Shown one piece after another: positions 1-43,313 of a DNA stretch of 43,313 nucleotides. The DNA comes from an uncultured Ureaplasma sp. (GTDB lineage: Bacteria > Bacillota_I > Bacilli_A > Mycoplasmatales > Mycoplasmoidaceae). Position 1 is the stretch's first letter. Every line of letters starts with the position of its first letter. Both the position numbers and the translations under genes were made by a program. The stretch spans positions 82,275-125,587 of the forward strand of contig CADAPK010000002.1 of the NCBI GenBank assembly GCA_902789825.1, in the 5' to 3' direction. The notes under the pieces are model-generated. The model was not told where the DNA came from and ran no database searches. It saw nothing but the letters and a program-made list of their open reading frames with translations.

Positions 1-175
1 TGAGACTAAAGGTCTACCAAAAAAAATTTTGAATGATAACATTAATAAGACAATTAGAATCCCGATAAGTGAGAACATTCGCTGCTTAAATTTATCAAAT
101 TGTGTGGCAATTTTGCTATATCAAATTGCTATTAAAAATGGATATAAAAATTTAGCGATTTTTGAGCCTAAATAA
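1..175 (+). CDS. trmL: tRNA (cytidine/uridine-2'-O-)-methyltransferase TrmL, C-terminal fragment
   Basis: The window opens inside a gene; in-frame codons run from base 2 to a TAA at 173-175, giving the last 57 residues. They contain ETKGLP, then RIPISENIRCLNLSN, the C-terminal SPOUT (SpoU-family) motifs that form the trefoil-knot SAM-binding site. The arrangement ETxGLP ... IPM ... RSLNLSN is the one seen in TrmL/CspR enzymes, which 2'-O-methylate the wobble base (position 34) of tRNA-Leu. The usual RSLNLSN reads RCLNLSN here. The start and the N-terminal half lie outside the window. Another SpoU-family tRNA/rRNA methyltransferase cannot be fully excluded, but the short C-terminus fits TrmL best. 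Confidence 0.8.
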   Translation, partial: ETKGLPKKILNDNINKTIRIPISENIRCLNLSNCVAILLYQIAIKNGYKNLAIFEPK

Positions 176-207
176 TATTAAGTGTCCAAAATAAATCATT
201 AAGACAA

Positions 208-213
208 TATAAT
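208..213 (+). promoter_or_regulatory. -10 box (TATAAT) of the K+ transporter gene
   Basis: Perfect TATAAT 16 nt before the ATG at 230, in the 54-nt gap after trmL. No good -35 hexamer is evident. The predicted 5' leader is about 10 nt. Confidence 0.55.
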
Positions 214-229
214 TATTGAAACATTTTTA

Positions 230-1870
230 ATGGCTATTAGAGATAGTAAAACCAATAGTTATATAGTTGGTAATTCGTATCTAGATTCACTAAAAAAAAT
301 CGGCTCTAAGATAAGTCGATTCATCATTGGTTCGACAATTCCTAAAGTAATGTTTAGAGTTTATTTTTTAATTATTATTCTTGGTGCTATATTGTTATGT
401 TGCCCATGTAGTTTGCAAAAAATCGATGGTGTTCAATTAAATGGTTTTAAGAGTAAAAATTTCAATTTTTTGCAAGCATTATTTATTGCATGCTCTGGAT
501 TTTCAAATACTGGGTTAACACCGGTTGTAATCTTTAAATATTTTAATTGGTTTGGTCAATTTATTTTACTTATTATCATTGAAATCGGAGGAATGGGGGC
601 CTTTGCTCTATCATTTTGAGTATGATGCTTGATCAAAAAAATTTTTAAAAAAATAGAAAAAAAAAATATTAAAATTCTACAAATTCTACAATCTGAACGA
701 GGTGGAAATTGTTTATCTGATTCATTTAGAGTTATTTCAATTGCTTTTACTTTTTTATTTTGTATTCAAATTATTTTTGCTTTTATTTATAGTTTTTGTT
801 TTTGTTTTATTCCTGCATATCAGCAAAAAGGAATTGATGAAAATAATGGAAATTTTATCTCTTATAACGACTATTCGCAACCATTAAAATCTTTTGGTAA
901 TTATGGTTATAGTCTATGAGTTGCGCTTTTTTCAAGTGTTTCAGTTGTGAACAATGCCGGTTTTGACATTATTTCTAAATCTTCACTTTCCCCTTATCGT
1001 AATGACTTAGGTACAATACTGCAATTTTTTATTATGATTGAATTAATTATTGGTGGTCTTGGTCATTTTATTATTTTCGAATTTGTTGAAAAAATTCGTT
1101 ACAAACAGAAAGGTTTATCTTACCGATTATCATTATTTACAAAATTATCATTATTCATGTATATTTTTGTTGGTCTTATTGGATTAGTTTTTTCTTTTTG
1201 TTTTGAATTATCTGTAAAAAATGATCCAAAATCAATTATTGGTTTTGAATGCAAAAATTTTGAATTTGGTAAGAATGTTATGTACAACAAATGTTTTTGT
1301 ATTTTTTACAATGTTGTTGAGTGTCGAAGTCTTGGAATGAATACAATCGATTGTCGCACACTATCAGAATGATCTAAATGAGTGTTTAATATTTCAATGT
1401 TAATAGGTGGTGCCCCATCATCGACAGCTGGAGGGATTCGTGTAACGACAATAGCACTTATTTTTGTCACAATTTGAAATAAATTATGTGGCCGAAAAGA
1501 AATTATTTTTTTCAATCACACGATCAATAAAGATCTTGCTATTGAAGCTTTTATGATTTTAGTTATTTCAATTATTCTAGTTTTTTTTGGAACAATAATT
1601 TTTTGATCATCGTTGCCTTCTAATCCAACATTAAGCATTCAAAAAAAATATGCATTTACCGATGTGTTTTTTGAAAGTGCCTCTGCATTTGGGACAGTTG
1701 GTATTTCAATGAGTTACACGGCAATTGCAAAATGATGAGGCTTGCTAACATTAACAGTTTTAATGTTTATTGGGCAATTAGGTATTACCAATACATTATT
1801 GTCATGAACAAAAAATAAACCTAAATATGACAATGTAATTTTTTCATACGAAAATATAAAGTTACAATAA
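230..1870 (+). CDS. ktrB: Trk/Ktr-type K+ transporter membrane subunit (TrkH/KtrB family)
   Basis: 546 residues when five or more in-frame TGA codons are read as Trp. This is the K+-conducting membrane subunit of a Ktr/Trk uptake system, made of four M1-P-M2 repeats. All four pore-loop signatures with the selectivity-filter glycine are visible: SGFSNTGL (about residues 89-96), SVVNNAGFD (about 237-246), GGAPSSTAGGIRVTT (about 393-407) and SAFGTVGIS (about 487-495). Hydrophobic helices flank each loop. The length is typical (450-550). Partner regulatory subunits (KtrA/TrkA, RCK domain) bind the cytoplasmic face; none is seen in this window. It is preceded by trmL on the same strand and ends just before a tRNA gene on the other strand. 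The KtrB/TrkH choice is by family only. Confidence 0.9.
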
Positions 1871-1878
1871 TTTTTACT

Positions 1879-1956
1879 TGGCGTCCACAAATGGAATTGA
1901 ACCATTAACCTATAGCTTAGGAGGCTATCGCTCTATCCAATTTGAGCTATGTGAAC
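1879..1956 (-). tRNA. tRNA-Arg (anticodon CCU)
   Basis: On the minus strand the sequence folds as a cloverleaf. The acceptor arm GTTCACA pairs with TGTGGAC, the D arm has GCTC/GAGC, the anticodon arm is ATAGC-CTCCTAA-GCTAT with anticodon CCU, and the T arm carries GGTTCAATTCC. CCA is encoded after discriminator G. It reads AGG arginine codons. It lies convergent to the K+ transporter gene, with 8 nt between the stop codon and the tRNA 3' end. Confidence 0.93.
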
Positions 1957-2053
1957 AATAATTAAATTATAATCTCAAATAAGTAGTACTTGATTATTCA
2001 ATCAACTATGTTTCTATCATTAGTTTGATTCGTAGTTATCGAATGATAAAAAA

Positions 2054-2602
2054 ATGAAAATCAATCATAAAGTTTCAATTCATGCTTACAAATATGATGG
2101 TTGTTTATATAGGACATTTGAATTTCCAAAAATCATTTATGTCGATAAAAAAATTATCATTTTAAGTCTAAATAAAACAAGAATCATTAGTCAAGGAAAA
2201 AATAATAAATTTTACCACTCAAGTGGTAATAAAGATAGTTTTTGAATTATGTTTAATGACGAATGATACAATTTAATCATAACTTTTTGTCATAAAAAGA
2301 ATAAAGCAATTTATTATTTTAATATTGCTTCGCCATTCATTTATGAGGATGAAGCAATTAAATATGTTGATTTGGATTTGGATGTACGATTAATTTTCAA
2401 TAAAAAAAAACAATCATTGATCATTAAGGAACTTGATGAAAATGAATTTAAAAAAAATTCAGTAAGTATGTTTTACCCAAATGAATTAATTAATCAAACA
2501 ATTAATGCAAAAAACAAACTTATTGATTTGATAAAAAAAACTAAATTTTTCTTCAAATACGACGAAGATTTTTTTAAAAAATTTAACTTTGAAAATGAGT
2601 AA
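2054..2602 (+). CDS. DUF402 family protein, probable nucleoside tri-/diphosphatase (Ntdp-like)
   Basis: 182 residues after reading TGA at 2243-2245 and 2264-2266 as Trp. The core matches DUF402/Ntdp proteins of Firmicutes: an N-terminal beta-rich part (YKYDGCLYRTF, residues about 13-23), then WYNLIITF, an ASPFIYEDEAIKYVDLDLDVRL-like segment with the conserved DLDxR metal/phosphate site, and a C-terminal helix. The usual length is 175-185. The S. aureus and B. subtilis members hydrolyse NTPs and NDPs. The substrate in this organism is unknown. The gene overlaps the next by 8 nt, so the two are probably co-transcribed. Confidence 0.75.
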
Positions 2603-3317
2603 CGATTTCGCATTAATTAATAATCGCATAAAAGAAATGATTGATAAAGAACGATATCACGAGGCATTGGCATTATTAATTGAAGAATCTAAAAACCCTT
2701 TATTTTCTAATGATCAACACTTACTAATTAATCTTCAAATTAAAAATTTAACACATTTTATTAAACAGAAAAAGGAAAGTTTATTTGTAAATTCGTTATC
2801 AAAAAGTCAATTAATCGATTTGTTTTTATCAAAAAAATATAATCTTGAACTTCTGGAAGAATTATTTAAAAAGTATTTAGACAACTTCGAAACATGTGAC
2901 TATTTAAAGTTACAGAATGTTTTCTTAGATGAACGACTCGATAACACTTTAAAGATTAATTTTTTAAAAATTTTCAAAAATTATAGTATCGATTATGATT
3001 TCGATTTTTTAAATACGATGACGAAATCAAAATTTCGAATTAATCCAAAAAACAATTTTAATTTAGATAATTATGACAATCTTTTTAAATTAGCGACAGA
3101 TTTGGAAATAATTTTTTATAAGGATGTTGTGAAAAGTAATATTGCCAAACAAATTATTAATCGAATATATACCCATTTTTTCAATGATTATGAAAAAATC
3201 GAGTATTCACCAATAGTTCTTTTTGATCACATTGTTAGTTTTATTGAACATGCATTCAATAGCAATTATCCAATTGATAAAAAATTTGTAATTTGAATAA
3301 AAAATATTCTTAATTAG
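2595..3317 (+). CDS. helical repeat (TPR-like) protein, possibly DUF3196 family
   Basis: 240 residues; ATG at 2595 was chosen over an upstream TTG at 2589, and both overlap the DUF402 gene. The C-terminus is ...FVIWIKNILN after a TGA Trp codon at 3294. The N-terminus (IKEMIDKERYHEALALLIEE followed by a NPLFSNDQ segment) looks like the degenerate TPR pair of Firmicutes DUF3196 proteins, which have a 'basal degradation' pattern EAL..IEEEL..PYIP. The remainder is predicted mostly alpha-helical and charged, with no catalytic motif and no signal peptide. Its function is not recognised; a protein-interaction role is suggested only by the fold. It overlaps the DUF402 gene and is followed 31 nt later by prs, which has its own -10 box. 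Confidence 0.6.
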
Positions 3318-3333
3318 TGTTTGTGTTAATTAA

Positions 3334-3339
3334 TATAAT
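3334..3339 (+). promoter_or_regulatory. -10 box (TATAAT) of prs
   Basis: TATAAT with 9 nt to the prs ATG at 3349, in a 31-nt intergenic gap. The mRNA would be leaderless or have a 1-4 nt leader. Confidence 0.55.
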
Positions 3340-3348
3340 TTAGAAAAT

Positions 3349-4281
3349 ATGAATACTAAACATACTAGCAATGATATTATTGTCAGTCTATCAGGTTGTA
3401 CAAAATTAGCTGATTTAATTTCACAACGAACAAAAATTAAAAAAGCAAAAATTTTAATTAGCCATTTTGCAGATGATGAATCATTTATAAAGATATGTGA
3501 GTCAGTTAAAGGTAAGCATGTTTATGTTATCCAATCAACATGTCCACCAGTCAACGAAAATTTAATGGAACTATTAATAACAATTGATATTTTAAAAAGA
3601 TCATTCGTTAAACTAATAACTGTTATTTGTCCGTATTATGGTTATGCAAGACAAGATCGTTTACTTTCAAAAAATGAACCACTTACTGCAAAATTAGTTG
3701 CAAATTTATTGGAAAAATCAGGTGTTGATAATATCTACTTGCTTGATCCACATTCAAGTCAAATACAAGGTTTTTTTAATATTCCTAATGCGATTATTTC
3801 AGGAATTCATTTTTTGATGGATGAAATTAAAAAAAAGAATAATTTAAAAGATTTTGTTATTGTCTCTCCTGATTATGGGAGTGTAAAGAGGATAAAAAAT
3901 TTAAGTGAAGCATATAAGATTCCAATGTTAATTATTAATAAGAATCGACCACAACCAAATGTTGTTGAAATTGTTGATATTTTAGGAGCAGATATAAAAA
4001 ACAAAAATTGTCTAATAATCGATGATATGATTGATACTGGTGGTACAATTATTACTGCTTGTAAAACACTGAAAAAAATGGGTTGCAAAAAGATTATTGT
4101 TGGTTGCATTCATGGCATTTTATCAACAAATGCTGTCGAAAAATTTAATTTGGCCTATGAAAACAAGACGATTGATCAACTATTTGTTTCCAATTCGATA
4201 GATTCAATCTACACTAAAAAAATTAAAAATTTACATATTGTAGATATTAGTTCATACCTAACAAAAAATATTTTTGATTAG
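3349..4281 (+). CDS. prs: ribose-phosphate pyrophosphokinase (PRPP synthetase)
   Basis: 310 residues, the normal length for class I enzymes. Prs makes PRPP from ribose-5-phosphate and ATP, feeding purine/pyrimidine salvage and NAD synthesis. Diagnostic motifs are FADDESFIKI (N-terminal substrate region), CPYYGYARQDR (ATP-binding flexible loop), LDPHSSQIQGFF (the DPHSxQIQGFF signature), VIVSPDYGSVKR (the usual xSPDxGG is GS here) and the PRPP loop LIIDDMIDTGGTI. All catalytic positions I can check are intact. It stands alone, with a TATAAT directly before the start, and converges on the broken TetR gene downstream, whose stop lies 17 nt away. Confidence 0.95.
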   Translation: MNTKHTSNDIIVSLSGCTKLADLISQRTKIKKAKILISHFADDESFIKICESVKGKHVYVIQSTCPPVNENLMELLITIDILKRSFVKLITVICPYYGYARQDRLLSKNEPLTAKLVANLLEKSGVDNIYLLDPHSSQIQGFFNIPNAIISGIHFLMDEIKKKNNLKDFVIVSPDYGSVKRIKNLSEAYKIPMLIINKNRPQPNVVEIVDILGADIKNKNCLIIDDMIDTGGTIITACKTLKKMGCKKIIVGCIHGILSTNAVEKFNLAYENKTIDQLFVSNSIDSIYTKKIKNLHIVDISSYLTKNIFD

Positions 4282-4297
4282 TTTTATAATTACTTAT

Positions 4298-4895
4298 TTA
4301 GGACTCATTTTTATATTTTAAAATAATTTCTTCAATGTAAATAAATTGCTCATATAATTTTTCTTTACTAATTATTGTTTTTGAAGTTGTTATTGTAAAA
4401 ATAATATTACTTAATCCCCCACAAATTCATAGTGCAATTAATTGTTTTTGAAATGGATTACAATCAAGTTTTAGTTGCTCAACTTCTTGATAAATTAGGA
4501 GTTTAATTATTCTCGTAAAAACATCAATATATGTTCCTTTACCTCCCCTTATTCGCAATTAATTCTAGACTATTACTAAAAATATCAAAAAATTCATATG
4601 TGAAATCGATTATTACATGTGTAAAATAATTGATCAATTCCGCTAATGATTTTGGTTTAAATTTTTTTGGAATTGGCAATCAATTGATTAATCTTTCTTT
4701 TATTAGCAACGCAATCAAATCATTTTTATTATTGAAATGATGGTAAAATGTTACTAAATTTATTTTTGCTCTATGACAAATTTCATTCACTTTAATATTT
4801 GTTTTGCGATAAACCTTTTTTTGTAACAATTCAAAACATGCTTTCATTAGTGCTTGTCTTGTTTTTATAATTCGTAAATCTAAAAAATCTTCCAT
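4298..4895 (-). pseudogene. TetR-family transcriptional regulator, frameshifted
   Basis: From ATG at 4895 the frame gives a typical TetR DNA-binding domain: RIIKTRQALMKACFELL, then an HTH with CHRAKINLVTFYHHF and NNKNDLIALL (residues 8-70). It continues through TGA-Trp into SLAELINYF... and hits TAA at 4539-4541. The other half, GTYIDVFTRIIKLLIYQEVE to YKNES and a stop at 4298, is open in the frame shifted by one base. Removing one base near the GGGG run (CCCC at 4545-4548 on the plus strand) restores about 198 residues, the normal TetR length. So this is a single-base insertion: a pseudogene, a slippage-switchable gene or a sequencing error. The truncated product would keep the HTH but lack most of the ligand/dimer domain. 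It is divergent from the phosphopantetheinyl transferase gene, 41 nt away. Confidence 0.75.
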
Positions 4896-4924
4896 ATTCT
4901 TATTTTCTCTATTATTTATCTTTT

Positions 4925-4930
4925 TATAAT
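4925..4930 (+). promoter_or_regulatory. -10 box (TATAAT) for a leaderless phosphopantetheinyl transferase mRNA
   Basis: TATAAT ends exactly 6 nt before the ATG at 4937, so transcription should begin at or next to the start codon. It lies in the 41-nt divergent gap with the TetR-like gene. Confidence 0.6.
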
Positions 4931-4936
4931 TGAATA

Positions 4937-5518
4937 ATGATAAACAAGACGGTAAAAGTTTATGTTTATAGAATTAAACACGATTATTTAAACAATATAA
5001 ATTGGTTTAATAAATATCGTCTAAAACAAATAGATCAATGTTTTAATAATACGGCAAGGCAACAAAGAATTTATAGTTGATTACTAATAAATTATGCTTT
5101 ACAAAAGGAATTTAAGTATGATATCGTAAAACAAAAAAATTTTAAATTAATCAATAAGCATTTTTGAAAATATAAAAATTATTTTTTTTCTATTACTCAT
5201 CGTGATGAATATGTTGCCATCGCAATATCAACACATAAAATCGGTGTTGATTTGGAATTATTTAATAAAAAATTATTTAAAGAGAATATTTGAAATCGAA
5301 TTGTTAATGAAGACAAAAATTTAAAATATTCACCATTATCCTGTTTAATTCTATGAATTAAAAGTGAGGCCTTTTTTAAGCAAACATCTTTAAAACATAT
5401 TGCATGATTAAATAAAAAGCACGATGAGAGAATCACGGTAATAAACATCAAAAGAACTAAAATATGATTAGCAATAACTTGCAATAAAAAAGACTTAAAA
5501 TTAGTTATTGATATTTAA
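4937..5518 (+). CDS. 4'-phosphopantetheinyl transferase, Sfp/AcpT type
   Basis: 193 residues after reading seven TGA codons as Trp; an AUG-only reader would miss it. Sfp-type enzymes transfer 4'-phosphopantetheine from CoA to a serine of a carrier protein. Landmarks: ARQQRIYSWLLINYAL (the RxxR..LLR-like helix), YFFSITHRDEYVAIAI (FNxSHS..yvv.A region), HKIGVDLELF (the Mg-binding GVDIE motif) and CLILWIKSEAFFKQT (the WxxKEAxxK motif). The family's Glu is kept as SEA. The length fits a short Sfp/AcpT form (AcpS is about 120 residues). No acyl carrier protein gene is seen in the window. The divergent TetR-like gene could regulate it. Confidence 0.8.
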
Positions 5519-5520
5519 AG

Positions 5521-5526
5521 TATAAT
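5521..5526 (+). promoter_or_regulatory. candidate -10 box (TATAAT) upstream of the RNase J gene
   Basis: TATAAT 95 nt before the rnj ATG, immediately after the transferase stop codon. Nothing else is recognisable in the 103-nt gap. No closer -10 box is as good. Confidence 0.4.
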
Positions 5527-5621
5527 AAAGCATATTAAACTTAAACTTGTAAAATTTTAATTTGAAATCACTTTTAATAATTTAGTAAGCATTAAAATTA
5601 ACAAAATTTTATCCTTAATAT

Positions 5622-7313
5622 ATGCAAATGCAAAACACTACTCCAACAAAAATATTAGCATTAGGTGGAATTGAAGAAATCGGTAAAAACATGTATGTTT
5701 TTGAACATAGCGATGAATTATTTATCATAGATTGCGGTAACAAATTTTGTGATGAAAATAAACTACCCGGTGTTTCATCAATAATTTGCTCATTTGATTA
5801 TTTATTACTAAATAAAAAAAAAATCAAAGGTTTAATAATTACCCATGCACATGAGGACCATATTGGTGGAATTCCGTATTTACTCAAGACAATGAATATT
5901 CCTAATATTTATGCTAGTTCATTATCGCTTTTGATTATTAAGCATAAATTGAAAGAACACAATGATATTAAACAACCAAAATTTATCGAGATAACCGATG
6001 ATTTTATTATTAAAGAAAAACATTTTACAATTGATTTCTTCCGCGTTTGCCACTCGATTCCATTATGTTATGGCGTTTGTCTACAAACTCCAAATGGTAA
6101 TATTGTCACATGTGGTGATTTTCGCTTTGATTTTTTCAATAAAATGGAACAAACAAATATCCATAAAATATGTAACATTTCAAAGCGCGGTATTGACTTA
6201 TTATTATGTGAGACAACAAATGCGGAATCATTAGGTTTTAGTACTTCAGAATATTTAATCATAAATGAAATAAAAAAAAGATTAATGAATGCAAAAGGTC
6301 GTGTTTTGATTACAACTTTTGCTTCTAATTTAAGGCGAATTGAAAATATTATTGAAATAGCAAAAAGTCTTAAAAAGCGAATTTGTATTATTGGAAAATC
6401 AATGGAGACGAACATTAAATCATCGATTCAATTAAATTTAATTAAAACATTTAAACAAGACTTTGTTGAACCAACTGATATTAAGAATATTGCTGATCGT
6501 GATTTATTAATTATTTTAACCGGTTCACAAGGTGAACCAAATGCCGCGCTAAATATGATGGCTAATGGCCGTTATCCGCATATTGTTTTAAAATCCTCCG
6601 ATACATTGCTAATGTCATCCAATCCTATTCCGGGTAATTTTGATCAAGTTGAACAACTTTTAAACCGCTTATATAAATCAGGAATGAAAATTTATGTTAA
6701 TTCAAAAAAAAATAAGTTACATGCTTCTGGGCATGCCTCACAAATTGAGTTGGAATTGATGGTTAAATTAATTAATCCTAAATACATTATTCCAATTCAT
6801 GGCGAATATCGAATGCTTGCCGCTATGAAAAATAATGTTTCTATTATTGGTTTTGAAAAAGAAAAGTATATTCAAATTGCTAATGGACAAATTGTCGAAT
6901 TATTAAATCATCAAGTAAATGTAACAAATAATTTTGTCAACACTGATGAGGTTTACATTGATGATAATAAAACAAATGTTGATAACTCGCGTGTTTTAGT
7001 TGTGCGAAAAATTTTATCAACAGATGGTATTTTTAATGTAACGATTTTGATTGATCGAATTATCCATAAGATAATCGGAATTCCAAAATTAATTACACGT
7101 GGATGCTTTTATGCAAATTCATATATTAATTTGCTTCATAAAATTGAGTACTCGATTCGCGATAATATCGAATTAGAAATGAGTAAAAATCCAAAACCAA
7201 TTGATAATTTAAAAATTCGTAAAATTGTTGAACAAACAATTACCTATTTTATTTATAAAAATAAGCACAAAAAACCATTAGTTCAAACAACAATTTTTGA
7301 TGTACATCAATAA
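5622..7313 (+). CDS. rnj: ribonuclease J (metallo-beta-lactamase/beta-CASP RNase)
   Basis: 563 residues, the normal RNase J length (550-570). It is a 5'-3' exo- and endoribonuclease of mRNA decay and rRNA maturation in Gram-positives and mollicutes. The N-terminal beta-lactamase core has LGGIEEIGKNMYV (residues 14-26) and the Zn motif THAHEDH with H75, H77, D79 and H80. SIPLCYGVCLQTP and TCGDFRFD follow, then the beta-CASP segment with TGSQGEPNAALNMMANG, SSNPIPGN and the final IPIHGEYRML. The C-terminal domain is present. ATG at 5628 is an alternative start two codons in. Mollicutes often carry two RNase J paralogues; J1 versus J2 cannot be decided from sequence alone. It is convergent with the membrane-protein gene, 10 nt apart. 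Confidence 0.94.
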   Translation: MQMQNTTPTKILALGGIEEIGKNMYVFEHSDELFIIDCGNKFCDENKLPGVSSIICSFDYLLLNKKKIKGLIITHAHEDHIGGIPYLLKTMNIPNIYASSLSLLIIKHKLKEHNDIKQPKFIEITDDFIIKEKHFTIDFFRVCHSIPLCYGVCLQTPNGNIVTCGDFRFDFFNKMEQTNIHKICNISKRGIDLLLCETTNAESLGFSTSEYLIINEIKKRLMNAKGRVLITTFASNLRRIENIIEIAKSLKKRICIIGKSMETNIKSSIQLNLIKTFKQDFVEPTDIKNIADRDLLIILTGSQGEPNAALNMMANGRYPHIVLKSSDTLLMSSNPIPGNFDQVEQLLNRLYKSGMKIYVNSKKNKLHASGHASQIELELMVKLINPKYIIPIHGEYRMLAAMKNNVSIIGFEKEKYIQIANGQIVELLNHQVNVTNNFVNTDEVYIDDNKTNVDNSRVLVVRKILSTDGIFNVTILIDRIIHKIIGIPKLITRGCFYANSYINLLHKIEYSIRDNIELEMSKNPKPIDNLKIRKIVEQTITYFIYKNKHKKPLVQTTIFDVHQ

Positions 7314-7323
7314 ATAGGATTAT

Positions 7324-8232
7324 TTATTTTTTAAGATTTTTTATGTGTTTTCACAAATAATCATTGATATTTTCGTCTAGTCTTATTCTTCTATCTTTTT
7401 CTTCACTATTAATTTTGTTAGAATAAAATTTAATTTTTAGATATAAAAATAGGCAAATAACGACAATGCAAATAAAAAAAAGGATAAAAATATTAATAAT
7501 ATTACTATATCTTCCTATTTCACTTGAACTAGGATCGTTTTTATTTTTTTGGTAAAAACAATTAGGACAACAATTTGTAAAATTACCATAAACTGAAAAG
7601 TTACGATGGTCAGCACCACATGTAAGAAATGGAACAATTAGTACATAAATTAAATAGCAAAAAGGGTATATTAATCAACAAAAAAAGGATTTAATGACCT
7701 TATTTTTTGTTATTTGTTTTTTGTAATAATTGTTGAATTTAGCATTGACAATAAATAAACTAATCATGAAGATTGGATTTATTTCAAAAAGGAAAACATA
7801 TTGACAAATATTAATTGCTCTTTTAAAAATCAAAATATTTTGTTGTGTGTAGTCAAATTTTATTACATCATGAAAAATATTAAAAATCATTCAGAAATTA
7901 AAAATGACTAGACTTATTGCCGCATATGCGGCAATACAACATAGTAAATTTCCTTTTTTAAAAAAAATTAATTTTTGCTTGAAAAAATAAATAATGTAAA
8001 TAATACTAAACAAAACATTGCATTGCTGTGTGTAATATGTTAATGAGGAATATCAAATTTCTTTGAAATCGCCTTCATTAATTTTTATTTCATTTATTCA
8101 TTGCAAAACTAAAATCAATATAACAACAACTTGTAAAAATAGACCGCAAAGAAAATAATTTCTAATTAGTTTACTATACCTTGCAAGCGAATTATTAGTA
8201 TAAAATCAATATTTGATATTTTTTGGATTCAT
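7324..8232 (-). CDS. multispanning membrane protein, DUF1600/Pr6Pr-like
   Basis: 302 residues with seven TGA-Trp codons. From the N-terminus there are about six to seven hydrophobic segments: GLFLQVVVILILVLQWI, YTQQCNVLFSIIYIIYFF, LCCIAAYAAISLVIFNFW, a long loop, INPIFMISLFIV, WLIYPFCYLIYVLIVPFLTC and INIFILFFICIVVICLFLYL. The tail is charged. The motif YTxQCN and the WLIYPFxYLIYxL segment resemble the mollicute DUF1600 / Pr6Pr membrane family, whose function is unknown. A Cys pair (TNCCPNC) lies in the loop before the last helix. ATG at 8230-8232 is the only reasonable start; an upstream ATG is followed two codons later by TAG. The gene faces rnj and diverges from dnaB. Confidence 0.7.
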
Positions 8233-8302
8233 TTGGTCCTAATTCATGTTTATTTTATTACTTAAATTGTCAAATAAAAAAATATTTTTATATATGTATA
8301 AA

Positions 8303-8329
8303 ACTTATCAACATTTTTTGTTGATAAGT
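8303..8329 (+). repeat. 11-bp perfect palindrome with DnaA-box-like arms upstream of dnaB
   Basis: ACTTATCAACA, five T, then TGTTGATAAGT form a perfect inverted repeat. Each arm contains TTATCAACA, one mismatch from the DnaA box TTATCCACA. A possible extended -10 (TG-TATAAA, 8295-8302) sits directly before it, so the repeat would cover the transcription start. The rest of the 8233-8499 gap is AT-rich and shows nothing else. It could be an operator, a DnaA site or an RNA hairpin. Confidence 0.5.
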
Positions 8330-8499
8330 AGAAAAATAATCAAAAAATGATTAATTTTCTGATTTTATATTTCATCGTAATGTCAATTTTTATGTTGGTA
8401 TTTTTGTGTTTAGGAAAAAAATATTTTTTTTTCTCAAATTTTATTTAAACGGTTATATTAAAAATATTCCAATAGTTATTTTTTAATTTTTTCTAAAAA

Positions 8500-9663
8500 A
8501 TGGGTTTTATTTTATATCGTGTTAGTAATAGAGATGATTTTAAATTAAGTACAAATTTTTTAATTGATTTATATACACCAATTATTGGTAATCTTGCTAC
8601 AAGTTTTTATATATTATTGTGTAACAACCATCTTTATTTGTCAAAAAATCAAAATTTGTCATTCAATTTCCAATCAGCATGTCGACAAATTAATTGTTCG
8701 TTTGAACAATTAATTATGGCAAAAAAGAAACTTGAAGCAATTAAGTTGATTGATACGTTTATTTACATTGAAAATAATTCTGACAATAATTTGTGCCAAA
8801 TTATTGTTAATTCTCCATTAAATTTTTTTGATTTTGTCTCAAATCAAAAATATAAGGCATTATTGATCGATAAAATAGGTATTGAAAATTATCAATATCT
8901 TGAATATAAGTATTTGCCATCAACAATTTATAAAAATTTACTAAACATATCAGAGTCTTTTGATAATGTTTTTTCCGAAAAAAAATTAAAAGAAATCAAT
9001 GTTATTGATTTTGAAAAAATTTATATGGATTTATTCAAATTATCGACAAAAAATATTTTTATATCTGACGAATGTAAAAGGATTATTGAAAGTGTATATT
9101 TGAAATTTCCATTAACGCTAACAATCATTGAAAATATCATTTTAGATTCATTGGACAATGTAAGTGATAAAAATATATTTTCATGCAATCAAAAATTTTT
9201 AATTTGTAATTTAAATAAAGCTATCATGAATTCACCGCATTCAAATCGATTAAAAAGCAAATCTAATTTTATTAGAGTAAACCGTTCGGTTAATTTGTTT
9301 ACATCAACAATTTCTGATTTTGACTCACAAAAAATAATTAACGATTATAAATTAATTAATGCCGAACAATATTTATATTCAATTTTTAAAAAAAATGTTT
9401 CTATCTTTGAACGCAAAATTATTGGTATTTTAAAAGAAGAGTATTTGTTAAAAGACGAGGTGATCAATGTAATAATTGATTTTAGTCTTTATAAAACCAA
9501 TGGCAGATTAAACAAAAAATATATTTTTAAAATCGCACAAACATTTAATGGATTAAATATTAATTCCTGCGAATTAGCAATTGAGCATTTTCGTAAAAAT
9601 ATTTCTTTAAATTCCATTGATAATACGATGGATGTCAATGATGTAAAGTTGGAGCACATATAG
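8500..9663 (+). CDS. dnaB: replication initiation/membrane attachment protein DnaB (Gram-positive type, DnaD-like)
   Basis: 387 residues, somewhat shorter than B. subtilis DnaB (472). In Firmicutes this protein works with DnaD and DnaI to load the replicative helicase at oriC and on restarted forks. The N-terminal winged-helix domain is recognisable from LYTPIIGNLATSFYILLCN (the family's LYQPLIG..A..LYL) and the following CRQINCSFEQLIMAKKKLEAIKLI helix-turn-helix. The C-terminal part, IFERKIIGILKEEYLLKDEVINVIIDF, fits the DnaB/DnaD second domain with a conserved helix before an FxKI-type end. The identity is strengthened by the helicase-loader gene that begins at the very next base. This is not the helicase DnaB of E. 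coli nomenclature (DnaC in Bacillus). Confidence 0.8.
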   Translation: MGFILYRVSNRDDFKLSTNFLIDLYTPIIGNLATSFYILLCNNHLYLSKNQNLSFNFQSACRQINCSFEQLIMAKKKLEAIKLIDTFIYIENNSDNNLCQIIVNSPLNFFDFVSNQKYKALLIDKIGIENYQYLEYKYLPSTIYKNLLNISESFDNVFSEKKLKEINVIDFEKIYMDLFKLSTKNIFISDECKRIIESVYLKFPLTLTIIENIILDSLDNVSDKNIFSCNQKFLICNLNKAIMNSPHSNRLKSKSNFIRVNRSVNLFTSTISDFDSQKIINDYKLINAEQYLYSIFKKNVSIFERKIIGILKEEYLLKDEVINVIIDFSLYKTNGRLNKKYIFKIAQTFNGLNINSCELAIEHFRKNISLNSIDNTMDVNDVKLEHI

Positions 9664-10572
9664 ATGTTTCTTTCTACTAATAAAAAGGAACCTTTAAAAG
9701 GAAATTTTGATAAATATTTTAATTTGGAAATGATTAGGCAGTTAAATTTATCAAATGAGGAAAAAAATAATTGGAAGTATGTTGTCAAATATATTTATGA
9801 GCAAGAAGAAAAATGCAAAAGTTTATCACGTGATAAGTGTTACAATTCTTCTTTTATTCATATTATTTTAAAACGAAATTTTAAAACAAAACAATTGTAT
9901 TTATCAAGTTTTTTTTGTCCTAAAAAAAATTTATTTTCGAATTATTTGATCCGTGAGTTCCCTAATAATAAATTATTGTTGTCATTTAATGATCTAGCAA
10001 AGATTACGATTAAAATGGATGAAAAAAAAATTAATGATTTTTTATTAAAATCAATTAATAATAATACCGAAATTGGGTTATATTTATATGGCACAACGGG
10101 GATCGGTAAAACCCACAAAATCATTAGTTATTGTAATGAAATGATTTATCAAAATAAGAAAAAAGTGGCATATATTTTTTTACCACAATTTGTTGGCGAA
10201 ATTAAAAACAACTTTTCTGAGAATCCATCAAATAATAAGACACTAATAGCTAATTGCTGTGTAGCAGACATTCTTGTTCTTGATGATTTTGGTGCTGAAT
10301 ATGCATCAGCTTGGTTTTATTTAAATATTCTTCTCGTCATCTTTAATTATCGTTTTGAAAATGACAAGAAAATTATTTTTATTTCTAATTTTGAACCAAA
10401 GAAAATTGCAACTATTATGAAAAAAAAGTTATTGTCTAATTCTTCATCAAAATTTGACCGTGAAAATATTGATATTATTATTAATCGACTGGTTGATCGC
10501 ATGTGAAAATTATTTGATTTTAAGGAAGCATCCTATATTGCAAAATCACGTCGGACAAATAAAATATCATAA
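9664..10572 (+). CDS. dnaI: helicase loader DnaI (AAA+ ATPase)
   Basis: 302 residues including 21 after the TGA-Trp at 10504. DnaI binds the replicative helicase hexamer and loads it on DNA. The C-terminal AAA+ module shows Walker A GTTGIGKT (YLYGTTGIGKTHK, about residues 141-153), Walker B ILVLDDFGAEYAS (about 203-215), sensor I FISNF and a final arginine-rich DRENIDIIINRLVDRM segment as in DnaI/DnaC loaders. The N-terminal helicase-binding half lacks an obvious CxxC zinc pair, although C-containing segments (KCKSLSRDKCYN) are present. It starts immediately at the base after the dnaB stop, so translation is probably coupled. Confidence 0.9.
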
Positions 10573-10584
10573 TTTCTATCTTTT

Positions 10585-12501
10585 TTGTCAATTTTATATT
10601 TGGATATAAAAACAAGAATTAATATTACACAACAAACAAATAAATATGAGTGCGGTGTATGCGTTTTGACATCACTATATAACTATTACTATCATTTTGA
10701 AAAAATAACCAAGCAACAAATTCTTGATAAGGCATCGATCAATGAAAATGGATTAACAATTTTTGATTTTGAAATTTTAGCAAATAAATTTAATCTTGAA
10801 ACAGATAGTTATGAAATTAATTGGAATGAATTTGCGGATTTAAAAATTAATTATCCTTTTGTTTGCTTAATAAAATCCAAATTCGAAAATAATCATTATG
10901 TTATTGTTGTTAAAAACAAAAAATATATTCTCGTGTATGATTCATGTTATTTCAAACCCAAAAGATATTCATATGCTAATTTTCGCGAGGTTTTTTGTAA
11001 TGTCTTAATTTTTATAAGGAAACAACAAAAATTTGTTAAAAAAATAAAAGTTTTTAAAAAAAATATTTTTTTCGATTGAGATTATAAATTTTTTCTTATA
11101 TCATTTTTTCTGGCTTGTGTTTCACACATGCTTTTATTAATAAATTCATTATTCTTGAAATGAATAATTGATTTTGCAATAAGCAAAAAATCAGTGCAAA
11201 ATTTATTTATTATTGCCATAAATTTTTTATTAATTAGTGTTATTCAAAATTTATTTGATTACATACATAATTTGTGTTTTAGAAAACATTTACGGAGTTG
11301 CTGTCTAATTATCACAGATAAAATCCTACAATCTCTAATAAATAAACAAACGAATTTTAATTACAAATTCGATTTAAAATGATTAGGTAAAATTGATGAA
11401 TGTATTTTCACATTAGCTAATTATTTTATTATTGATTTAAATAAGCATATTTCAAACATTCTAATCTTATGCCTTTATACATGCATTCTTTGTTCAATAC
11501 AATGAAACATGTTAGTTTTTATTTTTTTATTACTTTTTGTTGAAATAGTTATTACTTTTATTAAATATTGGAAGAAACAAAAAATTTACTCATCTTTTTT
11601 AGCAAGCGAAAATAAAACGTTAGCGAACATCTCGAAAATTAAAAATTTATTTTCTGATCAAATTTGACCAACAAAATTTGATTACTATATTGATAGATTA
11701 CGTGAAAATTATTCAAATATTTATAAAAATTTTAACGATTTAAATGTCTTTTCATCTAATACATATTTATTTGAAAAAACAACAAAAATATTTATTGAGA
11801 TAATCTTTATCACATTATTTAGTTATTCATTTATCAAGTATGATTCATTATCGTTTGGCAAATTGTCTTTTTTACTAGCTAGCATGCAAATTATTAAATA
11901 TTTATTTAGTGAAATAGGGAATTATTTTTTAGAAAAAATAAAAGTAAATATCTTTTTAAATATTTACAATGACATCATTTGCATTGGTAATTTATCATCA
12001 GATAAAAAGGTAGATAGAAATTATATTTTTGATAAATGTAACAAAATAATTTTTAAATCGAGCAATGAGCATTTTGCGGTTTATAAAAACCAGTGCAATC
12101 GAATACCAAATTTTCGATCTATTTTAAAAAAATGTAATTCCATTATTATAAACAATAAGGAATATTCGCTCTACGCAAAAAGTATTTGAAAAAAACTAAT
12201 TATCTTTAATGAAAATATTGAGTTGTCAGTTGATTATTTCAAATATTTATACAAGAATAATTTTCATATTTATGATAAATATTTAAAGTTATTTAAGATC
12301 GATGTTACTAACTCATATTTAACATTCCATCAACGATTTTTTCTCAATTTTCTTTGCCTATTGAACGAGAAAAACAAAATTATTATTTTTGAAAAATCAA
12401 AATGCAAATTAGATTTAAACAACAAAATTATTAAAGAAATTTTTCATCAAATTAAAAAAGATAATTCAATTTTCATTCTAGAAGGTAATGCACATTCATA
12501 G
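10585..12501 (+). CDS. C39-peptidase/ABC exporter-like protein with degenerate ATPase domain
   Basis: 638 residues if TTG at 10585 is used; TTG at 10600 would also suit. Residues 10-130 form a C39 bacteriocin-processing peptidase: Q17 and C23 in QTNKYECGVC, H104 in NNHYVIV and D119 in LVYDSC, so the oxyanion Gln and the Cys-His-Asp triad are present. Roughly residues 165-450 carry about six membrane helices, as in PCAT-type exporters. The C-terminal domain still aligns with an ABC ATPase but is ruined. Walker A is replaced by YKNQCNRIPN (about 500-509), the LSGGQ signature by LTFHQ (579-583), and the Walker B Asp and catalytic Glu by F602-E603-K604; only the LD of the D-loop remains. It starts 12 nt after dnaI. 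An exporter running on ATP is unlikely; a processing protease or heteromeric partner is inferred. Confidence 0.82.
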
Positions 12502-12859
12502 AAATATCACAAGAGTCTTTTTTCTAATAATTTTTTTGTTTGTTTTTGAAATTTTATTGTTATCAATTTTGAAAATACAAGTTATCGTTAATGCATCAAT
12601 ATTTACGGAAGGTTCATCTTTATATATTGCTATAAGTAAAAAAGATGCGCAATATATTCAAAAAAACAATATTCAAAATGTCGAAATAAAATATGATGAT
12701 AAAAAATATAGAAGTAAAATTTATTTTCAAGAAGTCATTGACGATTTGTACTTGTATTATTTAACGAATAGAAAAATATTTTATAAAAAATCGATGGAAA
12801 ATATTACATTAATAATTGATGAAGTAAATCTATATCAATATTACTATAAAAAAATGTAG
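12488..12859 (+). CDS. small membrane-anchored protein, possible adaptor of the C39-ABC protein
   Basis: 123 residues; ATG overlaps the end of the C39-ABC gene by 14 nt, so the two are probably translationally coupled. One N-terminal membrane helix (VFFLIIFLFVFEILLLSI, about residues 10-27) is followed by about 95 extracytoplasmic residues. These contain a beta-rich pattern VIVNASIFTEGSSLYIAIS..DAQYI...NVEIKYDDKKYRSKI. That pattern is like the C-terminal barrel of HlyD-type membrane-fusion proteins, but the coiled coil and lipoyl domains are missing. No Cys lipobox. Function is not recognised; position suggests it works with its neighbour. Its last 56 nt overlap the convergent S1-domain ORF. 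Confidence 0.7.
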   Translation: MHIHRNITRVFFLIIFLFVFEILLLSILKIQVIVNASIFTEGSSLYIAISKKDAQYIQKNNIQNVEIKYDDKKYRSKIYFQEVIDDLYLYYLTNRKIFYKKSMENITLIIDEVNLYQYYYKKM

Positions 12860-13226
12860 AATAGACACAATGTTTTAATTGGCGTGCCATATTGGAGTTG
12901 AACCAACAACCTTTTGATCCGAAGTCAAATGCTCTATCCAATTGAGCTAATGGCACATGTTTTTTAATCGTTCGATTAAATTCCTTTTTAAATTGGTGAA
13001 TTGCTTTATATGATAAAAAAATTTGGTTTGCTTTTTTCTCAATTATTAAAAAATTGTAATTTTTATTTTTAACGAAAAAATTTGCTAAATTCTTTACGAT
13101 ATAATCGCTAACATTTGAGATGTGGCAAAGTCCAACAAAACCATCAAACATAGCCAAAATATATGTTTTCGTAATTTTGATTACTTTAGCATTAACAATT
13201 GAGTTAATTGTAATAGAATTAACCAT
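12804..13226 (-). CDS. S1-domain RNA-binding protein whose frame runs through tRNA-Arg(UCG)
   Basis: ATG at 13226 starts one S1 OB-fold: NAKVIKITKTYILAMFDGFVGLCHIS (residues 12-37) through QIFLSYK near residue 73. This resembles the small general-stress S1 proteins (GSP13/YugI, CvfD) of Firmicutes, which bind ribosomes or RNA. Those are about 110-130 residues. Here the frame has no stop before the tRNA gene on the same strand: 90 codons lead exactly to the first base of the mature tRNA. Translation then continues through the tRNA (the familiar AQLDRAFDFGSKG-type tRNA peptide) to TAA at 12804-12806, overlapping the convergent gene. RNase P cleavage would leave a stopless mRNA ending on a codon boundary. 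The true C-terminus is uncertain. Confidence 0.7.
   Translation of the reverse strand: MVNSITINSIVNAKVIKITKTYILAMFDGFVGLCHISNVSDYIVKNLANFFVKNKNYNFLIIEKKANQIFLSYKAIHQFKKEFNRTIKKHVPLAQLDRAFDFGSKGCWFNSNMARQLKHCVYSTFFYSNIDIDLLHQLLM
12880..12956 (-). tRNA. tRNA-Arg (anticodon UCG)
   Basis: Minus-strand cloverleaf. The acceptor arm GTGCCAT pairs with ATGGCAC, the D arm has GCTC/GAGC, and the anticodon arm is TTTGA-CTTCGGA-TCAAA with anticodon UCG (reads CGA/CGG). The T arm has GGTTCAACTCC, and CCA is encoded after discriminator G. It lies inside the S1-domain reading frame on the same strand, so the two are probably one transcript. Confidence 0.95.
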
Positions 13227-13253
13227 AAAAATTACATCTAAATTATAAAATAA

Positions 13254-14366
13254 ATGATTTGCGTTTCATCAAAACTATCTATTACCCAAAAAAGAAAAAA
13301 ATTCTCATTTTTCTATACATTTTTAATTTGTGGAATGATTTTTCTTACTTTTAATAAAAACATTGTTTACATTAGTTTTTTACCATTACTATTGCTTTTT
13401 ATTATTAAAAATGATTTGAAAGAAAAGGCTATGATGTTTATCATCATTTTCTTTTATATTTCTCTTTTATTTCTATTTGGACAATATAGTTTATTTAATA
13501 AATTTGCGGCATGACTAAATTTTTCACCTCGCGATAAAATATTTTCATTTATTGAAAGTAATTATGATAGTAATGTAGCACGATTTATAAATTTAGTTAT
13601 TTTTAATCGCAAAAATTTTGAAACTACTTTTTTGTATAGTAAAACAATAAAATTAGGTATAGCATGAATTATTTGTGTTAGTGGTTTTCACCTTCAATTA
13701 ATAAAGAAAGTAATTTTATCCATCACACCGCGAGAAAATAAAATTATTGGAAATGTGATTTGTGGTATGTTCTTGATGTTTTATGCATATATGATTAATT
13801 TTTCTTATTCATCAATGCGCGTTGTTTTTCAATTTATTTTTTCACATTTTTTCCATAAGAATAAAATTAATAGGATTGAATCACTAGGTTTCATTGGTAT
13901 ATTAATTTGTATTTTAAATTCTAATTGCTTTATAAATTTTAGTTTTATCTTAATGATGATTAGTTGCTATGGAATATATTTTATTTTATCGTTAAAAATA
14001 GATAATTTATTTATACGAAAAATTTTAATTTCATTTTATGTGAATTTATTAAATTTACCAATTCTCTCCTTAATAAATAATTCTATCTCAATAATGTTGA
14101 TTATTAATTCATTTGTTTTTTCATATATTTTTCCATTTGTCTATGTCTATTTTCTAATTTTTATGTGAATACCAATTTTTACTATCATTCATGAAAAAAT
14201 AATTTTTTTTACTAATTTTTTAATTAATTCTTTTTTGGAAATTAATTATGTAATATTTTTTCCTAGATTTAATGATTGACAAATAGTTACATATCTAATA
14301 ATTGCTATTATTTCATCTAAAATTATTCATGAGAAAATTATTTACAAATATATAATTTATCAATAA
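13254..14366 (+). CDS. comEC: ComEC/Rec2-family competence membrane protein
   Basis: 370 residues with six or more TGA-Trp codons. The protein is almost entirely hydrophobic, with about nine to ten membrane segments. The ComEC core motif VSGFHLQLI (about residues 140-148; family SG.H) is present, as is SYSSMRVVFQF, corresponding to the family's 'S..RA..M' segment. ComEC forms the channel that carries single-stranded DNA into the cell during natural transformation; mollicutes keep only this competence domain and lack the OB and metallo-beta-lactamase parts, as here. Its neighbour holA is the usual partner in mollicute genomes. It diverges from the S1-domain gene (27 nt gap), and the holA ATG starts directly after its stop. 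Transport activity is not shown. Confidence 0.82.
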
Positions 14367-15287
14367 ATGATTAGATTTTTTCATAGTAATGAAATTGATG
14401 TAATAGATTGAAAAATTAGAAAATTTTGTTTTGACAATAATCTATCCCCATATAGGTTTGATTCTTCGTCCACTTTTGATGATATTGAGAGAAAAATTTT
14501 TCAACTAGATGTGTTTGGTGGTAAAAAAAACGAATTATATATAATAGATTTTTCTAAATTATGTGCTTGTAAAGAAAATATTAATTTTCTTATAAAGTTA
14601 GTAAATTCCAAAAAACCAATAATTCTTTTTTGTAAGAATAATAATTTTGATAAAAAGTTAGGTGATAAAAGCGGAATTATTGTGGAAAAACTTCGTCCTT
14701 TTTCGTGACAAGATAAAAAAGAAATGATATCCTTTTTTTTACATAAAAATAATGTAAAAATATTTGAGCATGATATCGAATATATGTGTTCAAATTTATT
14801 AACTAATCATCATTTTATTGAAAATGAAATTGGTAAAATATCACTTTTGAAAAAAAATTTTTCAATCAATTCATTAATTATTAGACAAGTATTATTTGAT
14901 TGTTTTAATGCAAATGTTTTTAAAATAGTTGATTTTTGATTGCAAAGAAGCTACAAGAATTTACTTAAAATTTTAAATGAAACATCCTACAATTCATCCC
15001 AAACTCAATGAATCATTCAAATATTTATTACGAGATTAGTCCAAATAAAAATGTTTATTTTAGCGACTGAAAATGGAGTTGATAAAACTACTATTGTCGA
15101 CAATTTACAATTATCATTTTTCCAACAAAAAATTTATAAAAATTTATATTGGTTCAAAAAAAAAGATTCAATTAACAAGATTTTAGAAAAATTATGAAAC
15201 CTTGAAATTGGAATAAAAACAAATGAAAAGCATTATTTTTTTTCTTTTGTTAAAATTTTATTAGACGATCGTTATGACAAATGCTAG
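14367..15287 (+). CDS. holA: DNA polymerase III subunit delta
   Basis: 306 residues with eight TGA-Trp codons. HolA is the clamp-loader subunit that opens the beta sliding clamp. Typical features are the N-terminal MIRFFHSNEIDVIDW segment, FQLDVFGGKKNELYIIDFS (the SLF..KKLVII clamp-binding region, about residues 45-63), KPIILFCKNNN, and a helical C-terminal collar with SFFQQKIYKNLY and a final KILLDDRY. Walker motifs are absent, as expected for delta. It begins at the first base after comEC and overlaps the next gene by 14 nt, so the comEC-holA-membrane protein genes form one tight operon. The holB (delta') gene of the same complex is 7 kb downstream on the other strand. Confidence 0.82.
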
Positions 15288-16317
15288 TAAGACATATGAA
15301 AAATTAGCAAATTGAATATATTGTATATTGCACAATGATTCGATAAATTTTTTCGCATATGATAAAAGATTCATTTCTTTATTTGAAAAGGAATTATTTT
15401 TTTTGTATTGTCTCGAAAAGAAATACTCTAAGGACGTTGATTTAGGAAACAAATTCTCAGTAAAATCGTTAATTCATGATTACAATCAAAAAATAGGTAA
15501 AAATTTCACTTTACCGTTCGAAGCAAAAGTTGATTTAAATAATCTTGATGATGAAATCAATTATTTATTTGTTTATTGTCATAATGTTTTTAATGTTGAT
15601 TTAAATAAATTAGCAAAAAATAATTCATTTATGCAAAAAACATCAAAAATAGAAAGTGCAAATAAGTTTATAGAAAACAATAATCAGCAAAAACTTAATT
15701 TTGCTATCAATACTAATATGAAAATTTTAGAACAAATTAAACTTGGTAAAATTTTTATTTATACATCACGCCCAAGGATTATTCCAATCTTAAAGAGGAT
15801 TTTTTTACTTTTTTTGCTAATTAATATATTACTCATAATTTTTATGATGATTATTTCCATTCGAATTGATGGTTTATGATTGAGTAGTGATAGTATGATT
15901 GATACACGATGAAATATTATTAATTATTTTTTACTTCTTTTCCTTAATATTGCCTTTTTTTCAAAATTTATTCGGGAAATCATGAATAATCGTAATGATA
16001 ACATAAAGTATTATTTTCAATGACGCCCAGCATTATTAATTTTTGCAATTAATTTTTTTTCGTTTATCTATGTAGATTTTAATCAATTCAAAGTGATTGA
16101 AAATTACGATAAGTCACAACTAGATGATCGTTTTTTGTATTTGTCACTTGTTTCGTATTGATATGTTTGATTTATGATAATATTAGTATTGATTGGTATT
16201 TTTTTAGTGATTATGCTAGCAATACATTACAATCCTAAAAAAGATATTACAATGATTAGAAAATTAATTGAACAACAAATTAGTGAGATCGATAAGAATA
16301 GAGAGAATGCAAATTAA
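15274..16317 (+). CDS. uncharacterised membrane protein with long hydrophilic N-terminus
   Basis: 347 residues; ATG at 15274 overlaps holA by 14 nt. I do not recognise the family. Residues 1-165 are hydrophilic, probably helical and cytoplasmic (for example KIGKNFTLPFEAKVDLNN). They are followed by about four membrane helices: around 168-195 (IIPILKRIFLLFLLINILLI), 215-235 (NYFLLLFLNIAFFSKFI), 248-266 (PALLIFAINFFSFIYVDF) and 293-318 (YWYVWFMIILVLIGIFLVIM). A short charged tail ends in KNRENAN. There is no signal peptide or catalytic motif. It is tightly packed between holA and an ECF transporter S-component gene, with which it overlaps by 11 nt; co-transcription is likely but says little about function. 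Confidence 0.75.
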
Positions 16318-17206
16318 ATTTGTAAAAATAGAGAAAAAAATTAAAAAATTTCTTTTCCCAATTGATAAACCTTTTTCATCAATAAAGATATTAACTTTTA
16401 TAGCGATTATTTTTGCTTTATATATATTTCTAGTTCTTTGCACAATGCATTCAATTCTTAACTTTTCGATTTCATGAATTCCAATAATGGTTTTAGGATG
16501 ATACCTAGGACCTATTTATAGTTGCTTTTTAACAATAATTTTTGATAATATTCGTTTTTTCTTATTGTCACAAGTGGGAGGATTATGGTTTTGGCTATAT
16601 GCAATTCAGGCTCCATTAGTCGCATTAATATCTAGTTTATTTGGCGGGTTATTTTATTATCGAATTAATGTTACCAAGTCATCTTGCATAAAATCAATAT
16701 TTTTCGATGTAATGCTTACCAATTTGATTGTTGTTAGTTTTTTTGTTTTTACAATATTTATGCTACTATCTTTTGTTAATAATTCAACTAAATTTAGTGG
16801 TAGTGAAAAGATTGAGGCATTTTTTTTAAATGTATACAAATGAATTGCTATAAGTCTTCTCACTTTTAGTTTAATTGGTTTTGAGATAATTATTATTAAT
16901 TGTAAGTGCAACCGACAAAATAGAAAAGATTTCATTCTTCGAATATTAATTTTATGCTATTGTAGCTCATTGGTTTTGGTTATAATGTCTATTTTTCCTT
17001 TTATTTTGCAACCAATTGCAACGATTGAATATTGTAAATATTGTGGGTTTCCTAATAAGTCATTTTTATTTTATTTGATCCCACAAACATTTCGCCAATC
17101 CATAATTGTACCAATTGAAATTTTCGTTTTGAAAACAATTATTTTACTTGCTCAAAAGCAATTTAATGAAATTAATGATCAAATTAACAATCAATGAAAG
17201 AAATAG
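16307..17206 (+). CDS. ECF transporter S component (vitamin uptake), substrate unknown
   Basis: 299 residues; ATG at 16307 is preferred over TTG at 16268 because it gives the shorter basic N-terminus. The protein has about six membrane helices. The early segment WIPIMVLGWYLGPIYSCFLTIIFDNIRFFL matches the 'LGP..G......D.l' helix pair of S components such as FolT. These bind the vitamin and are driven by the EcfT/EcfA modules, which are not in this window. A charged tail (QKQFNEINDQINNQWKK) ends the protein. Members in mollicutes usually take up folate, riboflavin or similar, but the substrate cannot be told here. It overlaps the preceding membrane-protein gene by 11 nt. Confidence 0.7.
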
Positions 17207-17214
17207 TGATGATA

Positions 17215-17231
17215 TATAATTAGTGAGGGTG
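17215..17231 (+). promoter_or_regulatory. -10 box and Shine-Dalgarno site of rpsU
   Basis: TATAAT at 17215-17220 is followed by TTAGTGAGGGTGAA. The GAGGGTG element 7-8 nt before the ATG at 17238 is one of the few good ribosome-binding sites in the window. Confidence 0.55.
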
Positions 17232-17237
17232 AATTAG

Positions 17238-17405
17238 ATGGCAAAAGTTATTGTTAAAAATGGTGATTTGAATGATGCGATGAAAAAGTTTACAAGGATT
17301 TTAATTGAGACGAAGAAGGCTTATCTTCCTCACACTTTTTATCTTCGACCTGGATTAAAAGCAATAGAAAAATCAAAAAATGCGCAGCGAAAAAAATACA
17401 AATAA
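17238..17405 (+). CDS. rpsU: 30S ribosomal protein S21
   Basis: 55 residues: MAKVIVKNGDLNDAMKKF at the N-terminus, then IETKKAYLPHTFYLRPGLK and a basic tail KNAQRKKYK. S21 is a small basic 30S protein that sits near the anti-Shine-Dalgarno end of 16S rRNA and helps translation initiation. Bacterial members are 55-70 residues, so this is complete. It has its own promoter and a Shine-Dalgarno site. Its 3' end overlaps the start of plsC by 26 nt. Confidence 0.9.
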   Translation: MAKVIVKNGDLNDAMKKFTRILIETKKAYLPHTFYLRPGLKAIEKSKNAQRKKYK

Positions 17406-18180
17406 TTCTTTTGTTCTTTTAATTAAGTTTTTTTTTTATTATCTTTCATGACCTTTTGTTTTTATTGCACTAGGTTTTAATTTATTAAAAGTTAAAAAAA
17501 TGTGAAAAAAAACAAAAAAAGAAAGTGATGTTTTTTTTGTTACCGACATTCATAAGATCGTATATAAAATTTTTAAAAAAATTGCATATTTAAAAAATTT
17601 TGAAGTTGTTAAAGTTGGTTTTGAAAATATTTCCAAAAAACAAATGCTGTTTTTACCAAATCATAAGGCAAATTGTGATCCAGTATGTGTCTTTATTGCC
17701 TTATATGAGAGTGGGTATTGCAATCCTTTGTCAATAATTGCAAAAAAAGAACTTTCGCGTTTTAAATCAATTAGGAATGTAATGGGTTTATTGAACGGCA
17801 TATTTTTAGATCGACAAAATGGTCGAAGCATTTTGCAATGTTATCATCGTGAAAACGAATTGATAAAAAAAAATTATTCAATTTTGGTTTTTCCCGAAGG
17901 AACACGTGTCATTGGTCACAATTTTGTAAAGGATTTTAAACCAACCGTATTAAAAGTTGCATATGAGAATCTAATTACTGTAGCACCAATTACGATTTAT
18001 GGTTCTGACCAAAAAAAAAGAAAAAAAGAGGGATTTAGACATAAAATCATTGTTACACTAAATAAACCTTTACAACCAAATGTTTTTATTAACATTAAAC
18101 CTACAATATTAATGAATAATATCAAAGATTTAATCGTAAAAAAGTATTTTGAAACAAAGGAAAATTTTGAGAAAAAATGA
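17380..18180 (+). CDS. plsC: 1-acyl-sn-glycerol-3-phosphate acyltransferase
   Basis: 266 residues with two TGA-Trp codons. PlsC acylates lysophosphatidic acid to phosphatidic acid at the membrane, a step mollicutes need to build phospholipids. The four acyltransferase boxes are visible: NHKANCDP with H95 and D100 (HX4D), LDRQNGRS (box II), FPEGTR (box III) and VAPITIYG (box IV). An N-terminal hydrophobic stretch (VLLIKFFFYYLSWPFVFIAL, residues 12-31) anchors it. ATG at 17380 lies inside rpsU (26-nt overlap); it is the only ATG in this frame that includes the membrane segment. If a start downstream were used (17500 or 17644) the anchor would be lost. Coupled to rpsU translation. Confidence 0.9.
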
Positions 18181-18207
18181 TAAATTTTATTTATATGATT
18201 AGCAAAG

Positions 18208-18213
18208 TATAAT
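18208..18213 (+). promoter_or_regulatory. -10 box (TATAAT) of the Trp-rich hypothetical gene
   Basis: TATAAT 21 nt before the ATG at 18235, in the 54-nt gap after plsC. No clear -35 element. Confidence 0.5.
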
Positions 18214-18234
18214 TGTAAAAAGAATTTAGAATTT

Positions 18235-18567
18235 ATGGAAAATAAAAAAATTGATTATAGCGTAGAACAAATTGCCCAAATGAATGAGCAAGAATGGCAA
18301 GGTTTTCGCAAAGTACGTTGGCAACAAAAATGTCAAGAGTTTAGTGACGAGAAAAACATTCCGGATTGATTTTGACCGGCAAAAAAGGATGCAACAGATG
18401 GAATTAGGCAAAAGACATGAATCAAAAAGTGTCGTATTTATGCCGATTCCTCGCAAATTGCTAGTTGATTTATTCCTGATAAAAATAAGTATGTAGAATT
18501 TTTAAAAAAAAATATTGATCGTAAAAATAAATTCATGAAAAAAGATAACGAACAAAAAGTAGAATAG
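18235..18567 (+). CDS. Trp-rich small protein of unknown function
   Basis: 110 residues; six Trp, four of them TGA codons, which breaks the frame in the standard code. I do not recognise the family. The protein is hydrophilic and charged: MENKKIDYSVEQIAQMNEQEWQ at the start, RKVRWQQKCQEF, then PDWFWPAKKDATDG and CRIYADSSQIASWFIPDKN, and a basic end with KKNIDRKNKFMKKD. There is no signal peptide, membrane segment or known motif. Two Cys occur in separate basic patches. It has its own TATAAT 21 nt upstream and converges on degV, whose stop is only 4 nt away. It is likely a real gene because the table-4 frame is open over its whole length. Confidence 0.65.
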
Positions 18568-18571
18568 AATT

Positions 18572-19435
18572 TTACGCTAAATCGAAGTAAATACCAATTA
18601 TATTTGGTCCAGTGTGTACCAAAAAGATAATTGGAATTTCGATAACTTCAAAAATGACATTTGGCCACCTATTTTTAATCATTTTTTTTGTGATTTCAAG
18701 ATTATTATTGTTATGCAAAATTAGTATTTTATTTATTTTTTTTTGGGGGAAATTTTTTTCTAAATATTTAGAAATTTTATCGAAAAAGTTTTTATAATTT
18801 CTTGCAACTGCATGATAGATAAATAAATCATAGTTAAAAAAAATCATCGGTTTTAAACCCAATAATTTTGTTATCGAACCTTTAAAAAGGCCTAGCCTTC
18901 CACCTTTCATTAATCAAGAAATATCGTTGACAATTGCAAAACCAAGACGATTGTTTTTAATTTTTTCTTCAAAAAAATCATTTAATAAATTTTTATCAAT
19001 CCTAGTTGTCTTAAAATTATGTTTAATGAGTGGTATATCCCAATTCAAACCAATACAAAAATCTTTATATTGTATCACATTGATTTTTGGGTAATTCTTT
19101 TCGATAATTTTTCAAGTATCAATGCAACTTGACAAGCAACGACTTATCGGTAAAACATAAATTTCATCATATTTTTTTGACATTATTTTGCAAGCTTCAA
19201 TCATATCAGCAATAGGTGTTTGTGCTGTCGTAACTTTAATCTTATCTTTTTGCTTGATGATTTTGTTAAAATCAAGAGTAAAATTTTTGTCTGTATCACG
19301 ATAAACTTTATTCGTTTTACCATTGTTTATGTTAATACATAATGGAACGACATAAACATCATCATATTGATTTTGTTTAATACAACTTGCACTATCAACA
19401 ATAAAACCAATTTTTTTGCTTTTGCAATTAATCAT
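18572..19435 (-). CDS. DegV family fatty-acid-binding protein
   Basis: 287 residues with TGA-Trp codons at 19112 and near 18911. DegV proteins bind a fatty acid; in Firmicutes relatives (FakB) they present it to a fatty-acid kinase. The family pattern is clear: GFIVDSASCI at the N-terminus (DSA.c), VTTAQTPIADMIEA (usual T-S-Q-P-S), ISRCLSSCID (usual s.gLSGTy), SWLMKGGRLG (the L.KGGRi motif) and VHTGPNIIGIYF at the C-terminus (usual vHtGPGavg). The middle Gly-Thr pair is altered to SS. It diverges from ytpR (25 nt between starts) and converges on the Trp-rich gene. The bound ligand is unknown. Confidence 0.88.
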
Positions 19436-19460
19436 GAAATATATAATTATTTAGATAATT

Positions 19461-20051
19461 ATGTTAAATATATTTTATCAAAAAATCGATAATATTGCTA
19501 CTTTAATGATTAATCTTTCTTTTTTAGAACATAATTTTATTAAAACAATTGGTGATATTACCTATGGTTACTTTGATGATGAAGTAGTTTTTATTAATAT
19601 TTTAAATTTTGCATCTAATTCCTTGGGAGAGAAATTTGGTTTGATTTTCCCAACAAAAGAGATTATTAATGAAATTAAAACAATAACTAATCTTGATTTA
19701 AGTAAATATTTTGATAATGGTTTTAAAGTTGGTAAAATTCTTAATTTTCAAAAAATAAACAACTCTCACTTAAACTTATGCGATGTAACAATCGATAATA
19801 AAACAATAATTAATATCGTTTGCGGGGCGACAAATGTTAAAAAGAACTTAAAAGTGGTTGTAGCGACAAAAGGAACAATGTTACCATCAGGAAAATTAAT
19901 TGTAAAAACAAATTTGTTAAATTTTGAATCAAGTGGTATGCTATGTGGTTATCACGAATTAGACTTAAAAGGGAAAACTTCGGGAATTATTGAATTGGGT
20001 GAGGAATATTGTGTTGGTAATTATTATTTTGCTTGTTATGCTAATAAATAA
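19461..20051 (+). CDS. ytpR: tRNA-binding (EMAP/YtpR-like) OB-fold protein
   Basis: 196 residues, the usual size for mollicute/Firmicute YtpR-like proteins. The N-terminal domain (residues 1-90) resembles the DUF4479 part. The C-terminal OB fold has IINIVCGATNVKKNLKVVVA (the ICGAxNVxxG.kv.vA motif of PheT N-terminal and EMAPII tRNA-binding domains), TMLPSGKLIVKTNLLNFESS and GMLCGYHELDL, the equivalents of G..i...klrG..S.GM.CS. It probably binds tRNA; no enzymatic residues are known. A TATAAT lies at 19442-19447. Divergent from degV with a 25-nt gap; convergent with mnmE, 2 nt apart. Confidence 0.85.
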   Translation: MLNIFYQKIDNIATLMINLSFLEHNFIKTIGDITYGYFDDEVVFINILNFASNSLGEKFGLIFPTKEIINEIKTITNLDLSKYFDNGFKVGKILNFQKINNSHLNLCDVTIDNKTIINIVCGATNVKKNLKVVVATKGTMLPSGKLIVKTNLLNFESSGMLCGYHELDLKGKTSGIIELGEEYCVGNYYFACYANK

Positions 20052-20053
20052 AA

Positions 20054-21385
20054 TTATTTGCCGACACAAAAATTCGCAAATAATTTTTCTAAAAAATCTA
20101 AATCGCAATTTTCACCTAAAAGAAGGTTAAAATTGTTATATATTTCATATAAACTTTCGACAAGCAAATCGATTGGTTTCTTTTTCTTTGCGTCATTAAT
20201 GAGAATACCAATTATTTCAAGATTTTTTTTTAAAATTCCAATTTCATTTGGAGTCTGCATAAAAGCTAAGTCAGTTTTTTCAAGACTTTGAATATTTATT
20301 TTATTAATAATTTTATTTAAAACAAAATTAATATTATCAAATTTGCATGAAAAATTAAAACCATTAAAAGCTGTTTTTTTAGTTTTTAAATCTGATTTAT
20401 TAACAATGATGATATAAGGTTTTTGCTTGACCAATTCAAATATCTCTTTTTCCTTTTTTGTTGTTTTTTTTGTTTTATCAACAATGAACAAAACTAAATC
20501 AGATTTGCTAATTTGTTCAATCGATTTATTAATTCCAATTTTTTCAAAATATTTAGCTTTTTCTCTAATACCAGCAGTGTCAATAAAATTGAATGTAATA
20601 TTTTTATAATTTATTTGTCCTTCAACAATATCACGTGTTGTACCAGGTATATTAGAAACAATTGCTTTATCTTCATCTAAAATTTTGTTTAGTAAACTAC
20701 TTTTGCCAGCATTTGGGGCCCCAATTATTGCAATATTAAAACCATCCATAATTTTTACTGATAGTTGCGAAAATTTTATCAAATTAATAAGCATTGATTT
20801 TATTGGTTTAATTTTTTTTAGTAAGATGCTATTAGTTAAATTTTTATAGTCCTCATATTCGGGATAGTCAATGTTAACTTCAATATTGCCGATAATTTTA
20901 AAAATCTCATCACGCATCTTTTCAATTTTGGCTGATGATTTTTTATTTAACCCATTATGGGCAATCTTTAAAGAAGAAAAGTTCTTTGATTTGATAATAT
21001 TATTTATTGCATTTGCTTGAAGCATGTTTATTTTTCCATTAATAACAGCGCGATATGTAAATTCACCATGTTTAGCATAAGTTGCACCATTTTTGATTAA
21101 TAATTCAATGATTTTATTTGTCACAAATAAACCACCATGACAATTTATTTCAATCATATTTTCGGCATTGTAACTATGCGGAGCAACAAATTTTAATAAT
21201 AAGACATCATCAATCATTTGTTTTTTATCATCAATGATTGAAACATGTTGAATTTTATAGGGTTCTTTTATAATTTTTTCCTTTGTTATTTTTTGAACAA
21301 TTTTATAACATTCATCACCTGAAACTCTAATCGTATGAATTGCACAATTTAATGGAGCAGAAGAAAGAGCAACAATTGTTTTCAT
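20054..21385 (-). CDS. mnmE: tRNA uridine-5-carboxymethylaminomethyl GTPase MnmE
   Basis: 443 residues, normal length (440-460). With MnmG it makes the cmnm5U34 wobble modification of tRNAs. Landmarks: N-terminal tetrahydrofolate-binding domain (IVALSSAPLNCAIHTIRVSG, and NMIEINCHGG), G1 GAPNAGKSSLLN, the switch GTTRDIVEG, DTAGIREKA (G3), IIVNKSD (G4), and the C-terminal FCVGK, whose Cys is conserved in the family. It is the last gene of the serS-tmk-holB-mnmE cluster, which is conserved in mollicutes, with 3 nt to the holB stop. Its stop is 2 nt from that of the convergent ytpR. Confidence 0.96.
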   Translation of the reverse strand: MKTIVALSSAPLNCAIHTIRVSGDECYKIVQKITKEKIIKEPYKIQHVSIIDDKKQMIDDVLLLKFVAPHSYNAENMIEINCHGGLFVTNKIIELLIKNGATYAKHGEFTYRAVINGKINMLQANAINNIIKSKNFSSLKIAHNGLNKKSSAKIEKMRDEIFKIIGNIEVNIDYPEYEDYKNLTNSILLKKIKPIKSMLINLIKFSQLSVKIMDGFNIAIIGAPNAGKSSLLNKILDEDKAIVSNIPGTTRDIVEGQINYKNITFNFIDTAGIREKAKYFEKIGINKSIEQISKSDLVLFIVDKTKKTTKKEKEIFELVKQKPYIIIVNKSDLKTKKTAFNGFNFSCKFDNINFVLNKIINKINIQSLEKTDLAFMQTPNEIGILKKNLEIIGILINDAKKKKPIDLLVESLYEIYNNFNLLLGENCDLDFLEKLFANFCVGK

Positions 21386-21388
21386 GTT

Positions 21389-22178
21389 TTATTTTTTTAT
21401 TAGTCTTATTAAATTATCAAATAAAAGCGATTTATTTGGATTTAAAAATAATTTTTCTTGGTAATCAACAATTTTCATTTTTATTTCATTGTCAACTTTT
21501 TGCTTAAAAATTTCTAAAAATAAATTTATTTCATCGTAAGTTAACAATTTAAAGATTTTTAAAGATTTCAAAAAGATAACAATGTTGTTTTTTAGAAGCA
21601 TTTCGTTAATTAAACCATTGAACTTAACAAATTTAGTCACCATATTTTTCAAATCGTTAAAATCATTAAAACAATTTATTATCGTTTTCTTTTCATGTTT
21701 ATTTAATTTTGTTTTGTTTAAGAAGGAATTAATCTCGTTATCATTTTTCGTAATGGTAATCGTTGCACAACGACTCTTAATTGTTGGAAGAATATTGGCA
21801 TAATTGAATGTTGAAAAAATTATGTAAACACTTGGATTTTGTCTCTCAATAAATTTTAATAAACAATTTAATACTTGTTTATTTGCAAAATCAATATTTC
21901 TTATCACGAGAAATTTAATGTTTTTTTCTTCAAGACCCGACTTAATGAATTTATTTTGTGCATCAATAATATCATCTTTTTTTAAGCTAATTTTTGCATC
22001 AAAAGTTATTAAATCGTAGTATTGTTCTTGTTCAATTTTTCTACATCATAAACAAATACCACAACCACGATTAATACAAACAATTGACTTCATAAATTGC
22101 TTTATAAATAAAGCAAAGTCAGATAGTGGACATTGTTTCACAATGAGTGCATGTGGTTTTTTTTGTAAATTAAAAAAA

Positions 22179-22189
<11 letters not shown>
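21389..22189 (-). CDS. holB: DNA polymerase III subunit delta'
   Basis: 266 residues with one TGA-Trp near 22046. Delta' is the stator of the clamp loader. The N-terminal part has HALIVKQCPLSDFALFIKQF, then a Zn-binding knuckle CINRGCGICLWC (four Cys, spacing 4-2-2) and the DNA-loading core LEEKNIKFLVIRNIDFA with LLKFIERQNPSVYIIFST and ILPTIKSRCATITI, the sensor-like SRC motif common to HolB and DnaX. Walker A is degenerate/absent, as usual for delta'. The C-terminal collar helices follow. It overlaps tmk by 11 nt. The order serS-tmk-holB-mnmE is the conserved mollicute arrangement. Confidence 0.88.
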
Positions 22190-24105
<1,916 letters not shown>

Positions 24106-24146
24106 TTTATTTTATTAATCTTATGAAATTATATTGTTATAAGACA

Positions 24147-24152
24147 TATAAT
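24147..24152 (+). promoter_or_regulatory. -10 box (TATAAT) in the serS/24186 divergent gap
   Basis: TATAAT on the plus strand 33 nt before the ATG at 24186. Nothing like a T-box or riboswitch is visible in the 80-nt gap. Confidence 0.5.
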
Positions 24153-24185
24153 AAAATGAGTTTAATGAGAATATTTATTTAATTT

Positions 24186-24509
24186 ATGGCAAAGCAAATT
24201 GTTATTAATTTATCTGATGAGGATTATCAAGAATTGTTAAAACAATATGAACAATTAAAAAAAATTAATCTTGATAAAAATAGTGAATCCACATCATTGA
24301 GTTCATATTTGCAAAAGATTATTGAATCAATTATTAGAACAAACCGAAAAATTGATTTTAATTCGACAATGAATAAAAAAATGATTGAATTTTTTGAAAA
24401 AATAAAGGATTTTTCTAGCTTTAATGATCTTAAAGAAATGTTTGAATCTTTTAGTAAAAAAGAAGAAAAAAAACCAAATAATAGTGATGAAGAGAAATAT
24501 AAAAGTTAA
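24186..24509 (+). CDS. small hydrophilic protein with ribbon-helix-helix-like N-terminus
   Basis: 107 residues. The N-terminal pattern KQIVINLSDEDYQELLKQYEQ (strand-helix) followed by SLSSYLQKIIESII looks like a ribbon-helix-helix (CopG/MetJ-type) fold: a short beta strand and two helices. This is a fold-level impression only. The rest (SSFNDLKEMFESFSKKEEKK, then an acidic/basic tail) is hydrophilic. No membrane segment, no signal. It leads the RDD-pcrA-ymdB-lepA run on the plus strand; the gap to the RDD gene is 12 nt, so it is probably co-transcribed. DNA binding is inferred, not shown. Confidence 0.65.
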   Translation: MAKQIVINLSDEDYQELLKQYEQLKKINLDKNSESTSLSSYLQKIIESIIRTNRKIDFNSTMNKKMIEFFEKIKDFSSFNDLKEMFESFSKKEEKKPNNSDEEKYKS

Positions 24510-24521
24510 TTTATATTTACG

Positions 24522-25271
24522 ATGGTATTAGGCAATGCTTCAAGTACAAAAAAATTTCCCTTTGCTAATGCTAAAGATCGTTTATTAGCGAAATTATTTG
24601 ATATTTTTTTTCTTTCCACAATTTCGTTATCACTTGGTTTTTTAATTTTTTGTTTTGATAAAAATTTTATTTGATTTAGTAAGTGGGAAAATCTTGATTC
24701 TTGGCGCTATCTTATTTTAGGTCTCATGATATATTTAATTTATTTTTTTTGGATGTTATTTTTTCCTTTTTTTTTCAACTGACAGACAATTGGAATGAAA
24801 ATTTTTAAATTGAAATTTTTTAGTTTTAAAAAAAATAAAAAGCAAATGTTAAAGCAACTAATTGTGCATGATTTATTCGTTTGAGAAATTACGATCAATA
24901 TTTCATTAATTCTTTCTTTCTTTTTATTTTTTTTAACAAAAAGAAATAGTAGAGAATTATTAGATGGTGTAAATTTACTTTTTGCTCGACAAAATCAAAA
25001 TAATAGTTTATTCTTTTATTTTGGTTTAGTATTTGGTGTTCTATATTCGTCTAGTTTTTTTGTCCTTTGTTTTATCATAATTGGAATTTTTTTATGTAAT
25101 AAACATCCCGCTTATCATGATAATATTAGTAATTTATACATAATAAAATTAATTCCTCTCGATATTAAAAAAAAATGCAATGGTAAAGACGATGAACAAA
25201 ACAAAATTGATTTACCTGGAATTATTGATTTAAAGTCGTTGGATGAAATATTGGATGATAATAAAAAATAG
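24522..25271 (+). CDS. RDD family membrane protein
   Basis: 249 residues with five TGA-Trp codons. The first helix carries the RDD-like pattern AKDRLLAKLFDIFFLSTISLSL. A second hydrophobic segment (YLILGLMIYLIYFFWMLFFP) leads to the conserved turn NWQTIGMKIFKLKF (the family's T.Gk...gl.v segment). Two more hydrophobic stretches follow (WEITINISLILSFFLFFLT and YFGLVFGVLYSSSFFVLCFI). The C-terminal tail is hydrophilic and includes HPAYHDNISN. RDD proteins are small multispanning proteins of mostly unknown function. The pcrA ATG lies 3 nt beyond the stop. The match is from a few motifs only. Confidence 0.7.
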
Positions 25272-25274
25272 ACA

Positions 25275-27428
25275 ATGATAGATTTATCGACTCTAAATTC
25301 TCAACAAAGAAAAGCAGTAACAACCATTACCGGTCCAGTTTTAGTTATTGCTGGTGCTGGGACAGGTAAAACACATGTTATTACAACAAGAATAGCATAT
25401 CTTACCAACGAATGTGCGATTGCGCCCCAAAGAATTTTAGCCATTACTTTTACAAAAAAGGCGGCTGAGGAGATGGTAAATCGTGTAAAAGAAAAAATTA
25501 ATACAAAAAACCATAGATGAATTTGTACATATCACGGCTTATGTTATCGTATCCTTAAAATGGAAATTAATCATTTTGGTTGAGATCAAAAATTTACTGT
25601 AATTGATGTCGAAGAGCAAAAAATAATTATTAAAAATATTCTAAAGATCGAAAATATTGTTTTACCATCATCATTAAAGCCGCAAAATATCGTGGCTAAA
25701 ATTAAACATATTAAAAAAAATATTGATGGAATTGTCAATGATAATTATCAAGATTTTGGTCACTTACTTGGTAACATTTATGACGAACAATTCGTTAAAA
25801 TTTTCATGAAGATCGTTACTTCTTACAATAATTATTTGAAAAAAAATAATTATTTAGATTTTGATGATTTAATAAATTTTACCTATTCTTTATTGAAAAA
25901 TCACCAAGATGTTCGCTTAAAATGACAAGAAAATTTTGATTACATTTTGGTTGACGAATTTCAAGATACTGATTATAAGCAATTCATGATTATCAAATAT
26001 TTAACTAATCCTAATCACAATAATATTTTTGTTGTAGGTGATCAAAACCAAACAATCTATACATGAAGAGGTGCCTATGCAAAAATTTTTGATGAATTTG
26101 CAAATTGACAAAAAAAATATAAAAAAATTAGTTTATCAATAAATTATCGTTCAACAAAAAAAATATTAGCCGCGGCAAATGCTTTGATTTCACATAATGG
26201 TGAAAAATTTGGAACAGTGCTTTCGGCCACAAATAAAAACAATTTTGATATCGAATGTTTTATTGGTATCGATACAAGTGATGAGGCTAATTACATAGTT
26301 GAAAAAATTAATCACTTACACATTAATGATGGTTTACCATACGATAAAATCATGATCTTATATCGGTTAAATCGCTCCTCGCGAACAATTGAAAATAGTT
26401 TGATTAAAAGTCAAATACCTTACATTATTTATGGTGGTTTTCAATTTTACCAACGAACGGAAATTAAAGATTTAATCGCTTATTTACGTGCTATTTATTT
26501 TAACGATGAACTTAGTTATTTGAGAATTATTAATGTTCCAAAGCGTCGTATCGGCGGCGAAACAATCGAAAAAATTAATAAATGGGCGAAGCACAATAAA
26601 TCAACTTTTGTTGAAGTACTTAACAAAATTGATCAAGTTGAAACAATCAATGAAACGATAAAAGGAAAGATAAAAATTTTTTTACAAACAATAATTTCAT
26701 TGCGAAAAAAAATTGAAACCAATCCTCCCCAACAAGCAATTAAGATCATAGTTGACGAAATAAAATATTTTTCCTATTTGAAACAAGAATATCGTGAATA
26801 TGATGAACGATATGAAAATATTAAAGAATTGCAACAGGCCATTAATGATTTCTTCAACAAAAAAGAAGGAAATTTTATTGATTTTCTTAATGAAATTAAT
26901 TTATATATGTCGTCACCAAAAGAAAACAAAACACAAGGTGTTAAATTAATGACAATTCATTTTGCTAAAGGCAAAGAAAGTGATTGTGTCTTTATTTTTG
27001 ATTTTAATAATGGAATTATTCCTCATTCAAGTAGTTATGCAGCGAGCAATTTAATTGATGATGACCAAGAAGAAGAACGACGAATTGCTTATGTTGGAAT
27101 AACACGAGCAATTAATCATTTATATCTCACTTGTTCATCGTGCAATGAATCACCATATTTGAATGAAATTGGTGAGAAAAACTATAAGATTATTACATCC
27201 GAAAACAATTTACATCCCCAACCGAAAATCAATAATTTTTCATCACAAGAAATGTATCACAAAACTTTTCCTCAATTCGAAATAGGTGAGATAATTGTTC
27301 ATGATTTTTTTGGGCAAGGAACAATCATTGCGAAAAAAAATTTAGACATTGTTGTTCAATTTAACCCACCTCATGGAAAACAGACTTTAAAAAGTAATCA
27401 TAAAGCAATAAAAAAATTAATAAACTAA
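25275..27428 (+). CDS. pcrA: UvrD/PcrA-type ATP-dependent DNA helicase
   Basis: 717 residues with six TGA-Trp codons, the usual PcrA length. An SF1 3'-5' helicase for DNA repair and removal of RecA/replication obstacles. Motif Q and [28 protein letters not shown]; Ia [17 protein letters not shown] (VDEFQDTD); [29 protein letters not shown] region [14 protein letters not shown]; and the C-terminal motif [16 protein letters not shown]. TGTs as Trp in these motifs (W in TWRGA) agree with the family. A short C-terminal part is present ([17 protein letters not shown], the Tudor-like domain). The gene begins 3 nt after the RDD stop. Confidence 0.95.
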
Positions 27429-27449
27429 ATATGTTAAACTAAAATTGAC

Positions 27450-28235
27450 ATGAGAATATTATTTATTGGTGATATTTTTGCCAAATCGGGGCGTAAAGCA
27501 ATAAGTGAAAAATTATCATTAATTAAAAAAAACTATGATATTGATTTTGTTATTGCGAATGCCGAAAACGCGAGTCACGGAAGATCATTAACAATTGATC
27601 ACTATAACCAATTAATTGGTTATGGGATTAATGTTATGACAATGGGAAACCACACATTTGATCATCAACTAGCTTATATAACTCTAAAAAATGCTAAATG
27701 AATTCTTCGGCCACATAACATTAAAAATTCGACAAACGAAGCAAAGTATGGAAAGGGAACAATTTTGCTGAAATTAAAAAATAAATTAATTCGTATCACA
27801 AATCTTGTCTCGCAACAATGCTTTAACAAATTTCAAACAATTAACCCTTTTGTTGCATTAGAAAAAATTTTAAGTTGTGCAAAAAAAAGTGATTTACATA
27901 TTGTTGATTTCCATGCTGAAACGACTTCGGAAAAAAAAGCTTTTTTATTGCATTTTGCTGGAAAGGTATCAGCAATATTAGGAACACACACACATGTTCA
28001 AACGGCTGATGAGCAAGTTTATAATAATACTTTTTTTATTACGGATGTCGGCATGACTGGCCCAAAAGACGGAATTATTGGAGCAAAAGCTGAACCAATT
28101 ATTAAAATGTTTTGTGGCAAAAGTAAGCATTTTAAGATGGAACCAGCACGTGGCAAATATCAATTTAATGCTGTTGTAATGCAATGAAATGATCAAACAT
28201 TACAACCGGAAAAAATTATTCGCATAAATTTCTAA
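27450..28235 (+). CDS. ymdB: YmdB-like metallophosphoesterase (2',3'-cyclic nucleotide phosphodiesterase family)
   Basis: 261 residues, as in B. subtilis YmdB (264). A calcineurin-like enzyme; the Bacillus protein hydrolyses 2',3'-cyclic nucleotides and affects RNA turnover via RNase Y. Active-site residues fall at the same positions as in YmdB: D8 (LFIGDIF), E39 and N40 (NAENASHG), N67 and H68 (GNHTFDH). Then come DFHAETTSEK and GTHTHVQTAD, holding the C-terminal metal-binding His residues. The short C-terminus with two TGA-Trp codons ends at TAA 28233-28235. It lies 21 nt after pcrA. Confidence 0.9.
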
Positions 28236-28269
28236 TTTTTTTTAAACATAACTTGTTTAATACGGCATT

Positions 28270-28275
28270 TATAAT
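28270..28275 (+). promoter_or_regulatory. -10 box (TATAAT) for a leaderless lepA mRNA
   Basis: TATAAT ends exactly 6 nt before the lepA ATG at 28282, the same spacing as at 4937, 30154 and 43014. Confidence 0.6.
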
Positions 28276-28281
28276 CAAAAT

Positions 28282-30090
28282 ATGTTGCCAAAATTGCAAT
28301 TAATTAGGAATTTTTGTATTATTGCTCATATCGATCATGGTAAAAGTACTTTATCCGATCGTCTTATTGAAAAAGCAATAAACACTAATTTACATAAAAT
28401 GAAAAATCAAATTCTTGATAGTATGGATTTGGAACGAGAACGAGGAATAACAATTAAGTTAAATGCTGTTCAACTCATTTATCATAAAAAACAACAAAAT
28501 GTAAATTATTTTTTTCATTTAATTGATACACCAGGACATGTTGATTTTACATACGAAGTTTCACGAAGTTTAGCAGCATGCGAAGGAGCATTATTAATTG
28601 TTGATGCAACACAAGGGGTGCAAGCGCAAACAATTTCTAATCTATATCTAGCTATTGCCAATAATTTAACAATTATTCCGGTTATTAATAAAATCGATTT
28701 AAAAAATGCTGATGTTGAAAAAACAAAAAGACAATTGCAAACGATTTTAGGATTTGACTCCAAAAAAATTGTTTGTATTTCGGCAAAAACTGGACAAAAT
28801 ATCGACCAACTAATTAATGCAATTATCACACAAATACCTTATCCAAAAAATAATGATAAAAATTTAAAATTACAGGCTTTAATTTTTGATAGTTACTATG
28901 ATAAATATCTTGGTGTAGTATGTTATTTTCGAATAAAAAACGGTACGATAAAACTTGGGCAAAAAATAAAAATGATGGCAAGTAATAAAAGTTTTATCGT
29001 TTCATCACTCGGAGTTAAAACACCTGAATTTATTAGTAAAAATGAATTGGTTGCGGGAGAAGTTGGATGGCTAGCAGCAAACATAAAATCAATAAAAGAT
29101 ATCTCTATTGGCGATACAATTACTGATTTTTTACAACCGTCAACTTCACCACTACCTGGTTATAAAAAAATTCAACCAATGGTTTTTTGTAGTTTTTATC
29201 CGGTTGATAACACTAAATACAATGAACTGAAAATTGCGATGGAAAAAATAAATTTATCCGATTCATCACTAGTGTATGAATATGAAACATCCCAATCATT
29301 AGGTTTTGGTATTCGCTGTGGCTTTCTTGGATTGCTTCATTTAGATATTATTAAAGAAAGAATTGCTCGTGAATATGGACTTAACTTAATTGTTACTCCT
29401 CCGTCAGTTAAAATTAGAATCGATTTAACAAATGGAAAAACGATTGAAATTAATAATCCTTTAAATTTTCCTAATCCCACAACAATCGCAAAAATTAACG
29501 AACCATGTGTTAAATTAAGTATTTTTACACCAGATCAATTTCTTGGTGATTTATTAAAATTGTGTCAAAATAATCGTGGTAAATATATTGATTTAATTGC
29601 GATTGAACATAACCGTAAAGAAATTATTTATGAAATGCCACTAATTGAAATTATTTATAGTTTTTTTGATCAACTAAAAAGCATTTCTAAAGGTTATGCA
29701 ACGATGGAATATGAATGAATCGATTATAAACCAAGTAATTTAGTTAAAGTCGATCTTTTACTTAACCAAAAAAAAGTTGATGCTTTGAGTTTTATATGTC
29801 ATAAATCGCAAGCATTTCTAAAAGCACGAAAAATTTGTCAAAAACTAAAACAATTAATTCCTCGACATCAATTTGAAATTCCGATTCAAGCTGCGATTAA
29901 TGGAAAAATTATTGCTCGTGAAAACATTAAAGCATTATATAAAAATGTTTTGGCAAAGTGTTATGGTGGTGATGTTTCGCGAAAGAAAAAATTATTACAA
30001 CAACAAAAAGAAGGTAAAAAAAAAATGAAAGCCATTGGTTCGGTAAGTATTCCCCATGATATTTTTACCAAATTACTAAGCGACGAATAA
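28282..30090 (+). CDS. lepA: elongation factor 4 (LepA)
   Basis: 602 residues with one TGA-Trp at 29716; full length for LepA (about 600). A ribosome-associated GTPase. G1 [15 protein letters not shown], the switch [11 protein letters not shown]3 [13 protein letters not shown]4 VINKID, the LepA-specific domain with [20 protein letters not shown], and the C-terminal domain with [22 protein letters not shown] followed by a short tail. All GTPase motifs are intact. Its TATAAT sits directly before the start codon, indicating a leaderless transcript. Confidence 0.97.
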
Positions 30091-30141
30091 ATATGGTAAT
30101 CCAAGCATAAATTATCTTTTTTTTGATTCTATTTTTTTATG

Positions 30142-30147
30142 TATAAT
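30142..30147 (+). promoter_or_regulatory. -10 box (TATAAT) for leaderless mRNA of transporter copy 1
   Basis: TATAAT ends 6 nt before the ATG at 30154. Transcription is predicted to start at the ATG. Confidence 0.55.
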
Positions 30148-30153
30148 ATTGAC

Positions 30154-31590
30154 ATGAGCAATTGGGTACCAATTATTGTAAACCTTCTAATATTGCTTGT
30201 TACCCTAAGTGGTACACTCTTTTTAATTACAAAAGTTAAATTTGAAGATGGTAATTATAAATTACTTTTCATTCTATATTTAATGTATTGAATCGCTCCA
30301 ATGATGTTGAGGCAGTACACCGGAAAAATTCATGGTGATTTGATTAATGCTAAATATGATTCAGAAAATTTACGTGATTTGCTTTGGGTTCCTACTTTTA
30401 TTTATGGGATTACCGGTATTTTTTGAAAACCTTTAGCTGATTTTTTGGTAACAAAATTCAAGTCACGTAAAACGATTATTTTTATTTCATTAATTATTCA
30501 ATTTATTGGTGTTATTCCGATGATCGTTAAGCCATGTTTTGCGACAAATTTGATTCAAGCGATATGTGTTGGTGTTGGCGCGAGTTGTATTTCAATGTTT
30601 ACTTTGATGTTTAACGAACAATATGCTAAGAAAAAAGTATTTGCGACCGTTTCATTATTGTCTTTACCACCAATGATTGCGGAATTTGCTTCTGCAACAT
30701 TTATTTCGATTGTTACGTCATTTATTGATGAAAAAAATGATAGTCCACAAGAACGTGTTGGTAAATTGAGATGGATATGAATTATCGGATTAATATTGGT
30801 TATTTTGGCTTTTGTTGTTGCTTTGTTTTTAAAAGAAAATAAAGAATTGGTTTTTGCTGATAACAAATACAAAGAACCGATAAAAAATGGTTGAGAGATT
30901 GTTTCTGTTTTTTGTGTAATTTTCATTGCTTCCCTTGCTGGTTTTGTAAAATATTGTACTTCTGGTGGTTCAATGTTATCAGAGATGAAATTTATTGCAA
31001 AGCATGATGGTAACGGTAAAAAAGAAATTATTGACACTTTTTCGGCTTATTTGTCACCAATTCTTTATGTTGGTCGTACAACAGCTAATTTATTAACAGG
31101 TTTTGTTTTAATTAAAAAATATAAGAAATCTACATTGTTTGTTTTTGCTACTTCATTATGATTATTGTTTGCTATTCTTTCCGCAATATTTATTAGTGTT
31201 GAAGCAAAATTTATTTTAATTATCATCAATGGTTTTTGTTTTGGAATGGTGACAAATTTATCTTCGAGTGCGATGATGAAGAAATATTTTGCTAGGACAA
31301 CAAAAATTACACCAATTACATTATTAAGTATTCTTTCGTCAGTTGGAGTTGTGGTTGGTTCTTTCCTAAATACTTTTGTTAAGAAACCATTATTGAATAT
31401 GAATACTCCGGAAGTTAGTGATAAAGATTGAGGTAAATTTATGAAATTAAATTGAAATATTTCAGCGGTTATTATTGCTGCAATCGTATTAATGTGTTTT
31501 TTATTCTTATCACAAGAATATATTTTAAAGAAACAACAATCTCCTATACAATCCCCACAACCACAAAACACTACATCTTCTTCTTCTTAA
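30154..31590 (+). CDS. MFS-like multispanning transporter, copy 1
   Basis: 478 residues with seven TGA-Trp codons. There are about 12 hydrophobic segments in two halves, as in major-facilitator proteins. The charged loop ADFLVTKFKSRKTI (after the second-third helix) matches the MFS signature loop. A conserved core (LPPMIAEFASATFISIVTSF, then ERVGKLRWIW) is shared with copy 2. Mollicutes have a paralogous MFS family of unknown substrate (often called hexose-phosphate or cation transporters in databases). It is followed within 43 nt by copy 2, to which it is about 60-70% identical by eye. A low-complexity tail QSPQPQNTTSSSS is not shared. Confidence 0.75.
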
Positions 31591-31633
31591 AATAATCATT
31601 TAAATATTTTTTGAAGAAATGTTGTATTTGAAT

Positions 31634-33040
31634 ATGGGTAATTGGTTACCAATTGTCGTTAATTTTGTATTGTTGTTTGTTGCTTTAGCGGTGGCAATTC
31701 TTTTATTAACAAAGGTTAAATTTGACGATAACAATTACAAATTATTGTTTTTTTTGTATTTGGTATATTTGATCGCTCCTTCAATGCTAAAACAATATAC
31801 AGGTAAAATTCACAACGATCTTATTTGAGCTAAATATGATCATCCTAATTTATTAAATCTAGTATGAGTTCCAACCTTTGTCTACGGAATTATTGGAATT
31901 TTTTGAAATCCATTGGCTGATTTTTTGGTGACAAAATTTAAATCACGTAAGGCTATTATTTTACTTTCATTAATTGTTCAATTTGTTGGGGTTGTTCCAA
32001 TGATCATCAAACCGTGTTTTGTCACAAATATTATTCAATCATTATGTACTGGCATTAGTATAGGCGCCGTTTCGATTTTTATTTTAATGTTTAACGAACA
32101 ATATAGTCAAAAAAAAATTTTTACAACTGTTTCCCTATTATCATTACCGCCAATGATAGCGGGTTTTACTGCCGCAACATTAATTTCAATTGTGACATCA
32201 TTTATTAATGAAAAACTTGATACTCCACAAGAGCGTGTTGGTAAATTGAGATGGATATGAATTATCGGTTTAATTTTTATTGTTTTTGCAATGGTTCTTT
32301 CGCTTTTTTTAAAGGAAAAAAAAGAATTAGTTTTTGCTGATAATAAATATAAGGAAGCGGTTACAAATAATTGAGAAATTTGGTTTCTTTTTCTTGTATT
32401 GTTAATTTCGTTATTTTCGACTTTTATAAAGCATTGCACATCGGGGGGATCGATGTTATTAGAGATGAAATTTATTGCCAAACATAGTGGTAAAGGTGAA
32501 ATCATTGACACTTTCTCCGCTTATTTGACACCACTACAAAGTATTGGCAACACTTCAGCAAGCTTATTAATAGGTTTTGTTTTAGTTAAAAAATACAAAA
32601 AAGCAACATTATTTGTTTTCGCCTCAATGTTATGATTATTATTTGCGATTTTTTCTGGAATTTTCGTTAATATCGAAACCAAATTTATTTTGGCAATAGT
32701 TAATGGTTTTTGCTATGGTATGATCACAAATTTACTTTCGGGTGTAATGATGAAAAAGTATTTTGCCAAAACAACGAAAATTACACCAATTACACTATTA
32801 AGTGTTCTTTCTTCAATCGGGCTTGTGATTGGTTCTTTCTTGAATACATTTATCAAAAAACCTCTTTTAACCAAAGATTATACGACCGTTCCAAAAGCAG
32901 ATTGGGATGAGTTTATGAAATTAAATCGGATTATAATGTTTGTCATTATTTTTTCAATTATTTTCATTTGCTTCTTATTTTTATCACAAGATTTTATTGC
33001 GAAAAAATATCAAAAAAAAGTACAAAAAGAAATCCATTAA
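31634..33040 (+). CDS. MFS-like multispanning transporter, copy 2
   Basis: 468 residues from ATG at 31634 (MGNWLPIVVNF), chosen by alignment with copy 1 (MSNWVPIIVN); an ATG at 31619 would add five residues (MLYLN). Same topology of about 12 membrane segments and the same loop ADFLVTKFKSRKAI. It contains IPLMIAG-type core LPPMIAGFTAATLISIVTSF and ERVGKLRWIW. The C-terminal end differs (SQDFIAKKYQKKVQKEIH). The duplication is old enough that identity is moderate but continuous, so both copies are probably functional and may have diverged in substrate. No separate strong promoter is visible before it. Confidence 0.75.
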
Positions 33041-33158
33041 TCATTATTTTATATCTTAATAAAGCGATTAAGAGCATTAAGATTGTAGCATATTTGTTTT
33101 TCGTGTTTTTACTTGTGTTTATAAATTAGTAATTTTTGGGGAAAATTAGAAATTGTAA

Positions 33159-33164
33159 TATAAT
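33159..33164 (+). promoter_or_regulatory. -10 box (TATAAT) of the small RNA
   Basis: TATAAT with a weak -35 candidate TTGGGG at 33136-33141 (17-nt spacer). The predicted start is about 33171. Confidence 0.6.
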
Positions 33165-33170
33165 AGTCGT

Positions 33171-33340
33171 GCGGTTGGTAACAATCGCATTCAATTTTTT
33201 AAGATTTTGTCCTCTTTTTTAAGTGATTAAGAACCTAAAATCTTTTCGGTAATTAAAAAATAATTCTTTCTTTTTTTTGTTATTTTTCATTACCTCCTTT
33301 CATAAATGGAAATTTCTTTTTGAAGTTTCCATTTTTTTAT
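33171..33340 (+). ncRNA. candidate structured small RNA upstream of the pyruvate oxidoreductase gene
   Basis: The 378-nt gap 33041-33418 has no ORF. Its 5' 118 nt (33041-33158) show only weak ATTAAG repeats. A promoter at 33159 and a terminator ending at 33340 bound about 170 nt. Inside are three further stems. GTGCGGTTG, at or just before the predicted start, pairs with CAATCGCAT (33182-33190). AAGATTTT (33201-33208) pairs perfectly with AAAATCTT (33237-33244). GGTAAT (33248-33253) plus AAAAATAA pair with TTATTTTT and ATTACC (33280-33294). No SRP (GGAAG loop), RNase P or tmRNA signature and no known riboswitch core is recognisable. The oxidoreductase gene has its own -10 box at 33398, so this looks like an independent RNA, not a leader. 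Start and end are predicted, not measured. Confidence 0.55.
33304..33340 (+). terminator. strong intrinsic terminator
   Basis: AAATGGAAA (33304-33312) pairs with TTTCCATTT (33326-33334). The helix extends inward by UUUC/GAAG (one wobble pair) to a 13-bp stem with a 5-nt U loop and is followed by a T run. It is the clearest rho-independent terminator in the window. Confidence 0.8.
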
Positions 33341-33397
33341 TTTTTCCCTTCTTTTTTGCAGTTTCTAAAAGAAAGAAGCAAAGATTTGTCCTATTAC

Positions 33398-33403
33398 TAT
33401 AAT
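33398..33403 (+). promoter_or_regulatory. -10 box (TATAAT) of the pyruvate:ferredoxin oxidoreductase gene
   Basis: TATAAT 15 nt before the ATG at 33419, downstream of the terminator, so the gene is probably transcribed separately from the small RNA. Confidence 0.5.
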
Positions 33404-33418
33404 TATTAGTAATTGGTG

Positions 33419-36400
33419 ATGAAGGAAAAAATTGTCATAACCGACGGTAATTCGGCTGCTGCCTATATTAGTTATTTTTTTAGTGAAATAATTCCTGTTT
33501 ATCCAATAACACCGGCTACTTCGATGGCAGAATCATGTTATTACTGAAACGATAAAAAAAAATTAAATATTTTTAATAATCTTCCAAAAATTACCCAAAT
33601 GCATTCCGAAAAAGGCGTTATTTCTTTGATGCATGGGGCACTATCTTCAGGTCTTTTAACTTCAACTTTCACTAGTTCGCAAGGGCTACTTTTAATGCTT
33701 CCAACAATGTATAAAATTGCCGGTGAATGTTTACCAGCAGTTATTCATGTGGCGACACGAGCACTTTCTACCCAAGCATTATGCATTTTTGCTGACCATC
33801 AAGATGTTATGGTCTGCCAACAAACTGGATTTTGCATGCTTGCTAGTAATAACCCCCAAGAGGCTCATGATTTAGCTTTAATTGCTCATCTTGTTGCCAT
33901 CAAATCCTCTTTGCCTTTTTTACATTTTTTTGATGGTTTTAAAACAAGTCATGAAATTAACAAAATTCAACTAATTTCTTTGGATGTAATCAAGGAATTA
34001 TTTCCATATAACGAATTTTTAAATTTCCGAAAAAATGCCCACAATCCATCTCATCCAAAAATGACGGGTTTTGCGCAAAATAATGATACATATTTTCAAA
34101 CCAGAGAAGCAAGTAATAAACTATATGACAATATTTATTCATATGTTGATATATATATGAAAAAATTAGCAAAAATTACTAATCGTTCTTATCGACCATA
34201 TGAGTATTATGGACATAAACAGGCAGCAGATCTTATTGTGATAATGGGTTCGGGAGCTGATGCGGTGCAAGAAGCAATTGATTTTTACCATAAAAAGCAA
34301 AAAAAATATGGTTTAGTAAAAATTCGTTTATATCGTCCTTTTTTCGCGAAAGAATTTGTTAATTGTTTTCCCAAAACAGTAAAAAGAATTTGTGTTTTAG
34401 ATCGCGTAAAAGAGCCAGGCTCTCATGGTGAATCATTATATAAAGATGTTGTTTTAGCTTTAAACCAACAACGAAAAAATAATATTAAAGTTATTGGTGG
34501 TCGTTATGGTTTAGGAGGAAAAGATTTTACTCCTAATGATGTCATTAGTATCTATGAAAATTTGGTAAAAGAAAATGGTTTAAAAAAATTTACAATTGGA
34601 ATTAATGACGATGTAACAAATATGTCATTGTCTCCTTCGACAAAGTTTGTTCCGTTGCCAAATTATGAAGCAAAATTTTGGGGTCTAGGTGGTGATGGAA
34701 CAATTTCCATGATTAAATCAATTGTGACAATTATTGGTAATTTAACCAACAAATATGTTCAAGGTTTTTTTGAATATGATGCAAAAAAGGAAAATGGTTT
34801 AACCATAAGTAATTTGCGGATTGGTAATAAACAAATAAAAAGTCACTATTTTCTACAACAACCAAATTTTATTGCAATAAACCATTTTAACTATGTTTAT
34901 AAATATGATGTCTTGCAGAATTTAGCAAAAAATGGTATCGTTTTACTTAATACAATTTATCAACCAAATGAAATTGGTAAATATTTACCAACCGATTTTA
35001 AAGAAAAAATTTTTCGAACAAAAACAAAATTATTTATTATTGATGCTAATAAAATTGCCAGTGATGTTGGTTTAGAAAACTATGTTAATACCATCATGGA
35101 AATATGTTTTTTTAAAATAACAAATTTTCTTCCCTTTGTCAAAGCAAAAAGAGATGTTGTTGCTTCAATCAAGAAAAAATATGTTAGTCAGGATGAAAAA
35201 ATTATTAAAGCTAATCTCGCAGCAATTGATTTAGCGATTAAAGGTTATAAGAAAATAGATATTAAAAAAATAATGGAGACAAAAACAGAAGTTATTTTTG
35301 TACAAAAAAAAGGATTTTCCCCACAAGAACAATTTTATTATTATCTGTACCGCCACCAAGGCGATAAATTATCTATCAGTCATTTTTGTTCTAATGAGTT
35401 AGCTTCTTGTGGTTCGACGAGATACCAAAAACCAACGATTGCAAAAAATATTCCTATTTGAAATCCAAAATTATGTATTCAATGTGGGGCATGCAGTTTT
35501 GCTTGTCCTCATTCTGTCTTGCGTGTAAAAATATTTCACAAAAAAGATTTATCCAATCGACCAAAAAGTTTTCAAACCAATCAAGTTTATGGAATGAATA
35601 GTAATTACCAATATCGCTTGCAAATAAGTCCACAAGATTGTACCGGTTGCGGTGTTTGTGTAAAAGCGTGTCCCCTTCAACAAAAAGGTGTTTTAAAATT
35701 GCAACCAATCAACCAATTCTTAAAACAAGAAATTGATAACTGGCAATATTTCAATCAAACAAAAAAGATTAATGCTTTATCTTTTAAAAAAAACACAGTT
35801 AAAAGTTTACAATTTCAGCATCAATACATGGAATTTCCCAATGCTTGTTCCGGTTGTGGGCAAACCCCATATTTAAAAGCAATTACCCAATTATTTGGTG
35901 AAAAAATGATTATTGCTAATGCTACTGGTTGTAGTTCGATTTGAAGCAGTTCTTCTTTTTTTAATCCTTATACAACTGATCGTAATGGTTTTGGTCCATC
36001 ATGAGCAAATTCTCTTTTTGAAAATAATGCCGAATTTGGTCTAGGTATCGCTTTAGCAATAAAAGAAAGAAGAATGCATGTAATTAAAAATCTTCACGAT
36101 CTACAATCATTAAGGATTAAATTAAATTTATCAACAAAAAAAGCAATTAGTGATGTTTTAAATAATTTAGATAACGATAAAAAAATTAATCTTTCGATAA
36201 AAAATATGATTACATGTTTTAAAAAAGAAAAAAGCAATCATTATTTAATTCAAGAAATTATTAATAATAGTGATCAAATTTCAAAAAAATCAATTTGAAT
36301 CATTGGTGGTGATGGCTGAGCTTATGATATTAATTTTGATGGTTTAGATCAACTTTTAAGTTCAAACGAAAATATTAATATTTTAATTTTAGATAATGAA

Positions 36401-36892
36401 GGATATGCCAATACTGGTGGTCAAACTTCCCAAGCAACTCCAATTGGTGCAGTGACAAAATTTTCACTTAATGGTAAGAGAGAAAATAAAAAAGATTTAA
36501 TTTTTTTTGCGATGAATCATCCCAATGTTTTTGTTGCTCAAGTCGCAATGGGGGCTAATTACCAACAATTTATTGACACAATTATTGAGGCTGAAGCCTA
36601 TAATGGTGTTTCCATTATCATTGCTTATGCTCCATGCATCATCCATGGAATAAAAATGATTAATAGTCAAGAGGAACAAAAAAAGGCGGTTGCTTGTGGG
36701 TATTGGCAATTATTTAAATATAATCCGAATTTAAAACAAAAAATTGTCTATCAAAAACCACCATTTAATCATAAATACCAAGAATTTTTAATGGGGGAAA
36801 ATCGTTATAAACAATTATTTAAAAAAGATAGTAAAATGGCGAAAGAAATATTTGAAAGATTAGAAAAAAACATATATAAAATCAAAAAATAA
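33419..36892 (+). CDS. nifJ: pyruvate:ferredoxin (flavodoxin) oxidoreductase, single-chain
   Basis: 1157 residues with TGA-Trp codons, close to the usual 1170-1190. Oxidises pyruvate with CoA to acetyl-CoA and CO2, passing electrons to ferredoxin or flavodoxin. Domain I: YPITPATSMAE (pyruvate-side Thr), then VATRALSTQALCIF and ADHQDVMV. Domain with two [4Fe-4S] clusters: C686-C689-C692-C696 and C741-C744-C747-C751. Proximal cluster: C810, C813, C838 and C1073, matching the four-Cys arrangement of the Desulfovibrio enzyme. TPP domain: GGDGWAYD (about 963-970) and NEGYANTGGQTS. All cofactor ligands checked are intact, so it is probably active. No ferredoxin or flavodoxin gene is in this window. 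Codon use (TGA and TGG both used for Trp) is adapted to the host genome. An aerobic pyruvate dehydrogenase complex is the usual mollicute route. Confidence 0.96.
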
Positions 36893-36925
36893 ATATAAAA
36901 AAATAGAGAATCTAAAGAGATAATT

Positions 36926-37062
36926 ATGAAAAAATAATTAAATTATTAATACGAATACCATTATTAATAACACCAATAACAACACCATTATTTTTAAGCT
37001 CATGTAGCAAAAGTTTAAAAACAAAAGAAAAAGAAGCTAAAAATGAAATAATAAAAAAATAA
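36926..37062 (+). pseudogene. lipoprotein signal fragment, copy 1, frameshifted in the poly-A at codon 2-3
   Basis: ATG is followed by six A and then TAA (36935-36937), so translation stops after MKK. The two intact copies have seven A at this point. With one added A the frame gives IIKLLIRIPLLITPITTPLF, then LSSC (lipobox) and SKSLKTKEKEAKNEIIKK to TAA at 37060-37062. It is therefore the same lipoprotein signal as in the copies at 37722 and 38345, with one base missing. Slippage in the A tract could restore the signal frame, but that frame still ends at the TAA. A Shine-Dalgarno-like AAAGAGA precedes the ATG. Confidence 0.7.
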
Positions 37063-37738
37063 TAAAAATAACAAACGAATGACTTGACACAACAAACGGA
37101 ATATTAAAAAATAAAACAATGAATGAATAATAAAAAAATAACAAATGAAAAAATGAAAGAAATACAAGAACAAATTAACACAACCGTTAATAAAATAATT
37201 AACTACAATTGGCACACACAACAAAACGACATAATAAACGAACAAATAATATTAAAACAGCAATGTGGAATAATGGAACAAATAGAAAACGAACAAATTA
37301 ATCAAACTCAATCATCGAATTTCTAAATAGGGGTAAAAGTATCGATAAAACCTATCAAAAAATATTAAAAAAAGATTAAAGATAGTATAAAATATAGTTG
37401 TGAAAAAGATTAGAACTGTTAAAAGTCGATCAAATACTTGCAAACAAAATTGTAAAAATTAGACGAAAAGCAAAAAAATGACTAACCAAAAAAATAGAAA
37501 AAATTATTAAATTAGAGAAAAAAATTAGAAAATTAAAATAAGAACATTATAACGCGTTGTACATAAATGAAGCAGGTGAAATAATGGAAAAAATAATCGT
37601 TTTAGAAGACGAACAACAAGATTTAATCAACGAGTTAAGCGACAAAGAATTAGATTTATAAACGAAAGATTAAATCAAAAACCACAAAAAAAGTTTATCG
37701 TAAAAATCTACAAAAAATACCATGAAAAAAATAATTAA
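37063..37738 (+). pseudogene. decayed coiled-coil gene remnants
   Basis: Five or more open fragments in shifting frames, each ending at A-rich tracts. The longest (37123-37326, 67 codons) begins MNNKKITNEKMKEIQEQINT. A further piece, LELLKVDQILANKIVKIRRK..., is interrupted by TAA just after KKIRKLK. It continues in the same frame as EHYNALYINEAGEIMEKI. After another shift a tail ending KKFIVKIYKKYHEKNN runs into the next lipoprotein gene (stop at 37736-37738). All pieces look like the charged helical body of the lipoproteins that follow. Probably the body of copy 1, broken by several indels and one stop. Nothing else is seen here. Confidence 0.6.
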
Positions 37739-38336
37739 ATTACTATTTATTCCACTAACAATAACACCATTTTTAAGTTCATGTACCAATAAAGATATCG
37801 AAAAAATCGGAAAAGAAATAGGAAGTAGAGTTAACGGAGAAAACCAAATATTAATAGAAAAACTAAATAAAATCATTGACGAACAAAGAAAAAAATTAGA
37901 ACTATTGAAAAAAAAATATTATGACGAATATCTTAAAGAAGACATAAAAGAAATAGAAAATACACAAACCATGAAATTATTAAATGAAATATTAAACGAA
38001 ATGCAAAAAAACACAAAAGACTATGAAAAAATAAACAAAAAATTGGTTGAATTAGAAAATGAAAAAATTATGGAAAAAGTACGAGAATGGGGAGTAGAAA
38101 ACTTAATAGGAACGAACAAACAACACATACAAGAATTAAAAGACAAAGAAAAAGAATTAAAAAATAGAGAAATCAAAATAATAAGCAAAGAAGTAGAACA
38201 AAGAAAAACAAAAGAAAAATACCAAACAATTAAAGAAGAAAAACAAGATTTATTAAAAAAAATAAAAAAATTAGAAGAAGAAAATAAACATTTATTCGAA
38301 CAAGTAAAGTATTGGCAAGATAAAAAAATAAGATAA
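37722..38336 (+). CDS. coiled-coil lipoprotein, copy 2
   Basis: 204 residues. N-terminal lipoprotein signal MKKIIKLLFIPLTITPFLSSC with lipobox Cys at residue 21 (LSSC), so the mature protein would be lipid-anchored on the cell surface. The rest is highly charged and rich in Lys/Glu/Asn, with long heptad-like stretches (IIDEQRKKLELLKKKYYDEY, then KNREIKIISKEVEQRKTKEK and LLKKIKKLEEENKHLFEQV), a coiled-coil rod. No known family is recognised. It is the first intact copy in a run of three with the same signal. The A-tract at codons 2-3 is intact here. Confidence 0.75.
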   Translation: MKKIIKLLFIPLTITPFLSSCTNKDIEKIGKEIGSRVNGENQILIEKLNKIIDEQRKKLELLKKKYYDEYLKEDIKEIENTQTMKLLNEILNEMQKNTKDYEKINKKLVELENEKIMEKVREWGVENLIGTNKQHIQELKDKEKELKNREIKIISKEVEQRKTKEKYQTIKEEKQDLLKKIKKLEEENKHLFEQVKYWQDKKIR

Positions 38337-38344
38337 AAAACACA

Positions 38345-38872
38345 ATGAAAAAAATAATTAAACTACTATTTTTACCATTAACAATAACACCATTTTTTTT
38401 AAGTTCTTGTGTTTCACAAAAAGCATACGACAATAGCAAAAAAGAAACGAAAAAAGCATATGAAGAAAACAACAAACTAAAAAATGAAATACAAAATATA
38501 CAAAATAAAAATAGAAACAAAATACAAGAATTAGAATGAGAATTAAAAAGAACACTAAAAGAAGTAGAACATTGAAAAAATGATTGACACGCAAACCGTG
38601 ATAGACAATATAACGAACTTTTACAAAAAATAGAAAAACAAAAAAGTGAAATAAAAGTACTAAATCATATAAAAGAAAGATACGAAAACAAAGACAAATT
38701 AGTAGAAGAATTAGTAGATTTAGAAGCAGAAAATAAAAGACTAAAACACGAAATCGAAACCAACGAAAAACACAACCGAAAAATAAAAGAACTAAAAGAA
38801 GAAATAGAACAATTAAAACTTGATAATAAACGAAAAAAATTAGAATTAGAAAAATTAGGAATTAAAAATTAA
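38345..38872 (+). CDS. coiled-coil lipoprotein, copy 3
   Basis: 175 residues after reading three TGA codons (38537, 38573, 38585) as Trp. Signal MKKIIKLLFLPLTITPFFLSSC with lipobox Cys at residue 22, near-identical to copy 2 over the first 21 codons. The mature part is a charged coiled coil from ETKKAYEENNKLKNEIQN onwards to KLELEKLGIKN, with KRLKHEIETNEKHNRKIKEL in the middle. The body differs from copy 2 despite the shared signal, as in gene families that diversify surface rods. It begins 8 nt after copy 2. Confidence 0.72.
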
Positions 38873-38888
38873 TCATAAAAAAATAAAA

Positions 38889-39094
38889 ATGAACCCAACA
38901 TTCTTTTGAACATTAATAACAACATTAATTTACTTTTTTTCGGAATGATTTGAAGTACTAAAACCTACAAATTAAAAGAGAACAATAAAGATTTAGCAAA
39001 ACAAATAAAACAAATAAAAAATGAAATAAAAAATAAGGTAATTCGAAAAAAAGAAATAAGCAAACAAAAAAGTATTACATCATTTATAAATTAA
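38889..39094 (+). pseudogene. membrane helix plus coiled-coil protein, frameshifted at a T run
   Basis: ATG at 38889 gives MNPTFFWTLITTLIYFF, a membrane helix, and then the frame meets a T7 run at 38934-38940 and ends soon after in an unrelated short stretch. With one extra T the frame continues as FGMIWSTKTYKLKENN and KQIKQIKNEIKNKVIRK to TAA at 39092-39094, a charged coiled coil like its neighbours. The 206-nt span is one base short of a whole number of codons. So this is a broken small membrane/coiled-coil gene, or one switched by slippage. Confidence 0.55.
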
Positions 39095-39157
39095 GTATCA
39101 CTAATTAATATTTCTAATCATTATTAATAAATGGTAAAAAATTAATGATAAAAATAA

Positions 39158-39163
39158 TATAAT
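39158..39163 (+). promoter_or_regulatory. -10 box (TATAAT) of the nusA operon
   Basis: TATAAT ending 6 nt before base 39170, the first base of the hairpin. The 64-nt stretch 39095-39158 shows no other element. Confidence 0.55.
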
Positions 39164-39169
39164 AATTGC

Positions 39170-39201
39170 AATCACACAAAAGGGTGTCCTTTTGTGTGAT
39201 T
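39170..39201 (+). repeat. 14-bp perfect hairpin at the predicted 5' end of the nusA mRNA
   Basis: AATCACACAAAAGG, loop GTGT, CCTTTTGTGTGATT: a perfect 14-bp inverted repeat. The predicted transcription start is its first base. The following sequence TATCTTAATG has no T run, so it is not a good terminator. A 5'-end stabilising stem or an operator are both possible. Confidence 0.65.
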
Positions 39202-39223
39202 TATCTTAATGTGGGGGAATAAA

Positions 39224-40522
39224 ATGACTAATCAAATTAAAACAATAATTCAAGAAATTTCTAATGATAGGCAAATTCCTATGGAATTAGTCATCAAAAA
39301 TTTTGAACAAGCTATGCAAAAAGCTTATATGAAAGAATTTCCAGAAGAAAATTGTGAAGTCAAGATTAATATTGAAAACGGTAAAATCACACTTAATAAA
39401 ATTTTTACGGTTGTTGATGATACAAAGCAAGATTTAAACGAATATTGTGAAATAACATTATCACAAGCACAAAAACATGATAAAAATTTAAAAGTCGGTG
39501 ATTTGTATAAAGAATTATTTGATATTCAATCTCTGGAAAGAAGAGTTGTTATTCACATGTTACAGGTTTTTAAACACGATATTATGATCGAATCAAATAA
39601 AACTGTTTACGATGAATGAATTGATAAAAAGGGAACGGTAATTTATGCTGAAGTGGAAAAAAATGAAAAAAATAATGTCACCGTTAATTTGGGTAAAACT
39701 TTTGGTTATATGCCTAAAAGTGAATCTAATCCTGAAGAACCCCCATTAGTTGCCGGTCAAAAATACTATTTTGTCATCAAAGATGTTTTGCAACAATCAA
39801 AAGGTTGACCAATTATTTTATCGAGGTCTAATCCATTATTAGTTGAAAATTTATTAAAAAATAATATCCCTGAAATTCAAGATGGTAATGTTCAAATCGT
39901 TAAGATTGCTCGTGTTGCTGGTTTCAAATCAAAAGTAGTTGTCAAAGCAACAAAACCCGGAATTGATCCAATTGGTTCATGTATTGGGGCAGGAGCAGAT
40001 CGTATTCGTCCAATTTTAGCGGAAATGCATGGGGAAAAGATTGAATTTGTTAAATACGAAGATGATATTGCAAAATATATCGCTAATGCATGTAATCCGG
40101 CAATATTGCATAGTTACAAAGTTGTCGATCCTGTTATTGAAAAAAATCCTGAAACTGGTGTTGAAAAAGAAATAAAGCGAAAAAAAATTTATCTAGTTAT
40201 TGATCCGCGAAAATTAGCTTTATTAGTTGGTTTAAAAGGAAAAAATGTTAAGCTTCTTTCACAATTATTTGATGCGGAAGTGGAAGTTATAACAATTGAA
40301 GAAGCAAGCGAATCAAAAATTTATTTTGAAAAAGCAGTCTTACCAAGTCGAAGTAGTAATTATCGCAAGCAAGGTTATGTACCACAACAAAATAATAAAT
40401 TCTCGGAAACATATTTTAAATACCAAAATGATTCAATTTATGATGTAACTTCATCAATTGATGAAGTTGCTCCAATGGAAGATACTTCTAAAGACGAACA
40501 ACAAAAGAAAGAAGATAAATAA
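39224..40522 (+). CDS. nusA: transcription termination/antitermination protein NusA
   Basis: 432 residues from ATG at 39224, which has a GGGGGAA site 7 nt before it; ATG at 39209 is too close to the hairpin. NusA binds RNA polymerase and modulates pausing and termination. N-terminal domain (LVIKNFEQAMQKAYMKEFPE), S1 domain (GTVIYAEVEKNEKNNVTVNL), then the two KH domains: KIARVAGFKSKVVVKATKPG with the GSCIGAGADRIRPILAEMHG turn, and ARKLALLVGLKGKNVKLLSQ. It ends in a low-complexity acidic/basic tail. Two or more TGA-Trp codons. First gene of the nusA-ylxR-infB-rbfA operon; rimP, which precedes nusA in many bacteria, is not upstream here. Confidence 0.93.
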
Positions 40523-40525
40523 AAA

Positions 40526-40798
40526 ATGGTTAATTCATCAACCAAAGACATTTGTTATCGAACTTGTTTGTTGACAAGAAAAAAACAACACAAACTTGAT
40601 TTAATTCGTTTCGTTAAAAATAGTGATAATTGTTTGATAATTGACGAAAAACAAACAATTAAGCAACGCGGTTTCTATCTTTCTAAAGATCGAAGTTTAA
40701 TCAATAAAGATCTACCAATGGTTTTAGCAAAAAAAACAAGAACAAAAATAAATTTAAATTTACTTGATCAATTAAATGTCTTCTTTAAAAACAAATAA
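40526..40798 (+). CDS. ylxR: YlxR/RnpM family protein
   Basis: 90 residues. The family fingerprint is CYRTCLLTRKKQHKLDLIRFVKN (C.R.C...), the strand CLIIDEKQ and KQRGFYLSKD (usual GRGaYl). The R and G of that turn are kept, but the sequence is QRG. Bacillus YlxR (RnpM) binds RNase P RNA and modulates tRNA processing, and may affect transcription of nucleoid genes. It lies 3 nt after nusA and 7 nt before infB, its usual place. Confidence 0.82.
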   Translation: MVNSSTKDICYRTCLLTRKKQHKLDLIRFVKNSDNCLIIDEKQTIKQRGFYLSKDRSLINKDLPMVLAKKTRTKINLNLLDQLNVFFKNK

Positions 40799-40805
40799 TT
40801 AAGAT

Positions 40806-42656
40806 ATGGCAAAGAATAAATTAAAACAGCAAGATACACGACAAGAATTTGACCTTAAAGATCAAATAAAAAAAGTAAAAACAGGAGTACAAAATGGTGT
40901 TTTTGTTTTTACCAATCAATTATCAATTGCTGATTTTGCTTTGCAATTAAAAAAACCAGCATCTGAAATTATTAAATTTTTCTTCATGCAAGGAAAAAGT
41001 TATTCCTTAAATCATGTTCTTACCGAAGAAGAAATGGGTGAAGTTTGTTTACAATACAATTATGATTTTGAAAAAAAAATTCAAGTTGATGAAACAAATA
41101 TTTTTGAACATTTAAAAATTAAAGATGAGCAAAAAGATTTAACAAGACGATGTCCAATTGTAACAATAATGGGTCATGTTGATCATGGTAAAACAACATT
41201 ATTAGATACAATCCGTAAAAGCCGAATTGTTAATTCTGAATTTGGCGGAATTACCCAACATATTGGTGCTTATCAAGTTAATCACAACAACAATTTCATC
41301 ACTTTTATCGACACTCCTGGGCATGAAGCCTTTTCGGCAATGCGAGCACGCGGAGCAAAAGTTACTGACATTATTGTTTTAGTTGTGGCAGCAGATGATG
41401 GGATTATGCCCCAAACGAAAGAAGCGATTCTTTGCGCAAAAAATGCTAAAGTACCAATTATTGTTTTTATTAATAAAATTGATAAACCTAATATTTCGGT
41501 TAATAAAGTTATTAATCAATTAGCGGAAAACAATTTAGTTAGTGAAAAATGGGGAGGAGAAACAATTATCGTCGAAGGTTCAGCCCTTAAAAACCAAGGT
41601 ATTGATAAATTATTAGATGCAATTATAACCCTAGCTGATGTTTTGGAATTAAAAGCCAACATTAATCGTGACGCACTAGGAGTTATTCTTGAGGCAAACA
41701 TCGATAAAGGATTAGGCCCAGTCGCAACTTTAATTGTACAAAATGGGACAATAAAAAAAGGTGATTTTATTGTTGTGGGTGGAACTTATGGTAAAGTTCG
41801 TTTGCTTATAAACGATTTAGGCAAACAAGTTAATCAAGCAATTGCTGGGCAACCAGTAAAAGTTGTTGGTCTTAACGAGGTTCCTTTTGTTGGAGAAAAA
41901 TGAATTGTTTTGAAAGACGAAAATTTAGCAAAAGATATTGCTAAAAAAATTAAAGAAAAAAATATTAACTTAAATTTAAATACCAATAGTCAAACTTTGA
42001 TCAAAAAAGCAAGTGATAAAGAAAAAATTTTAAATGTTATTGTTAAATGTGATGTACAAGGATCATTAGAAGCAATTAAAGCGATGTTAGAAAAAACTTC
42101 AATTCCACAAGCGAGTGTACAAATTATTTCCGCATGTGTTGGTCCAATCACCGAAAACGATTTGCAATTAGCTAAGACAAGTAAAGCAATTATTATTGGA
42201 TTTAATGTTAAACCATTAAAAGCAATAAAAGATTTAGCCCAAGAACTAGCAATTAAAATATATTTTTTTAACATTATTTATAAATTAAAAGAAGAAGTTA
42301 TAAATTTACTTTATCAAACGTTAACACCGATTGTTATTAAAGAAAATATTGGTGAATGTGTCATTAAAAAGATTTGAACCCATTCAAAAATTGGAACAAT
42401 TTGTGGATGTGGTGTTGTTTCTGGTAAGGTTGTCCGTAATGCAAAAGTTCAAGTGGTAAGAAATGATAAGGTTATTCATAGTGATGCGATTACCTCTTTA
42501 CATCATGGTAAGGATGTTGTTAATGAAGTAATGGCTGGCAGCGAATGCGGAATGATTATTAATAATTTTTCGCAAGCGCAAGTAGGTGATAAAATTCAAA
42601 TTTTTGTTGAAAAAGTTAAGAAAATAAATCCAAATAATAATGAAATTAACAAATAA
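40806..42656 (+). CDS. infB: translation initiation factor IF-2
   Basis: 616 residues with four TGA-Trp codons; mollicute IF-2 is usually about 600-640, because the long N-terminal extension of E. coli is missing. IF-2 brings fMet-tRNA to the 30S subunit. G1 [14 protein letters not shown], the switch [13 protein letters not shown]3 [17 protein letters not shown]4 [10 protein letters not shown] and G5 SALKNQG. Domain II to [13 protein letters not shown]-like [11 protein letters not shown], and the C-terminal fMet-binding domain with [21 protein letters not shown] and [12 protein letters not shown]. The frame is intact throughout. Overlaps rbfA by 17 nt. Confidence 0.96.
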
Positions 42657-42996
42657 AAAAAATTTTCATTTTCAACACATTCAAAGTCAAATTCTACTTA
42701 TTCTTAATGAAACATTACGTGATGAAATATATGATGAAAAAATTAAATTAGCAACTTTTACAGCAACGAAATTAACAAGTGATTATTCCTATTGCACAAT
42801 TTATGTTGATACTTTCGATCGAACAAAAATTGAGAATATCATTTCTTCTTTAAACAAAGCAAAAGGTGTTTTTCGAACCGCCCTAGCAAAAAAATTAACA
42901 ATCCGTAAAGTTCCCCAATTGATTTTTATTAATGATTGTAGCATTGATCAAGCAAAAAAAATTAATGAAATCATTGATAATTTACATAAAAAATAA
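42640..42996 (+). CDS. rbfA: ribosome-binding factor A
   Basis: 118 residues, normal for RbfA. A KH-type protein for 30S maturation. The N-terminal helix HIQSQILLILNETLRDEIYD with the family's 'I...L..iL....rDp' pattern leads into KIKLATFTATKLTSDYSYCTIYV, and the middle has LNKAKGVFRTALAKKLTIRKVPQLIF (usual sag.iR.elg..l.lr..P.l.F). The C-terminal helix is SIDQAKKINEIIDNLHK. Starts inside infB (17-nt overlap). Confidence 0.93.
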   Translation: MKLTNKKNFHFQHIQSQILLILNETLRDEIYDEKIKLATFTATKLTSDYSYCTIYVDTFDRTKIENIISSLNKAKGVFRTALAKKLTIRKVPQLIFINDCSIDQAKKINEIIDNLHKK

Positions 42997-43001
42997 ATAT
43001 T

Positions 43002-43007
43002 TATAAT
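43002..43007 (+). promoter_or_regulatory. -10 box (TATAAT) for a leaderless mRNA at 43014
   Basis: TATAAT ends 6 nt before the ATG at 43014, in the short gap after rbfA. Confidence 0.55.
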
Positions 43008-43013
43008 TATTTT

Positions 43014-43313
43014 ATGAGTCTAAAAAACATTGATGATGATAAGAAATTGGTAAAAGAGGATGAACCAATAATTGGTGACGATCCCAATAGTTCTAATGAT
43101 TCTTCGAATAAAGATATCAACAAAAATCTTGGTAAATTTGACAAAAAAAATGTTTCACCATATGAAACAAAAATTAATCCTTTACATAAAGTAAATATCG
43201 ATCAACAAAAAATAAACTTTGCAAAATTTGAAACAAAAAAGACTAATTTACTAACAAAACACAAATTTTTTGAAAATTTTGGTGTTGTTTTAAATAAAAA
43301 AAAATGATGTATT
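43014..43313 (+). CDS. hydrophilic protein of unknown function, N-terminal fragment
   Basis: The first 100 residues; the frame runs past the window end through a TGA-Trp at 43305-43307. The N-terminus is low-complexity, acidic and Asn/Ser-rich (DDKKLVKEDEPIIGDDPNSS and a SNDSSNKDINKN stretch), then becomes basic with repeated K-F-E-T-K pieces (KINFAKFETKKTN, KHKFFENFG). No signal peptide or membrane helix so far and no recognisable domain. It could be the linker-like start of a larger protein. Preceded by a TATAAT for a leaderless message; 17 nt after rbfA. Confidence 0.6.

Follow-up and report, generated by a model that had tools for sequence, protein, structure and literature searches.

The closest described relatives of the protein analysed here are the PCAT/AMS transporters, such as PCAT1 of Clostridium thermocellum, ComA and LahT, in which a C39 peptidase domain is followed by a transmembrane domain (TMD) and a nucleotide-binding ATPase domain (NBD). 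HlyB-type transporters, which carry a C39-like domain (CLD), retain the ATPase but no longer have peptidase activity. Without ATP, PCAT1 cleaves with its peptidase domains docked on the inward-facing core; once ATP binds, these domains come away from the core and little activity is left (PMC6959990; PMC6363468); outward opening needs ATP-driven closure of the NBDs (PMC6959990). JCVI-syn3A 0401 of M. mycoides is a C39-ABC homologue without a double-glycine substrate, to which import of lipoyl peptides has tentatively been assigned, and no double-glycine leader substrates have been reported for other mycoplasmas (PMC6609329).

We examined a C39-ABC gene in a 43,313-nucleotide stretch of DNA (the window) from an uncultured Ureaplasma sp. 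Its product has the C39-TMD-NBD order of the PCAT/AMS transporters and their intact Q/C/H/D residues, and can be likened to 0401 through the description of the latter as a C39-ABC protein (PMC6609329). Unlike the PCAT/AMS transporters, the window protein has an NBD that lacks the Walker A, signature, Walker B and H-loop motifs, and it has no known double-glycine substrate. It shares the architecture of the HlyB-type transporters and, as in these, one function has been lost, but the loss is the mirror image of theirs. Among the open-licence papers searched, we found none that describes a C39 exporter whose ATPase is dead.

The best-matching curated family is NCBIfam NF045998 (the Mbov_0121 family, cleave_ABC_plasm), which aligns with residues 16-499 and may share its gene pairing with a MAG1140-like partner; the window protein reaches only 156 bits where the family cut-off is 500, and its ATPase part is unaligned. 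Since intact homologues in the Mycoplasmoidaceae also fall below 500 bits (279 in genome G021), this score alone cannot separate dead from intact ATPases. Nearly every genome of the order has some match to the family (251 of 258, of which 82 are above the cut-off); many of the low-scoring matches may be other ABC proteins. C39-ABC genes occur almost throughout the Mycoplasmatales and in the minimal cell JCVI-syn3A, as 0401.

Domains of the C39 protein

The original prediction described a C39 domain with Q17, C23, H104 and D119 intact, and this is borne out by a match to Pfam Peptidase_C39 (E=2.4e-19) and by alignment of all four residues with the ComA peptidase (PDB). The modelled peptidase domain superimposes on the ComA and LahT peptidases with Z ~16 and an rmsd of 2.2 A. 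Pfam ABC_membrane does not match the window protein; the predicted model nevertheless places six long helices after the peptidase domain, in agreement with the roughly six that had been proposed, and its top full-length fold matches are PCAT1 structures. The whole-chain rmsd to PCAT1 exceeds 20 A, so this match supports the domain order and the folds, not the conformation. The full-length model reaches modest confidence (mean pLDDT 59, pTM 0.38); the likely reason is that no more than five sequences were usable.

Table 1. Features of the C39 gene and its partner, in window coordinates.
Feature	Position	Strand	Remarks
C39 peptidase/ABC-exporter-fold gene, dead nucleotide-binding domain	10585..12501	+	638 codons, code 4
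C39 peptidase domain, residues ~12-148	10618..11028	+	Pfam PF03412; structural matches
Q17, oxyanion-side glutamine	10633..10635	+	invariant in 38/38 dead-ATPase relatives
C23, catalytic cysteine	10651..10653	+	invariant in 38/38 dead-ATPase relatives; aligned with ComA Cys
H104, catalytic histidine	10894..10896	+	kept in 38/38 dead-ATPase relatives
D119, catalytic aspartate	10939..10941	+	kept in 38/38 dead-ATPase relatives
Transmembrane domain, six long helices, residues 161-464	11065..11976	+	predicted model; PCAT1 full-length match
Pseudo-ATPase domain, residues 483-638, ABC fold without catalytic motifs	12031..12498	+	
Walker A column: YKNQCNRIPN (500-509), P-loop lost	12082..12111	+	aligned with intact homologues
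ABC signature column: LTFHQ (579-583)	12319..12333	+	aligned with intact homologues
Walker B and catalytic Glu column: IIIFEK (599-604)	12379..12396	+	aligned with intact homologues
Partner gene, 123 aa, MAG1140-like	12488..12859	+	14-base overlap with the 3' end of the C39 gene

The C-terminal domain is predicted to be an alpha/beta domain, with pLDDT mostly 72-89. Loss of its ATPase motifs, as first noted, is confirmed in the motif columns listed in Table 1; the signature column reads LTFHQRF when extended, the H-loop column reads LEGN, no P-loop was located elsewhere in the protein, and Pfam ABC_tran was not found in its C-terminal part. Its origin from an ABC ATPase is shown by profile comparison. 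The C-terminal-domain profile of the window's genus (g1) matches that of intact domains with Probab 96.6 and E 6e-10, and the profile of a second genus of the family (g9) matches the intact one with Probab 99.2 and E 8e-20, compared with Probab <=0.3 for column-shuffled control profiles. Judged by these profiles, the domain is a degenerate ABC ATPase by descent, and the protein would not be expected to bind ATP.

Distribution of ATPase loss and selection on the domains

We searched 95 genomes of the family and recovered full or partial homologues from ~80 of them; two homologues from other families of the order served as outgroups. The ATPase motifs are unrecognisable in 38 of the 78 full-length proteins (38 genomes), namely in all five from g1, a genus made up of MAGs of uncultured bacteria from rumen or gut (RGIG3423 from goat reticulum is one), in all 30 from g9, and in three of seven from a third genus of the same family, g11. 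The other 40 keep the P-loop. All 38 proteins with a dead ATPase keep the Q/C/H/D residues. Among the matches listed for other families of the order, no dead version was seen, judging by their alignments, which reach the end of the profile or nearly so.

In a protein tree built from the C39 domain and TMD, with the ATPase omitted, g1 and g9 form a single clade (99/96) and the g11 trio falls elsewhere; taken by itself, the C39 protein tree remains compatible with a single dead clade (AU test, p 0.285). The RpoB tree likewise unites g1 and g9 (SH-aLRT 100), but in it the g11 trio falls within g11, next to species with an intact ATPase, and this requires at least two independent losses of the ATPase. 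A single loss followed by lateral transfer was also considered; it is allowed by the AU test on the protein tree, but RpoB sets the g11 trio apart. On these trees, the loss is ancient, lying in the common ancestor of g1 and g9 and, separately, in g11. The phenomenon extends beyond the single gene of the window: it spans two genera, has recurred in a third, and is accompanied by a conserved partner gene.

Variant homologues were also encountered. In G007 (genus g3; L138, C1:63600-69300), the ATPase is intact and the C39 triad is lost, the Q/C/H/D columns reading M, R, Q and N, as in HlyB-like proteins. Four homologues with an intact ATPase (L064 in G024, L063 in G012, L065 in G035 and L086 in G103) have an unusual triad, with Cys in the catalytic Asp column. 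In G006 (L067, 7808-9845), the gene is divided between two ORFs, one for C39-TMD (493 aa) and one for the ATPase (189 aa), which lie in different frames with an overlap of a few bases; this may be a natural split, a frameshift or a sequencing error.

Purifying selection acts on the dead domain as well as on the rest of the protein. In the group formed by the window's genome (G000), G004 and G003, the dead ATPase domain has an omega of 0.10-0.14, no different from C39 (0.11-0.14) and the TMD (0.09-0.15; 0.07-0.15 per domain overall in the window's group), values that are approximate as some dS exceed 1. Close pairs in g9 give 0.17-0.27 for the dead domain versus 0.02-0.12 for C39, so that the dead domain is looser than C39 and still constrained. 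It is looser still in the g11 trio, where omega for the NBD reaches 0.83 in one distant pair (G032/G112); its fast evolution suggests that the dead domain there may be under little constraint. Conservation across the protein is reversed between the two sets: columns conserved at >=80% number 30 in C39, 15 in the TMD and 7 in the NBD of the dead clade, and 12, 1 and 22, respectively, in the intact set. By these counts, the ATPase ranks first among the domains when intact and last when dead, C39 then taking first place; because the clades differ in age, it is the order of the domains that can be compared, not the absolute column counts.

The original prediction held that the gene is maintained and not simply decaying, and alignment of homologues, dN/dS and structure agree on this. 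It had also allowed for a fresh pseudogene, with intact close homologues and relaxed selection over the whole gene; intact homologues were found only outside the window's genus, and the gene as a whole shows no relaxation of selection. A fresh pseudogene is excluded.

A small membrane-anchored partner

The partner is predicted to consist of one N-terminal membrane helix and a small six-stranded beta-barrel (pLDDT 84), and its gene is under purifying selection (omega 0.11-0.14). Its match to NCBIfam MAG1140 (NF045999) is weak, at 20.7 bits against a cut-off of 35; the accession of that family adjoins that of the Mbov_0121 C39-ABC family (NF045998). We found no functional accounts of MG390, MPN571, Mbov_0121 or MAG1140 in the open-licence papers searched. 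The fold does not decide a name for the partner, for instance as a membrane fusion protein of the MacA/HlyD type, since the barrel matches many others and is not diagnostic: it scores Z 7.3 against the MacA barrel, and many unrelated barrels score as high or higher (Z 7-8.6).

A protein of this type directly follows the C39 gene in nearly all genomes read outside g9, whether the ATPase is dead or intact, including those of g1 and of the dead g11 species; in M. genitalium, the C39/partner pair is followed by ybeY and era. In g9, the C39 gene has relocated and no longer lies beside the partner. General loss of the partner in g9 was ruled out by a search with our own profile of 19 partner sequences, which has hits in every non-g9 genome searched and in most of those from g9, and which located unlinked copies. 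Candidates elsewhere in the genome are full-length or nearly so in 13 of 17 g9 genomes, with E <1e-4, and weak, partial or absent in the rest. Nine g9 loci were read, and in five of them the partner lies upstream of era and recO, apparently its ancestral site and similar to the arrangement in M. genitalium. That the partner has been kept after loss of the ATPase, even after its separation from the C39 gene, suggests that the function of the pair survives. Its retention could also mean that some transport persists.

Proposed function and alternatives

We think it rather probable that the window protein is an ATP-independent, membrane-anchored C39 peptidase derived from a PCAT-type peptide-cleaving exporter. 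The intact triad, the kept scaffold, the dead ATPase domain under selection, the kept partner and the failure to detect another exporter subunit in the closest genomes all point to this reading, and a membrane-tethered processing protease is the best supported of the roles first put forward. On this view, the ATP motor of a PCAT-type exporter would have disappeared once in the ancestor shared by g1 and g9, and separately in g11. By analogy with PCAT1, two peptidase domains would remain at their docking sites, the lateral openings of the membrane domain in its inward-facing state, and the transporter core would be needed for cleavage there. Since ATP undocks PCAT1, a protein that cannot bind it would be expected to remain docked at all times, with its protease on; given the modest confidence of the model, we infer the docking from PCAT1. 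The dead ATPase domain may serve as a dimerisation or docking scaffold, presumably within a homodimer, and the small partner may act at the outer face of the membrane. The substrate is the weakest step of the proposal: it may be a peptide or the N-terminus of a membrane protein, cut at the cytosolic face, with a product that would need no ATP-driven push or would leave by another route. One strict pattern found no ORF with a double-glycine leader in the 43-kb window.

That the ATPase has been discarded at least twice, with the triad always and the partner mostly kept, shows which activity is selected, and suggests that cutting matters more than ATP-driven transport for the C39-ABC gene. This pattern argues against roles that need ATP-driven transport. 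If 0401, likened to the window protein by its description, follows the same logic, mutants in its Walker motifs are predicted to be better tolerated than mutants in its catalytic Cys.

One alternative to the peptidase reading is an ATP-independent translocator, in which the cleaved peptide would be passed outwards by means of cleavage itself, an ion gradient or partner-aided extracytoplasmic folding. The TMD and the membrane-anchored partner, probably an outward-facing beta-barrel, are both kept after ATPase loss, as such a machine would require, but outward opening of PCAT1 depends on ATP-driven closure of the NBDs (PMC6959990) and we saw no new energy-coupling feature, which makes this alternative unlikely. 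It is similarly doubtful that a scaffold converted at least twice, comprising peptidase, membrane domain and outer barrel partner, still moves peptide without its nucleotide motor.

Another possibility, which we consider quite improbable, is that the C39 fold acts as an amide or acyl transferase, for example in lipoyl-peptide import and transamidation as proposed for 0401 (PMC6609329). No double-glycine substrate is known, and C39-like folds with other roles are among the structural matches, as this reading would have it, but import without ATP is hard to envisage and the lipoyl-accepting E2 (PF00198) is undetected in g1, g9 and g11, which keep the C39 protein. This domain went undetected in 70 of the 95 family genomes, including every g1, g9 and g11 genome searched, which argues against a lipoyl role there and makes lipoyl import a poor candidate for what the gene does in general. 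The distribution of pyruvate dehydrogenase E2 across the family is uneven: it is present in g2, g6, g7, g10 and one g3 genome, and undetected in g8, g4 and g5 as well as in g1, g9 and g11.

The original prediction also raised the possibility that the protein is half of a heteromer, a partner ABC subunit supplying ATP hydrolysis. There are well-known heterodimeric ABC exporters, such as BmrCD and TM287/288, in which one ATP site is degenerate, and other ABC exporters are encoded in three of six g1 genomes, where an exporter pair is present in other members of the genus, and in nearly all of g9. This explanation loses ground in the window's genome (G000) and its two closest relatives, G003 and G004, in which no ABC_membrane (PF00664) protein was detected; with completeness of 66-86%, the absence is strong only for the three taken jointly and a partner could have been missed. 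We take the remaining ABC ATPases of G000, from motifs and size, to be importer, Suf-type, LolD-like or UvrA proteins. To our knowledge, degenerate ABC subunits still bind ATP, and with both Walker A and signature lost, the protein could not supply its half of the usual sandwich at the ATP site of a partner. The lack of another ABC-exporter subunit in these genomes, together with loss of the signature, leaves the heteromer highly unlikely. Decay of the whole gene as a pseudogene with a rotting ATPase part would fit the disappearance of every catalytic ATPase motif and the position of the NBD as the least conserved domain of the dead clade, but is scarcely credible when 38 genomes from three genera carry the frame open at full length, beside an invariant peptidase triad, low omega in every domain in the window's group and a constrained partner.

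The reading frame itself stands as first delimited, on the plus strand and in code 4: it is open with its six in-frame TGA codons read as Trp and interrupted under the standard code, so code 4 is needed. The TTG start at 10585 is not conserved and is probably not the true one; in the relative G003, no ATG, GTG or TTG was found upstream of the peptidase domain. The true start is probably ATA (10606) or ATT (10618). The upstream DnaI-like gene (9664-10572) is in the same frame as the C39 ORF, with a single TAA between them, and the region 10573-10640 likely provides either a non-canonical ATA/ATT start or coupled re-initiation. Across 8500-17206 of the window, the C39 gene is flanked on one side by DnaB_2-like and DnaI-like replication genes and on the other by ComEC-like, HolA-like, MPN449-like and ECF S component genes.
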